Assembly: GCA_913060565.1 (NCBI GenBank)
Contig: CAJXRU010000030.1
Location: forward strand, 1-37,540
Source of the DNA: an uncultured Gammaproteobacteria bacterium
Lineage (GTDB): Bacteria; Pseudomonadota; Gammaproteobacteria; Enterobacterales; Psychrobiaceae
Reading direction: 5' to 3'
DNA: 37,540 nucleotides
Positions 1-37,540 of the stretch are shown here, piece after piece. The position numbers and the translations under genes were made by a program. How positions within the stretch are numbered: the stretch's first letter is position 1; every line of letters begins with the position of its first letter. A model generated the notes under the pieces. The model did no database searches, was not told the origin of the DNA, and saw only the letters and a program-made list of their open reading frames with translations.

Positions 1-51
1 ATACGAGATCATGCCTAGTCTCGTGGGCTCGGAGATGTGTATAAGAGACAG
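1..51. other. Illumina Nextera i7 adapter (assembly contamination)
   Basis: Bases 18-51 are the Nextera transposase adapter, ending in the 19-base Tn5 mosaic end (33-51). Bases 1-9 are the end of the P7 flow-cell primer, and bases 10-17 (CATGCCTA) are an 8-base i7 index, which I recall as N706. Read on the minus strand the adapter encodes the typical junk tail LYTSPSPRD after the DbpA fragment. This is not genomic DNA; the native sequence begins at about base 52. Confidence 0.98.
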
Positions 52-434
52 ACAATAATGTGCGCGCCGTGCTCTAGTGAACCAATTTGCGGCCCCATCG
101 GTGTCCCGCCACATAATGTCAGTACTTTAATGTTATGAATAGCACGTGCCAGTTTACGAATTTCTTTGGCAACTTGGTCGGCCAGTTCGCGCGTTGGACA
201 TAAAATGAGTGATTGAACGCGGAATTTTTTCACATCAAGGTTATGTAGCAAGCCCAGTCCAAATGCTGCTGTTTTACCTGAGCCAGTTTTGCCTTGTGCA
301 ATCACGTCTTTGCCTTCTAAAATTGGCGGTAGACTTTGTGCTTGAATAGGTGTCATTTCGTTGTATGACAACGTTTTTAAGTTCTCTAGCAGTGATGCAT
401 TGAGAGGCAATTGAGAAAAGCTAGTTGATTGCAC
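52..434 (-). CDS. dbpA: ATP-dependent RNA helicase DbpA, N-terminal fragment
   Basis: DEAD-box helicase that acts on 23S rRNA helix 92 during 50S ribosome assembly. About 128 native residues are present. The Q-motif region (TPIQAQ, residues 28-33), motif I (GKTGSGKT, 48-55) and motif Ia (PTRELADQ) are visible, followed by a GG motif and HIIV. The line closely follows E. coli DbpA from memory. The start is GTG at 432-434 with AAAGG upstream. The gene is cut by the adapter just before the expected ATPGR motif, so the DEAD box, the helicase C domain and the RNA-binding domain are missing. This is an assembly truncation, not a pseudogene. It is divergent from the NYN gene. Confidence 0.9.
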
Positions 435-487
435 AATGATGGCCTTTGGCTTGATGGAATTGGCGCGTAGTATATAGCAAAACGCAG

Positions 488-497
488 TGATATATCA
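488..497. promoter_or_regulatory. 10-bp palindrome between divergent dbpA and NYN genes
   Basis: TGATATATCA is a perfect palindrome in the 111-bp gap between the divergent dbpA and NYN genes. It could be a shared operator, but it is AT-rich and short, so chance is possible. Confidence 0.25.
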
Positions 498-545
498 GTC
501 ATCTACTGTATAGTGTGCAGTCTATTGTTATTTTAAGGTTTTGTT

Positions 546-1019
546 GTGAAAAAAGTCGCTATTTTTGTTGATGTACAAAATATCTATTACACGACCCGTG
601 ATACCTATTCGCGTCCCTTTAACTATCGCCAGTTTTGGTTTGGCATTGCACAAGACTACGACATTGTCGCGGCCTATGCGTACGCGATTGATAAAGACGA
701 TGTATCACAGCAGAAGTTTCAAAGTGCGCTGCGCCATATTGGTTTTGATGTGAAACTAAAGCCCTTTATTCAGCGCCGCGATGGTAGTGCAAAAGGGGAT
801 TGGGATGTTGGTATTACGATTGATGTTTTAAAACATGCACCTGAGGTCGATGAAGTGATTTTGTTATCAGGTGATGGTGACTTTGCCATGTTATTAGACG
901 AGCTGCGAAATACTCATGAGGTGTCTAGCCAAGTTTATGGTGTGTTAGATTTAACCGCTGGCGCGCTTATTGAAGCCGCTGATGAGTATACGCCAATCGA
1001 AAAACGTCATTTACTCTAA
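546..1019 (+). CDS. NYN domain (LabA/DUF88-type, PIN-like) protein
   Basis: 157-residue single-domain protein of the NYN family, a PIN-like fold usually linked to metal-dependent RNA cleavage. The pattern of acidic residues is intact: FVDVQN (D9, N12), KGDWDVGITIDV (D85, D87, D93) and LLSGDGDF (D110, D112). The RNA target is unknown. The start is GTG at 546 with AAGG seven bases upstream; the product then begins MKKVAIFVDVQN, as is usual for the family. There is no signal peptide or membrane segment. The gene is convergent with the downstream phosphopantetheinyl transferase, and the two stop codons overlap by a few bases. Confidence 0.85.
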   Translation: MKKVAIFVDVQNIYYTTRDTYSRPFNYRQFWFGIAQDYDIVAAYAYAIDKDDVSQQKFQSALRHIGFDVKLKPFIQRRDGSAKGDWDVGITIDVLKHAPEVDEVILLSGDGDFAMLLDELRNTHEVSSQVYGVLDLTAGALIEAADEYTPIEKRHLL

Positions 1020-1792
1020 ACTTCTAGCGGCAGTTCACAAGGCTCAAATTCGCCGTTAGAGGTTAGTTGGTGTATTGCCACATTAACCTGTTTACTGGGG
1101 GGCGATTTAATGGTGATTGCCATTTTGTGCTGCTCATTGACGGTAAATAATTTGTTGTGCCAGCGCTCGCTGTTGTCCTTGCGTTTTTCGTCAAAAGTTA
1201 ATGAGATATTGTCGCGATCTTGAATATCAAAACTAAATAAATGTAGCGGTACAGATAGTCCATCACCGCACGCTTTTATGTAAGACTCTTTTAGCGTCCA
1301 ATAGTCATAAAAACCAGCTTGTTGCTCTTGTGGTGGTAACGCTTGCAAAGCCTCAACTTCACTGGCACTAAAATAGCGAGGAGCTAATTTTTTAGTATCA
1401 CTTTTGCGTTTGGTGTACTCAACATCAATGCCAATAACTTTGCCTCGAGTCACTGCTAATGCAATGAGATGATGAGCATGAGATAGGTTAAACTCAAGAC
1501 TCTCCGCAGATTTACTTTCATCGCTATTTGCAATAAACGGCTTGCCGTTCCAGCCTTTATCAAATTGCCACTGGTTAGGTGAAATGTCGCTATAGCGAGA
1601 CAGTACTGTTCTCACTAATCCACGGGTCACCAATGCATCTCGCTTGGCATCGTCAGTGCGCTTTCTATCAATAGTTTCTTGCTCTTGGGGGCTAATTAAC
1701 TGTTTAAAATCATTTAACACCTTGGCGGTTAAATAATGTGGTTGAACCAAGAAAATATCGATATGAGATGGTTGTTGTTTAGGCACGTGCAC
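1016..1792 (-). CDS. 4'-phosphopantetheinyl transferase superfamily protein (Sfp type)
   Basis: Transfers the phosphopantetheine arm of CoA to a serine on acyl- or peptidyl-carrier proteins. Hallmark motifs are NLSH (102-105), GIDVE (121-125, with metal ligands D123 and E125) and WTLKESYIKA (165-174, with E169 and K173). At 258 residues it is of Sfp/Gsp/EntD size, not the short AcpS type. No polyketide, PUFA or nonribosomal peptide genes are in the window, so its carrier protein is elsewhere. Such stand-alone enzymes in marine gammaproteobacteria often serve PUFA synthases or siderophore clusters; that is inference. The start is GTG at 1792; a second GTG two codons on is possible because the ribosome-binding site is weak. 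Confidence 0.88.
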   Translation of the reverse strand: MHVPKQQPSHIDIFLVQPHYLTAKVLNDFKQLISPQEQETIDRKRTDDAKRDALVTRGLVRTVLSRYSDISPNQWQFDKGWNGKPFIANSDESKSAESLEFNLSHAHHLIALAVTRGKVIGIDVEYTKRKSDTKKLAPRYFSASEVEALQALPPQEQQAGFYDYWTLKESYIKACGDGLSVPLHLFSFDIQDRDNISLTFDEKRKDNSERWHNKLFTVNEQHKMAITIKSPPSKQVNVAIHQLTSNGEFEPCELPLEV

Positions 1793-1842
1793 GGGTCGTC
1801 TTCGTCAATAATGGGGCTAGTTTACGTTAATAACGATTAATC

Positions 1843-3531
1843 TTAAAAAGAATTTTTAACACTCACCATAAAGCGTACGCTGTCGGTTTCTTCTCGCTCG
1901 GTCATTGGCGCAGCTAAATCAATATGAATAACATGGTTGGCGTCTGCGCGACTGGGAGTTAGGCGCAAGCCAACGCCAATATTGGCAAGCCATGGTGTTT
2001 GCTTAAATTGACTGTGAGGTTGCGGGCTTTGTTTGCCCCAGCTACGACCTACATCGACAAAGGCAGCGGCTGCAACTCGAATCAGTTTCCACCAATATTG
2101 GTCGGTATAGTAACGCTGTTCGACTTTAATAACCGCATTTCTATCGCCAGTTTGAAATCGCACTGGGTATCCTCGCATACCTGTATCGCCACCAAGAAAT
2201 AGTTGGTTTTCGATGTATGGATTTTTAAGCAGATTGTAATTAGCACCGACGAAGAATACGCGATCAGGCGTCGTAAAGTGATAATACTGGCCATTTAAAT
2301 TGCCACTGAGGTTTTTAGTGGTGTTGCTGTCTGTAAGGTAGTAACCGCCAAGGTGACCAGCGATAGTGATGAGTTCATTGTTAAACTTAAATGCATTTTT
2401 AGAGCGGATATTGAAGATGTATCTCGACTGGTCATCGCTCCATGATGACGGGCTATAACCAATGCTTGCTGATAAATTGCGCCCTAAATTGATATCTTCA
2501 GTACGTTTAATTGAGTGGAAATTGGTGAGCGTAGTGTAATGATCTTCGAGTAAGTTAAACTCTATCCAAGGGTAAATATTGGTGCGTGAATTTAGTGGGT
2601 TTAATTCAATCGTGTCATCGATTGACCAAAACGTATCTTCAATAAAACTTAAGCCATAACGTAAGCGAGTTGTTCGATCGAGGTGATATCCATCTGAATG
2701 ACCAAAGAAAACTTGGTAGTGATTGAGTCGATGGCGAATATCAGTCAGTTTATCTTTGTTGATATAAAGTGGATCTTCACGGGTTTCATTGAGGTATGAA
2801 CCGCCGTAGCTTTGGCGACTTTCAAAAGAATAAAAAGGTTTGTTAACGGCAGCGTAGTGACGTTTTCCGTCACTGTTGTCACTGATTTCAAATTCACTCG
2901 TTAAGTGAGTGCCGCCGACATTGGGATCTTTATATCTTAGGGTAAATTCTGTGCGTTGATCGTCACGCGCCTGCGCAATAGAGATCAGTTTTCCGGTGCC
3001 AAGAAAGTTAGATTCGGTGATGGATGCTCGCGTTTTGGTTTCGTCGCCATTATGTGAAATGTTAAAGGCTGGTGTTATCGACCATGTATCGCGGGTGGTG
3101 ATGTGTAAATCGACTTTGTCGTCACACAGTTTTGTCGGTTGAATACGTGCATCAAAGATAAATTTCTGTTGGCGCAATAACCGCTCAGATTCTCGCACTT
3201 TGACGGGATTAAATTTTTCAGATTGTTTAAACGACAACTCTTGTAAAATCACTTGCTCTTGGGTGGTGGTATGGATGTTGTTGAGCCATTGATAAAGCCA
3301 GTTGAGGGATACTGAGTCATCGTCGCTAAAAACGTTGTAGCGGGTATAGGATATTTTTCCGATGTGATAGTCAGTGAGGAGTTTGTCGAAATCTACAGGC
3401 GGTGTTTCAAATTCACTATCAGGCAATGGCTCAGTAGAAGTCCATTGACATTGGGGCGCAACAGACTCAGCCGCATGTGCGTTTATAAACGGTACGCTGC
3501 TAATGAGAAACAAAGCCAGAAATCGATTAAT
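1843..3531 (-). CDS. BamA/TamA-like outer-membrane beta-barrel protein
   Basis: Predicted 562-residue outer-membrane protein of the surface antigen (Omp85/D15) superfamily. A POTRA-like N-terminal part (including VKVRESERLLRQQKF) is followed by a barrel with a GGDTGMRGYP motif, which matches the conserved (V/I)RGY-type loop, and it ends in phenylalanine (SVKNSF), as barrel proteins do for BAM recognition. The first ordinary start (TTG, 3513) has no ribosome-binding site and lacks a basic n-region. Reading from ATT at 3529-3531 gives MNRFLALFLISSVPFINAHA, a good signal peptide, with AAGGAG (3538-3543) six bases upstream. I therefore place the start there. The substrate is unknown; it has fewer POTRA repeats than BamA or TamA. 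Confidence 0.8.
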   Translation of the reverse strand: MNRFLALFLISSVPFINAHAAESVAPQCQWTSTEPLPDSEFETPPVDFDKLLTDYHIGKISYTRYNVFSDDDSVSLNWLYQWLNNIHTTTQEQVILQELSFKQSEKFNPVKVRESERLLRQQKFIFDARIQPTKLCDDKVDLHITTRDTWSITPAFNISHNGDETKTRASITESNFLGTGKLISIAQARDDQRTEFTLRYKDPNVGGTHLTSEFEISDNSDGKRHYAAVNKPFYSFESRQSYGGSYLNETREDPLYINKDKLTDIRHRLNHYQVFFGHSDGYHLDRTTRLRYGLSFIEDTFWSIDDTIELNPLNSRTNIYPWIEFNLLEDHYTTLTNFHSIKRTEDINLGRNLSASIGYSPSSWSDDQSRYIFNIRSKNAFKFNNELITIAGHLGGYYLTDSNTTKNLSGNLNGQYYHFTTPDRVFFVGANYNLLKNPYIENQLFLGGDTGMRGYPVRFQTGDRNAVIKVEQRYYTDQYWWKLIRVAAAAFVDVGRSWGKQSPQPHSQFKQTPWLANIGVGLRLTPSRADANHVIHIDLAAPMTEREETDSVRFMVSVKNSF

Positions 3532-3537
3532 GACAGA

Positions 3538-3543
3538 CTCCTT
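3538..3543 (-). promoter_or_regulatory. Strong ribosome-binding site that selects an ATT start
   Basis: Minus-strand AAGGAG, six bases before ATT (3529-3531). It is 24 bases from the first standard in-frame start codon (TTG, 3511-3513), which is too far to serve it. Confidence 0.65.
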
Positions 3544-3662
3544 GTCAAATTTGTAATTGATTTACTTAAAGAATAGGACAAATGAGTGAAGATGGAAACT
3601 AGTAATCTATATTTAATCGACGGATAATGTTCTGAATTTGTTGATAAGTGTTCGAGAATTTT

Positions 3663-4316
3663 ATGTTGCAGCATTATGTTATACCCGTAACTTCATTTGC
3701 CCAAAATTGCAGTATTTTGTGGTGCAATCAAACCCAAGAGGCTGCAATTGTCGATCCCGGCGGTGATATTGAAAAGCTGGTCGCTTTTATTAATGAGCAA
3801 CAACTTAATATTACAAAGATCTTACTTACACATGGTCATTTAGATCATGTTGGTGCAACCTGCGATACTGCTGCAGCCTATGGTGTTCCTATTATCGGGC
3901 CTCATCAAGCGGATGCGTTTTGGATAGACAATTTAGCGCAGCAGGCGCAAATGTTTGGATTTGCAACGCCAAATAATTTTACGCCAACACAATGGCTTAA
4001 GGATGGTGACGAAGTGACTGTCGGGAATGAAACATTACAGGTCGTTCATTGCCCAGGTCATACACCCGGTCATGTGGTTTTTTATCATCAGGCAAGCCAC
4101 AAAGCTTGGGTTGGCGACGTGATTTTTTCTGGCTCAATCGGTCGTACCGATTTCCCTCAAGGAAATCATCAGCAATTGGTTGATTCAATTTGTGAAAAAC
4201 TATGGCCGCTTGGCAATGATGTAGAGTTTATTTGTGGGCATGGCCCCAACTCCACCTTTGGAAAAGAGCGGGCGTCAAATCCGTTAGTTGGCGATAGAGT
4301 GACAGGAAGGGGCTAG
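3663..4316 (+). CDS. MBL-fold metallo-hydrolase, YcbL/glyoxalase II-like
   Basis: 217-residue metallo-beta-lactamase-fold hydrolase. The zinc-site motif THGHLDH (H57, H59, D61, H62) is present, with later ligands H133 (GHTPGH), D152 (GDVIF) and H193 (CGHGP). The single-domain length and the opening MLQHYVIPVTSFAQNC resemble E. coli YcbL, a minimal glyoxalase II-like hydrolase that cleaves thioesters such as S-lactoylglutathione. Activity is inferred. I chose ATG 3663 (with GAGAA upstream) over the GTG at 3648 because family members start at this point. It converges on the thioesterase gene and is followed by a strong hairpin. Confidence 0.87.
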   Translation: MLQHYVIPVTSFAQNCSILWCNQTQEAAIVDPGGDIEKLVAFINEQQLNITKILLTHGHLDHVGATCDTAAAYGVPIIGPHQADAFWIDNLAQQAQMFGFATPNNFTPTQWLKDGDEVTVGNETLQVVHCPGHTPGHVVFYHQASHKAWVGDVIFSGSIGRTDFPQGNHQQLVDSICEKLWPLGNDVEFICGHGPNSTFGKERASNPLVGDRVTGRG

Positions 4317-4318
4317 TG

Positions 4319-4352
4319 AGCTGCCGCAAAATATTGCGGCAGCTATTTATTT
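4319..4352 (+). terminator. Rho-independent terminator after the YcbL-like gene
   Basis: Perfect 11-bp stem (4319-4329 with 4334-4344), AATA loop, then an A/T-rich tail on the plus strand. The other strand lacks a T-run, so it mainly serves the plus-strand gene. Confidence 0.7.
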
Positions 4353-4755
4353 AAACTACAGGTAATACTGGTGTCGGTTTGCCATCTTCGTCAACAGCAA
4401 CAAAGCTAAAGCTGCCAGTTATCGCCTTCTCGCGATGGTCGTGATACATATCTTCAACGTAGATATTCACTTCCACTTTGATGCTGGTGTTACCTACGTG
4501 AACAACCTGTCCAATTAATTCCACTAAACTGCCGCCTGGGATAGGGTGCTTAAAATCAATTTTGTCTGACGATACGGTAACTAAACGTTTGCGAGAAAAG
4601 CGAGTCGCTGCGATAAAAGCAGCTTCATCCATCCACGCTAGCGCTTGTCCACCAAATAAGGTGTCATGATGGTTTGTGGTAAAAGGAAAAACAGCTTTAG
4701 TAATTCGCGCTTGGCTTTTATCGAGCCGTTCTAGAATTTGAGGATCTGAAATCAT
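4351..4755 (-). CDS. Acyl-CoA thioesterase, hotdog fold (YciA/BFIT-like)
   Basis: 134-residue single hotdog domain. NHHDTLFGGQALAWMDEAA (28-46) matches the acyl-CoA hydrolase consensus (N-x-x-x-T-x-F-G-G-x-x-x-x-W-x-D), with the catalytic acid around D43. KIDFKHPIPGG and the following VHVGNTSIKVEV complete the fold. It hydrolyses acyl-CoA to free acid and CoA; chain length cannot be told from sequence. It probably works as a homohexamer like its relatives. It is separately transcribed, facing the YcbL-like gene. Confidence 0.88.
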   Translation of the reverse strand: MISDPQILERLDKSQARITKAVFPFTTNHHDTLFGGQALAWMDEAAFIAATRFSRKRLVTVSSDKIDFKHPIPGGSLVELIGQVVHVGNTSIKVEVNIYVEDMYHDHREKAITGSFSFVAVDEDGKPTPVLPVV

Positions 4756-4833
4756 TGAATTTGGTACGTAGAAAATAAAAGGAGATTATAACAAGCAATA
4801 ATGGATTTTTCCGCTATCTATATCACTTTGTCG

Positions 4834-5592
4834 TTATTCTAAATGCCACTTTTTCTTTAGGCGTGCAATTTCACCTTCTTGGGTAAGTTCGTCAAATGCA
4901 CTGAGCAGTGGCTCAATGAGCGATGGATCTGAACTTTTGTGAAAACCAAAATAGAGATCGGTAGAAGCTTCAGGCAGAAAGAGTACTTTTTGTAATTTAT
5001 TGACGTCTAGCTGTAAGGCCTTAGTACGTTCAATGATGTTTGGCACTGCTGAAATGATATAGTGAGTTCGCTTGCCATAAAGCAGTTTAATGGTATTGAT
5101 GTAATTTGAGGTGATGTGTAGGTTGGTAAATTTGTTGTCTCGTAGATACTCATGTTGTAAACCATTTCTGATAACGGTGATTTGATATTGCTTTAACGAT
5201 TCAAGTGAATCGATGGTTAGATTCGAATGTCCTTTTAATCCCCACACATAGAGTTTTTCACTTAAGAGTGGTCCACCCCAAATAAAATTGTCTTCTCGGC
5301 GCGGCGTTCTGGCCATTGAAAAAATCAGAGTGTTTTTGTTGTGTTTTGCCATGCTATAAGCAGCCGCCCAAGATTTCACTTCTATGGGGTAGTTGACGCC
5401 AGCTTTACGAAACATAGTTTGCATGACTTCAATGCTGTATCCGCCTAATTGGTTGTGTTGATCTAGAAATTGATAAGGCTCTAGTAATTCAGTGACGACT
5501 CGTAATGCCGATGATTGTGCACTGACTAGATTGGGAAATAAACTAGTGACGATTAGCACTAAACAGATTTGGCAGTTTGCCCACAATTTCAT
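4834..5592 (-). CDS. Periplasmic solute-binding protein, family 3 type
   Basis: 252-residue exported protein of the amino-acid-binding (SBP_bac_3) superfamily. The signal peptide spans about residues 1-25 (cleavage near VSA-Q). It is followed by the fold's typical opening with LLEPYQFLDQHNQLGGYSIEVMQ and a C-terminal EIARLKKKWHLE. No ABC permease or ATPase genes are adjacent, and many such orphans in Alteromonadales act as sensors or have unknown roles. I start at ATG 5592 (GGAG eight bases upstream). A longer reading to 5748 would begin inside the neighbouring MITE-like element and lose the signal peptide. Confidence 0.82.
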   Translation of the reverse strand: MKLWANCQICLVLIVTSLFPNLVSAQSSALRVVTELLEPYQFLDQHNQLGGYSIEVMQTMFRKAGVNYPIEVKSWAAAYSMAKHNKNTLIFSMARTPRREDNFIWGGPLLSEKLYVWGLKGHSNLTIDSLESLKQYQITVIRNGLQHEYLRDNKFTNLHITSNYINTIKLLYGKRTHYIISAVPNIIERTKALQLDVNKLQKVLFLPEASTDLYFGFHKSSDPSLIEPLLSAFDELTQEGEIARLKKKWHLE

Positions 5593-5720
5593 TAAGGGGA
5601 CTCCAATTTTATTCGAGAAACTTATTATAGTTAAGATCTTGAATAAAATTGGTTTATGGAAGCAATTCAGGCAATTCTGAGAAGTTCTTATTAGAAAAAC
5701 AGCATAGTAGGATAAATATA

Positions 5721-5989
5721 CTAGGGTCTGTTGATCTTTGTGGTTCAAATTTTGTTCAATCTAGAAGAATTTTGGGCAAGGCATGAGGATTGATGCTGGG
5801 TTTACCCCAGTGAATGACGAATAACGCCGCACAAAATACTTTTAGGTGAATCCTACGGACAGCATTTGTTTGTTATTTCTACGGCGTTATCGCCTATTCG
5901 TGTAGCCAGCTACACCACATAGGCTCTGCCTTGTAGAAACCCCAAACAAATTGCTGCAAAAATGAACTCAAAAGATCAACAGACCCTAG
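5721..5989. mobile_element. MITE-like palindromic element with 19-bp terminal inverted repeats
   Basis: CTAGGGTCTGTTGATCTTT at 5721-5739 is repeated perfectly inverted at 5971-5989; imperfect pairing continues inward. The interior has nested inverted repeats: 5862-5872 with 5943-5954 (near-perfect), 5876-5882 with 5933-5939, 5893-5897 with 5919-5923, and 5900-5906 with 5909-5915 around a CA loop. Much of the right half can fold into one long hairpin. There is no open reading frame or transposase, so mobility would need a helper in trans. I recall similar GGGTCTGTTGATC repeats in marine gammaproteobacteria, but this is unchecked. No clear target duplication is visible beyond the CTAG ends. Confidence 0.75.
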
Positions 5990-6516
5990 GGTTTTAAATA
6001 AAGTGTATTCGATGCAATATCAATGATTGCTTCATGGGCAACAAGAATATCTTGGCCAATCACGCCGTCAATCGGCACCGAAGAGATGTTGTTGAGTGCA
6101 TTAACAACGTGGGACAGATCCATCGCGAAAATATGCGTTGTATTTGTTTTAAAATTTTGAATTTTCAAACTATCAACGTTAAATGATTGAGCGCTAACAT
6201 TACCACCTAGCCCGGTCGCTTGCGCGTTGTCTATTTGCGCTGTTGGTATTAGCCTAAATTTCACTAATTCTTCATTATTAACCACGCTAACACTAGCACC
6301 GCTATCTAGGACAAAGTGAGCTTCTTGACCATTGATGGTTACATTTACAATGGCATGTTGACTGGATAATTTCTGATAACAAAATTTATTGAAGCCCTGT
6401 TTAGACAAGAAACGATCCAGTGACGATGGATTTTTTGATGAGCAATTTGCAACCACAGTCGATGTGAACATTATTCCCAATAATAAAATTATCGCGTTAC
6501 ATTTTATTCTATCCAA
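5986..6516 (-). CDS. Exported retropepsin-like aspartic protease
   Basis: 176-residue clan AA protease domain. FVLDSGASVSVV (catalytic D71 in the D-S/T-G motif), TGLGG (101-105, flap side) and VPIDGVIGQDIL followed by AIIDIASNTLYL match the single-domain bacterial retropepsin family, which acts as a dimer. The N-terminus is a signal peptide (cleavage near VVA-N), so it should work in the periplasm. The start is TTG at 6514-6516 with GAGGG five bases upstream. The last proline codon and the TAG stop fall in the right end of the MITE-like element. The conserved C-terminal strand is complete, so little or nothing seems lost. Confidence 0.82.
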   Translation of the reverse strand: MDRIKCNAIILLLGIMFTSTVVANCSSKNPSSLDRFLSKQGFNKFCYQKLSSQHAIVNVTINGQEAHFVLDSGASVSVVNNEELVKFRLIPTAQIDNAQATGLGGNVSAQSFNVDSLKIQNFKTNTTHIFAMDLSHVVNALNNISSVPIDGVIGQDILVAHEAIIDIASNTLYLKP

Positions 6517-6652
6517 TTGAACCCTCGATCGATTAACACGGTAATTAATTTATAGAGTATAGATTAAGGGATTATTATCAATAAGTCATGATCTATAAGG
6601 GCAAGTATTTAGGCGAATTTTTGCAAAGAAATGATATGAATTGGCTTTTAAC

Positions 6653-6675
6653 GAGGTGGAACTGATTTCCACCTC
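6653..6675. terminator. Hairpin after the chemotaxis receptor gene
   Basis: Perfect 9-bp stem GAGGTGGAA / TTCCACCTC with a 5-base loop, 17 bases past the receptor stop codon. T-runs are short on both sides, so termination strength is uncertain. Confidence 0.45.
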
Positions 6676-6691
6676 TTTAATTAAAGCCTAC

Positions 6692-8803
6692 TTAAGTTTT
6701 AAGTTTGCTCAGTTGATTTTCTTGCACCTTAACCAAATCTGCTAAATTAACACTGCTGCCATAAGCCTCATCTGCAAAGGTTGAAAGCTCTGCTGCTGAG
6801 GTTGATATGATGGTAATATTTTTATTTACCTCTTCTGTCACTGCACTTTGTTCTTCAGCAGCAGTAGCAATATGGCTAACCTTGCCAGACACTTCATCTA
6901 TCTGCTCAACCATCTCATTGAGTGATGTTAATGCATCATTGGTTTTCGATACTGCCATTTGCGCTTGCTCGGCACCATTTTCGATAACATTCGATGCGTT
7001 GATAACTTCAGTATGTAAGGACTCGATTAATTGACTAATATTGTCAGTAGATTCTTGTGTTTTTGATGCTAATGAACGTACTTCATCAGCGACGACTGCA
7101 AAGCCTCGACCTTGATCGCCTGCACGTGCGGCTTCAATTGCAGCATTAAGGGCTAACAAATTAGTTTGATCCGCAATAGCACGGATAACTTCAACAATAG
7201 AACTGATGTTATCGCTACTTTGCGATACTTTAGTTACTGCATCACGCGCTTGAAGTGATTCTTTAGACATTGTTGATACGTAATCCATCGCGGTCGTTAA
7301 ATTCGTTCGACTTGTCTTAACATTCTCACTCATGGCGTCGGCTTCACTAGCTGTGTCTTCTGAGGCTCTTGCCACTTCAAGCGCTGTAGAGCTCATTTCG
7401 TTCATGGCTGTAACAACATTTTCGATTTCAATATATTGACCATTCACACTATCGCGAATACTCTGAGAGATCCGGGCTGTTTCTTCACTCTCTCGTTGCG
7501 TTTTTGCGGTTAGTTCTTTTAATTCATCAATAAGCGCTTTAAGTTTTTCCAAAAAGCGATTGAACCAGCCAGCTAATCCAATTAATTCTGCGTGAGACTC
7601 AACAACCATCGATTTCGTCAAATCACCATCTTCACTGGCAAGGTTTTCCATTCGATCTTTAAAGATGTTTATCGGGCTTACGATGCTTCGTGTTAAGAAC
7701 CAAATGGCAACAATAGCAATAACAGCTGTAATAAAACCAATTAATAACTGCAATGAGTGAAGTGATTGAGCGTTATCACTCATTGTATCGTCTAGTTGAT
7801 AAACACGGGCAAATGCATCGCTTTTAGCAACTTCAATAATAATTGACCACTGGCTATTTGAGACTGGAATGTCAATCGACTGAGCAACAGTGATCGTATT
7901 AGCATCTTCCAGATATCCGTTTCCGCGGTGAAGATTTTGCAATTGATTAGCACGCGAACCAGTGACAGCTTCGCTAAATGGGCGCCCTAACTTCTTGTAG
8001 TGGCTGGAAGCTACAATAAAGCCTTTCTGACTTAACAAGGTTACCTTAGCATTGCCTTGATAGAGTTGTTTGGATAACTCACCAATAAACCGTTGAAAGA
8101 TTGGTAAGTTTAAATCAGCTCCAACAAGACCAACAAAACGTCCTTCTCGAATTACAGGAACGGTTAACGACGTCATTAGTTCTTTATTACCGGGAGAGAT
8201 TTCATAAAGATAGGGTTCCATTAAACAAGGTTTACGATTCTCCTTCGCACACAAGAACCACTCGGCCGCACGTACCCCAAATTCATTAAGGGTCGTATCA
8301 TACTTATCATTTGCGTCCTCAATTTCACTTTGAACAATAGCGCCGTTTGCCTCGCGAACAAAATAAACCTCAAATGAACCGGCACCTTTAACACTGTGCA
8401 TGCTGTTAAGATGTTGCTCGTCAAAGCTATCAAAACCGTTTGCCTCAAATTGCGCATAAAAAGATGATAATTGCTTATTGTGTTTTAGCGTATCACTTAC
8501 CGCTTTTTTTGCTAAATCACGATTGATATCGTTTGGACCCGTGTCATTTAGAAGCGCAACGAACGAATAAGGGACCCGGTATGCTTCATTAATAAAGCCG
8601 GCAATACGCTCACCATATTGCGACGCCTGCGCATTGAGTTTGATTTTTATTTCTTCATTTAGTGCTTGTTTAACTTCCTGAGCTATAGCGTCATTGCTAT
8701 TACTTTGAGCAACCCAAACGCTCACTGATAACGACAGGACAGTGAAAAGAAATAAACCAATAGACATCCACAATAGCTTCGAACTAATTGAGTATTTTTT
8801 CAT
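6692..8803 (-). CDS. Methyl-accepting chemotaxis protein
   Basis: 703-residue transmembrane chemoreceptor. TM1 spans about residues 9-30. A large periplasmic sensor of double-Cache size (about 31-348) is followed by TM2 (about 350-370, ending [10 protein letters not shown]), a HAMP domain (about 372-425) and a cytoplasmic coiled-coil signalling domain. The conserved tip (about 538-580) contains [20 protein letters not shown] and [15 protein letters not shown], which bind CheA and CheW. The ligand is unknown. There is no C-terminal CheR-tethering pentapeptide. The gene is monocistronic, with no che or fla genes nearby. A perfect palindrome lies in its leader (8826-8848). Confidence 0.95.
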
Positions 8804-8825
8804 ATCTTCCTCGATGAAAGTGTTG

Positions 8826-8848
8826 ATAAGTGCATAAAATGCACTTAT
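8826..8848. promoter_or_regulatory. Perfect 10-bp inverted repeat in the receptor leader
   Basis: ATAAGTGCAT, AAA, then ATGCACTTAT, 23-45 bases before the chemoreceptor start and downstream of a minus-strand TATAAT (8880-8885). It could be an operator or a hairpin in the 5' leader. The binding protein is unknown. Confidence 0.5.
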
Positions 8849-9125
8849 TTAAAAATGAATAAAAATCTTAAGTGGATATATTATAACGAAGTAACGCATT
8901 GACCATTTGACCTCAGCACACGGGATGGCACGAATGTGCGCTGCGTCCTATCAATCTTTCCTAATGAATGTTTTTTTACAAGGTACATCACCTTTTATAA
9001 ACTACTAACAACTAACAATTTATTGCACAAAGAGCCGATTAAATCAACTACACCTCCCTGACCAAATAATCGTATCGCATAATTATGCATCTTTAATCAT
9101 TATTAATCAGGAAGCTCAAAAAACG
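8849..9125. other. Intergenic stretch, mostly featureless
   Basis: Between the chemoreceptor leader and the SSB-like gene. Apart from a possible minus-strand -10 box (TATAAT, 8880-8885) for the receptor, I see no gene, repeat or convincing terminator here. Confidence 0.5.
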
Positions 9126-9758
9126 CTAACTTAATACACAAGTATGCCCTTCCACCCAGTATTGATGATTAAAACTATCGCCAACCTTCTTCGACTGTCC
9201 GCTTAGGGCGCCTTCTACCATCGCAAGCTTTGGTGCGTTTTCTTGTGCAAGTTGATTAGCGATATATTTGGCAGTGGCACCTTTTAACTTCACTTCAGTA
9301 TGAATTGTCTTATCATCTAGATTCGATACATCTAACTCCAACGTTAATAAATCTATACCATTGATGGTTTGCACAAGTTCTGAATGCTTAACAACGGTAC
9401 CAACAAGATGGGCTTGATTCCAATTGATGGCTGTGGATTTTGGTATTAACTTAACCTGCTGCGCTTGAAGTGTGTCTTTACCGGTCGTCGCTTGACTTTG
9501 CAGCTGTCTGATTTGAGCACGTACGTAAATACCTTGCCCTGCACTCGCATTAGCGACAGCGTTTTCTGCGTCGTTTCCTAAAAGAGTGACGCTAAAGTAA
9601 TTACTATGTTCTTGCCAACTACCCTGGCTATCTCTCCATTTTCGTTTAGTAATAACTTCCAAAGGCAACATCGCGGTACCATCAGCAAAGTAGCGAATTT
9701 GATTGTGCTTACTAACGATATTTCCTAATAACACAATGTGGTTGTCATGAAGATTCAC
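9126..9758 (-). CDS. SSB-like protein with two tandem OB folds
   Basis: About 210 residues. The first half reads like a single-stranded DNA-binding protein (HIVLLGNIVSKHNQIRYF, then a W-x-D-x-x-G turn, then GIYVRAQI). The second half repeats the pattern more weakly (AHLVGTVVKHSEL, then LTLELDV). Two OB folds in one chain would let a dimer mimic the usual four-OB SSB tetramer. The acidic SSB C-terminal tip that recruits partners is absent; the protein ends HTCVLS. I start at GTG 9758, six bases after GGAG, and not at the TTG at 9770. It is not the normal ssb gene by context. Function is inferred, and a plasmid or phage origin is possible. Confidence 0.6.
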   Translation of the reverse strand: MNLHDNHIVLLGNIVSKHNQIRYFADGTAMLPLEVITKRKWRDSQGSWQEHSNYFSVTLLGNDAENAVANASAGQGIYVRAQIRQLQSQATTGKDTLQAQQVKLIPKSTAINWNQAHLVGTVVKHSELVQTINGIDLLTLELDVSNLDDKTIHTEVKLKGATAKYIANQLAQENAPKLAMVEGALSGQSKKVGDSFNHQYWVEGHTCVLS

Positions 9759-9886
9759 TGGATACTCCAACGATTATAATTACTACAATTATAATATAAA
9801 AATCAGTTTGTTATAAATTTAAATTGTGAAAATTTGAAAATACACCTATCCTTACACCGCAAACAAAATTACTCACAGGAATTAAC

Positions 9887-11158
9887 ATGACCAAAAATGG
9901 AATTATCGGCCTTTCAGCAGGAGCAATTATCGTGCTTGGCGGTCTCACTTTTTACACTCATTCAGCATTCTCAAGCCAAATCGAACAAGCAATCGCTCAA
10001 AACAGCAATGATAAATATACATTATCAATCGAATCTAAAGAAGACGGTTTACTGAGCAGCAAAGTTCAATACAAACTCACGCTCGATAAAAACGTTGCAG
10101 CGCAAATGGGCACAAGTTTACCAGCCGATGTAGAATTCTACGTTAACCATGATTACTCAAGCTTGCCATTGCTAGTCGATAGTAAATTTACATTAGACTT
10201 TACTCAAGGCGCAGGCAAGACGTTTATCGATGCATTTAAATCAGCTAACATTGAGCACAGTGCTACATTACGTACCAATTTACTGACACAGTCGAACGCG
10301 TTAGATATTCACGTGTTGCCAGCTGTATTAGAAGACCATGCACAAAATGTCGTTACCATTGGTAATTTGAAAGCGAGTTTTGATGGCGACCTTGCTTTTA
10401 GCAAAGGCGATTTTGCTTTTGCATTTAGCGAAATGGTTGCACAGATGAAACAAGGCGCGCGTTTCCAAATGAAAAGCCTGACGAGCGCAGGAAAAATTGA
10501 CTCACAAAGCGGCCTTACCTTCACGAGAAATTCTGTAAGCGCGCTAGAAGAAGCGAGTTTTAATAATGAAGCAGTACTGGAGAGTTGGTCAGTGAACCAC
10601 TTAACAGCAATATCATCATCTAAGGGTTTTGATACTGATGTGATTTCGGGCGAAACAAAGCTTGCTGTACAATCTGTCAAAGTGAAGAACACACTACTCG
10701 ATTATTTGGTAACCGATACTGAACTCGATTTAATGGTTCAAAACCTTGATAAAGCAAGCTTTATAGAATTGAATAGAATATCTAGCTCAGCCCCGCAGTT
10801 GCCAGAAATATTGGCCTCAACTGAAGGCATCATTAACCGTGGTTTTGATGGTAAGATTACCAAGTTAAAAACGACAGTGAACGATGTTGCACTTGACTCA
10901 TCAGGAACTTTTGAATTTCCGGCTTACGCGGGCGAGATGAATCAGCAAATGATCATGATGCATGCCCTTCAAAAATTCAGTCTCGACTACACAGCAAACC
11001 TATCAAATAATTATGCTGAAGTATTTCCACAATATGCACCGATGATTGATGGTTTAACCGCTCAAGGCTTTGCAGCCAAAGATCAAGACGGCAATGTAAG
11101 CACGACTATTAAAATTAAGGATATGGCGATCACTGCAAATGACAAGCGTATTCGCTAA
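9887..11158 (+). CDS. YdgA/DUF945 family protein
   Basis: 423-residue protein with an N-terminal membrane anchor or uncleaved signal (residues 5-28, GIIGLSAGAIIVLGGLTFYT) and a long periplasmic beta-rich body. The early EQAIAQNSNDKYTLSIESKEDGLLSSKVQY pattern is typical of the family: a short helix, then a statement that the gene product modulates the anchor-proximal strand. The biochemical role of DUF945 proteins is not established; E. coli YdgA is reported as an inner-membrane or envelope protein. The start is ATG 9887 with AGGA upstream. It is a single gene followed by a GGCGCC hairpin terminator. Confidence 0.75.
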   Translation: MTKNGIIGLSAGAIIVLGGLTFYTHSAFSSQIEQAIAQNSNDKYTLSIESKEDGLLSSKVQYKLTLDKNVAAQMGTSLPADVEFYVNHDYSSLPLLVDSKFTLDFTQGAGKTFIDAFKSANIEHSATLRTNLLTQSNALDIHVLPAVLEDHAQNVVTIGNLKASFDGDLAFSKGDFAFAFSEMVAQMKQGARFQMKSLTSAGKIDSQSGLTFTRNSVSALEEASFNNEAVLESWSVNHLTAISSSKGFDTDVISGETKLAVQSVKVKNTLLDYLVTDTELDLMVQNLDKASFIELNRISSSAPQLPEILASTEGIINRGFDGKITKLKTTVNDVALDSSGTFEFPAYAGEMNQQMIMMHALQKFSLDYTANLSNNYAEVFPQYAPMIDGLTAQGFAAKDQDGNVSTTIKIKDMAITANDKRIR

Positions 11159-11192
11159 TTGATCTACAATTATACAATCAAGTTAAAAAGTG

Positions 11193-11217
11193 GGCGCCAA
11201 ACGAGGCGCCGATTTTT
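11193..11217 (+). terminator. Terminator after the DUF945 gene
   Basis: GGCGCC (11193-11198) and GGCGCC (11205-11210) form a GC-rich stem with an AAACGA loop, followed by GATTTTT. It lies between convergent genes. Confidence 0.65.
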
Positions 11218-11221
11218 ATGA

Positions 11222-12259
11222 TTAACAGTCAGTCACTGTCCAATCAATGGTTTCCGTTGCCTTTAATGGCACGACTATATCACTGCCAAGTGGCAATGTG
11301 TCTGGTACCGTCCACGACGATTTTTCTAAGGTAATCGTGTCTTGATTGCGGGCAATACCGTAGAAGTCAGGGCCAAAGTGAGAAGCAAAGCCTTCTAATT
11401 TTTCCAGCGCATTTTCTTTATCAAATACTTCAGCGTATAACTCAATTGCTGCGAATGCCGTGTAAGCGCCCGCACAACCACATGCATTCTCTTTATTGTC
11501 TTTAGTATGTGGCGCCGAATCTGTTCCAAGGAAGAATTTCGGGCTACCGCTTATTGCGGCCTCAATTAACGCTTGTTGATGAGTATTGCGTTTCAAAATT
11601 GGAAGACAGTAATAATGTGGCTTAATGCCGCCCACTAACATGTGGTTTCGGTTATACAATAAGTGATGAGCTGTTATCGTTGCGCCAACATTTGCTGGAG
11701 CTGACATGACAAAATCAACGGCTTGTTTTGTTGTGATGTGTTCCATGACCACTTTCAATGAAGGAAAATCACGGACTACATTAGATAAAATTTTGCTGAT
11801 GAATATTGCTTCACGGTCGAATATATCAATGTCATTATCAGTCACTTCACCATGGACAAGTAGTGGCATGCCAAGTTCGCTCATCATCTTAAGCACTGGA
11901 TAGATATTTTTAACATCAGTAACGCCTGATGCTGAATTCGTTGTTGCACCTGCTGGGTAGAGTTTCGCCGCGTATATTTTCCCACTCTCAAAGGCTAGCT
12001 TCATTTCCTGCGGCGAAGTTGAATCGGTGAGATAAATAACCATCAAGGGTTCAAAGTTACTACCCGTAGGCTTATTAGCAATGATTCGTTCACGATAACT
12101 TAATGCTTGTTCAGTGGTCGTTACTGGCGGCACTAAATTAGGCATAATAATCGCGCGTCCCATGTATTTAGCGCTATCAGGAACAGTTGTTGCTAATGCT
12201 TCTTCATCTCTTACGTGTAAATGCCAATCGTCGGGACGTGTAATGGTAATTTTAGTCAT
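11222..12259 (-). CDS. pyrC: Dihydroorotase (homodimeric, PyrC type)
   Basis: Third step of pyrimidine synthesis: reversible cyclisation of carbamoyl aspartate to dihydroorotate in the cytoplasm. 345 residues, close to E. coli PyrC (348). Visible marks are the metal-binding DDWHLHVRD near the start, the carbamylated-lysine region [25 protein letters not shown], the conserved [21 protein letters not shown] block and the catalytic LGTDSAPH. I use ATG 12259; a GTG four codons upstream is also in frame but would use up the GTGAG ribosome-binding sequence. It is monocistronic and away from other pyr genes, as in enterobacteria. Confidence 0.96.
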
Positions 12260-12462
12260 AAAGAAGCTCACTTATAGTCATTATTAAATTGGCGCATAGT
12301 TTAGAGATTAGTCACTATCAAGTAAAGGTATAGCACTGACTGAGCGATAAATTAATCAGTTATTCATTGATTACGATCTTTGTCGCGCACTTCATTAGGT
12401 TTTGGTTTAGAATAGCGCCAACAATATGGCTAATTCAGCCACAAATTTTAGGAAATTATACT

Positions 12463-12792
12463 ATGGCTAAGACGTCAGCAATTGATAGCGACTTACTAAT
12501 CGGTTTCGCATTAGATCTCTTTGAAGAGCACGCTGGAGACAATTTAGATGAGCCAGATCTTAATTATTATCTTGAACAATGTGATTCAGCTGCTGCTGTT
12601 GAACTCGTCAGTGCGTTCAATGATTGGCAAGAAGTCGCGGACTTAACGCAAGACCAATTAGATAATGATTATATTGAAGTACGGATCGGTTTGATGGAAG
12701 ACGATGAATTTGATCTTATCTATGCTCGCGTTCTTTTAAGAGCAAATCAGAAACAATTAGACGAGTTCAGCCAAATAAAGTGGAAGCGTTAA
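12463..12792 (+). CDS. Unrecognised small acidic protein
   Basis: 109 residues, not recognised. It is strongly acidic (about a quarter Asp and Glu), mostly helix-forming, has one cysteine and no signal peptide or membrane segment, and ends in the basic KWKR. The start ATG 12463 has AGGAA eight bases upstream. An in-frame upstream extension to 12367 is unlikely because it lacks a ribosome-binding site and has a different composition. The gene runs divergently from pyrC and ends at a strong bidirectional terminator. A good ribosome-binding site, its own terminator and no overlapping gene support a real coding sequence. An adaptor or inhibitor role could be imagined for such a protein, but nothing shows it. 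Confidence 0.7.
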   Translation: MAKTSAIDSDLLIGFALDLFEEHAGDNLDEPDLNYYLEQCDSAAAVELVSAFNDWQEVADLTQDQLDNDYIEVRIGLMEDDEFDLIYARVLLRANQKQLDEFSQIKWKR

Positions 12793-12808
12793 CGTTTTAA
12801 ATGCAATA

Positions 12809-12835
12809 AAAAAGCCGACTTGATGTCGGCTTTTT
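12809..12835. terminator. Bidirectional terminator between convergent genes
   Basis: AAAAAGCCGAC (12809-12819), TTGAT loop (12820-12824 within the turn), GTCGGCTTTTT (12825-12835). A-run and T-run on both sides let it serve the acidic-protein gene and the YeeN-like gene. Confidence 0.85.
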
Positions 12836-12851
12836 CGTGCATAGGTAATAC

Positions 12852-13574
12852 CTATTCAGGCAACACCGCGTTGTGATAAACATTTTGAACGTCGTCACAA
12901 TCATCCAGCATCGTTTGGAATTTTTCAAAATCAGCTAAATCATCAGGACCAATTTCTGACTCGGTTTGTGAAACAAACGTTATCTCTTCAACTTCAAATT
13001 CTAATTCACTGTCCATGTCATTCAAGGCACTTTTTACTTTAAAAAACTCAGTGTGAGGCGCAAAAACAGTGATCTTACCATCTTCATTTTCGATATCAGT
13101 TACATCAACATCAGCCTCTAACAGCGCTTCATACGCCGCATCTTCATCACTACCTTCGTATCTAAAGATAGCTAGGTGATCAAACATGTGAGCAACGGTA
13201 CCCGTACTGCCAATTTTCGCATGTGATTTAACGAAACAATTACGGACTTCTGTGTACGTACGCTTATTGTTATCTGTTAGACAATCAACAATAACCATAC
13301 ATCCACCAGGACCAAAACCTTCGTAACGCGCAGTTTCATAATTTTCACCACCACCACCGGTTGCCTTTTCAATTGCACGGTCTATTACATGAGTAGGGAC
13401 TTGGTCTTTTTTGGCTTTTTCGATCAATCGCTTTAAAGAGATGTTGGTATCTGGGTCCGACCCGCCATTTTTCGCACTAACGTAAATTTCTTTACCGTAA
13501 CGAGAGTAAACTCGAACCTTAGCACCTTGGGTTTTTGCCATCGATGCTTTTCTGTTTTCAAAACTACGACCCAT
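12852..13574 (-). CDS. YebC/PmpR family protein, YeeN-like subgroup
   Basis: 240-residue protein of the YebC family, known as DNA-binding regulators and, more recently, as translation factors that help ribosomes through proline-rich stretches. The opening [20 protein letters not shown], the central [21 protein letters not shown] and the end [14 protein letters not shown] match E. coli YeeN better than canonical YebC (memory-based). The start ATG 13574 has AGAGAAC upstream. It is monocistronic between two terminators. Canonical yebC is usually found between aspS and ruvC; here that slot is empty (35317-35441). Confidence 0.9.
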
Positions 13575-13591
13575 TATTGTTCTCTTTATTT

Positions 13592-13632
13592 AATTAAAAA
13601 ATTATGCTCCGATTCTAACAGAGTTTCGGAGC
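13592..13632 (-). terminator. Terminator after the M6 peptidase gene
   Basis: Minus-strand stem GCTCCGA / TCGGAGC (13626-13632 with 13606-13612) around a 13-base loop, followed by ATAATTTTTTAATT. A second, weaker stem (AGCAACG / CGTTGCT, 13641-13664) precedes it. Confidence 0.55.
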
Positions 13633-13683
13633 AAGAAGCTAGCAACGGAATCCTGCTCGTTGCTTTAATAAACAACTAGTTTG

Positions 13684-16677
13684 TTAATCAAATCGGCGTC
13701 GAAGCAGACCCACAATTGCCAAGGCAATAAACACAAAACCGATCTTACCACCGGAGGAACCTTCGTCTTGAACGGATGATATGTTCGATGTCCCAGATAC
13801 GGTCACTTGTTTGGTCACTTTATTAGCTGTTCTGGTTGCGTCATTTACATTGAGCGTGACATTATAAGTTCCACTATTTGCATAAACGTGATTTGGCGAT
13901 TGCTCAGTAGATGACTGCCCATCACCAAAATCCCAATTTACGACGACATCACCGGAAGGGTTGTTAATTTGACTTGCAAAAGTAACTACCTGACTCGCAG
14001 CCGTATAAGTAAAGTCAGTGCTTAACGCACTTTTAATCGTAACATTCAGTTCTTTCGTTACTTCTTGGCCAATCGCATCCGTCACATTAAGAACGACGTC
14101 GTATTCACCGATACTGGTATACACATGATTTAACGTCGCTTGACTGGATGTATTGCCGTCGCCAAGGTTCCATTGATATGTAAATGGCGCTATTCCACCT
14201 GACACCGTGCTGGTGACACTCACCATAAATATATTTGAACTGTCTTGTTCAAGTGATGCGTCAAGTATTAACTGTTCACCAACCGTTACCAATTGCTTTG
14301 CCTCAAACGTCACACCAGAGGTATCTTCAATCGTTAAAGAAACATTATACTGCCCCCCTATTTGATATTGATGCCTTGGTGCAGCCAATAATGAAGTATG
14401 GCCGTCACCGAATTCCCAACTAGTCTTGACAACGGCGTAACTTGAAACAGCCTGGTGACTGAAACTAACATCACGTCCAACTCTTTGTGCAGCAATCTCG
14501 GTGGACAGTTCAATCGCCGTTCTACTCAAAGATATGGTTGCATTACGGCTTGTTGCATCTTGCGCCGTGACCGAGAAGTCTATCCCCCACAATGGTAATT
14601 TCGTCCCATTTTGGGGCTGTTCAGGCGCACTATAGTCATCAGCATCACTAAAATGGCTATTTGCTGTTAAATGCTCGTCACCTTGGAGCGGTGTTTGTGG
14701 AAAGATGCTAAATGCTGCATCGCGTATTTGGCGCTCAGTATTACCAAAACTTAAACGATGTTGATCTGCATCAACCACTGCAATAAACCCTTGGCCAGGA
14801 TGCTCACTGGAATTATTATTGGTAAATGCATCATTTCGATACCACAACAATATACCTGGATCGTAATTCTCTCCAACCAATCCAGCATCAAGTTTTTCAC
14901 TCGATCGTAGCTGTATATAATAGTATTCGGGAGCAGCGTCTTTATATTCTGAGATTCGTTTGAACGAAGAAAAACCGTTGATATCAGTGAGTTCGACACT
15001 GGTTTCAAAATCATTAATCGCTTGTCGATCAGATCCGGTGATTAGATTAATGTCATCAACCGCAAGACCAAAACCGCCTACAGCGGGATCCGTCACGTAC
15101 TCAATGGTTAGGGTAACCTGCTGCCCTTGCCATGAACTAAGATTAAAAATCAAATTTGTCCATGGCGAGTCAGTCAACTTACCCGTCAAAAGGTGCGCTA
15201 CATCTGAGATATTGGTAGACGATGGTACGGTAAAGTCATTACTCAACGGATTGCCATTAATTAAGAACCTTGCATAATCGTATCCTTCTTCAATATCCCA
15301 ACGTGCCCACAATGAAAGTTGAGCGTTAGGTGCATCTGGAATAGTTAGTATGAAATCTTGGCGAAAGTGTGTCTCGTCTTGGTGGTCTGCAAGTAATTGA
15401 AACTCACCTTGCTGTGCTTTTCCAAATAGCTCTTTATGGGATGGCAACGTAATCTTTGCCTGATTGATTTTGTCATCATGATCGCTTGCTTGCGTTAGCG
15501 CAATTTGAATACCCGCTGTGTTAAGCGTATTAGCATTGATATCTTGTTGATTAAGCCAATTGCCATCGAATTTTTGTTGCAATAAGTCTCTTGCCAAAGG
15601 GCTAAAGGACGTCGGTTGTGTGCCACGACGTTCACCGAGCCAACTCCCGCCAGACATAATGGACCAATATCCCACCGGTGAACCAACTAAGGTTGACTTA
15701 AGATCATATTCGTCATCTAGTCCTAAATCATGACCAAACTCATGGGCAATTACACCAGAACCAGAATCTATTGGCACAATCGTATAGTTCTTAACCTTAA
15801 TATTACTGCCCGTGATATTTGCTTCGTTTTCACTCACCGAAAAGCGATGCGACCAAATTGCATTGGTGCCTAGTACTCCACCACCTGCTTCTTCACCAAC
15901 ACTAGAATGTACAATTAACACATGGTCAATATAGCCATCTGGTTCTTCAGTAATACCATCGTTATCTATATCTTGCGGATCCTTCTTATCAAAATCGTCA
16001 AGATTCACGTTGCCGTTAGCGACAGCGGCTTCAATGGCTTCAACAACCAATGCTTCAGCATTACTATCGGATCCACCGTCGCCATTACCACCGTAGAAAG
16101 CAGCTGATTGTTTCGAACGGTACCAACCAAATGCTTGTCCATTGAAATTAAATGTGTCTCCAGATTCAAGACTATAATATTGATTCACAGACATTAACGT
16201 TTCATTGTCTGGGCCTTTAAACCCATTGGATGAAAACAACAGATCCTGATAATGCGCTAATGAATAATCACTATAAAACAAATCAGTGTCATTGCTTGAG
16301 AGCCCGTTGTTGGCATAAGTGAGATTAGGAAAATCAATTAACACAGCAAGAACGTTAACATCTGTGGCTTGTTTTACAGTCGCCGCTGAGTACTGCTGTT
16401 TAAACTTTGTCGCTGTTTCCGTGATCCGATAATTTTGTGGTAATTTCTTGTGCCGCTTGTCTTGTGCACGATAACGCTGAATATACGCGCTAATCTTTTC
16501 TTGTATTTCGGCATCACTATCTTCTGGGGTAATCTCGCCGCGTTTTTTGAGCCAATATGCAATTTTTGACTCGCTTATTAATGCTTCATCAATGACACCC
16601 TTTGTATGGCGTGCTGCTAAAGCGACTGAGGAAAAAGCCATCATACTGGCCACGAATGATGCGACTACTTTTTGCAT
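13684..16677 (-). CDS. Secreted M6 metallopeptidase (immune inhibitor A-like) with PKD domains and GlyGly-CTERM
   Basis: 997 residues. The signal peptide is 1-22 (VALA-AR). The pro-region (about 27-80) includes LKKRGEITPEDSDAEIQEK. The M6 catalytic domain has zinc motif HEFGHDLGLDDE (H312, E313, H316). A sugar-binding-like beta domain follows (about 430-560, ending GFGLAVDDINL). Three PKD domains are centred near residues 757, 839 and 917, each with a (W-x)(F/L)GDG motif. The C-terminus is GSSGGKIG, a hydrophobic helix and LLRRRFD, a GlyGly-CTERM sorting signal of the kind cut by rhombosortase, so the enzyme probably passes through type II secretion and is held at or released from the surface. 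It likely degrades extracellular protein. Its start overlaps the small lipoprotein gene by 13 bases. Confidence 0.9.
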   Translation of the reverse strand: MQKVVASFVASMMAFSSVALAARHTKGVIDEALISESKIAYWLKKRGEITPEDSDAEIQEKISAYIQRYRAQDKRHKKLPQNYRITETATKFKQQYSAATVKQATDVNVLAVLIDFPNLTYANNGLSSNDTDLFYSDYSLAHYQDLLFSSNGFKGPDNETLMSVNQYYSLESGDTFNFNGQAFGWYRSKQSAAFYGGNGDGGSDSNAEALVVEAIEAAVANGNVNLDDFDKKDPQDIDNDGITEEPDGYIDHVLIVHSSVGEEAGGGVLGTNAIWSHRFSVSENEANITGSNIKVKNYTIVPIDSGSGVIAHEFGHDLGLDDEYDLKSTLVGSPVGYWSIMSGGSWLGERRGTQPTSFSPLARDLLQQKFDGNWLNQQDINANTLNTAGIQIALTQASDHDDKINQAKITLPSHKELFGKAQQGEFQLLADHQDETHFRQDFILTIPDAPNAQLSLWARWDIEEGYDYARFLINGNPLSNDFTVPSSTNISDVAHLLTGKLTDSPWTNLIFNLSSWQGQQVTLTIEYVTDPAVGGFGLAVDDINLITGSDRQAINDFETSVELTDINGFSSFKRISEYKDAAPEYYYIQLRSSEKLDAGLVGENYDPGILLWYRNDAFTNNNSSEHPGQGFIAVVDADQHRLSFGNTERQIRDAAFSIFPQTPLQGDEHLTANSHFSDADDYSAPEQPQNGTKLPLWGIDFSVTAQDATSRNATISLSRTAIELSTEIAAQRVGRDVSFSHQAVSSYAVVKTSWEFGDGHTSLLAAPRHQYQIGGQYNVSLTIEDTSGVTFEAKQLVTVGEQLILDASLEQDSSNIFMVSVTSTVSGGIAPFTYQWNLGDGNTSSQATLNHVYTSIGEYDVVLNVTDAIGQEVTKELNVTIKSALSTDFTYTAASQVVTFASQINNPSGDVVVNWDFGDGQSSTEQSPNHVYANSGTYNVTLNVNDATRTANKVTKQVTVSGTSNISSVQDEGSSGGKIGFVFIALAIVGLLRRRFD

Positions 16678-16943
16678 GGCATACCTCTATCGTTTTTTTG
16701 CTGAATATACGCATCTAATTTTTTATACTGCGTGTTTTTAGAATCACTTGCTTTGATATCACCCGATTTTATCAACATTGCAATGAGCTTGTCGCGGTCA
16801 ATAATAGGAGGTGAAAGCTGGCAAGGTTTAACTTTGACTGACGATTTATCCATTGTCTCACTTGCTTGTGGCGATGAATGGTCAACACTTTCACATCCAA
16901 CAATCATTAGTAAAGAAACAAAAACAACGTTACATTTTATCAT
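16665..16943 (-). CDS. Small lipoprotein resembling the M6 peptidase pro-region
   Basis: 92 residues. The signal ends in lipobox IVGC (lipid-modified C17). Residues 52-83 (from KLIAMLIKSGDI to AYIQQK) align without gaps to M6 residues 38-69 (KIAYWLKKRGEI to AYIQRY) with 12 identities in 32 positions. This is the segment typical of M6 and InhA pro-peptides. The ATG at 16943 has AAGG upstream; an earlier TTG (16958) would overrun that site. Its 3' end overlaps the peptidase start by 13 bases, which suggests translational coupling. Inference: a membrane-anchored chaperone or inhibitor of the peptidase, or a duplicated remnant of its pro-domain. Confidence 0.75.
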   Translation of the reverse strand: MIKCNVVFVSLLMIVGCESVDHSSPQASETMDKSSVKVKPCQLSPPIIDRDKLIAMLIKSGDIKASDSKNTQYKKLDAYIQQKNDRGMPCKK

Positions 16944-17083
16944 TAGTACCTTATTCAATTATTGCACTTCTATCGGTCTACTATAGCGCAACAGCACTAA
17001 ATTTATTATTGAATTTAATGATTTATTTAGCCCCTCTCTTTGTATACAATATAAATTAATCATACTAAACATTAAGGCATGCT

Positions 17084-18307
17084 ATGAACAATGGTATCGG
17101 CGGTTCGTCAATTAAAGACGCGCTCTCAGCACTTTCGAACATGACAACAGGTTTCGACGCGCCATCACAAGATGAATACATTCAGCGGATCAACCGCGCA
17201 TCTGAGCTTATGAAAATCAATGATATAGATGCTATCTATCTCAATGCCGGTACTAATTTGACGTATTTTACGGGGACTCCTTGGTATGCGTCTGAACGAT
17301 TAGTAGGGGCATTACTAACCAACGAAGGAAAGCTCACCTACATAGCACCATGGTTTGAAGAGAGCACTCTAAGCGAATTTATGACAATCAAAGCTCCCGT
17401 TGCTACATGGCATGAGCATGAATCTCCTTATAACGTCGTAGTAAATTTGGCCATAACCAATGGAATCAACCGACTTGCGATTGATGAATCAACGGCTTTC
17501 TTTATTGTCGACGGTATAAAAGAAAATGCGCTAAATAATAAGCATTCGTTAGAGCTAATAAACAGCAAATCAATTACCGCTGGCTGTCGAATGCAAAAAT
17601 CTGATACTGAATTGCGATTAATGCAACAAGCCAAAGACATGACGATGGAGGTTCATAAAGCAGCAGCGAGTATCCTAGTACCGGGCATAACGACGACACA
17701 AGTCACTGAATTTATCAATCAAGCACACCAAGCCGTGGGTGCGAAAGGTTCATCATTTTGTATTGTGCTATTTGGTGAAGCTACAGCCTACCCTCATGGC
17801 GTTAAAGAACCACAGACGTTACAACAGGGAGACATGGTTTTAATTGACACCGGCTGTCTACTTCATGGTTATAACTCCGATATCACACGAAGTTATGTTT
17901 TTGGCGAAGCGAGTGCAAAACAACGTGCAACATGGCAACATGAAAAAGACGCGCAGCTTGCTGGCTTTAACGCGGCACAAATTGGCGTTGCTTGTGAACA
18001 AGTCGATATCGCAGCCCGCAATTATCTTACCGAACAAGGTTATGGGCCTGATTATAATGTACCCGGTTTACCCCATAGAACGGGTCACGGTTGTGGATTA
18101 GATATTCATGAATGGCCTTATTTAGTGCGCGGTGATAAAACATTATTGGCACCTGGCATGTGTTTCTCAAACGAACCGATGATCTGTATATATGGTGAAT
18201 TTGGCGTGCGATTAGAAGATCATTTTTACATGACAGAGTCAGGCCCTAAATGGTTTACTGAGCCAGCCTATGCTATTGATGATCCATTTGGATCAACCGC
18301 TATCTAG
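17084..18307 (+). CDS. M24 family metallopeptidase (Xaa-Pro aminopeptidase-like)
   Basis: 407-residue two-domain protein: a creatinase-type N-terminal domain (about 30-170) and a pita-bread M24 catalytic domain (about 175-400). The five metal ligands are all visible: D255 (LIDTG), D266 (SDITRSY), H335 (RTGHG), E364 (SNEPM) and E378 (VRLEDH). H238 (YPHG) fits the substrate-binding histidine. It should remove N-terminal residues before proline or act on dipeptides, in the cytoplasm (no signal peptide). The N-terminal SSIKDALSALSNMTTG extension is a little longer than in short relatives. ATG 17084 follows TTAAGG. Confidence 0.9.
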   Translation: MNNGIGGSSIKDALSALSNMTTGFDAPSQDEYIQRINRASELMKINDIDAIYLNAGTNLTYFTGTPWYASERLVGALLTNEGKLTYIAPWFEESTLSEFMTIKAPVATWHEHESPYNVVVNLAITNGINRLAIDESTAFFIVDGIKENALNNKHSLELINSKSITAGCRMQKSDTELRLMQQAKDMTMEVHKAAASILVPGITTTQVTEFINQAHQAVGAKGSSFCIVLFGEATAYPHGVKEPQTLQQGDMVLIDTGCLLHGYNSDITRSYVFGEASAKQRATWQHEKDAQLAGFNAAQIGVACEQVDIAARNYLTEQGYGPDYNVPGLPHRTGHGCGLDIHEWPYLVRGDKTLLAPGMCFSNEPMICIYGEFGVRLEDHFYMTESGPKWFTEPAYAIDDPFGSTAI

Positions 18308-18324
18308 TTTGCAGTTGTCATGTT

Positions 18325-18356
18325 AATAAGGGGTTATTTGGCTCCTTATTTATATT
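18325..18356 (+). terminator. Possible terminator after the M24 peptidase gene
   Basis: AATAAGG (18325-18331) pairs with CCTTATT (18344-18350) across a 12-base loop, then TATATTT. The stem is AT-rich, so it is only a weak candidate. Confidence 0.4.
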
Positions 18357-18426
18357 TCCTCTCTTCAATACCAGTGACTTACGATATAATTAGTTCACCT
18401 TTATTTTAGTAGACTAAGTTTTTCTC

Positions 18427-19170
18427 ATGAGTCAATCAGTTGCGTTAATTACCGGTGCTGCAAAACGGTTAGGTGCAAACACCGCAGTTCGCTTGCATCA
18501 GCAAGGTTATACCGTAGTTATTCACTGTAACCATTCGATTGAACAAGCAAATAAACTCGCACTTGACTTAAATCAACTAAGAGATAATAGTGCATTTGTG
18601 GTGCAGGCCGATTTAAGCGATATTGCAAAGATTGACGCGTTAGGTAAATATATTGCAAAAGAGTTTTCACGCCTCGATGTACTCATTAACAATGCGTCTT
18701 CATTTTATCCTACTCCGCTTTCCACACTTACGTCTGAGCAATATCACGATCTCATTGCGACAAACATGACAGCACCGCTCTTTCTTACTAAAGCCTGCGC
18801 GCCATTATTGAAGATCGCTAACGGCGTTGTCATTAATATGTGCGATATACATGCAACACGCCCTCTGGAACAACATAGCGCCTACTGCATGGCAAAAGCC
18901 GGACAACAAATGATGACTTACGCACTCGCCAACGAATTAGCACCTGATATTCGAGTCAATGGCGTGGCACCTGGTGCAATTGAGTGGCCAAATAGTGGCA
19001 TTGATGGCGAAGCAATCGAAGAGGTGTTAAAATCAATTCCGTTACAAAGAAAAGGTCACATGAACGACATCGCTCAAGCGATTGAATATTTGATTTCTGC
19101 GCCTTACGTGACTGGACAGATCCTAACCATTGATGGCGGGCGCCAACAGGTAGCATCGAAAGGTGCTTAA
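18427..19170 (+). CDS. folM: Pteridine reductase (SDR family, FolM/PTR1-like)
   Basis: 247-residue short-chain dehydrogenase that reduces dihydropteridines (dihydromonapterin or dihydrofolate) with NADPH. The nucleotide motif is TGAAKRLG (9-16), which carries the Arg typical of NADPH-preferring pteridine reductases. NNASSFYPTP (88-97) is a family signature. The catalytic set is D140, Y153 and K157: the Asp takes the place of the usual SDR serine, with the D-to-Y spacing of 13 known from PTR1. VNGVAPGAIEWP follows. It is co-directional with the CPXCG gene 12 bases downstream. Confidence 0.9.
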   Translation: MSQSVALITGAAKRLGANTAVRLHQQGYTVVIHCNHSIEQANKLALDLNQLRDNSAFVVQADLSDIAKIDALGKYIAKEFSRLDVLINNASSFYPTPLSTLTSEQYHDLIATNMTAPLFLTKACAPLLKIANGVVINMCDIHATRPLEQHSAYCMAKAGQQMMTYALANELAPDIRVNGVAPGAIEWPNSGIDGEAIEEVLKSIPLQRKGHMNDIAQAIEYLISAPYVTGQILTIDGGRQQVASKGA

Positions 19171-19182
19171 TGAGGTATCGTT

Positions 19183-19392
19183 ATGTCTATAAATGGTATT
19201 ACAGAGAAAACTATCACCTGCCCCCATTGCGGTCATCATACTCATGTCGAAATAGATCCCAGTAACGGCGATCAAAATTACTACGATGAGTGTACTAATT
19301 GCTGTCAAGAGCTTCATCTAACAACCCATGTCGATGAAGCAAATGAAACACTTGATGTAACCATCGACGCCGATGATGAGCAGTTTTATTAA
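19183..19392 (+). CDS. CPXCG motif-containing cysteine-rich protein
   Basis: 69-residue small zinc-ribbon-like protein. CPHCG (13-17) and a second CTNCC pair near residue 38 are likely metal ligands. The C-terminus is rich in Asp and Glu and ends DEQFY. Function in this family is unknown. It follows the pteridine reductase by 12 bases, so it is likely co-transcribed. Its TAA stop and the stop of the convergent riboflavin synthase gene share the TTAA sequence. Confidence 0.85.
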   Translation: MSINGITEKTITCPHCGHHTHVEIDPSNGDQNYYDECTNCCQELHLTTHVDEANETLDVTIDADDEQFY

Positions 19393-20003
19393 CGATTTCC
19401 CTGTTGTGCCATTACTCGTTCGACAGTATCTACAATCGCCTGAGTTTGGCTATCAATCTCAATATTGTACGCACTGTTTAGTGGTTTACTGTCAAGCGTC
19501 GTTAATGAACGCGTTTCAGGAATAAGATACACCTCGAACCAATCGCCACCGACCTCTCCTATGGTGAGGCTGGCACCGTCAATGGCCGCAAAACCTTTCG
19601 GCAAAATGTATTTCATCCAGCGAGGATCGCAAGAAAAACGCAATCGTGAATTGGTCGGCGTGGCTTCGCGTTCAATCAACGTTGCAGTCATCGCAATATG
19701 TCCAGATAGGATGTGGCCGCCAACTTCATCACCAAATCGCATGGCACGTTCGATATTTAGAATATCATCAACAGCGCACTGTGAAAGATTAGTAATCTGC
19801 AATGTCTCATCCATTACGTCAAAATACACTATCTCATCATCTTGATGGGCAACGGTTAAACAAACACCATTATGGGCAACGCTTGCGCCGTGCTTTAAAT
19901 GCTCTGTTAGTGAACCAGTAAACCGCATGCCAAAACGCCACAATTTATCTTGTTTATCAATAGAGGCGATGGGTGCCATTGCTTGAATAATGCCAGTAAA
20001 CAT
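19389..20003 (-). CDS. ribE: Riboflavin synthase, alpha subunit
   Basis: Dismutates two 6,7-dimethyl-8-ribityllumazine molecules to riboflavin, in the cytoplasm. 204 residues in two similar lumazine-binding barrels. The N-terminal MFTGIIQAM, HGASVAHNGVCLTV (first barrel), GDEVGGHILSGHI between barrels and FAAIDGASLTIGEV (second barrel) are all family marks. It works as a trimer. It lies alone, away from other rib genes. No FMN riboswitch is visible upstream, in line with enterobacterial-style unlinked copies. Confidence 0.95.
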   Translation of the reverse strand: MFTGIIQAMAPIASIDKQDKLWRFGMRFTGSLTEHLKHGASVAHNGVCLTVAHQDDEIVYFDVMDETLQITNLSQCAVDDILNIERAMRFGDEVGGHILSGHIAMTATLIEREATPTNSRLRFSCDPRWMKYILPKGFAAIDGASLTIGEVGGDWFEVYLIPETRSLTTLDSKPLNSAYNIEIDSQTQAIVDTVERVMAQQGNR

Positions 20004-20135
20004 AGGTTATATCTCGTGGTTTAAAATCATTGTATGACAATTTACAGTATCTTTAAGAATAGTCATCAAGAAAGCTGACAATAATAAGGGTTTGTATATT
20101 CCCTGTTCAATCACACACTTAAAGCGAAAAATTCC

Positions 20136-20171
20136 TTGCCAATATTTGGAGGCGGCTATATGATAGCGCTC
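20136..20171 (+). promoter_or_regulatory. Sigma-70 promoter for tRNA-Val
   Basis: -35 TTGCCA (20136-20141), 17-base spacer, -10 TATGAT (20159-20164), then a GC-rich discriminator (AGCGCTCG), typical of stringently controlled stable-RNA promoters. The tRNA starts about 23 bases after the expected start site. Confidence 0.8.
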
Positions 20172-20193
20172 GTTAACACGTAATTGTTTTGAC

Positions 20194-20269
20194 GCGCGAT
20201 TAGCTCAGTTGGTAGAGCGCTAGCTCGACATGCTAGATGTCACAAGTTCAAGTCTTGTATCGCGCACCA
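20194..20269 (+). tRNA. tRNA-Val (GAC) with C at position 33
   Basis: Full cloverleaf with encoded CCA: acceptor GCGCGAT/ATCGCGC, D stem GCTC/GAGC, anticodon stem CTAGC/GCTAG, T stem ACAAG/CTTGT. The anticodon loop is TCGACAT, giving anticodon GAC. All stems pair perfectly. U33, nearly universal, is replaced by C here (the E. coli loop is TTGACAT). It has a strong promoter and a terminator. Confidence 0.93.
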
Positions 20270-20296
20270 CTCTTTCCCAATCTATTAATTTTATCT

Positions 20297-20318
20297 AACT
20301 ACGTCCTTGTAGTTTTTG
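20297..20318 (+). terminator. Terminator after tRNA-Val
   Basis: AACTAC (20297-20302), GTCCTT loop, GTAGTT (20309-20314) followed by TTTG. It lies between the tRNA and the convergent recR. Confidence 0.65.
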
Positions 20319-20328
20319 TCATCTATCT

Positions 20329-20931
20329 TTATTTTATAGCGATGCGGCCATTAAATGAGTGGCTCAATGTGGTACCGTCAACATATTCAAGTTCACTGCC
20401 TACCGGTACGCCATGAGCAATTCTGCTGGCTTGAATGTCGTAGTCGTTACAAATATCCGCAACATAATGTGCCGTTGCCTCGCCTTCCACTGTTGGATTC
20501 GTTGCCAAAATAACTTCACTAAAGTCACCCGATTCAATAAGTGTTTCGAATTTGTCCAATCCAATGTCGTCAGGTCCAATACCATCAAGTGGAGAAAGGT
20601 GCCCCATTAATACAAAATATCGCCCGTAGTAATATCCTGTCTGTTCAAACGCAATCACGTCAGCGGGCGTTTCGACGACACAAAGTTGTTTGCTTTCTAA
20701 GCGCTTTGGATTTAAACATAGGTGACAGGTATCTTGCTCGGTTAGCGTGCGACAAACATCGCAGTGCTTAACATGAGACATGGCATTGTCGAGCGCTTTC
20801 GCTAATGTCAATCCGCCTTGTCTATTGCGCTCTAATAACTGAAAGGCCATACGCTGCGCTGATTTAGGCCCAACGCCAGGCAAACAGGTTAAACCTTCAA
20901 TGAGATCGGTAATATAAGGACTAAACTTCAT
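20329..20931 (-). CDS. recR: Recombination mediator protein RecR
   Basis: Works with RecF and RecO to load RecA on gapped DNA. 200 residues: helix-hairpin-helix (about 7-30, [17 protein letters not shown]), Cys4 zinc finger (C57, C60, C69, C72), Toprim domain (about 80-175, with [16 protein letters not shown] and VEGEATAHY) and the C-terminal clamp segment [21 protein letters not shown]. It is normally the last gene of dnaX-ybaB-recR. Here a terminator-like hairpin separates it from ybaB. ATG 20931. Confidence 0.97.
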
Positions 20932-20964
20932 AGTGATTCTTATTTATTAATAGTATTTTTTTCA

Positions 20965-20995
20965 GCGGAAAAAAAAGCGCTATCTAGCGCTTTTT
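20965..20995 (-). terminator. Terminator-like hairpin between ybaB and recR
   Basis: Minus-strand AAAAAGCGCTA, short turn, TAGCGCTTTTTTTT (stem within 20972-20995, then a T-run). It sits in the 79-bp gap inside an otherwise standard dnaX-ybaB-recR operon. Confidence 0.75.
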
Positions 20996-21010
20996 GTTTG
21001 CAATCAGCAA

Positions 21011-21340
21011 TTAAAATGGCATTTTCATGCCAGGTGGTAATTGCATACCGCCAGTAACTGATGCCATCTTATCTTTGTTAGTTTCTTCAACGCGGCGCGC
21101 CGCATCATTAATTGCTGCAGCAATTAAATCTTCTAGCATTTCTTTGTCATCTTCCATTAGATCTGGGTCGATTTGCACACGACGAACATTATGGTTGCCC
21201 GTCATAGTAATTTTTACTAATCCAGCACCTGACTCGCCCGTTACTTCCATATTAGCAATTTCAGCTTGTGCTTTTGCCATATCGTCTTGCATCTTTTGGG
21301 CTTGCTTCATTAAGTTGCCCATTCCGCCTTTTCCAAACAT
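21011..21340 (-). CDS. ybaB: YbaB/EbfC nucleoid-associated protein
   Basis: Small DNA-binding protein, active as a dimer. From ATG 21340 it has 109 residues and begins [20 protein letters not shown], the usual N-terminus; a longer in-frame reading would add 14 unlikely residues. GAGAGAAG lies just upstream. The middle ([21 protein letters not shown]) and the end (PPGMKMPF) are typical. It is co-transcribed with dnaX, 114 bases upstream. Confidence 0.95.
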
Positions 21341-21454
21341 AACTTCTCTCTTTTCTTTTGGGTACGACCTACGTTGTCGCACAATTCTAATATTTTACCC
21401 AGTCTTAGCTCAGGCACAAGTGATATATGGTGCCAATCTAGAAATTTTCAAGGG

Positions 21455-23821
21455 TTAACTTATTGCCTTCAATGTTCGGTACTTGATGCTCTCATCTACC
21501 AAGTTGGCATCAAACTGTTCTATAAAGTGCAATACACCGTCGTCAGCTTTTATACGATCAGCTGCTATTGATAATCGCTCTCGATGTAAATCCTGAGCGA
21601 TTTGATATGGCGTTTGAATGCCATTGTCACCAATCTCAACACTAAGTTCAATAGGAACATCTAGGAGCAGCGTTAACTTCTTCTTTAATGCGTCGACGGC
21701 TGTATCTGCATTCAGATGGCGATGCTCATTGGCTAATAACAAACTAATGGCATTGCCTTGACGTTCGTAAACTGAATGAATTGCTAGTTGCCGTAGTCGA
21801 CCACCTAAGACCATTTCTTCTATCATCACCGTCCATGGGTCGTCTGAATTAGGTGCTAAGAGCAGCGCGGGATCTTCTATCAACGCAACAGGCGCTTCGT
21901 TAGTTGGACTGCTATCGAGGGGGAGCTCTTTAGTCTTAGCGACTAAACTACTCGAATCTACGACAGGTAAAGAACTAATCTTTTCTTCTATAACATCGCT
22001 AACAGCGCTTGGTAAATGACCACCACGTTGGCTAACAACGTTATCATTTACCGCTTGAGGCTTTTTTCCAGTGTCTTCCTCCGTATCAACGCGCTTGGAT
22101 TTCAAATCATTTTTGGCTTTCAAAAATGCGTTGATATCGCCGGCATTAAACGTTGTGATACTACTCGGTGAAGGTGTTGGTGACGACGAGGGAGCTGCCG
22201 TCTCTAGAACATTGGTTTGATTAATATCAACGGGCTCATAATATTCGGGCTCTTCATGAGCCATGGCCATTGACATATTCATCATTTCTTCATCAGAAAA
22301 CTGACTCGGCTGTACCTTTGTCGTTGTCTCTTGTTTTTGAACATTAGCAACTTGTTGAGTATGTTCGATTGGCTCCACTAGCTCGTCATTTGGTTTTTCA
22401 AGAACGTTTTGTCCACTATTTGCATCAACTAACGCAATTTCAGCGGCTGGCACGTTTACAGTTGACGCAGCGTCAACCGGATCAAGAGGCGTTGATTGCT
22501 TGCCACTTCCTAGTTTTTCTTCAACCTTATCGATGGCAGCTGGCGATCCTTGTTTTTCACTACCTTGAGCATTGCTTTTTTGTTCTTTCAATGCAGCACG
22601 TACTTGGGCTAGCCCTGCTGGCCCCTGACTGTTGCGTTGTGTTTGTGCCTGCGCGATTAATGAATCTTGTTCCTGAGCGAGAACAGCAGCGACGTCGTCA
22701 TCGCTTTCAACGATCTGTGGCGATTGCTGCCTATGAGCATCGCCCGTTGGCATAAATGCTATAAGTCGCAACAGCACCATCTCAAAACCACTTTGCGGAT
22801 CGTTAGCCAGTGGTAGCTCTTTACGTCCCTGAATCAAGACACTATAAAATAACTGTAACAATTCGGCATCAAATTTTGCTAACTCAATCACAGCGCGTGG
22901 CTGGTCGGCTAAACGAGCACTATTTTTGACAAGCTTTGCCATCGTTGCAAAATGAACACTGTCGATCATTTGGCCAAGCAGCGCGTCAAAATTAGGACTA
23001 AGCTGCGCAATTTCATCGCTATAACTAAACAACGCTTCACTTTGGCCTTGCAATGCAAACGCTAGGAGTTTAGCGCTATGATCAACATCGATTGTGCCGA
23101 GCATTTCTCCGACAACATCTTTATTTAATGTGCCACTACCATGGGAAATTGCTTGATCGGTTAAGCTAAGCGCGTCTCGCATACTCCCTTTTGCACTTTG
23201 GCTAAGTAAACTTAACGCCCCCTCATCAAAAGCAACATTTTCGGACGTCAAAATCGTATTTAACTGACCAGCAATCTGACGAGGGCTTAACGCTTTAAGG
23301 TTAAATTGCAAACAACGCGATAAAATGGTCACCGGTAATTTTTGAGTTTCTGTTGTAGCAAACAAAAACTTCACGTGCTCTGGTGGCTCTTCAAGTGTCT
23401 TTAATAGCGCATTGAAACTGCTACGCGATAGCATATGTACTTCATCAATGAGGTATATTTTGTAGCGAGCACGTGTTGGTTTATACTGCACATTATCGAG
23501 AATTTCACGCGTGTCTTCGACCTTTGTTCGGGAGGCCGCATCAATCTCAATTAAATCAATAAAACGTCCTTGCTCGATTTGCTGACAACTTTCACATTCG
23601 CCACAAGGCGTTGCTGAAACGCCTAGTTCACAATTGAAACACTTTGCCAATAAGCGTGCAATTGAGGTCTTGCCAACACCACGAGTACCGCTAAATAAAT
23701 AGGCATGATGCAATCGCTGCTGTTCAAGCGCATTAACTAACGCTTGTAAAACATGCTGCTGACCAACCACCTCATCAAATCGACTTGGTCGCCACTTTCG
23801 TGCTAATACTTGATATGACAT
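21455..23821 (-). CDS. dnaX: DNA polymerase III subunits gamma and tau
   Basis: Clamp-loader ATPase and replisome organiser. 788 residues versus 643 in E. coli. Walker A GTRGVGKTS (45-53), zinc cysteines C64, C73, C76 and C79, Walker B LIDEVH (124-129), and the sensor/arginine-finger region LSRCLQF (167-173). Domain III ends near 370. A long low-complexity linker (about 375-640) precedes the C-terminal tau domain that binds the polymerase alpha subunit. An in-phase A AAA AAG slippery site lies at 22061-22067 (codons 585-587). A -1 slip there would add ASSGK and stop at TGA 22044-22046, giving a ~592-residue gamma-like product. Upstream gene: apt. Confidence 0.97.
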   Translation of the reverse strand: MSYQVLARKWRPSRFDEVVGQQHVLQALVNALEQQRLHHAYLFSGTRGVGKTSIARLLAKCFNCELGVSATPCGECESCQQIEQGRFIDLIEIDAASRTKVEDTREILDNVQYKPTRARYKIYLIDEVHMLSRSSFNALLKTLEEPPEHVKFLFATTETQKLPVTILSRCLQFNLKALSPRQIAGQLNTILTSENVAFDEGALSLLSQSAKGSMRDALSLTDQAISHGSGTLNKDVVGEMLGTIDVDHSAKLLAFALQGQSEALFSYSDEIAQLSPNFDALLGQMIDSVHFATMAKLVKNSARLADQPRAVIELAKFDAELLQLFYSVLIQGRKELPLANDPQSGFEMVLLRLIAFMPTGDAHRQQSPQIVESDDDVAAVLAQEQDSLIAQAQTQRNSQGPAGLAQVRAALKEQKSNAQGSEKQGSPAAIDKVEEKLGSGKQSTPLDPVDAASTVNVPAAEIALVDANSGQNVLEKPNDELVEPIEHTQQVANVQKQETTTKVQPSQFSDEEMMNMSMAMAHEEPEYYEPVDINQTNVLETAAPSSSPTPSPSSITTFNAGDINAFLKAKNDLKSKRVDTEEDTGKKPQAVNDNVVSQRGGHLPSAVSDVIEEKISSLPVVDSSSLVAKTKELPLDSSPTNEAPVALIEDPALLLAPNSDDPWTVMIEEMVLGGRLRQLAIHSVYERQGNAISLLLANEHRHLNADTAVDALKKKLTLLLDVPIELSVEIGDNGIQTPYQIAQDLHRERLSIAADRIKADDGVLHFIEQFDANLVDESIKYRTLKAIS
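22061..22067 (-). promoter_or_regulatory. dnaX: Candidate -1 frameshift heptamer in dnaX
   Basis: A AAA AAG in the correct phase (GGA AAA AAG), the same heptamer as used in E. coli dnaX. A -1 shift meets TGA after five more codons. I did not identify a clear upstream Shine-Dalgarno-like stimulator or a downstream stem-loop by eye. Confidence 0.5.
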
Positions 23822-23876
23822 AGTGTTCTCAATTCGTGATCTCTATTCGTGATTGCAATTGACTCAATAAATGCTT

Positions 23877-24422
23877 TTATTCGCCTTCAAACGACACAAG
23901 CGTAGTGATGGTAACATCTAACGATGATAGACGTGATTCACCGCCTAAATCTGGCAATGAAATAACAAATGCAGCATCTGTCACTTCTGCGCCTATTTGT
24001 TGAATTAATTTGATTGTCGCTTCAACCGTGCCACCCGTCGCTAATAGATCATCAACAATTAAAACTTTGTCGTCACTCGCTAACGCGTCTTCATGTATTT
24101 GCAGTGTATCCGTACCATATTCAAGCGTATAGTCTTGCGAAATAGTTTTACGCGGGAGTTTCCCCGGTTTACGAGCAGGTACGAAACCAATGCCTAACGC
24201 TAATGCCAGTGGCGCGCCGAAAATAAAACCGCGCGCTTCAGTACCAACGATCTTTGTGAATCCTTGGCCAGCGAATTTCTCTGCCAATAATTCAATAGTC
24301 AACGCAAATGCTTTTGGATCTTCAAGTAATGAAGTGACGTCGCGAAACATGATTCCTTCTTTAGGATAATCTGCTACCGCTTTAATGCTCGATTTTATAT
24401 ACTCAATAGATTGTTGATCCAT
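23877..24422 (-). CDS. apt: Adenine phosphoribosyltransferase
   Basis: Salvages adenine: adenine plus PRPP to AMP. 181 residues from ATG 24422 (E. coli 183). [21 protein letters not shown] is the classic N-terminus. [17 protein letters not shown] binds the base side, and [13 protein letters not shown] (120-132) is the PRPP-binding motif. A longer in-frame reading to 24542 adds 40 residues unlike the family and lacks a good ribosome-binding site; GTGAG lies upstream of the chosen start. It precedes dnaX in the same order as in E. coli. Confidence 0.96.
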
Positions 24423-24586
24423 GATACTCACTTTGATTGTTGCATGGCTAAGCCATAATAAATTTGTAATGATTATAGGGGAGTCAGTATTTGAAAGGAA
24501 GTGATGCCCCACAAAATCAGAAAGATTGTTAAGTAGGGCCACAAAACGTTGATTTAATTGTTGAAATTTAAACCAATTGTAAGGAT

Positions 24587-25519
24587 TTACCCGTCGCTAG
24601 TAATGCGTGAGATTAGCGTATCTAACACATCATCTGCTTCGTCAGTTGGAATTTGGCAAGTTCCAGCAGCGTCATGACCGCCGCCGTTGTTTTCTAACAT
24701 TAAATCACCCACGTTAGTTTTCGATGAACGATCAAAAATTGATTTTCCTGTGGCGAACACAATGTTTTGCTTTTTAAATCCCCACATTTGATGAATCGAA
24801 ATATTGCATTGCGGGAAAAGTGCGTAAATGAGGAATCGATTACCTGCGTAGATCGTTTCTTCATTGCGAAGATCTAGCACAACTAGGTTTTTGTGCACTG
24901 TACTACAGCGCGCCACCTGCTCTTTAAATAAGCTTTGTTGCTCTTGATATAAGCTCACACGTTCTTGAACATCAGCCTGTTGCATTATCTCTTCAATCGA
25001 ATTTGTCCGACACAAATCAATGAGTTCCATCATTAATTGATAATTTGAAATTCGAAATTCACGAAAACGGCCTAAACCAGTGCGCGCATCCATGATGAAA
25101 TTCAGAAGATCCCAATCATGCGGATTAATCACCTCTTCCATATTAAACTGTGCAGAATCGCCCTTATCTACAGCTTCCATCATGCCGTCCCAAGACTCAG
25201 GGAATGAACGGTGACCACCATAGTATTGCCAAACAACACGTGCCGCCGATGGCGCATCTGCATCAATTACGTGGTTATTCAATCCCTGATCATTGCGTTT
25301 TGTTTCTGATAAATGATGGTCAAAAGCGATGTGGACCTGAGAAACATAAGGAAGGTTTGTCGAAATATCGTTGCTGGTTACTTCAATTTTCCCGTCTTGC
25401 ATATCTTTAGGGTGCACAAACAAGATGTCATCCACTAGCCCTAAATGCTTTAGCAGTACTGCTGATACTAATCCATCAAAATCACTACGTGTTATTAAAC
25501 GAAATTTACCTGAGGCCAT
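24587..25519 (-). CDS. DHH family phosphoesterase
   Basis: 310-residue protein. The N-terminal DHH domain has [15 protein letters not shown] (D13, D15) and FDHH (66-69, metal ligands); the C-terminal DHHA1-type motif [12 protein letters not shown] is at about 278-290. Relatives cleave short nucleotides, cyclic dinucleotides or polyphosphate, and the substrate here cannot be told. It has no signal peptide, CBS or GGDEF parts, unlike GdpP. ATG 25519. It lies alone between apt and the porin gene, all on the minus strand. Confidence 0.88.
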
Positions 25520-25632
25520 GCAACCATTCTCCTTTACTACGTCGACTTATAAAACTTTCCAATGAGAGTCCATTATTACCTCATACAATCGTTTACAACA
25601 AGCAGTTTTTATTGCTCTTGGTAAGCTAAAAA

Positions 25633-25661
25633 CAAAAAAGCCAATGAAAGATCATTGGCTT
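25633..25661 (-). terminator. Terminator after the porin gene
   Basis: Perfect 10-bp stem AAGCCAATGA / TCATTGGCTT (25638-25647 with 25652-25661), AAGA loop, and TTTTTTG on the minus strand. Confidence 0.88.
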
Positions 25662-25683
25662 AATTATCAAAACGGATAATTGA

Positions 25684-26754
25684 TTAGAACTTAAATACTG
25701 CAGATACCTGTAGATAGTCTGAGCTTACTTCTTCTGTAGCATCATCATCTTGCGTAAAGCGACCATATTCCATACCAACTGATAATTTGTTAGTTAGCGC
25801 TTTGAAATAGTTCACACCAAACTGGCTACGATTCTTGTTACTCAGATCAGTATCAACCGCTCCATAATAGATAGTTGAACGATCGCCTTCATTCCAAAAA
25901 TGACGATAAGCAACAGTAAAGGCTGTTTGATCCTCATACTCACCATTGACTAACCCTTGCGAAGCAACCACGCCGACATAACGTCCGGTTTGTCCCATGT
26001 GGACTTGAAAACGTAAATCATCTTTACCGCCCGTCTTGATGCGGCCTGCAACTGAGTATCCAATACCTGTTTCGTTACTTACTTCAGAGTCAACCTTCTG
26101 TAATACTGCACCAACAGATACATTACCCCAGTCTCCTTTAAACGTATATTTACCCACGATATCTGGTACTTTGTCGTTTGCAGCGCTAGCCGCGTCACCG
26201 TGTATATCAGTACCCCAAGTTTCGGGGTTTTCTATCGACAATTGTAGCCCACCGTTGGTGTAACGGATCTGACCTTGACGGTTAAACACCAAGCCCATCG
26301 TCGCGCCAGCAAAGTCGACAGTCTCAGCAATTGCACTAGTATTCATAAACGTTGACCACGTTTGACCCATTAGCCATTTGTCATACTTAACAAATGCATG
26401 ACGAATCCGCGGATGCGACGAATTAGAAATAATTTCGTTGCCACCACCGCCGTAAAAATCCATCTCGATGAATGCCATCACATCACCGTGAGTATATTTC
26501 GTATTAAAGCGCGTTTCTTTAGCATGAATCTTAAATTGGCTGCTATCAGCCACAGGAGTGCCTTGCCCGATCCAAAAATCACGATAACCTACTTCACCAG
26601 TCACATATCGAGCATCTGCTTTTAAATAGCCACCGAACTCTATTGAGTCTTTATCCGTTAGCTTGATTTTGTAACCTGCTTGCGCTGTTGTCGCAGCGGC
26701 CGCTAGTACAACGGTCATTGCTATTTTATTTAGTTTTAGTTTTTTTAATAACAC
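25684..26754 (-). CDS. DcaP-like outer-membrane porin
   Basis: 356-residue trimeric-porin-type barrel. A basic n-region, a hydrophobic core and TTAQA-G give the signal peptide (about 1-26). EFGGYLKADARYVTGE, the strand FNTKYTHGDVMAFIEMDFYGGGG, AFVKYDKWLMGQTWSTFM and a terminal VFKF support a DcaP-type porin; these carry dicarboxylates or other small anions. The start is GTG 26754 with AAGGAG nine bases upstream; an ATG in another frame is closed at once. It is monocistronic with its own terminator and a ~250-bp upstream region. Confidence 0.88.
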   Translation of the reverse strand: MLLKKLKLNKIAMTVVLAAAATTAQAGYKIKLTDKDSIEFGGYLKADARYVTGEVGYRDFWIGQGTPVADSSQFKIHAKETRFNTKYTHGDVMAFIEMDFYGGGGNEIISNSSHPRIRHAFVKYDKWLMGQTWSTFMNTSAIAETVDFAGATMGLVFNRQGQIRYTNGGLQLSIENPETWGTDIHGDAASAANDKVPDIVGKYTFKGDWGNVSVGAVLQKVDSEVSNETGIGYSVAGRIKTGGKDDLRFQVHMGQTGRYVGVVASQGLVNGEYEDQTAFTVAYRHFWNEGDRSTIYYGAVDTDLSNKNRSQFGVNYFKALTNKLSVGMEYGRFTQDDDATEEVSSDYLQVSAVFKF

Positions 26755-26769
26755 GTTTTCATTCTCCTT

Positions 26770-27002
26770 GATTAGGTGTGATTAAATATCAAGCAAAGGC
26801 AATAGCTTGGAAATACGCAAAAAGTCGTAAGACCTTAGTCGCATATGGCTATTTGTAATAAGATTGTTAATTTCAAATGGTTATAAGCATCAAAAACAAT
26901 GACTTAACATAAAGAAATTATAAATGGTTTTGCATGACTAAACAGCAGTTTACGCAAACGTAAGACTAATGGCTAATGAATTAAATTGAATTTTTTTAGA
27001 AG
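26770..27002. other. Porin upstream region
   Basis: A 233-bp AT-rich stretch between the porin ribosome-binding site and tRNA-Lys. It probably holds the porin promoter and the end of the tRNA-Lys transcript. I found no convincing operator or second gene. Confidence 0.4.
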
Positions 27003-27078
27003 TGGTGGGCCATGAAGGATTCGAACCTTCGACAAATGGATTAAAAGTCCACTGCTCTACCAACTGAGCTAATGGCCC
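27003..27078 (-). tRNA. tRNA-Lys (TTT)
   Basis: 76 bases with encoded CCA. Acceptor GGGCCAT/ATGGCCC, D stem GCTC/GAGC, anticodon loop CTTTTAA (anticodon TTT, normal U33), T loop TTCGAAT. Close to E. coli tRNA-Lys. Confidence 0.98.
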
Positions 27079-27130
27079 AAACGTTAGGTTACAAGTGAAG
27101 TGCTTTCCATCTCCCTTGCAACGGGCGCTA

Positions 27131-27158
27131 ATAATACTGATTAATAATTTTAGCGCAA
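27131..27158 (-). promoter_or_regulatory. Sigma-70 promoter for tRNA-Lys
   Basis: Minus strand: -35 TTGCGC (27153-27158), 16-base spacer, -10 TATTAT (27131-27136), then the GC-rich discriminator TAGCGCCCG. It shows that the tRNA does not depend on read-through from cpoB. Confidence 0.72.
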
Positions 27159-27284
27159 CCTATATTTTTAACTTTTTTGTTTAATTGGTAACTTTTCGAA
27201 CGACTCGACATTTTTTAGATTACAAAACCAACAATTGTGCTAAAAAATGTCTATAACACATCGCCAATCAACAAGTTTTTGGAA

Positions 27285-28016
27285 TTAACGTAATCCCTTT
27301 AAACGTGTCTTAGCAATTTGAGCCGCTGATGAATCACCGTATTCTTTTACGGTTTGCTCATATAAAGCACGTGCTTTATCTAATGCATTTTCGTCTTGAG
27401 CAATTTTTGCCAATTTAACGAGCGCATCGCCGCGCTTAATCGATTCAGGAAATTGACTCACTAACGATTCAAATTGGGTTTTAGCTGCATCTTTATTACC
27501 TTTAGTAATATATAGCTGGCCTAACCAGTAATGAACATTAGCTAAGTAAGAAGAATCGGGGTAATCAGTTTGGTATTGCTTGAATTTTTCGATAGCCTCA
27601 TCGAACTTTTTATCCTTGAGCGCAAGATTCAACGCAAATTCATAGGCACCACTTTCAGATAATGGGGTAGCAACAACTGAGTTAGTAGGGTCATCGATGA
27701 CTACTTGCGGTGTCTGCGCTGCACTATTTACCTTAGTCAGTAGCTTATCTACTTCTTGATATAGCTCGCGTTGACGTTGCAAGATTTGATTCAAGCGATG
27801 TTCTTGAGTCTCGTTTAGGCCGCGAAGTTCATTCAATTCTTGTTGGAGGCTATCGATATGCTGTTGCATCTCGAGTTGTGTTTTGCCTTTTTGCACCAAC
27901 ATTTGCTCAAGTGCTGCAATACGTTGGTCTGGGGAAGAGGATAAGTCGACGACGTTGGCGGTTTGCGCTGCTGCGCTCCCCGCCATTAAGAGACCTAATG
28001 CAATTATATTTTTCAT
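27285..28016 (-). CDS. cpoB: CpoB (YbgF), Tol-Pal-associated cell-division coordinator
   Basis: Periplasmic protein that links the Tol-Pal motor to peptidoglycan synthesis by PBP1B at the division site. 243 residues: signal peptide (cleavage near AAAQ, 17-18), N-terminal coiled coil (about 28-92, heptad-like IAALEQMLVQKGKTQLEMQ) that trimerises, and a C-terminal TPR domain (about 122-243, with GLKD-type repeats such as LANVHYWLGQLYITKGNKDAAK). It is the last gene of the tol-pal operon, 22 bases after pal. Confidence 0.96.
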   Translation of the reverse strand: MKNIIALGLLMAGSAAAQTANVVDLSSSPDQRIAALEQMLVQKGKTQLEMQQHIDSLQQELNELRGLNETQEHRLNQILQRQRELYQEVDKLLTKVNSAAQTPQVVIDDPTNSVVATPLSESGAYEFALNLALKDKKFDEAIEKFKQYQTDYPDSSYLANVHYWLGQLYITKGNKDAAKTQFESLVSQFPESIKRGDALVKLAKIAQDENALDKARALYEQTVKEYGDSSAAQIAKTRLKGLR

Positions 28017-28038
28017 TAGTTCTTAATTTTTTAGTTGA

Positions 28039-28575
28039 TTAGTATACTAATACTGCACGACGGTTTTTAGCAAAACCTGATTCAGTGCGGCTATTATCAA
28101 GTGGCTTTTCTTCACCGTAAGAAACCGTTTCGATTTGTGAAGCATTAACACCTAAACCTTCTAAGTAACGGCTAACAGCTTTAGCACGACGCTCACCTAG
28201 TGCGATATTGTACTCAGGCGTACCACGCTCATCAGCATGACCTTCTACTAATACTTTAACACTTGGGTTAGCACGTAAGTAAGCAGCGTGTGCATCTAGT
28301 AATGCAGAGAATTGGCTTGATACATTTGACGTATCAAAATCGAAGTAAACGATGTGCTCTTTGCGTAATTCTTGTAATGCTAAGCGTTGTTTTTCTTGTG
28401 GTGTCATCTCTTTAACCATACCACCAGTTTGAACGCCTGTATCAGTCGTTTGCTCTTGGTTAGTCTGGTTAGTTTCGTTAGCGTCGCTATCAGCTGTTGA
28501 CGTTGAACCACATGCTGCAAGTGCAAACATTGGAATGGCTACAGCAATCCCCTTAACAATTTTATTTAAACGCAT
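28039..28575 (-). CDS. pal: Peptidoglycan-associated lipoprotein Pal
   Basis: Outer-membrane lipoprotein that binds peptidoglycan and TolB. 178 residues: signal with lipobox LAAC (C22), a Thr/Asn/Gln-rich flexible linker (about 24-60), and an OmpA-like domain with YFDFDTSNV and the diaminopimelate-binding motif GHADERGTPEYNIALGERRA. The end is KNRRAVLVY. It follows tolB by 36 bases. All key features are intact. Confidence 0.98.
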   Translation of the reverse strand: MRLNKIVKGIAVAIPMFALAACGSTSTADSDANETNQTNQEQTTDTGVQTGGMVKEMTPQEKQRLALQELRKEHIVYFDFDTSNVSSQFSALLDAHAAYLRANPSVKVLVEGHADERGTPEYNIALGERRAKAVSRYLEGLGVNASQIETVSYGEEKPLDNSRTESGFAKNRRAVLVY

Positions 28576-28611
28576 TATCCGTTCCTTTAGTTATTCAATT
28601 AGTTTTTCAAA

Positions 28612-29964
28612 TTAATAAATATATGGTGACCATGCTGGTGCTTTAATTTCACCATCACGAACCGGTAATCTAGCCTTAAATCGGCCATCGATGGACACCA
28701 GTCCTAACACTTGTTGTCCACGATAAGTCGTACCATAAATAATCATACTGCCATTAGGTGCAATACTAGGCGACTCATCTAATCGTGTTTTAGTCAAAAC
28801 TTGTAAACTGCTCGTTCGCAAATCTTGCTTGGCGATATGATACTTGCCTCGCGTGCGATTCACCATGACTAATTCATCATTTTTCGGTGAAATAGAGCCA
28901 CCGAGATTCATTTCGCCGTCGAAAGTAACACGTCGAATACGTCTCGAGTCTAAATTTACTTGATAAATCTGTGGTTTACCACCTCTCTCCGAAGTAAATA
29001 CTAAACTTTTTCCATCTGGCGACCAACTTGGCTCCGTATCAATAGCGCGATTTTTGGTAATTCGGGTAACAACTTTAGTCGCTAAATCTAAAGTATACAA
29101 ATCTGGATTGCCATCTTTTGATAGCACCATTGCTAGTTTTTTACCGTCGGGAGAAAAACGCGGTGCGCTATTGATCCCCTTAAACCCACTCACTTTTTCA
29201 CGTTTTTGGGTGTAAATGTCCTGAATAAAAATTTGTTGGCGTTTGTTTTCAAAAGAAGCATACGCAAGCTTGGTGCCGTCTGGCGACCAAGATGGTGACA
29301 TCAAAGGCTCACGGGAACGAAGGATCTCAACTTCATTGTGACCATCAAAGTCACTTATCATTAGTCGATATTTATAGTCCAAACGTTCTCTGTTTACTAA
29401 TACATAAGCAATTTTTGTTCTAAACGCCCCGCGCTCGCCAGTCAATTTCTCGTAAACGACGTCACTAATTCTGTGGGCATACTGTCTGAATTCTTTCGCT
29501 GAGATAACTGTTTCGCGAGAATCCAAAACATGGGCATTTGAACTCACTAACTGACCGTTTTGAAGTACTTGACCATTCGCCTTAGTCGCATTGGCACTTA
29601 ATACATCAATCAATTCAAAACCGACCACATAACGGCCATCTTTAAACGGTTTGATAGTACCGACAACCATCGCCTCAATGCCGAGCGTTGCCCATTGTTC
29701 ATAATTAACTTCACCATCAGTTGATGGTTGAGCTGGCATGGAAAATACAGCCGATGGATTAAAGCGTCCGCTAAACCGCAAGTCGTTCGCGACAACGTTG
29801 GCCAGCTCTTGAGGCTTAGGGCCGGTGCCTTGCCACTTAAAAGGAACAACAGCAATCGGACGAGCACTATTAACCCCTTCAGTAATTACAATATCGATAG
29901 CAGCTTGTGCTGGTTGCGTCATCACTAAGCCTGCAAGCAGGCAATATTTTACAATTGATTTCAT
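28612..29964 (-). CDS. tolB: Tol-Pal system protein TolB
   Basis: Periplasmic beta-propeller that binds Pal and TolA by turns. 450 residues: signal peptide (about 1-21, ending AQA-A), an N-terminal domain (about 22-165, [18 protein letters not shown]) and a six-bladed propeller with repeated [18 protein letters not shown] and EPSWSPDG blade motifs, ending [10 protein letters not shown]. Its ATG shares a base with the tolA stop (TAATG), so the two are translationally coupled. Confidence 0.98.
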
Positions 29965-30902
29965 TAATCGAACTCTGGTTGTACTGTTAAGTTAATTTCT
30001 TTTAGTTTTGCGTACACTTGCGGATCTTTCGACACGGGTAATGTATCGGCTTTACGAACCGCGGCGATAGCAGATTGACAAACAATCGCATCTCCCGATA
30101 CCCGGTTCACTTGCGTCACAAAGCCTGATGAAGCAAGACGAATGTTAATAACACAGTCTTTGCCTTTCATACTTTGGTCGGTGACCCAGTGTCGTTTAAT
30201 CGTCGCAGAAATTAAGCTAGTATATTTCTGAATCTCAGACATTACTTTCGCTTGACGCGCTTTAGTCAGCGCGGCCTGTTCAGCTTCAAGCTCTTTAGCT
30301 AATGCGTCTTCGCGTGCTTGTTGTTCTCGAGCCGCTTTTTCTTTCGCCAGTTTTTCTTTACGAATCCGCTCTGCTTTGGCTTTCGCTGCTTTTTCAGCGG
30401 CTATGCGTTTAGCTTTAGCGTCCGCAGCAACTTTTTCTTGGCGAATGCGCTCATCTTTAATGCGTTTTGCCTTTGCTGCTTCTACTTTTTGTTTCGCTTT
30501 GGCTTTCTTTATAGCATCATCGGATGCTTTCTTTTGTTTAGCGGCTTCATCACGTGCTTTTTTAGCGGCGCGGTCTGCTGCGCGTTTTTCCGCTTGTTTT
30601 TTCTTGCGTTGACGCTCTAACTCTTTAATGCGCTTTTGTTCATCTTTTAATTTCTTTTGACGTAATTGCTCAGCTTTCTTAGCATCAGCTTTTTCTTTCT
30701 TTAAACGGTCAACTTGCTTTTGAACATCGGCATTGTTTACCATCGCCGCTTGAACAATCGGTGTGTCGTTGGCCAGTGTTATTTCAAGCGTTGGTTTTTT
30801 TGGCGGCGTAATAATGGCACCAGCAACAAGACCTCCGACGAGAACGACATGCAAAGTCACTGAGGATAATGCCGCCTTTACAACGTTTGTTTCATTAGAC
30901 AT
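29964..30902 (-). CDS. tolA: Cell envelope integrity protein TolA
   Basis: Inner-membrane protein that spans the periplasm and carries force from TolQR to TolB and Pal. 312 residues (E. coli 421): TM helix (about 10-31, [18 protein letters not shown]), a long Lys/Ala-rich charged helix (about 50-210) and a C-terminal globular domain with [13 protein letters not shown] and [21 protein letters not shown]. The shorter helix is ordinary variation. It starts 7 bases after tolR and overlaps tolB by one base. Confidence 0.97.
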
Positions 30903-30909
30903 TACTACA

Positions 30910-31335
30910 TTAACCTTCTATGGGATCCGTCATTAAACCAACCGACGGCGCGCCCGCACCTTGTAATGTCACCATCAGCTGTAAGATATGATCATAAGAC
31001 ACGGTTCTATCACCTTTCACCATGACAGGTGTGTCCGGGTTCAACTGTAAGTGCGCAGACACTAAAGTTGCCAGTTCCTGCTGTGTTAATTCTTCACGTG
31101 GGTTATCCCCCACCGTTAAATAATAGGTACCGTCCGCTTTTACCGATGCTATCAGTGGAACGCTTTTCTCTTCCGGCAACGCTTTAGCGGTTGCTTGCGG
31201 CAAATCTACTTTAACCCCTTGCACAACGACAGTGGCGGTGGCCATAAAGATAATGAGTAGCACTAACATAACATCAATGTAAGGCACGACATTGATATCT
31301 GAGTTTAAACGTCTTTTCTTACGTTGATACTGCAT
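30910..31335 (-). CDS. tolR: Tol-Pal proton channel component TolR
   Basis: 141 residues, ExbD family. A short basic cytoplasmic tail (KKRRLNSD), one TM helix (about 16-38) with the proton-path aspartate D21 (VVPYIDVML), and a periplasmic domain (VKVDLPQATAKALPEE...). It forms a proton-driven motor with TolQ. It begins 2 bases after the tolQ stop. Confidence 0.97.
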   Translation of the reverse strand: MQYQRKKRRLNSDINVVPYIDVMLVLLIIFMATATVVVQGVKVDLPQATAKALPEEKSVPLIASVKADGTYYLTVGDNPREELTQQELATLVSAHLQLNPDTPVMVKGDRTVSYDHILQLMVTLQGAGAPSVGLMTDPIEG

Positions 31336-31337
31336 GA

Positions 31338-32033
31338 CTACTGTCCTGCTTTGTCTGTGCTAGCGTAAGCTTCACGTTGTAAGATAGAAGAAAATTCTTC
31401 CATAAAGTTTGCGTAACTGTTTTCTAATTTATCAACGGTCGTTGAAAATTTGTTATAGGCTATTACAGCTGGGATTGCAGCAAATAACCCCATCGCCGTT
31501 GCGATAAGTGCTTCAGCAATACCAGGCGCAACCATTTGTAACGTTGCTTGTTGAACAGCGCCAAGTGCGATGAAGGAATTCATGATCCCCCATACCGTGC
31601 CAAATAAGCCTACGTATGGAGAGATTGAGCCAACTGTCGCTAAAAACGATAAATTATGTTCCAGACGGTCAATTTCACGTGATAACACGACACGCATAGC
31701 TCGGTGAGAACCAGCGATGATAGCATCAGGATTAGAAGCAGATGACTGACGTAGACGTGCAAACTCTTTAAAACCAGCGCTGAACATTTGTTCAACACCG
31801 CCATTGCTACTTGTACGTGCAGATAGTTCTTTATAGATTGACGATAGATCTGCACCACTCCAAAATTTGTCTTCAAATTTCTTTAGACTGGTCTTCGCAC
31901 CATTGAGTAGTGCCCGACGTTGGAAAATTACCGTCCAAGAAACGATGGAGGCAAGTAATAATGCAAGCATTACAAGTTGGACTAAAAGACTAGCTTCTAA
32001 AAATAGATCAATAAACGATAACTCAGCTTGCAC
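31338..32033 (-). CDS. tolQ: Tol-Pal proton channel component TolQ
   Basis: 231 residues, ExbB/MotA family, three TM helices (about 15-37, 133-155 and 166-190). GTVWGIMNSFIALG and APGIAEALIATAMGLFAAIPAVIAYN are the conserved channel segments. The start is GTG 32033 with GAGGAG upstream; it overlaps the end of ybgC by 11 bases. Confidence 0.97.
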   Translation of the reverse strand: MQAELSFIDLFLEASLLVQLVMLALLLASIVSWTVIFQRRALLNGAKTSLKKFEDKFWSGADLSSIYKELSARTSSNGGVEQMFSAGFKEFARLRQSSASNPDAIIAGSHRAMRVVLSREIDRLEHNLSFLATVGSISPYVGLFGTVWGIMNSFIALGAVQQATLQMVAPGIAEALIATAMGLFAAIPAVIAYNKFSTTVDKLENSYANFMEEFSSILQREAYASTDKAGQ

Positions 32034-32424
32034 GCTGTAACTCCTCTAAAATAAGACTTGGGATGGCCGTTGGTTTCATTTGTTCCAACGCAACCGAGAC
32101 AACTACGACCAACGCAGTACTCAACAGGTTCCCATCAATGGTGGTAATTTTTTGTTTAAAAACAATACTGGCACGTTTCAACTGCTCGATTTCAACGGTT
32201 ACTATTAATTGATCGTTAAAACGCGCAGCGACTAAATAGTCAAGTTCACATTTTCGTACTACAAACGCTAATCCTTGATCAAGTAACGTATCCTGTTCGA
32301 AACCGAGGTCACGTAAGAATTCCGTTCGCGCTCTTTCGTAGAAATTAAGATAATTCGAATGATAAACGACACCACCGGCGTCGGTATCTTCATAATAGAC
32401 TCGCACTGGAAACTCAAAAATCAT
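32023..32424 (-). CDS. ybgC: Acyl-CoA thioesterase YbgC, Tol-Pal operon
   Basis: 133-residue hotdog thioesterase acting on short-chain or acyl-ACP-linked substrates; in E. coli it is tied to phospholipid enzymes at the inner membrane. The active-site block is YYEDTDAGGVVYHSNYL with D15 and the ERARTEFLRDLG helix, followed by FVVRKCELDYL. It is the first gene of the operon, overlapping tolQ by 11 bases. The operon promoter should lie in 32425-32560; I could not assign it. Confidence 0.96.
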   Translation of the reverse strand: MIFEFPVRVYYEDTDAGGVVYHSNYLNFYERARTEFLRDLGFEQDTLLDQGLAFVVRKCELDYLVAARFNDQLIVTVEIEQLKRASIVFKQKITTIDGNLLSTALVVVVSVALEQMKPTAIPSLILEELQRAS

Positions 32425-32638
32425 AGGACAAACTATAAAACTAAAATTAACCGCTGAAACTACTATAGAAACAGCTCTGTATCAACATCCGAGACACTCA
32501 ATCGACTAAAATAATTACAATGCGCCGAAATTCGTGTAAAACAGCAACATTCCCTTACAATTCGCGCTTACATTCATACACCTGTTTAATTCGATGAGAA
32601 CTCCATCACATTTCCATAACAATAAGTAATTAAAGTTA

Positions 32639-32656
32639 TTTGCATGACTATGCAAA
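32639..32656. promoter_or_regulatory. Inverted repeat upstream of the orphan RNA promoter
   Basis: TTTGCAT GACT ATGCAAA, a 7-bp perfect repeat with a 4-base gap. A second repeat, GCATTA (32721-32726) and TAATGC (32734-32739), lies 21 bases before the -35 box. Either could be an operator for the RNA gene; the binding protein is unknown. Confidence 0.4.
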
Positions 32657-32759
32657 GATAATGATTAACCTAAGCCAAACCGCTTGATAACAACAGATAG
32701 ATATTCAGAATAGGAGCATTGCATTACTAAAACTAATGCGAAGGTAGAGTTTTTCTTGT

Positions 32760-32788
32760 TTGAACCAACGTCAATAAATACGTATTAT
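32760..32788 (+). promoter_or_regulatory. Near-consensus sigma-70 promoter for the orphan RNA
   Basis: -35 TTGAAC (32760-32765), exactly 17-base spacer, -10 TATTAT (32783-32788). The expected start is A32795. No coding sequence lies downstream on this strand. Confidence 0.8.
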
Positions 32789-32794
32789 AGCGCC

Positions 32795-32933
32795 ATCTCG
32801 AAAGACGCTCTTGTTACTGTCTTTCAGGTTAGTCTGATACTAACCAGTTATCTCTTGTTGTTGAGTTACTTAACTTCCTATTTGACCATTATCGGTCATT
32901 TAAGCCCACTGCCTTTTTAGTGGGCTTTTTTTT
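32795..32933 (+). ncRNA. Candidate orphan structured small RNA (~139 nt)
   Basis: Isolated plus-strand transcription unit between ybgC and ruvB, both of which are on the minus strand. Predicted stems: SL1 GAAAGAC/GTCTTTC (32800-32806, 32819-32825) with a 12-base loop; SL2 GGTTAGT/ACTAACC (32827-32833, 32839-32845) with a CTGAT loop; a U-rich unpaired stretch (32846-32882) that holds ACUUCCU, complementary to Shine-Dalgarno-like AGGAAGU; SL3 TGACC/GGTCA (32883-32887, 32894-32898); then the terminator. There is no ATG and no usable reading frame. I do not recognise a known family; the start GAAAGACGC recalls enterobacterial MicA, which is only a memory-based hint. Confidence 0.72.
32902..32933 (+). 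terminator. Strong terminator of the orphan RNA
   Basis: AAGCCCACT (32902-32910), 8-base loop, AGTGGGCTT (32919-32927), with an unbroken run of eight T up to 32933. Confidence 0.93.
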
Positions 32934-33063
32934 GTCTAAAATTCAAAAGCGCAATATTTCAGCCTTAAGAAGATTCTCTTAATTGATGACTAATATGAGT
33001 GAATAAGCACATTACAGCTAGCCTATTCACCCTAGTCTAAAATGAATGATAAGGACTAACGAG

Positions 33064-34077
33064 CTAGTCAGTTTTTTTGGCTGATAAGCCAAAGTGCAGA
33101 TAGGTTTGGGCAGTGGCAATACGGCCGCGATGCGTTCGTTGTATAAACCCTTGTTGAATCAAAAATGGTTCGATAACATCTTCTAAGGTTTCTTTATCTT
33201 CACCAATCGCCGCCGCTAAGTTATCTAATCCCACGGGTCCACCGTCGAATTTTTCAATAATGGTCATCAGCATTTTCCGATCCATGAAATCAAAACCTTG
33301 GTTATCGACATCAAGCACTGACAACGATTCTTTTGCCACTTTCTCGTTAATTGCCCCATCAAAGCTAACCTGTGCAAAATCACGAACGCGGCGTAGTAAT
33401 CGATTTGCAATACGCGGTGTTCCGCGTGAACGCCTGGCAATTTCAGTGGCTCCCATTTGGTCAATACTTACTTCAAGCTGTCCTGCACTGCGAGTAACTA
33501 TGTCTGTAAGTTGTTCTACTGTATAGAACTCTAAGCGCAGTGGTATACCAAAACGTGCGCGTAACGGCGATGTGAGTGAACCCGCTCTGGTTGTCGCACC
33601 GATCAGCGTAAACGGTGGTAATTCTAATTTAATAGAGCGCGCTGCAGGACCTTCACCAATCATAATATCCAATTGATAATCTTCCATTGCAGGATATAAG
33701 ATCTCTTCAACCACCGGGCTTAATCGATGAATTTCATCTATAAATAAAATGTCACCATGTTCAAGATTAGTGAGCAACGCTGCCAAATCCCCTGCTTTTT
33801 CAAGGACAGGACCTGAGGTTGTTTTAACGTTAACATCCATTTCATTGGCAACGATATGCGCTAATGTTGTTTTACCCAAACCTGGCGGACCATAAACCAA
33901 CATATGATCTAAGGCTTCATCACGTAATTTTGCTGCTTTGATAAATATACGTAACTGCGCCTTAGCATCTGTTTGACCCGTATAATCATCGAGCATTTTA
34001 GGGCGCATCGCACGGTCAATACTGTGCTCTGTATCGTCGATGGTGTCGGCTTGGATGAGTCGATCTGCTTCTATCAT
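33064..34077 (-). CDS. ruvB: Holliday junction branch-migration ATPase RuvB
   Basis: Hexameric AAA+ motor that drives branch migration with RuvA. 337 residues. Walker [13 protein letters not shown] (about 62-73), Walker B FIDEIH, sensor 1 and arginine-finger region [18 protein letters not shown], sensor 2 [12 protein letters not shown], and a C-terminal winged helix (about 265-330, including [17 protein letters not shown]). ATG 34077. It is the last gene of aspS-ruvC-ruvA-ruvB order, 23 bases after ruvA. Confidence 0.98.
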
Positions 34078-34100
34078 GCGTTATCTACTTTATTTTACGG

Positions 34101-34724
34101 TTATATCATTGATTTCAGCGCAGCTTTAATAAGTGCTTCACTATCCATATCTGGCAATTTTACTTTCTTAACCACTTTCGTCGCTTGCGCTTGTTTGTAG
34201 CCTAGCGCTAACAACGCGTCAATGGCATCTTGCTCTACATCAATCGCTTCAACAAAGGTTGAGCCTAAGTTCTCTTGAGGTATTGAAAGGTCGCCAAGTT
34301 CGCTTTGCTGATTCAAAGTAAAGTTTTTCAAACGATCCTTTAACTCTATAATTAGGCGCTCAGCGGTTTTTAATCCGATGCCCGGTAACTTAACGAGCGC
34401 ATTAGCGTCATTATTGGCAACGATATTAACAAACTCAGCCGCCGACAAACCAGATAAAATTGCCAATCCTAGTTTTGGACCAACCCCATTTGCTTTAATG
34501 ATCTGTCTAAATAATTCACGTTCAATCTTTTGTGCAAAGCCGTATAGCAACTGCGCATCTTCACGCACTACAAAATGCGTATGGACCGTTACTGATTCAC
34601 CAACATCAGGCATTTGATAAAAGCTGGTCATCGGCATCTGAACTTCATATCCAATACCACTCACTTCCAATAGTAAATGTGGCGGTTGTTTTTCGGCAAC
34701 TAGGCCATTTAATCGTCCGATCAC
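34101..34724 (-). CDS. ruvA: Holliday junction-binding protein RuvA
   Basis: Tetramer that clamps the four-way junction and positions RuvB. 207 residues: N-terminal OB fold ([13 protein letters not shown]..., about 1-62), two helix-hairpin-helix motifs (about 70-130, with [13 protein letters not shown] and [16 protein letters not shown]), a flexible linker and a C-terminal RuvB-binding domain (about 160-207, [19 protein letters not shown]). It follows ruvC by 4 bases. Confidence 0.98.
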
Positions 34725-34728
34725 GAGC

Positions 34729-35316
34729 TTATCCTTTTAAATCTTTTATTGTTATCTTGTTCTTTTTGGCGTGTTCTTTACTTAACTGAAAACGACCGCG
34801 TAACACACGCGTCGATTTCGCACTGCTTTTTCCCGCCATCGCAATTAAACTCTGCGTATTATGAGCATGACATATCGCTATTGCTAAACCATCAGCAGCG
34901 TCCTCTTGAGGCTGCGCAGACAATTTTAGCATTTGCGTCACCATGTGACCGACTTGATCTTTTGTCGCAGCACCTGTGCCCACAACCGCTTGTTTAACGA
35001 GTCGCGCCGCGTATTCACTTACCGGGAGTTCAGCATTCATTGCCGCAACGATAGCAACGCCACGTGCTTGACCAAGTTTTAGCGCAGAATCTGCATTACG
35101 CGCCATAAACACTTGTTCAATAGCAAACTCATCAGGCTTGTATTGTTCAATTAACTGAGTAACGCCATCAAACACTTGCTTTAGACGCTGGGGTAACTCT
35201 TTTTCAGAGATACGAATACACCCACTCGCTACATAAGATAATCTATTACCCTGTTTGCGAATAACACCATAACCTGTAATTCGTGAGCCGGGATCTATTC
35301 CCAAAATTAATGACAT
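34729..35316 (-). CDS. ruvC: Holliday junction resolvase RuvC
   Basis: RNase H-fold endonuclease that cuts junctions symmetrically. 195 residues, slightly longer than E. coli (173). The catalytic acids are visible: D8 ([12 protein letters not shown]), the Glu in FAIEQVFM, and DAADGLA. The core ends near 170; the C-terminal ~25 residues ([22 protein letters not shown]) are a basic extension, probably disordered, that could add DNA contacts (inference). It lies 125 bases from aspS. Confidence 0.97.
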
Positions 35317-35392
35317 ACTGTTTTACACGCCTTTTTTAATGCCCATAGGTTATGCCATTAGACCACTGGTTACAAGTACAGTAGTTAAATAA

Positions 35393-35424
35393 AAAGCAAA
35401 AAAAACGAGCCAGCGGCTCGTTTT
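35393..35424 (-). terminator. Terminator after aspS
   Basis: Perfect 10-bp stem AAAACGAGCC / GGCTCGTTTT (35402-35411 with 35415-35424), AGC loop and a T-run on the minus strand. It separates aspS from ruvC, so ruvCAB needs its own promoter. Confidence 0.9.
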
Positions 35425-35441
35425 ATTCTCACAAGACTAAT

Positions 35442-37214
35442 TTAGTCTTGTGATTTTTCTTCGGTCACTAGTGTTGCGACATTTAATTCAGCAAGTTGCG
35501 CTGGGTTAGCGCTACCTGGGGCATTCGTCAATGGACATGCCGCTGTTGTCGTTTTCGGGAATGCCATAACGTCACGAATAGAGCTTGTGCCAGTCATTAA
35601 CATAATTAAACGATCTAAGCCAAACGCTAAACCAGCGTGTGGCGGTGTACCGTATTTTAATGCTTCTAAAAGGAATCCGAATTTTTCTTGTGTTTCTTCG
35701 TCACTAATACCAAGAATTCTGAATACACTGCTTTGCATAGGTGCGTTATGAATACGTACCGAACCACCACCAAGCTCACAACCGTTTAAGACCATGTCGT
35801 AGGCATCAGATAACGCAGCAGCAGGGTTAGCTTCTAACTCATCAGCTGTTACACCCACTGGCGCTGTGAACGGGTGATGAAGTGCGTGGTAGTTACCATC
35901 AATTTCTTCAAACATTGGGAAATCAACAACCCATAATGGTTTCCATTCATCGCTTGTTAAACCAAGGTCATCACCGAGTTTCAAGCGTAATGCACCCATC
36001 GCTTCAGTAACAACGTTAACGTTGTCAGCACCAAATAAAATAATGTCGCCAGACTTCGCGTTAGTACGTGCTAGTAATTGGTTAACAACGTCTTCATTTA
36101 GGAATTTAAGAATTGGTGACTGAATACCTTCCATGCCTGCATCGATATCGTTAACTTTCAACCAAGCAAGGCCTTTAGCTCCGTAAATGCCTACGTATTT
36201 ACCATAATCATCGATGTTCTTACGTGACAATGATGCACCACCTGGTACACAAATTACCGCAACACGGCCTTTTTCGTCATTGGCAGGACCTGAGAATACT
36301 TTAAATTCAACGTCTTTTAATAAATCAGCGACATCCACCAGCTCTAGTGGATTACGTAAATCTGGCTTGTCAGAACCAAAACGGCGCATAGCATCTGCGT
36401 AAGTCATTGTTGGGAAATCGCCTAAATCAACATTTAGCATATCGTTGAATAAGTTACGAACCAATTCTTCTGTTTTAGCGCGAACCTGATCAGAGCTCAT
36501 AAACGAGGTTTCGATATCAATTTGCGTAAATTCAGGCTGACGATCAGCACGTAAATCTTCATCACGGAAACATTTTACGATTTGGTAGTAACGATCCATA
36601 CCAGACATCATTAGCAGCTGTTTAAATAGCTGTGGTGACTGTGGCAATGCAAAGAATTTACCTTTATGAGTACGGCTTGGTACTAGGTAATCACGGGCGC
36701 CTTCCGGCGTAGCCGCTGTCAAAATTGGTGTTTCAATGTCTAAGAAACCGTTGTCTTCGAGGAAACGACGCACAAAACCAGTTACTTTAGAGCGGAACAC
36801 TAAGCGCTGTGTCATTTCTGGGCGACGTAAGTCTAAATAACGGTATTTTAGACGTGCTTCTTCAGAGTTAGTTTGATTTGAATCAAGTGGTAATGGCTCG
36901 CTTTTGTTAATGATTTCAAGAGCTTTACCTAATACTTCAACACCGCCGGTTGCCATGTCTTTATTGATCTGTCCTTCTGGACGGGGGCGTACAACACCCG
37001 TTACCTTTACGCAAAACTCGTTACGTAGGCTGTTGGCAATGCTAAATGCTTCGGCTAAATCTGGATCATAAACGACTTGTAATACACCTTCGCGATCACG
37101 TAGATCTAAAAAGATAACGCCACCTAGGTCACGTCGTTTGTTGATCCAACCAACAAGTTCAACTTGTTGACCAATTAAAGATTCGTTTACTTGTCCGCAA
37201 TAATGGCTGCGCAT
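35442..37214 (-). CDS. aspS: Aspartyl-tRNA synthetase
   Basis: Class II synthetase, 590 residues (E. coli 590). N-terminal OB anticodon-binding domain (about 1-105, [20 protein letters not shown]), motif 2 [18 protein letters not shown] (about 217-234), a bacterial GAD insertion domain (about 290-420) and motif 3 [15 protein letters not shown] (about 530-544). ATG 37214 with AGGAAA upstream. A minus-strand TATACT (37264-37269) is the likely -10 box. Upstream of ruvCAB as in many gammaproteobacteria. Confidence 0.98.
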
Positions 37215-37485
37215 TGTCTATTTCCTAACTTTTTTGCCATAAGGCACTAACATAATGGCGCATAGTATAAAGAAAAATGCAGGATTAAGTAAGCCATTAA
37301 ATTAACTGAAACTATAAGTGTTTGTGGGTACAAAAAAGCGTCAATTTTTTTTGTTCTAAATAGGTCAATTAAAATAATGGAATAATTAGTAGAACGCTGA
37401 TTCCCTTGGCTTCACCAAGGCTACAATACATAGATATGCATGTTTTGATTCTAGCTGGTTTCGAATTTAAAGAAACGTTGTACCC
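37215..37485. other. aspS upstream region
   Basis: Contains the probable aspS -10 box and a hairpin CCTTGG-CTTCA-CCAAGG (37404-37420). I see no other gene. Confidence 0.4.
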
Positions 37486-37540
37486 TAGTCTTAGTCTTAG
37501 TCTTAGTCTTAGTCTTAGTCTTAGTCTTAGTCTTAGTCTT
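37486..37540. repeat. TAGTCT hexamer tandem array at the contig end
   Basis: 55 bases, slightly over nine perfect copies of TAGTCT, running to the last base, so the true length is unknown. No reading frame includes it. Confidence 0.95.

Follow-up and report, generated by a model that had tools for sequence, protein, structure and literature searches.

A candidate small RNA gene with a GcvA-type repeat upstream, between ybgC and ruvB, and its distribution relative to gcvA-linked gcvB

The closest described counterpart of the RNA considered here is GcvB (RF00022). In E. coli, gcvB is preceded by two GcvA repeats centered at -65 and -43 from the start, and the GcvA site is given as ATTAG-n5-CTAAT (PMC5002191). 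The unit we analyzed shares with GcvB a GcvA-type operator-like site at -65, its own terminator, the motif ACUUCCU and residence in gcvA-bearing genomes. It differs in lying away from gcvA, in lacking the R1 core TGTTGTGTTT, in scoring below the GcvB model cut-off, and in carrying another element before the -35 hexamer. More broadly, it resembles Hfq-dependent trans-acting sRNAs in having its own promoter, hairpins, a conserved U/C-rich linker and a GC-rich terminator with a U-tail, features known here from sequence. Searches of the open-licence literature returned no paper joining small RNA, ruvB, ybgC and intergenic, and none joining GcvB and Alteromonadales; the titles and abstract openings make no mention of the RNA analyzed here, which does not prove that no report exists. 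GcvB and motY are not mentioned in the available portion of a Shewanella sRNA survey (PMC5471319).

The RNA unit between ybgC and ruvB

The window, the whole 37,540-nucleotide stretch analyzed, is contig C30 of genome G000 (4.35 Mb in 215 contigs), from an uncultured gammaproteobacterium; other genomes, contigs, loci and families also carry working labels (G, C, L and f numbers). An earlier note, made from the sequence alone, had proposed an orphan small RNA gene in the gap between ybgC and ruvB, running opposite to its neighbors. This orientation holds, as ybgC, tolQ, ruvB, ruvA and ruvC are all on the - strand. The features of the region are:

32023-32424, - strand: ybgC, named by curated model
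32760-32788, + strand: promoter TTGAAC-17-TATTAT (TTGAAC 32760-32765, 17-nt spacer, TATTAT 32783-32788)
32795-32933, + strand: putative sRNA gene, 139 nt, start predicted; based on fold, genus conservation and covariance-model match
32800-32825, + strand: stem-loop 1, GAAAGAC...GUCUUUC, from the fold
32827-32845, + strand: stem-loop 2, GGUUAGU...ACUAACC, from the fold
32866-32882, + strand: linker UUACUUAACUUCCUAUU, putative pairing stretch, kept in aligned same-genus rows
32883-32898, + strand: small hairpin UGACC-AUUAUC-GGUCA, from the fold; UGAUC...GGUCA in G001
32902-32933, + strand: intrinsic terminator (stem 32902-32927) with U-run to 32933
33064-34077, - strand: ruvB, named by curated model

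The unit is arranged like an independent sRNA gene: it lies outside coding genes and has both a promoter and an intrinsic terminator of its own. The promoter is present as the earlier note described it, though the match alone is at chance level: the interval 31500-34500 holds seven promoter-like sites against 6.8 expected from shuffles. Terminator-like sites in the same interval number seven against 2.6 expected; none of the others reaches the 10 pairs of the site at 32902-32927, which also has a U-run, in agreement with the strong terminator that had been claimed. The ~139-nt transcript, counted from a predicted start, folds at -39.9 kcal/mol, compared with -22.1 +/- 3.0 in shuffles (z -5.87; 0/200 as good). 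Of the stem-loops, the two 5' hairpins, the small UGACC...GGUCA one and the terminator are stable, and pairing around UCUUGUUGUUGAG varies from fold to fold. At gathering cut-offs, Rfam finds only tRNAs in the whole window and no family at the RNA unit. Below threshold, many sRNA families gave similarly weak scores and none was accepted; ArcZ and FnrS, considered on account of their motifs, are both absent from these sub-threshold lists.

When 98 genomes were searched at the DNA level, strong matches came from the genus only (G007 95%, G006 80%, G001 76%). Anchoring on YbgC located all nine genus genomes (G000 included), and a + strand terminator unit occupies the ybgC-ruvB gap in 8/8 of those with a complete gap (our own included); G003, whose contig ends there, was not countable. 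The genus units have diverged strongly in sequence and retained their stems. In stem 1, GAAAGAC/GUCUUUC becomes GAGAGGC/GCCUCUU in G006, which amounts to two two-sided changes; in stem 2, GGUUAGU/ACUAACC becomes GGUUAAUA/UAUUAACC in G001, with one two-sided change, and G006 has a different hairpin there; the terminator CCCAC/GUGGG becomes CCUAC/GUAGG in G001. These two-sided changes, four in total, were read by eye from four close same-genus rows, two of which are nearly identical. ACTTAACTTCCT is identical in three of the four aligned genus rows and reads ACATAACTTCC in G001. For the Shewanella-type rows (n=10), RNAalifold predicted 40 pairs, 10 of them with two-sided changes.

The earlier note had suggested a covariance search at this gap in relatives, and the outcome favors its proposal: the stems carry the compensatory changes just described, and a covariance model of the 3' 92 nt, built on 35 units from other families with the window's genus left out, finds 32841-32933 at 37.2 bits (runner-up in the window, 12.3). 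We rate the unit above chance because it is kept at the same place in the genus and is matched by this model. Conservation, terminator, promoter layout and compensatory changes thus uphold the small RNA gene, and we are confident that 32795-32933 is a real, conserved one; it is no orphan, since related units occur in several families and its promoter has GcvB-like spacing and an operator-like site.

The upstream repeat and the distribution of the unit

The sequence upstream of the promoter, GCATTACTAAAACTAATGC, contains a repeat that the earlier note did not include, and a possible second site follows it:

32723-32737, no strand assigned: inverted repeat ATTACTAAAACTAAT, putative GcvA site IR1, one arm mismatch to ATTAG-n5-CTAAT, center -65
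32745-32759, no strand assigned: possible second GcvA site IR2, TAGAGTTTTTCTTGT, center -43, within the conserved AATTTTTCTnGTTTG region; presumptive assignment

IR1 is probably a GcvA operator, judging by motif and spacing. The -65 position is measured from the predicted start; in E. coli K-12, the center of ATTAGTTTTTTTAAT lies 65 nt upstream of the annotated gcvB 5' end. The distance from box center to the end of the -10 hexamer is 58 nt in both the window and E. coli gcvB (by eye in E. coli), and this distance does not depend on the predicted start. Among the matches listed, the distance is 56-59 nt in 19 of 21 best-box rows (offsets 50-66 scanned; the four last genomes and E. coli stand outside these rows); G007 and G001 give 61 because a different hexamer outscored. 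Same-genus boxes have perfect arms in G002, G004, G005, G006 and G008 and one mismatch in G007 and G001. Moreover, AATTTTTCTnGTTTG occurs with at most three mismatches in 38/48 unit promoters, and with one in the window.

We counted as a unit any box with no more than two mismatches in its arms that has a -10 hexamer at a distance of 55-60 nt and a terminator lying 60-320 nt from the start, and looked for it in 80 named loci retrieved by YbgC. The sRNA strand yielded 32 units versus six on the opposite strand; with at most one arm mismatch the figures are 23 (in 22 loci) versus 0. Units lie near ybgC in Pseudidiomarina, Idiomarina (two mismatches), Alteromonas, Aliiglaciecola, Bowmanella, Aestuariibacter, Paraglaciecola, Marisediminitalea, Rheinheimera, Psychrosphaera and Paraferrimonas, and near ruvB in four Aeromonas loci. 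The two-mismatch units of Gilliamella, Xenorhabdus and Actinobacillus (n=3) look like chance, and the Catenovulum locus, with a gap of 18 nt, has none. Rfam at cut-off gave only tRNA in 13 relative loci. In Shewanella, 6/8 loci carry the unit ~2.6-2.9 kb upstream of ybgC, with ruvB not nearby (L063 is cut, and none was seen in L068). An envelope role, which the earlier note had taken from the tol-pal neighborhood, is unsupported because the unit's position is not kept; the operator-like site points to glycine or amino-acid control.

Counted by family, the unit lies upstream of ybgC or downstream of ruvB in f1 (8/8), f7 (8/8), f20 (5/5, including G050 with two arm mismatches) and f6 (8/9, the exception being G122). 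None was found in the ybgC/ruvB regions examined of f2, f4, f10, f12, f14, f15, f16, f21, f26 and f27, or on the ruvB side in f2, f5, f6, f8, f12, f13, f16 and f21; the searched regions span 1.5-5 kb, so a unit placed elsewhere would escape. A RuvB tree (51/52 rows usable) places the window's family with f6 (support 100/98) and does not resolve the deeper order.

Relation to GcvB

The 450 nt upstream of gcvA were surveyed in 70 genomes (f4, f8, f12, f14, f15, f26 and f27 fall outside this set). Loci of f5, f9, f11, f13, f18 and f21 had been chosen by a GcvB-model match or as E. coli, and those of f1, f2, f6, f7, f10, f16, f20 and f25 by GcvA. A divergent terminator is present in f2 (4/4), f5 (1/1), f9 (6/6), f10 (8/8), f11 (2/2), f13 (2/2), f18 (7/7, E. 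coli included), f21 (2/2) and f25 (5/6), and in none of the genomes of f1 (0/8), f7 (0/9), f20 (0/5), f16 (0/2) or f6 (0/8). Two weak hairpins 59 and 144 nt before gcvA in G122 (f6) were left out of this count. The R1 core TGTTGTGTTT is found upstream of gcvA in 37/38 regions of f2, f5, f9, f10, f11, f13, f18, f21 and f25 and in 0/32 of f1, f6, f7, f16 and f20.

Where both places were examined, the unit is present in 27/28 genomes (f1 7/7, f6 7/8, f7 8/8, f20 5/5), and 0/28 of these have a gcvB-like R1 core beside gcvA. The reverse, gcvB and no unit, is seen in 12/12 genomes (f2 3, f10 4, f21 2, f13 2, f5 1), with coverage of the ruvB side only for f13, f5 and one f21 genome. This pattern is not strict, because five Aeromonas-like genomes (f25/g35) have both loci and four genomes (G122, G032 and two of f16) have neither. 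G122 shows no gcvA-linked sRNA and no unit in the stretches examined.

One way to account for such reciprocity is that the unit is gcvB itself, relocated from gcvA and diverged past recognition. The box at the same -65 distance and the ACUUCCU common to E. coli GcvB would fit this, although of the R2 seed ACUUCCUGU the window has ACUUCCU without the following GU. The behavior of the covariance model would fit as well: over 83 loci it places the eight genus units at the top (32.7-39.9 bits) and GcvB loci next (at most 31.7 bits), interspersed with Aeromonas-like ruvB units and an f16 locus. The gap between the two groups is narrow, and with GcvB loci as the next-best matches a remote relation to GcvB may exist. 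The GcvB model also matches the window over its full length, but at 22.5 bits against a cut-off of 42, and we give this no weight because the model scores 27.6 bits elsewhere in the same genome, away from the unit. None of the nine same-genus genomes has a match above cut-off anywhere.

Several observations argue against relocation. The R1 core is absent from all units (0/45), so the RNA is not GcvB by sequence. The gcvB-type element CATTATAATTTGTC is found within two mismatches upstream of gcvA in f2, f5, f11, f13, f18 and f21, in f10 (7/8) and f25 (5/6) and in f9 (0/6) not at all; the units have a different element, only 2/48 coming within two mismatches. Five Aeromonas-like genomes keep both loci, and in G014, G077 and G148 (f7) a gcvB-type promoter persists beside gcvA, as though gcvB had been lost there by decay. 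We therefore consider it unlikely that the unit is a displaced gcvB.

These three f7 genomes and G083 (f16) have CATTATAATTTGTC and a box beside gcvA with no R1 core or terminator (L266 in G014, L268 in G077, L270 in G148, L282 in G083), possibly relics of a lost gcvB. In G077, ACTTCCTGTA, which resembles E. coli GcvB, stands before a divergent reading frame beside gcvA. The sequence ATGTTGTGTTTGC occurs in 5/33 genomes of f1, f6, f7 and f20, where a reversed control also gives 5/33 and the six sites have no box and no terminator nearby. It occurs in 12/16 other genomes, 11 times at the gcvB place and in G114 elsewhere.

The anatomy of the RNA, its conservation, its operator-like site with the spacing, and its reciprocal distribution with gcvA-linked gcvB are directly observed here. 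Overall, we lean toward a GcvA-controlled, trans-acting sRNA that belongs to a family distinct from GcvB and may pair through its linker. The RNA is found in marine groups in which no GcvB was found and may thus be the missing RNA arm of the glycine control circuit there. A broader reading, to which we give an even chance, is that a second GcvA-controlled sRNA family took over the role of GcvB in the Shewanella-like, Alteromonas-like and window-type families: GcvA and its operator would have been kept and the RNA arm of the glycine/amino-acid circuit exchanged, and the Aeromonas-like genomes with both promoters and the f7 relic promoters would be traces of that exchange. If a different GcvA-driven sRNA indeed fills this role in large marine groups, it would show how one sRNA can replace another under an unchanged regulator, provide a defined gene for those working on Shewanella and Alteromonas, and add an RNA family missing from Rfam release 15.

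Two side observations concern other loci. At L162:1493-1636 (G023, f16) the GcvB model matches below threshold (38.2 bits against 42). The matched stretch has a terminator of its own, is flanked by genes that by eye resemble queA and a sensor kinase, and lies on the contig of gcvA, >100 kb from it; no GcvA box was seen there, and the match may mark a third place for a GcvB-like RNA. At L142:1114-1392 (- strand), a divergent 92-aa frame, with no Pfam family above cut-off, occupies the place beside gcvA used by gcvB in other families.

Regulator, linker and candidate targets

Control of the sRNA by GcvA appears likely from its upstream sequence. The window's genome encodes a GcvA (NF008352, 459.5 bits against a cut-off of 288) with 64% identity to E. 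coli GcvA over residues 1-301. Its gene is on contig C1 among other neighbors and the unit is on C30, so the unit is neither adjacent to nor divergent from gcvA. A perfect-armed box lies 16 nt before the gcvA start. Sixteen such boxes were listed in this genome; five of the 15 examined are outside frames of at least 100 codons, and these five include those preceding gcvA and kbl. One-mismatch boxes number 356 genome-wide, against 303 for a reversed-pattern control, and because they are hardly over-represented, the argument for a GcvA site rests on position and conservation rather than number. The palindrome at L143:1405-1419 (contig C5), 211 nt upstream of kbl (glycine C-acetyltransferase), is perfect-armed; it sits inside a longer perfect inverted repeat and so could be a hairpin.

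Alternatively, a LysR-type regulator other than GcvA that recognizes a similar palindrome might drive a real sRNA. LysR-type sites have the T-N11-A form, and boxes of the GcvA form are frequent by chance, both of which leave room for such a regulator. In addition, the predicted GcvA motif of Shewanella is described in the accessible part of one report as completely different from that of E. coli (PMC3223726). The f6 genomes, whose sRNA sequences match named Shewanella loci, point the opposite way, with ATTAG-n5-CTAAT just before gcvA (perfect arms in 6/8, one mismatch in 2/8). Within 150 nt upstream of gcvA, a box with no more than one mismatch in its arms is present in f1 (6/8), f6 (8/8) and f7 (7/9), but in f20 in 0/5, where four of the five genomes have two mismatches. 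Since the motif and the -65 spacing at the unit equal the published GcvA ones, we regard a different regulator as improbable.

Under GcvA control, this LysR-type glycine-cleavage regulator would bind the repeat at -65, possibly together with another site around -43, and would activate the sRNA promoter in response to abundant glycine, as it does for gcvB in E. coli. The expressed ~139-nt RNA would cover purine-rich ribosome-binding sites of target mRNAs with its U/C-rich linker (ACUUCCU in the window), and Hfq would probably bind its U-tail. By analogy with GcvA and GcvB, the outcome would presumably be glycine-dependent control of amino-acid uptake, and the RNA family would take the place of GcvB in Shewanella-, Alteromonas- and window-type families.

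The ACUUCCU noticed earlier is indeed in the linker and is complementary to purine-rich ribosome sites. Pairing with such sites, also suggested in the earlier note, is plausible from the linker, and we hold the chances that the RNA acts by base-pairing through it to be evenly divided. ACTTCCT occurs in 22/45 units (6/8 in f1) and TTCCT in 39/45. GTTCTTATGCTTGACTTCCTTCCTT is invariant in 10/10 aligned Shewanella-type rows, flanked by hairpins that vary; the invariant stretch of Shewanella-type units is GACUUCCUUCCUU, and because RNAalifold pairs part of it, the description of the linker as unpaired is our own reading. In G037 (f6) the linker, CTTAACTTCCC, is intermediate between the Shewanella form and the window's CTTAACTTCC.

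When up to two mismatches are allowed, the linker complement AGGAAGTTAAGTAA has 53 sites in the window's genome (the one in the sRNA itself counted) versus 62 for the reversed sequence, so there is no enrichment. Among 29 other sites examined, GGGAAGTTAAGTAATG at L314:1501-1516 (contig C15), at the start of the gene for a GGDEF protein, is the one at a start codon that matches most closely. It is complementary to 14 nt of the linker with one G-U pair; G007 retains it, G006 has an altered form, and it was not seen in the remaining matches of the genus. Duplex energies for target pairing were discarded as evidence on account of long internal loops.

That the unit is instead a short mRNA for a small protein is very improbable: the Aeromonas unit near ruvB does have a frame of 25 codons in each of the three loci read, but the window transcript contains no ATG anywhere in 32795-32933, and the 9-codon ATG frame that spans the invariant Shewanella stretch is cut short by a stop at codon 7 in G108 and G013. 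We give hardly any credence to a cryptic promoter and terminator serving ruvB in place of a functional RNA, since the terminator does lie ~130 nt past the ruvB stop but its U-run follows the stem on the + strand only, and promoter, box, linker and stems are conserved together, with covarying 5' stems.

The Aeromonas unit lies at the 3' end of ruvB (L039 about 870-1224, L033 and L047), with a promoter of the same layout and a ~250-280-nt transcript. Its 25-codon frame, which reads MKKFVAKTIRYYKLSFVQLYQMNRL in A. salmonicida, has no Pfam match. The small frame followed by a terminator gives this unit alone a loose likeness to VcdRP of Vibrio cholerae, which the accessible part of its description presents as CRP-controlled, 306 nt long and carrying VcdP (PMC8672173), unlike the ATG-free window RNA. 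Aeromonas-type ruvB promoters are also present in G143, G053, G131, G072 and G118.
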